Shown here piece by piece: positions 1 to 8,425 of a DNA stretch of 8,425 nt. The notes below the pieces were generated by a model, which worked only from the letters and a program-made list of their open reading frames with translations, had not been told where the DNA came from and ran no database searches. The number at the start of each line of letters is the position of its first letter. Within the stretch, counting starts at the first letter, position 1. The stretch comes from JALXCG01 sp026991065 [NCBI: Gemmatimonadota bacterium] (GTDB taxonomy: Bacteria > GCA-2686955), in the NCBI GenBank assembly GCA_026991065.1, contig JALXCG010000092.1:1-8425 (forward strand), given 5' to 3'. Made by a program: the position numbers and the translations under genes.

Positions 1-1062
1 CCGGCCGGCTCGGGGCTGGTGGCGTTCGCGGCGGCGCTCGGGGTGATGCCGCTGGATATGCCGGAGTCGGTGCTGGTGCGTTTCACTGGCGAGATGCAGC
101 CGGGGATCACGCTGCGCGACCTGGTGAACGCGATCCCCTACCGGGCGATCCAGACCGGCGAGCTGACGGTGGCCAAGGAGGGCAAGAAGAACGTCTTCTC
201 GGGGCGGATCATCGAAATCGAGGGACTGCCGAAGCTCAAGGTGGAGCAGGCGTTCGAACTCTCCGATGCGACCGCGGAGCGGTCCGCGGCCGGATGCTCG
301 ATCCGCCTCGACAAAGAGCCGATTATCGAATACCTGAAGTCCAACGTGGTGATGCTGCGCTGGATGATCGCCAACGGTTACGGCGACGCGCGCACGCTGG
401 AGCGGCGGGCGCGGGCGATGGAGGAGTGGATCGCCGATCCGCAGCTCATGTCGCGCGATGCCGACGCCGAATACGCGGCGGTGATCGAGGTGGATATGAG
501 CGCGATCACCGAGCCGATTCTCGCCTGCCCCAACGATCCGGATGATGTGAAGCTGCTTTCGGAAGTGGCGGGAACCAAGATCGACGAGGTTTTCGTGGGC
601 TCCTGCATGACCAACATCGGCCACTTCCGGGCCGCGGCACAACTGCTGGCGGCACACGGCAAACCGATCCCGACGCGGCTTTGGGTGGCGCCTCCGACCA
701 AGATGGACCGCGATCAACTGATCGAGGAGGGGATCTACAACATCTTCGCCCAGGCCGGCGCGCGGACCGAGATTCCGGGGTGTTCGCTCTGCATGGGCAA
801 CCAGGCGCGGGTGGCGCCCGGGGCGACGGTGGTCTCCACCTCCACGCGCAACTTCCCCAACCGGCTGGGTGATGGCGCCAATGTCTACCTCGCTTCGGCC
901 GAGCTGGCGGCGGTCACGGCGACTCTGGGGCGGATTCCGACGGTCACGGAGTATATGGCGCTGGCCGGCAAACTGAACACGATGGCGGCGGAGATCTATC
1001 GCTATCTGCAGTTCGACCGGATTGAGAGCTTTGTGGAGGCGGTGGAGCGGATCGCTTCCTGA
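1..1062 (+). CDS. acnB: Aconitate hydratase B (AcnB), C-terminal part; 5' end outside window
   Basis: AcnB interconverts citrate and isocitrate through cis-aconitate in the cytoplasmic TCA/glyoxylate pathway, using a [4Fe-4S] cluster. The reading frame is open from base 1 (PAGSGLVAF...) and ends at TGA 1060-1062, so about 353 codons of a protein usually near 860 residues are present. The GTG at 19 is an internal valine, not a start. The sequence follows E. coli AcnB closely from memory: [85 protein letters not shown] and [12 protein letters not shown]. The three cluster cysteines are encoded at 604-606, 781-783 and 790-792. Their 59-residue and 3-residue spacing equals that of Cys710, Cys769 and Cys772 in the E. 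coli enzyme, so it is probably active. A terminator follows, and the next gene is convergent. Nothing looks broken. Confidence 0.97.
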
Positions 1063-1080
1063 GCCGGTCCAAGAAGCGGC

Positions 1081-1116
1081 GCGCGAGCCGGGAGTTCCGA
1101 CTCGCGCACTTGCTTT
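1081..1116 (+). terminator. Rho-independent terminator after acnB
   Basis: The arms GCGCGAGCCGG (1081-1091) and CCGACTCGCGC (1097-1107) pair over 11 positions with a single C/A mismatch around a 5-base loop, GAGTT. A T-rich stretch (acttgctttt, 1108-1117) follows. It begins 18 bases after the acnB stop. Read from the other strand the stem is the same but no T tract follows, so it mainly serves acnB. Confidence 0.75.
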
Positions 1117-1142
1117 TGTGGTAAGTGATATGGGGGTGCGCT

Positions 1143-1161
1143 CGATCGCGCGCAGCGATCG
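1143..1161 (-). terminator. Hairpin directly after the protease stop codon (weak terminator candidate)
   Basis: CGATCGC (1143-1149) and GCGATCG (1155-1161) form a perfect 7-bp stem with a 5-base loop. It begins on the base immediately after the minus-strand TGA (1164-1162) of the subtilase. No T run follows on the minus strand, so it may only be a 3'-end stabilising hairpin, with the acnB terminator stem just beyond it acting as a second barrier. Confidence 0.35.
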
Positions 1162-3291
1162 TCAGAAGGGCCGGCGGGTGAGTTTGACCCGGTCGACACC
1201 GTTTACGCTCTGCCCGCTCACTGTGGCCAGGCCGACAATCGATCCGTTGCTACCCATGTAGCCGAGCAGACCGCCGTTGGTCGCCATGACACCGAGCAGG
1301 CCACCGTTGCCGGCGAGCATTCCCAGCAGGCCGCCGTTGCCGCCGATGAAGCCCAGCAGGCCACCGTTGCCGGCGATCAGTTCGAGGACCGTGCCGTTGG
1401 CATCGATCAGCCCCAGCATGCCGCCATTGGCGGCGAGCATCTCCAAGAGGCCGCCGTTGTTGGTAATCATGCCCAAAAGGCCACCGTTGTTGGCGATGGT
1501 GCCGAGCAGGGCGCCGTTGTTGTTCAGGAATCCGAGCAGGCCGCCGTTGTTCTGGATGAAGCTCAGCAAGCCGCCGTCAACGCCGACCAGTTCCTCCAGG
1601 GTCCAATCGGCGAGGAAATACTGGGCGATGTCGCACACGCTCTCGTAGGTACCGTCGTCTTCCACTTCGCTCTCGAACTCACGGGAGTCGCAGCCGCTGT
1701 CGATGAAGGCGTAGAGACCGGTTTCATCCTCAAGCAGCAACAGCAGGCCCTCCGGAGTGTCGACGATTTCGCCGAAAAAGCCTTCGGGATAGAAGGCCGG
1801 GATCGCCGCGTAGTCGGCGATGAAGCCGTTCAGTGTTTTCTCGACGCCTTCACCCAAAGTGACCGGGTTGTCCAGCGGCTGCGTCATGCTAATCCGGCCA
1901 TAGCCGAAGTGATCATTCCAACAGGAGGTGCGCTTGACTTTGTGGCTTTCGTCGCCGTCGTCGTCATCGAACGACTGCGCGACTCCGGTAGCGCAATTGG
2001 TTTCGTCTCCCCCTTCATCGGGCGAGACGCAGCCGGCCAGAATCAGCGAGCGTATGGTCGCGGCGCTGAGGTCGTCGTAGGTGCTGCGCAGTAGCGCGGC
2101 CAGCGCGGCCACTTGCGGCGCCGCCTGGCTGGTGCCCACGGCGTACCAGTAACCGATGGATCGATCGGAATCATCGGGGTCGAAACTGATCGACAGAATG
2201 GCGTCGGGCTCGCCGTCGCCATCCGCGTCTTCCGGCAGGCCGCCATAGGCCAGCAGGTCGAGCCCCGCGCCCCAATTGGAGTAGGAGGCGGGATGACCGT
2301 ATTTGTCCATGGCGCCAACCGCGATCACTTCATTGAAGGCCGCGGGAAAGGAGACCATGCCCACGCCGTCATTGCCGGTTGAAGCGACCAACACAATGTC
2401 CGCGGCGGCGGCATCGGCGATCTTCTCCTGCAGCGTTTCGCCCGGGAAGAACCCCGGCGAGAAGGAGAGACTCATGTTGATGACGCCGGCGTCGTGGTCG
2501 ATCGCCCAGTCCAGCGCGCTAATCAAGGCATCCAGCGAGCCGACCCCAGCGGCATCCAGCACCCGCAGCGGCATCACCGAAATGTCCGGTGCCATCCCGG
2601 CCAGGCCAAAGTAGTTGTTGGTACGCACATTGAGCATGCCGGCGGTGTGGGTGCCGTGGCCGTTGAAGTCATCCGGCACGTCGTCACCATCCACAAAATC
2701 CCAGGGGGCCGCCATGTCGCGGTGAAAATTCCAGCCGCGGTGGGCCCACTTGACACCGCTGTCCAGCACCGCCACTCGGACCGACGGCTGGCCGGTGCCG
2801 TGCTTTCCCCACACATGCTCCATATCCAGTTCACTGAAGTGCCACTGGTCCTCGTAATAGCGGTCGTTCGGTTCCCAGGTCTCGCCCTGAGCACTCATGA
2901 TGGCATTGGGCTCGGCGAAGCGCACCGCGGCATCCGCGCGGAGAACCCGCGCGGCGTTGCGAAGGCGGTCGGCGTGGTCGTTGTAGGCCTGACCGGTGGC
3001 GCGAATTGCGGCGGCCAGTTCCGCCGCCGGTGGCAGCGTCACCACATAGGTGTTCCGGTCCACCTGGCGGGAGACCTGAATCTGGTAGCGCTCGGCAACC
3101 GCGGCGGCGGCGGCCGGGGAGACCCCGGACTCCAGCTTCACCACCAGTTCCCCGTCAACCACGGGAACCGGGTGGCCGGCGGCACGGTCGAACAGCATCG
3201 TTGTGTTCCACGCGTTGGCCCGCGACGACACCAACACCCCCACGACCAAGCTGAGCTTGATCCATCCGTACAATCGCCGAGCACGTAACAT
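1162..3291 (-). CDS. Secreted subtilisin-like serine protease (peptidase S8) with C-terminal NGGLLG decapeptide repeats
   Basis: This is a predicted extracellular endopeptidase of 709 residues. A Sec signal peptide (about 1-27, basic MLRARR then a hydrophobic core, likely cleavage after ANA) is followed by a propeptide-like segment (about 47-130: GELVVKL, TYVVTLP, VRFAEPN), then PNDRYYEDQWHF, typical of the mature start of thermitase-like subtilases. The catalytic triad is complete: Asp177 (VAVLDSG), His212 (NGHGTHTAG) and Ser388 (GTSQAAP). The oxyanion Asn is 307 (ASTGNDG). An acidic loop, DADGDGEPD (355-363), resembles a calcium site. After the catalytic domain (ends near 420) come an acidic, Cys-containing region (421-570; Cys421, 433, 457, 534, 553) and a 120-residue repeat array (571-690). 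The frame stays open upstream to 3738, but ATG 3291 is chosen because it begins the signal peptide and has GGAG six bases upstream. The gene is monocistronic, convergent with acnB and divergent from the acyltransferase. Substrate is unknown. Confidence 0.93.
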   Translation of the reverse strand: MLRARRLYGWIKLSLVVGVLVSSRANAWNTTMLFDRAAGHPVPVVDGELVVKLESGVSPAAAAAVAERYQIQVSRQVDRNTYVVTLPPAAELAAAIRATGQAYNDHADRLRNAARVLRADAAVRFAEPNAIMSAQGETWEPNDRYYEDQWHFSELDMEHVWGKHGTGQPSVRVAVLDSGVKWAHRGWNFHRDMAAPWDFVDGDDVPDDFNGHGTHTAGMLNVRTNNYFGLAGMAPDISVMPLRVLDAAGVGSLDALISALDWAIDHDAGVINMSLSFSPGFFPGETLQEKIADAAAADIVLVASTGNDGVGMVSFPAAFNEVIAVGAMDKYGHPASYSNWGAGLDLLAYGGLPEDADGDGEPDAILSISFDPDDSDRSIGYWYAVGTSQAAPQVAALAALLRSTYDDLSAATIRSLILAGCVSPDEGGDETNCATGVAQSFDDDDGDESHKVKRTSCWNDHFGYGRISMTQPLDNPVTLGEGVEKTLNGFIADYAAIPAFYPEGFFGEIVDTPEGLLLLLEDETGLYAFIDSGCDSREFESEVEDDGTYESVCDIAQYFLADWTLEELVGVDGGLLSFIQNNGGLLGFLNNNGALLGTIANNGGLLGMITNNGGLLEMLAANGGMLGLIDANGTVLELIAGNGGLLGFIGGNGGLLGMLAGNGGLLGVMATNGGLLGYMGSNGSIVGLATVSGQSVNGVDRVKLTRRPF
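1222..1581 (-). repeat. Twelve tandem 30-bp repeats encoding a 10-residue NGGLLG motif
   Basis: The repeats span residues 571-690 of the subtilase. Consensus per unit is x-N-G-G-L-L-G-x-h-x (h hydrophobic). Units in order start VDGGLLSFIQ, NNGGLLGFLN, NNGALLGTIA, NNGGLLGMIT, NNGGLLEMLA, ANGGMLGLID, ANGTVLELIA, GNGGLLGFIG, GNGGLLGMLA, GNGGLLGVMA, TNGGLLGYMG and SNGSIVGLAT. On the plus strand the hallmark cc(g/a)ccgttg recurs at 1271, 1301, 1331, 1361, 1451, 1481 and 1541, with variants at 1241, 1391, 1421, 1511 and 1571, always 30 bases apart. Units at both ends and unit 7 are the most diverged. The absence of any indel across 360 bp indicates selection for the exact 10-residue period. They differ from RTX nonapeptides, which carry an Asp and have a period of nine. 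Confidence 0.95.
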
Positions 3292-3297
3292 AAGCGT

Positions 3298-3301
3298 CTC
3301 C
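3298..3301 (-). promoter_or_regulatory. Ribosome binding site fixing the protease start
   Basis: On the minus strand the sequence reads TTTGGAGACGCTTATG. GGAG lies six bases before ATG 3291. This supports the start at the signal peptide rather than at the in-frame ATG 447 bases upstream, which would put a non-conserved, low-complexity 149-residue extension in front of the signal peptide. Confidence 0.7.
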
Positions 3302-3475
3302 AAAGATGTGCGAACCTCGCTGCCTGGCCCGGTTCTCGCACAACAGATCCGGGTGAGAACGCCGAGCCGATGGACGCCGGCATCAGTCTGCAGAACTTGT
3401 GCCAGCCGCACGATTGCCATTTGCAAGCCGTGAGTACGTTGAAATCGCGAGGCTTCCACTGGAGATGTCGGTTTC

Positions 3476-3524
3476 GTGCGATTTGCACTACAGAAGAAGT
3501 GCGATCGTTGTCCAACAATCGCAC
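3476..3524. promoter_or_regulatory. Putative operator: 26-bp palindrome plus additional GTGCGAT half-site
   Basis: GTGCGATCGTTG (3499-3510) and CAACAATCGCAC (3513-3524) are inverted repeats matching at 11 of 12 positions, with only TC between them. A further GTGCGAT starts at 3476 inside GTGCGATTTGCAC (3476-3488), itself a GTGC/GCAC dyad. That gives three copies of the same heptamer in 49 bases, two direct and one inverted. No T tract adjoins on either side, so it is not a terminator. Its location between divergent genes fits a dimeric regulator binding site. The regulator is unknown. Confidence 0.5.
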
Positions 3525-3583
3525 AGCGAGGAGAAAAAGCTGCGCAGGTGGCGCGCGGGTGGTGGGGGCGCCGCGGGAAATCC

Positions 3584-3612
3584 GCCACAGCGGAGGGCAG
3601 GATCGGTAGAAT
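3584..3612 (+). promoter_or_regulatory. Weak candidate sigma70-type promoter for the acyltransferase operon
   Basis: TAGAAT (3607-3612) matches the -10 consensus at five of six bases. The hexamer 17 bases upstream, GCCACA (3584-3589), matches only three of six of the -35 consensus. Transcription would then begin around 3619, just at the leader hairpin. This is low-certainty pattern matching in a lineage whose promoter consensus is unknown. Confidence 0.25.
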
Positions 3613-3618
3613 TCGAGT

Positions 3619-3642
3619 GGTCACGGGAGCATCTCCGTGACC
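3619..3642 (+). other. Leader hairpin upstream of the acyltransferase gene
   Basis: GGTCACGGGAG (3619-3629) pairs with CTCCGTGACC (3633-3642): ten base pairs with one bulged G and a three-base loop, CAT. It lies 44 bases before the start codon and is not followed by T residues, so it is not an intrinsic terminator. It could be a 5'-end mRNA stabiliser or a protein-binding dyad. Confidence 0.4.
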
Positions 3643-3673
3643 GCCACCCCGGTGCAGGAAAACCGCCCCTTCC

Positions 3674-3679
3674 GGAAGG
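3674..3679 (+). promoter_or_regulatory. Ribosome binding site fixing the acyltransferase start
   Basis: GGAAGG lies seven bases before ATG 3687. The same frame is open back to 3399, but no earlier start has a comparable site and the upstream translation is arginine-rich and unlike the family. Confidence 0.65.
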
Positions 3680-3686
3680 CCACGCC

Positions 3687-4598
3687 ATGCCGCTGCCCGA
3701 CCTCCCGTCCACTTCCGACAGTCGGCCGCCGCTCTCACGCAGAATTTTCGCAGCGCTGCTCGCCACCCTGCTCTTTGCCACGCTCATGCTGCTCAATCTC
3801 TTACAGATGTGCAGCATTCTTCTGTGGCCCTTCTCGCGGCGCTACTTCCGCGCCGTCAACCGCTGGGCCGCAAAGAGCTTCTGGGGGGCCGTGGTGGCCG
3901 CCGCGCGGCGTTGCTACGGCGTGGAGGTGAGGCTCAGCGGCGATCCTCCGCCGGCGGCGGAGAACGCCATCGTGGTCCTGAATCACCAGGGGATGGCCGA
4001 CATACCGGTGCTCCTCGACGTCGCCTCGCGAACCGAGCGTCTGGGCGACCTGAAGTGGTTCGCCAAGGATGTCATCAAGTGGGTGCCCGGTGTGGGCTGG
4101 GGGCTGCTTTTCCTCGACTGCATCTTTCTCAAGCGCAACTGGGCGGCGGACCAGGATTCGATCCGGGCGACCTTCCAGCGCTTGATCACCGCGCGGATCC
4201 CCTGCTGGATCGTCACTTTTGTCGAAGGCACCCGCACCCGCCCGGAGAAGTTGGAGGCCAGCCGGCGTTACGCCGCCGAGCACGACCTGCCGCTTCTGGA
4301 CCATCTGCTGCTGCCGCGCACCAAGGGGTTTACCGCCACGGTTAGCGGGATGCGCAATCATGTACAGGCGATCTATGATTGCACCATCGGCTATGTCGAT
4401 GGCGTGCCCAGCCTCGGGCAGTGGATTCAAGGGCGCATGCCGGTTGTGAACTTCGATTTTCGACGGATCGAGATCGGCGACCTGCCGCGGGACCCGGAGG
4501 CTCTCTCGGCCTGGCTGATGGAGCGCTGGAAAATCAAAGACCGGCGCCTCGACATTTACTATCGAACCGGCGCGTTTCCGGTCGCCGACCCTCTCTGA
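3687..4598 (+). CDS. PlsC/AGPAT-family 1-acyl-glycerol-3-phosphate acyltransferase-like membrane protein
   Basis: The 303-residue protein probably transfers an acyl chain to a lysophospholipid at the inner membrane. A hydrophobic N-terminal segment (about 19-47, FAALLATLLFATLMLLNLL) should anchor it. The acyltransferase motifs appear in order: the catalytic H-X4-D in NHQGMAD (His100, Asp105), the FLKR block (147-150) corresponding to motif II, FVEGTRT (178-184, motif III) and LLLPRTKGF (207-215, motif IV). The C-terminal part (AWLMERWKIKDRRLDIYYRTGAFP, 275-298) resembles the tail of eukaryotic AGPAT3/4-type and bacterial YihG-type enzymes more than housekeeping PlsC, which is shorter. The true acceptor, lysophosphatidate or another lysolipid, cannot be told. 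The gene begins a run of three plus-strand genes; the next start is 53 bases downstream. Motifs are intact and the enzyme is probably active. Confidence 0.88.
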   Translation: MPLPDLPSTSDSRPPLSRRIFAALLATLLFATLMLLNLLQMCSILLWPFSRRYFRAVNRWAAKSFWGAVVAAARRCYGVEVRLSGDPPPAAENAIVVLNHQGMADIPVLLDVASRTERLGDLKWFAKDVIKWVPGVGWGLLFLDCIFLKRNWAADQDSIRATFQRLITARIPCWIVTFVEGTRTRPEKLEASRRYAAEHDLPLLDHLLLPRTKGFTATVSGMRNHVQAIYDCTIGYVDGVPSLGQWIQGRMPVVNFDFRRIEIGDLPRDPEALSAWLMERWKIKDRRLDIYYRTGAFPVADPL

Positions 4599-4651
4599 TA
4601 ACCGCGCCGACAACCTCGTCAACAACCCGCTCCCAGCCCAAGGAGGCTGCC

Positions 4652-5431
4652 ATGAGTGCATCGGATTCCTCCGCTTCCACTTTTCCCGAGATTCACTGGG
4701 ATGAGATCCGCCGGCGTATCGAGGAGGAGGGCGCGGAGAGCGTGGTCGCCTTCATCGAGGAGTTGGAGAACCCCGGGGCACGCCTCAATCTGTATGCTTT
4801 CGCGCAGCAGGCGCTGGGCTCGCGCCCCTGGCGCGGGAAGAACTTGGATGCCCTGATGACCGTGGCGGACTCAGGGATCGCTGCCGCGCTGGCGATCGCC
4901 GAGGCCAGCGACAACGAAAAGAAAGCCGCGGCGATCCTCGACTTCGGCAATGTGCTCTCCTACAACCTCAGCGCCGACCTGGCGGAGTGTTGGCCGGGGG
5001 ATGACCTGGCGCGGGAGACGCGCCATTTCGAGCGCGGTCTGAAGGCGGCGGATGCCTGCCTGGAGTGGCGCCGAAAGCTGGGCAAGGGCTCCTACCCCTT
5101 CGCCGTTGCCTACTGGGCACGGGGCATGCACCTGATCTCTCTCGGGCGCCACGATGAAGCAGTCGCCGCGCTGGCCCAGGCGGTGGAATACGCGGTGCAA
5201 CTGGCCGCCGAGAAGGGGGCACCGACCGAAGTGGAGCCCGACGGGGATTTTCTGGTGATTCTCAACTCGGGCTACTGGGGTCTGGCGCGCGCCCTGGCGG
5301 GAGAGGCCGCCGGCCGCGCGCTCTTTGAGCACGCCTGCCTCGCCTTCGAGGAGAGCAGCGGCGAGCATGCTGAAGATGCGCAGTTCGGTCTGGAGCAACT
5401 CCGCCACGTCGGGCTCAAGTTTCTCTCCTAG
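4652..5431 (+). CDS. Uncharacterised helical protein with a TPR-like motif
   Basis: I do not recognise the family of this 259-residue protein. It has no signal peptide or membrane segment and should be cytoplasmic. It is acidic and rich in Ala, Glu and Leu, and predominantly helical by eye. Residues about 151-184 (AVAYWARGMHLISLGRHDEA and the following helix) have the spacing of a tetratricopeptide repeat: an aromatic, G, L, then LGRxDEAVAALxxAVEYA. Segments near 87-110 and 203-235 (SGYWGLARALAGEAAGRALF) may be degenerate helical hairpins of the same kind. This suggests a protein-protein interaction scaffold, but no partner can be inferred. AAGGAGG (4640-4646) five bases ahead of ATG 4652 is the best ribosome site in the window and fixes the start. 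It lies between the acyltransferase (53-bp gap) and the exported transglutaminase-like gene (47-bp gap), so co-transcription is likely. Confidence 0.8.
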   Translation: MSASDSSASTFPEIHWDEIRRRIEEEGAESVVAFIEELENPGARLNLYAFAQQALGSRPWRGKNLDALMTVADSGIAAALAIAEASDNEKKAAAILDFGNVLSYNLSADLAECWPGDDLARETRHFERGLKAADACLEWRRKLGKGSYPFAVAYWARGMHLISLGRHDEAVAALAQAVEYAVQLAAEKGAPTEVEPDGDFLVILNSGYWGLARALAGEAAGRALFEHACLAFEESSGEHAEDAQFGLEQLRHVGLKFLS

Positions 5432-5435
5432 CAAC

Positions 5436-5462
5436 GGCGGCGAGCCACCGGCTCCGCCCGCC
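5436..5462 (+). other. Intercistronic hairpin before the transglutaminase-like gene
   Basis: GGCGGCGAGCC (5436-5446) can pair with GGCTCCGCCCGCC (5450-5462) through a three-base loop, ACC, leaving two bulged C residues. It fills most of the 47-base gap and ends two bases before the AAGGAA ribosome site. No T tract follows, so it should not terminate transcription. In GC-rich DNA such stems also arise by chance. Confidence 0.3.
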
Positions 5463-5478
5463 ACAAGGAATCGCCAAG

Positions 5479-8253
5479 ATGATCGCTCTCCCGGGGCGCG
5501 CGCGGTGCGCGCCGCATGCACCGACTGCTCTGGCCCTCGCCTTCGCCTTCGCCCTCGCTCCACTCACCCCGGCCTCCAGCGCCACCGCTGCGGACGGCGC
5601 CGACGCCACGCTCGCCATGAAGAGGGCGACTGCCCGGGTCGACAGCACGCTGGCCCACCATCCGCAGGGGCAACAGATCGCCGCCTGGCTGCGCTCCGCC
5701 CCGGAGCGGGAGCGGCAAGCGGCGGAGTTCCTGCTCGCCTGGATGCCGGCGTCGGACCTGGGCAGTGTGAGCGCGGGCATGCTGCGCGCGGAGGTGCGGG
5801 AGGCGCTGGCGACCTGGGACGCGACCCCCTGGGCGGCCGACACGCCGCCGGCGCTGTTTTTCCACTATGTGCTCCCCTACCGGGTGAGCCAGGAGCAACC
5901 GGACTCGCTCTGTCGCCCGACTCTGCGGGCTGCCCTGGCCGAACGGGTTGCCGGCCTTGATCTGCCGGATGCGGCCATTGAAGTCAACCGCTGGTGCAAT
6001 GAGCAGGTCGATTTCGTCTCCACCAGCGCCCGCGACCAGCCGCCGCTGGTAACCCTGGCGCGCGGTTGGGGGCGCTGCGAGGAGCGGATGATACTGGCGA
6101 TCGCGGCGATGCGCGCGGTGGGAATTCCCGCCCGCGCCTGCTCCACCCCCTGGTGGACCACGACCGACAACAACCATGCCTGGCTGGAGGCCTGGACCGG
6201 TGCCGCGAACGGCTGGGGCTACCTGGAAGCATGCGATGGCAGCACCTGCATGAACCACGCCTGGTTCTCGCGACCGGCGCAACGCGCCGGCGTGGTGATC
6301 TCCACGGCCTGGGGCGAGGCGCCGAGCGCGGCGGTCGGCGGCGACCATTTTCTCCGTTCGCGCCACGGGGTCACGCTGATCAACTCCACAGCGACCTATA
6401 CCGATCCCGGGCGCCTGCTGATTCCGGAGTTGGCGGACTCCGTGGAGGTGGCGGTGAACGCCTTCAACTACGGGGGCTTCTTTCCCCTGGTGCATGTCAA
6501 GGGCGGCGAGAGCATCGAACTCGGCCCCGGCGACTATCTTTTGAGCACCGAAATCAACGGCCGGATGGCGCTCGACATCGCCCGCATCCGCCCCGGCAAA
6601 GAGTTCCGAGCAACGCTGGAGCACGGCGCCGAGTTTCTCCGCTCTCCCCACTGGCTCCGCTATCCACACCTGGATCGCCCCCTGGCGGAGTGCCCCAAGC
6701 CGGCGCCGACCGATGCCCGCTGGTTGCGGCACAAGTTGGACCGGGAGACCAATCTGCGCCGCCGCGATGTGGCCGAGGCCGCTGGTCGTGACTGGATCGT
6801 CGCGCTGGCTGACAGTTCCACGGTGGCCGCCGAGTTTCCACCGGCGGCGCTGGAAGATGCGATGGAGCGCGCCGGCAATGCCCGCGGCGCCTGGGAGAAG
6901 GCGCTCCTCGCGCTCGACGGCGACGCCGCGCGCACCGCTTTCCGCCTGGTCCAGGAGATGGACGCCAAGGATTTCCGCGAACTCTCGGCGGATGCCCTGC
7001 CGGCACTGACCGAGCGCATGCTGGAGCTGCGCGCCCGCTACGCGCCCGATCTGGCGGACAGCACCTGGCAGCATTACGTGATCTCGCCACGGCTCTACTA
7101 CCAGGCCGGCACCCAGGGCTGGTGGCAGGCGCTGCCCCTGGCTCCCCCGGGAACCTCCGCCGGTGCGCTGCTGCAACGCTTTCGCGACCATGTGCGGCGC
7201 GCTCCCGAGAGTGTTTTCGGCCACGTCGCCACGCCGGAACAGACCTGGCGCAGCGGTTGGGCCGACGGCGCCTCGGCCAAAGCCTGTCTCACCGCCCTGC
7301 TGCGCATCCACGGCATTCCGGCCCGCGCTGTTCGTGGCCGCGCGACGATCGACTACCGCCATGAGGGCGCGTGGGTTCCCATGCGTCCCTTCCCCGAAGC
7401 GAATGGCGGAACGACGACCGCCGCGGCCGCCGCAGATGCGGAGGGCAACGCCGCCCCGGCGGCGCACGGCCACCTGCTGGTCCACTACAGCGCCAACGGC
7501 GCCCCTTTCCAGGCCATCTCCACGTGGCGCCAGACCCTGCTCAGCCGCTTCGAGGATGGCGGGTTCCACCCGGTCTACGAGGGCCAGCTCTATGAGCGCG
7601 ACGGCGCGGTCGCCTGGGATCTGGCTCCCGGTGACTACTGGCTCTCCGCCGGCCTGCGCAACAGTCTGGGCGAGCCGCGCTTCTTCGCCGAGCCGGTGAC
7701 CATTGTCGCCGCCGACACCCTGCGGCTGAACCTGGAGATCGGCATCCCCCTGGATGAGCTGGATGAGGGCTCGATCCTGCGCCGCAAGCTCGACCTGAGT
7801 CTCCCCTGCCCACTGCTGGCAAGCGGCCACGGCAGCGGCCACGGCGCGGCCGCCGCGACCACCGATCTGCGCGCGCTCCTGCCCGCCCATGAGCCGGTGG
7901 TGATTCTGCTGCTGGCAAGCGACCACGAGCCGAGCGCACGCCACCGCCAGGCCCTGCTGGCACAGGCCGCCACGCTCCCCACCATCATCACCATCCAGCT
8001 TCCCGGTTCGGCTTCAACCGCCGGCAACTGCGCCACCGCAAACGCAACGACCCCACCCCCCGCGGGCAGTTACGCAATCGACGCCGCAACCGCCAAGGCC
8101 CTCTTCGGCATCACCAACCCAACCACCCAGGCACCGCTCTCCATCCTGCTGGATCGCACCCACGCCACACGCATCTGGATGACCGGCATGCAGCAGGGCC
8201 TGGCGGACCTGATCCGCGCCCGCCTCCGGGAGACCGGCGGCGGTGCAAATTAA
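5479..8253 (+). CDS. Exported protein with two transglutaminase-like modules (second catalytically degenerate) and a thioredoxin-like tail
   Basis: The 924-residue protein starts at ATG 5479, eight bases after AAGGAA. A signal peptide (about 1-37; Arg8/Arg10, then ALALAFAFALAPL, cleavage near ASSA or ATA) sends it to the periplasm or outside. Module 1 (about 125-380) has a transglutaminase-like cysteine peptidase/acyltransferase core: Cys200 (GWGRCEE), GIPAR (215-219), His233 (DNNHAWLEAW) and Asp253 (YLEACDGS), then MNHAWFSRPAQRA and a beta-rich segment, GGFFPL...LGPGDYLLS. A helical linker follows (about 410-530). Module 2 (about 530-755) repeats GW, GIPAR, GGFHPV and LAPGDYWLS, but has Gly597 and Gly630 where Cys and His should be. 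After a Gly/His/Ala linker (GHGSGHGAAAATT, 783-795) the last ~125 residues (PVVILLLASDHEPS...APLSILLDR) look like a thioredoxin fold without the cysteine pair. The substrate is unknown; peptide crosslinking or cleavage is possible. It ends the three-gene run and meets a minus-strand gene tail to tail. Confidence 0.87.
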   Translation: MIALPGRARCAPHAPTALALAFAFALAPLTPASSATAADGADATLAMKRATARVDSTLAHHPQGQQIAAWLRSAPERERQAAEFLLAWMPASDLGSVSAGMLRAEVREALATWDATPWAADTPPALFFHYVLPYRVSQEQPDSLCRPTLRAALAERVAGLDLPDAAIEVNRWCNEQVDFVSTSARDQPPLVTLARGWGRCEERMILAIAAMRAVGIPARACSTPWWTTTDNNHAWLEAWTGAANGWGYLEACDGSTCMNHAWFSRPAQRAGVVISTAWGEAPSAAVGGDHFLRSRHGVTLINSTATYTDPGRLLIPELADSVEVAVNAFNYGGFFPLVHVKGGESIELGPGDYLLSTEINGRMALDIARIRPGKEFRATLEHGAEFLRSPHWLRYPHLDRPLAECPKPAPTDARWLRHKLDRETNLRRRDVAEAAGRDWIVALADSSTVAAEFPPAALEDAMERAGNARGAWEKALLALDGDAARTAFRLVQEMDAKDFRELSADALPALTERMLELRARYAPDLADSTWQHYVISPRLYYQAGTQGWWQALPLAPPGTSAGALLQRFRDHVRRAPESVFGHVATPEQTWRSGWADGASAKACLTALLRIHGIPARAVRGRATIDYRHEGAWVPMRPFPEANGGTTTAAAAADAEGNAAPAAHGHLLVHYSANGAPFQAISTWRQTLLSRFEDGGFHPVYEGQLYERDGAVAWDLAPGDYWLSAGLRNSLGEPRFFAEPVTIVAADTLRLNLEIGIPLDELDEGSILRRKLDLSLPCPLLASGHGSGHGAAAATTDLRALLPAHEPVVILLLASDHEPSARHRQALLAQAATLPTIITIQLPGSASTAGNCATANATTPPPAGSYAIDAATAKALFGITNPTTQAPLSILLDRTHATRIWMTGMQQGLADLIRARLRETGGGAN

Positions 8254-8425
8254 TCACACTCCGGCGGCCGCTCCACCGTATAGAGCACGCGCAGAGAATC
8301 CCCCTCCTCCCACATCCGCGGCACCAGACACGCGGCATCGCCGATCGCCACCTCGCGCCCCCGGAACGACTCGCCGAGCCAGGCCACCGCCCGCCCCCCC
8401 GCATCCAACTCCACCACCGCCAGTG
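8250..8425 (-). CDS. C-terminal 57 codons of an unidentified protein; 5' end outside window
   Basis: On the minus strand a frame is open from the right edge to TAA (8252-8250). It translates to LAVVELDAGGRAVAWLGESF, continues through RGREVAIGDAACLVPRMWEE and ends in GDSLRVLYTVERPPECD. Codons are mostly G or C in the third position with sensible amino-acid composition, as expected for a real gene here; competing frames give Arg/Pro/Gly-rich translations. Alternating hydrophobic stretches (AVVELD, LRVLYTVE) suggest a small beta-rich end domain. I do not recognise the family, and the start and most of the protein lie outside. Its stop overlaps the stop of the plus-strand transglutaminase-like gene within TTAA, so the pair is convergent with no spacer and no visible terminator. 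Confidence 0.65.
   Translation of the reverse strand, partial: LAVVELDAGGRAVAWLGESFRGREVAIGDAACLVPRMWEEGDSLRVLYTVERPPECD

What the first reader, a model, noticed from the sequence alone, without database searches (positions are those of the whole stretch)
7255..7395. Second transglutaminase module has glycine at both the catalytic Cys and His positions
Aligning the two modules without gaps at an offset of 397 residues, GWGRC (196-200) falls on GWADG (593-597), GIPAR (215) on GIPAR (612), and NNHAW (231-235) on HEGAW (628-632). Thus Cys200 becomes Gly597 and His233 becomes Gly630, while the surrounding fold residues are kept. The Asp-bearing segment (EACDGS...MNHAWF) is also missing and is partly replaced by an Ala-rich stretch. 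The pattern looks like a pseudoenzyme domain kept for binding or for regulating the active module.
Basis: partly seen in the sequence, partly recalled or inferred. Interest (0 to 1): 0.6.

Follow-up and report, generated by a model that had tools for sequence, protein, structure and literature searches.

The report
Dead transglutaminase paired with active one
This bacterial protein fuses a working transglutaminase-like enzyme to a dead copy of itself, and the same living-plus-dead pair, as one protein or as two genes, recurs in many bacterial phyla including gut Bacteroidales, which suggests the dead half is kept to help or control the live one.

Summary
The 924-aa ORF at 5479-8253 (+) has two modules. 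Module 1 keeps Cys200/His233. Module 2, the finding, is a true duplicate of the whole unit (hhalign 99.9%, E 8.5e-31) and has lost the active site. Cys200->Gly597 is right. His233->Gly630 is wrong: the profile alignment gives Arg621 and strand order agrees. The loss is old: no Cys in 63 of 63 readable second modules, His in 2 of 63; active and dead cores part on one branch (SH-aLRT 99); dN is below dS in the two unsaturated close pairs. Of 59 named loci not cut at contig ends, 58 have the dead module in the same genome: 40 in one chain, 11 in neighbouring genes, 7 elsewhere; in one (L025) the partner lacks the dead core. Parabacteroides and Phocaeicola share the architecture. A thioredoxin-like tail without CxxC follows. 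Best reading: a pseudoenzyme subunit that holds, shapes or regulates the active module outside the cytoplasm; contact is inferred. Inactive bacterial transglutaminases were known (PMC3482391, PMC12239564, passages seen); a constant active/dead pair was not seen in our literature searches.

The parts
5479..8253 (+). gene for the 924-aa two-module protein, including the stop codon
   Evidence: ORF; translation; only full-length match in its own genome
5479..5592 (+). probable signal peptide (residues 1-38)
   Evidence: hydrophobic N-terminus by inspection, helix 17-25 and low pLDDT; no signal-peptide program was run
5668..6312 (+). module 1: N-terminal helices plus active transglutaminase-like core (residues 64-278)
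   Evidence: Pfam Transglut_core, model, matches to 3isr and animal transglutaminases
6076..6078 (+). catalytic Cys200
   Evidence: Cys in 66 of 66 module-1 rows (the scan patterns partly selected for it)
6175..6177 (+). catalytic His233
   Evidence: His in 64 of 64 readable module-1 rows (same selection caveat)
6235..6237 (+). Asp253, likely acid of the active module
   Evidence: column is Glu in 58 and Asp in 3 of 66; the usual Asp site (residue 250) is Gly in 60 of 66
6346..6609 (+). beta-sandwich 1 (residues 290-377), 3e8v-like
   Evidence: profile match to PDB 3e8v, E 1.2e-6
6928..7398 (+). module 2: helices plus dead transglutaminase-like core (residues 484-640)
   Evidence: hhalign, model of residues 483-757 with pLDDT 86.8, 3isr Z 10.1 over 130 residues
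7267..7269 (+). Gly597 at the Cys site
7339..7341 (+). Arg621 at the His site (not Gly630)
   Evidence: strand order
7384..7386 (+). Arg636 at the classical Asp site (Trp632+4)
7468..7737 (+). beta-sandwich 2 (residues 664-753), also 3e8v-like
   Evidence: VIA Z 8.4 to 3e8v over 80 residues
7768..8238 (+). thioredoxin-like tail without CxxC (residues 764-920)
   Evidence: CcmG/ResA/peroxiredoxin-type matches, Z 10.0-11.6; no CxxC in 53 of 53 tails over 80 aa

Best explanation
The gene encodes an exported enzyme built from two copies of one ancestral unit (helices, papain-like transglutaminase core, beta-sandwich). The first copy keeps Cys, His and an acid and is the enzyme. The second lost Cys early, most simply once, and is retained as a pseudoenzyme that stays with the first copy, either in one chain or as an exported partner protein, and holds or shapes it: substrate docking, stabilisation or control of the cleft. 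The thioredoxin-like tail without CxxC most likely adds a further peptide-binding surface. Shown here: duplication, loss of the active site, antiquity, dN below dS in close pairs, near-constant pairing, fusion and gene adjacency. Inferred: export, direct contact, and docking or regulation as the effect. Not addressed: substrate and reaction (transamidation, deamidation or proteolysis).
For: Homology of the whole unit: hhalign 99.9%, E 8.5e-31. Dead site: 0 Cys of 63, 2 His of 63; 5 further stand-alone modules (read by eye) and 2 Bacteroidales modules also lack Cys. Fold kept: module-2 model pLDDT 86.8, best VIA match 3isr Z 10.1, 4.0 A, 130 aligned; GIPxR Arg kept in 51 of 63 and the strand Glu in 50 of 63. 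One split: tree of 64 active and 65 dead cores, one change, SH-aLRT 99 (quick method, no bootstrap). Selection: dN 0.087/dS 0.63 for module 2 in L019/L022 and 0.049/0.28 for the separate dead protein in L030/L043; the other three pairs are saturated in dS. Pairing: 58 of 59 uncut named loci have the dead module in the genome. In 290 sampled genomes, partly the same as the named ones, 18 have the active module at 200 bits or more; 17 of these have a dead one and the 18th, G082, is cut at a contig end. Coupling: of 12 neighbouring pairs, 5 have a candidate start overlapping the upstream stop by 4 bp, 1 by 8 bp, 3 (close relatives) start 1 bp after it; L035 and L072 have longer gaps, L054 the reverse order. 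In the 10 pairs where both partners were looked at, both have an N-terminal hydrophobic stretch (hydropathy only). The same pair occurring fused and as neighbouring genes is the classical sign of a complex.
Against: No contact was shown; coordinates and inter-domain error were not available, and pTM 0.85 is only suggestive. The dead core evolves faster (mean identity 24% against 46% for the active core; 51 loci, 1,275 pairs), so no invariant pocket or interface residue stands out. In 7 of 59 uncut loci the dead partner lies elsewhere in the genome. In L025 the neighbouring partner keeps sandwich and tail but has no dead core, so the core is not always needed. Two genomes of one genus (G104, G241) have a lone dead module and no full active one. 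Weaker active-like modules (102-125 bits) stand without a strong dead module in G106, G107, G153 and G243; G153's is fused to an esterase-like stretch. Two homologues (L012, L014) keep His and Asp in module 2. His is frequent at two columns in the N-terminal helices of module 2 (15 of 67 and 32 of 66), outside the core and not in the window.
Confidence: 0.58

Rival explanations
1. Module 2 is a targeting or ligand-binding module (cell wall, polysaccharide or exported protein) that merely brings the enzyme to its place, without acting on the active module.
For: Zhang et al. (PMC3482391, passages seen) proposed surface anchoring by peptide binding for inactive transglutaminase domains of polymorphic toxins; the partner carries extra putative binding domains, and in L025 these alone remain. 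Some loci lie near PorV/PorQ-like genes and a type IX sorted protein.
Against: A targeting module would work in the active chain; as a separate protein it still has to bind the enzyme. The whole unit was duplicated, and the dead module accompanies the enzyme in 58 of 59 uncut loci.
Confidence: 0.27
2. Module 2 has a different, non-thiol catalytic activity.
For: Many homologues share a G-x-G-[ST]-x-x-[DE] motif at the old Cys loop (column 596 Thr 28 and Ser 16 of 64; column 599 Asp 19 and Glu 18 of 63).
Against: No invariant polar residue in the core; the window itself reads DGAS there; the motif fits a helix N-cap (inference). No column with more than 20% Cys or His inside the transglutaminase core.
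Confidence: 0.07
3. Module 2 is a decaying remnant of a tandem duplication or a local error of this assembly.
For: Module 2 evolves faster than module 1; in L050 the frame breaks inside it and in L060 an assembly gap (N) lies in it; in L025 the dead core is gone.
Against: Open and alignable in records titled as 10 phyla and in Bacteroidota, predicted to fold, dN below dS, retained even when unlinked.
Confidence: 0.04

Closest known systems
Inactive transglutaminase domains of bacterial polymorphic toxins (Zhang et al. 2012, PMC3482391; passages seen)
   Same: Exported bacterial transglutaminase-fold domains that lost one or more of C, H, D; proposed to bind peptides
   Different: [quoted passage not shown] here it is the second half of an active/dead pair, and no RHS or toxin family was found
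RloB, inactive transglutaminase fused to 7 TM helices (PMC12239564; a similar gene in PMC12096838; passages seen)
   Same: Inactive transglutaminase domain facing the periplasm, in an operon
   Different: 7 TM helices, operon with an ATP-grasp protein and an aspartic protease, 96% of hits in Proteobacteria (paper); no active transglutaminase partner is named in the passages seen
Bacteroidales 'transglutaminase domain-containing protein' such as WP_228002570.1, and B. fragilis fragment 3e8v
   Same: Same architecture: active module, 3e8v-like sandwich, dead second module, tail without Cys
   Different: Annotated only by the active domain; lipobox-like N-termini by inspection
Eukaryotic inactive members: EPB42, XPC, FBXO21, C2D2A (PMC10318531, passages seen)
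   Same: Papain-like fold kept without catalysis
   Different: No pairing with an active paralogue is named in the passages seen
MPN+/MPN- pairs such as Rpn11-Rpn8 (recalled, no call)
   Same: Works like: active paralogue held by a dead paralogue
   Different: Unrelated fold; analogy only

Membership tests
Transglutaminase-like superfamily (Pfam PF01841), module 1 | Profile match and Cys/His active site | tested here: met
   70.6 bits for the whole protein, best stretch 162-247; Cys200, His233
Transglutaminase-like superfamily (Pfam PF01841), module 2 | Profile match above the curated cut-off | tested here: not met
   18.4 bits against 23 for window residues 411-924; yet 26 of 32 second modules, window included, match at E 0.01 or better and hhalign to module 1 is 8.5e-31
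Transglutaminase-like superfamily, module 2 | Papain-like transglutaminase fold | tested here: met
   VIA: 3isr Z 10.1, 4.0 A, 130 aligned; 3kd4 Z 8.5. Foldseek alone ranks 3isr 11th at E 0.022, behind sandwich matches
Active transglutaminase-like enzyme, module 2 | Cys and His of the triad | tested here: not met
   Gly597 and Arg621; 0 of 63 Cys, 2 of 63 His
Inactive transglutaminase with 7 TM helices (RloB type) | Seven TM helices | tested here: not met
   Globular domains, no TM bundle in the model; only PF01841 found for the window in Pfam at E up to 1
Polymorphic-toxin inactive transglutaminase | N-terminal position followed by RHS repeats and a toxin domain | tested here: not met
   Second half of the protein; no RHS or toxin family for the window or the 5 homologues
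Thioredoxin/AhpC-TSA, C-terminal tail | Thioredoxin fold | tested here: met
   CcmG 2g0f Z 11.6, 3.4 A, 143 aligned
Thioredoxin/AhpC-TSA, C-terminal tail | CxxC redox motif | tested here: not met
   0 of 53 tails over 80 aa
Pseudoenzyme partner of an active paralogue | Physical binding to, and effect on, the active paralogue | not testable with these tools
   needs biochemistry or a two-chain prediction

The most novel reading that the evidence does not exclude
The dead module is an obligate subunit of the enzyme: the active module does not fold, bind substrate or turn over properly without it, so this is a bacterial counterpart of active/dead paralogue heterodimers, fixed before several phyla diverged or spread among them, and present unrecognised in gut Bacteroidales.
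Probability: 0.33. Interest if true: 0.75.

Novelty: new variant of a known kind. Interest (0 to 1): 0.55.

Why it matters
The record and the Pfam and NCBIfam models that I looked at name only the transglutaminase domain, so a pseudoenzyme has gone unmarked in a family found in records titled Planctomycetota, Cloacimonadota, Zixibacteria, Calditrichota, Krumholzibacteriota and others and in gut Bacteroidales. The natural split pairs make the question of what a dead enzyme does for a live one directly testable with two small proteins.

Tried and rejected
Gapless alignment of the two modules as the sole proof: rejected, 5 of 300 shuffles reach its score. Gly630 as the His site: rejected. Migrated Cys603/His628 dyad: rejected. 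Single-sequence scan of genome contigs found no relative; the alignment scan did. Profile of 3 dead modules against PDB sequences: nothing. The sister genus G001 shows only a 44-residue C-terminal match at a contig end; profile searches did not find the rest, so no close orthologue of module 2 could be read. The modules could not be superposed, as no coordinates are given. Neighbour genes gave no function: the recurrent families are PorV/PorQ-like (9 loci; 3 members scanned, L058 above and L024 and L028 below the family cut-off) and a family of which one member (L065) has a type IX sorting tail, mostly within Delongbacteria-type loci. Literature searches: searches gave no paper; some searches gave listings (33, 69 and 88 shown only in part), of which five papers were looked at by passages. 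No paper on an active/dead transglutaminase pair in bacteria was seen; the library lacks most subscription papers.

Limits of counts. Module-1 Cys/His conservation is partly by construction, since the scan patterns contain them; module-2 counts are not. Of 67 dead modules aligned, 4 (L038, L050, L057, L060) are cut or gapped at the sites and left out of the 63; two duplicates were dropped. The named loci are loci, not genomes: L071, L073 and L075 come from one assembly, L060 and L074 from another. Some sampled G genomes are the same as named ones (for example G008/L031, G004/L032, G017/L054). In the surveys only the best 5 to 7 candidates per genome were scored. Corrected on checking: I had counted L057 as fused, but its contig ends before the second core; and L025's partner, which I had taken for a cut piece, is a complete-looking gene without the dead core. 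G052 was at first taken as unlinked; both its genes lie at contig ends and may be one split gene.
Full report
WHAT IS THERE. The window is a whole contig (C92) of a fragmented genome (902 contigs, 84% complete). The ORF 5479-8253 (+) gives 924 aa. Its only Pfam family is Transglut_core, in two stretches. The coordinates and letters of the finding are correct.

THE REGISTER. The ungapped offset of 397 is the best of 450 offsets but not decisive: 5 of 300 shuffles reach the score. With profiles the homology is beyond doubt: five active modules (A1) against 32 second modules (A4) give hhalign 99.9%, E 8.5e-31 over 262 columns. The aligned unit includes the N-terminal helices, the core and the beta-sandwich, so the whole unit was duplicated. 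A loop of nine residues before the His is deleted in module 2, and His233 lands on Arg621, not Gly630. Two models agree: in the full-length model (35 rows, pLDDT 79.9, pTM 0.85) the helix that starts at Cys200 corresponds to helix 597-609, strand 233-239 to 624-628, and strand 246-249 to 631-635; the model of module 2 alone (39 rows, pLDDT 86.8, pTM 0.76) has the same elements. HEGAW 628-632 is thus the turn between two strands. Gly597 at the Cys site stands.

FOLD. VIA-align places module 2 alone nearest to 3isr, a transglutaminase-like protein (Z 10.1, 4.0 A, 130 aligned), and its sandwich on 3e8v (Z 8.4). Foldseek alone was weaker: its one match under E 0.001 was a sandwich protein, and 3isr came at E 0.022.

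IS THE SITE DEAD IN RELATIVES? An alignment scan of one genome per species (84,980 species, tool text) found 64 loci with the active module. Second modules from these loci and from genome-search loci gave 67 distinct sequences; 63 are readable at the sites, window included. Cys: 0 of 63. His: 2 of 63 (L012 and L014, which also keep Asp). The replacements at the Cys site are mixed (E 19, P 8, K 8, A 7, D 5, others). No column within the core has more than 20% Cys or His; in the N-terminal helices two columns hold His in 15 of 67 and 32 of 66, not in the window. Five further stand-alone modules and two Bacteroidales modules also lack Cys. What is kept is the fold: GIPxR (Arg 51 of 63), the strand Glu (50 of 63), Trp632 (48 of 64), and often a G-x-G-[ST]-x-x-[DE] motif in place of G-x-G-R-C-E-E, probably a helix cap (inference).

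HOW OLD AND HOW KEPT. In a tree of 64 active and 65 dead cores the two kinds part on one branch (SH-aLRT 99, one change; shuffled labels need 43 on average; quick method, no bootstrap). Active cores are on average 46% identical between loci, dead ones 24% (51 loci, 1,275 pairs), so the dead one evolves faster. Of five close pairs, two are unsaturated and show dN far below dS (L019/L022: 0.087/0.63 for module 2 and 0.040/0.75 for module 1; L030/L043: 0.049/0.28 for the dead and 0.063/0.24 for the active protein); the other three have dS over 2 or undefined.

THE PAIR. Of the 64 named loci, 5 are cut at contig ends before a second core could be seen (L057, L062, L073, L074, L075). Of the other 59, 40 have the second module in the same chain (in L050 the frame breaks inside it, in L060 an assembly gap lies in it), 11 in a neighbouring gene (L038 cut within it), and 7 elsewhere in the genome (L032; L024, L026, L028, L033, L040, L066). 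In one, L025, the neighbouring gene has a signal-like N-terminus, sandwich and tail but no dead core. So 58 of 59. Of 12 neighbouring pairs including G031 (L006), five have a candidate downstream start overlapping the upstream stop by 4 bp (L006, L034, L041, L068, L070), L067 by 8, and L030, L038 and L043 start 1 bp after it; L035 (270 bp) and L072 have gaps, and in L054 the dead gene comes first. Fused (39) and separate (12) states need two changes on the tree of active modules. In a sample of 290 genomes, 18 have the active module at 200 bits or more; 15 have a strong dead module, all among the 18; G141 and G278 carry a divergent dead module in the same chain, and G082 is cut. Against the rule: G104 and G241, of one genus, have a lone dead module of 336-339 aa and no full active one; G106, G107, G153 and G243 have weaker active-like modules (102-125 bits) and no strong dead one.

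WHERE. In the 10 separate pairs where both were looked at, both partners have a hydrophobic, signal-like N-terminal stretch; 5 of 11 active ones end it in a lipobox-like Cys (by inspection). Export of both, and anchoring of some active ones, is therefore likely (inference; no predictor was run).

GUT BACTEROIDALES. A tblastn search of plasmid records hit Parabacteroides distasonis over residues 62-633 and Phocaeicola massiliensis, and two Persicobacter records over 23%. The first two proteins have the complete architecture with a dead second module and a tail without Cys. The record calls the first 'transglutaminase domain-containing protein'. PDB 3e8v, a B. fragilis fragment, matches the beta-sandwich after the active module (E 1.2e-6).

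TAIL. Residues 764-920 fold like CcmG/ResA/peroxiredoxin (Z 10.0-11.6) but no CxxC is present in 53 of 53 tails over 80 aa; six of 32 second modules, one clade, lack the tail.

MECHANISM. Best reading: the dead copy is kept as a subunit of the active one for docking, stabilising or controlling it (0.58). Rivals: pure targeting module (0.27), other catalysis (0.07), remnant (0.04). The substrate is unknown.

KNOWN KINDS. Inactive transglutaminase domains are known in bacteria: polymorphic toxins (PMC3482391, passages) and RloB (PMC12239564, passages; also PMC12096838). Neither fits: no RHS repeats or toxin family, no 7 TM helices. HvyA of Caulobacter (PMC4241560, passages) is an active transglutaminase-like regulator of the capsule, a hint of the roles such exported enzymes can have. 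A constant active/dead pair was not seen in our searches. Hence: new variant of a known kind.

Noticed in passing
window 1234-1569, minus strand (end of ORF 1162-3738): A subtilase (Peptidase_S8, 144 bits) ends in about eleven tandem repeats of ten residues of the type NGGLLGxLxx, counted by eye (a stricter pattern finds 9); they look like a short solenoid or anchor.
   Followed up: partly
window 5668-6312 (module 1) and its homologues: The active module has Gly at the usual transglutaminase Asp site (60 of 66) and a conserved Glu/Asp three residues later (61 of 66): perhaps a shifted third catalytic residue.
   Followed up: partly
L012 and L014 second modules: Two second modules of the Krumholzibacteriota-type clade keep His and Asp while Cys is lost, perhaps a trace of the order of decay.
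   Followed up: no
L025 2564-3434: The partner gene next to this active module has a signal-like N-terminus, sandwich and thioredoxin-like tail but no dead core.
   Followed up: partly
L091 and L093 (G104, G241): A lone dead module without the active partner, in two species of one genus.
   Followed up: partly
L094 (G153): An active-like module followed by an esterase-like stretch (20.3 bits, below the cut-off of 22) instead of the dead module.
   Followed up: no
L058 4663-5706, L065 3041-5299, L024 6537-7448, L028 6945-7877: PorV/PorQ-like genes (L058 above, L024 and L028 below the cut-off) and a protein with a type IX sorting tail (L065) beside the pair.
   Followed up: partly
L064 and L069, C-terminal ends; also L050: Planctomycetota members carry TPR-like repeats behind the thioredoxin-like tail (L050 by inspection).
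   Followed up: no
G000 and G001: The window's phylum is represented by only two held genomes, so close comparison is hardly possible.
   Followed up: yes
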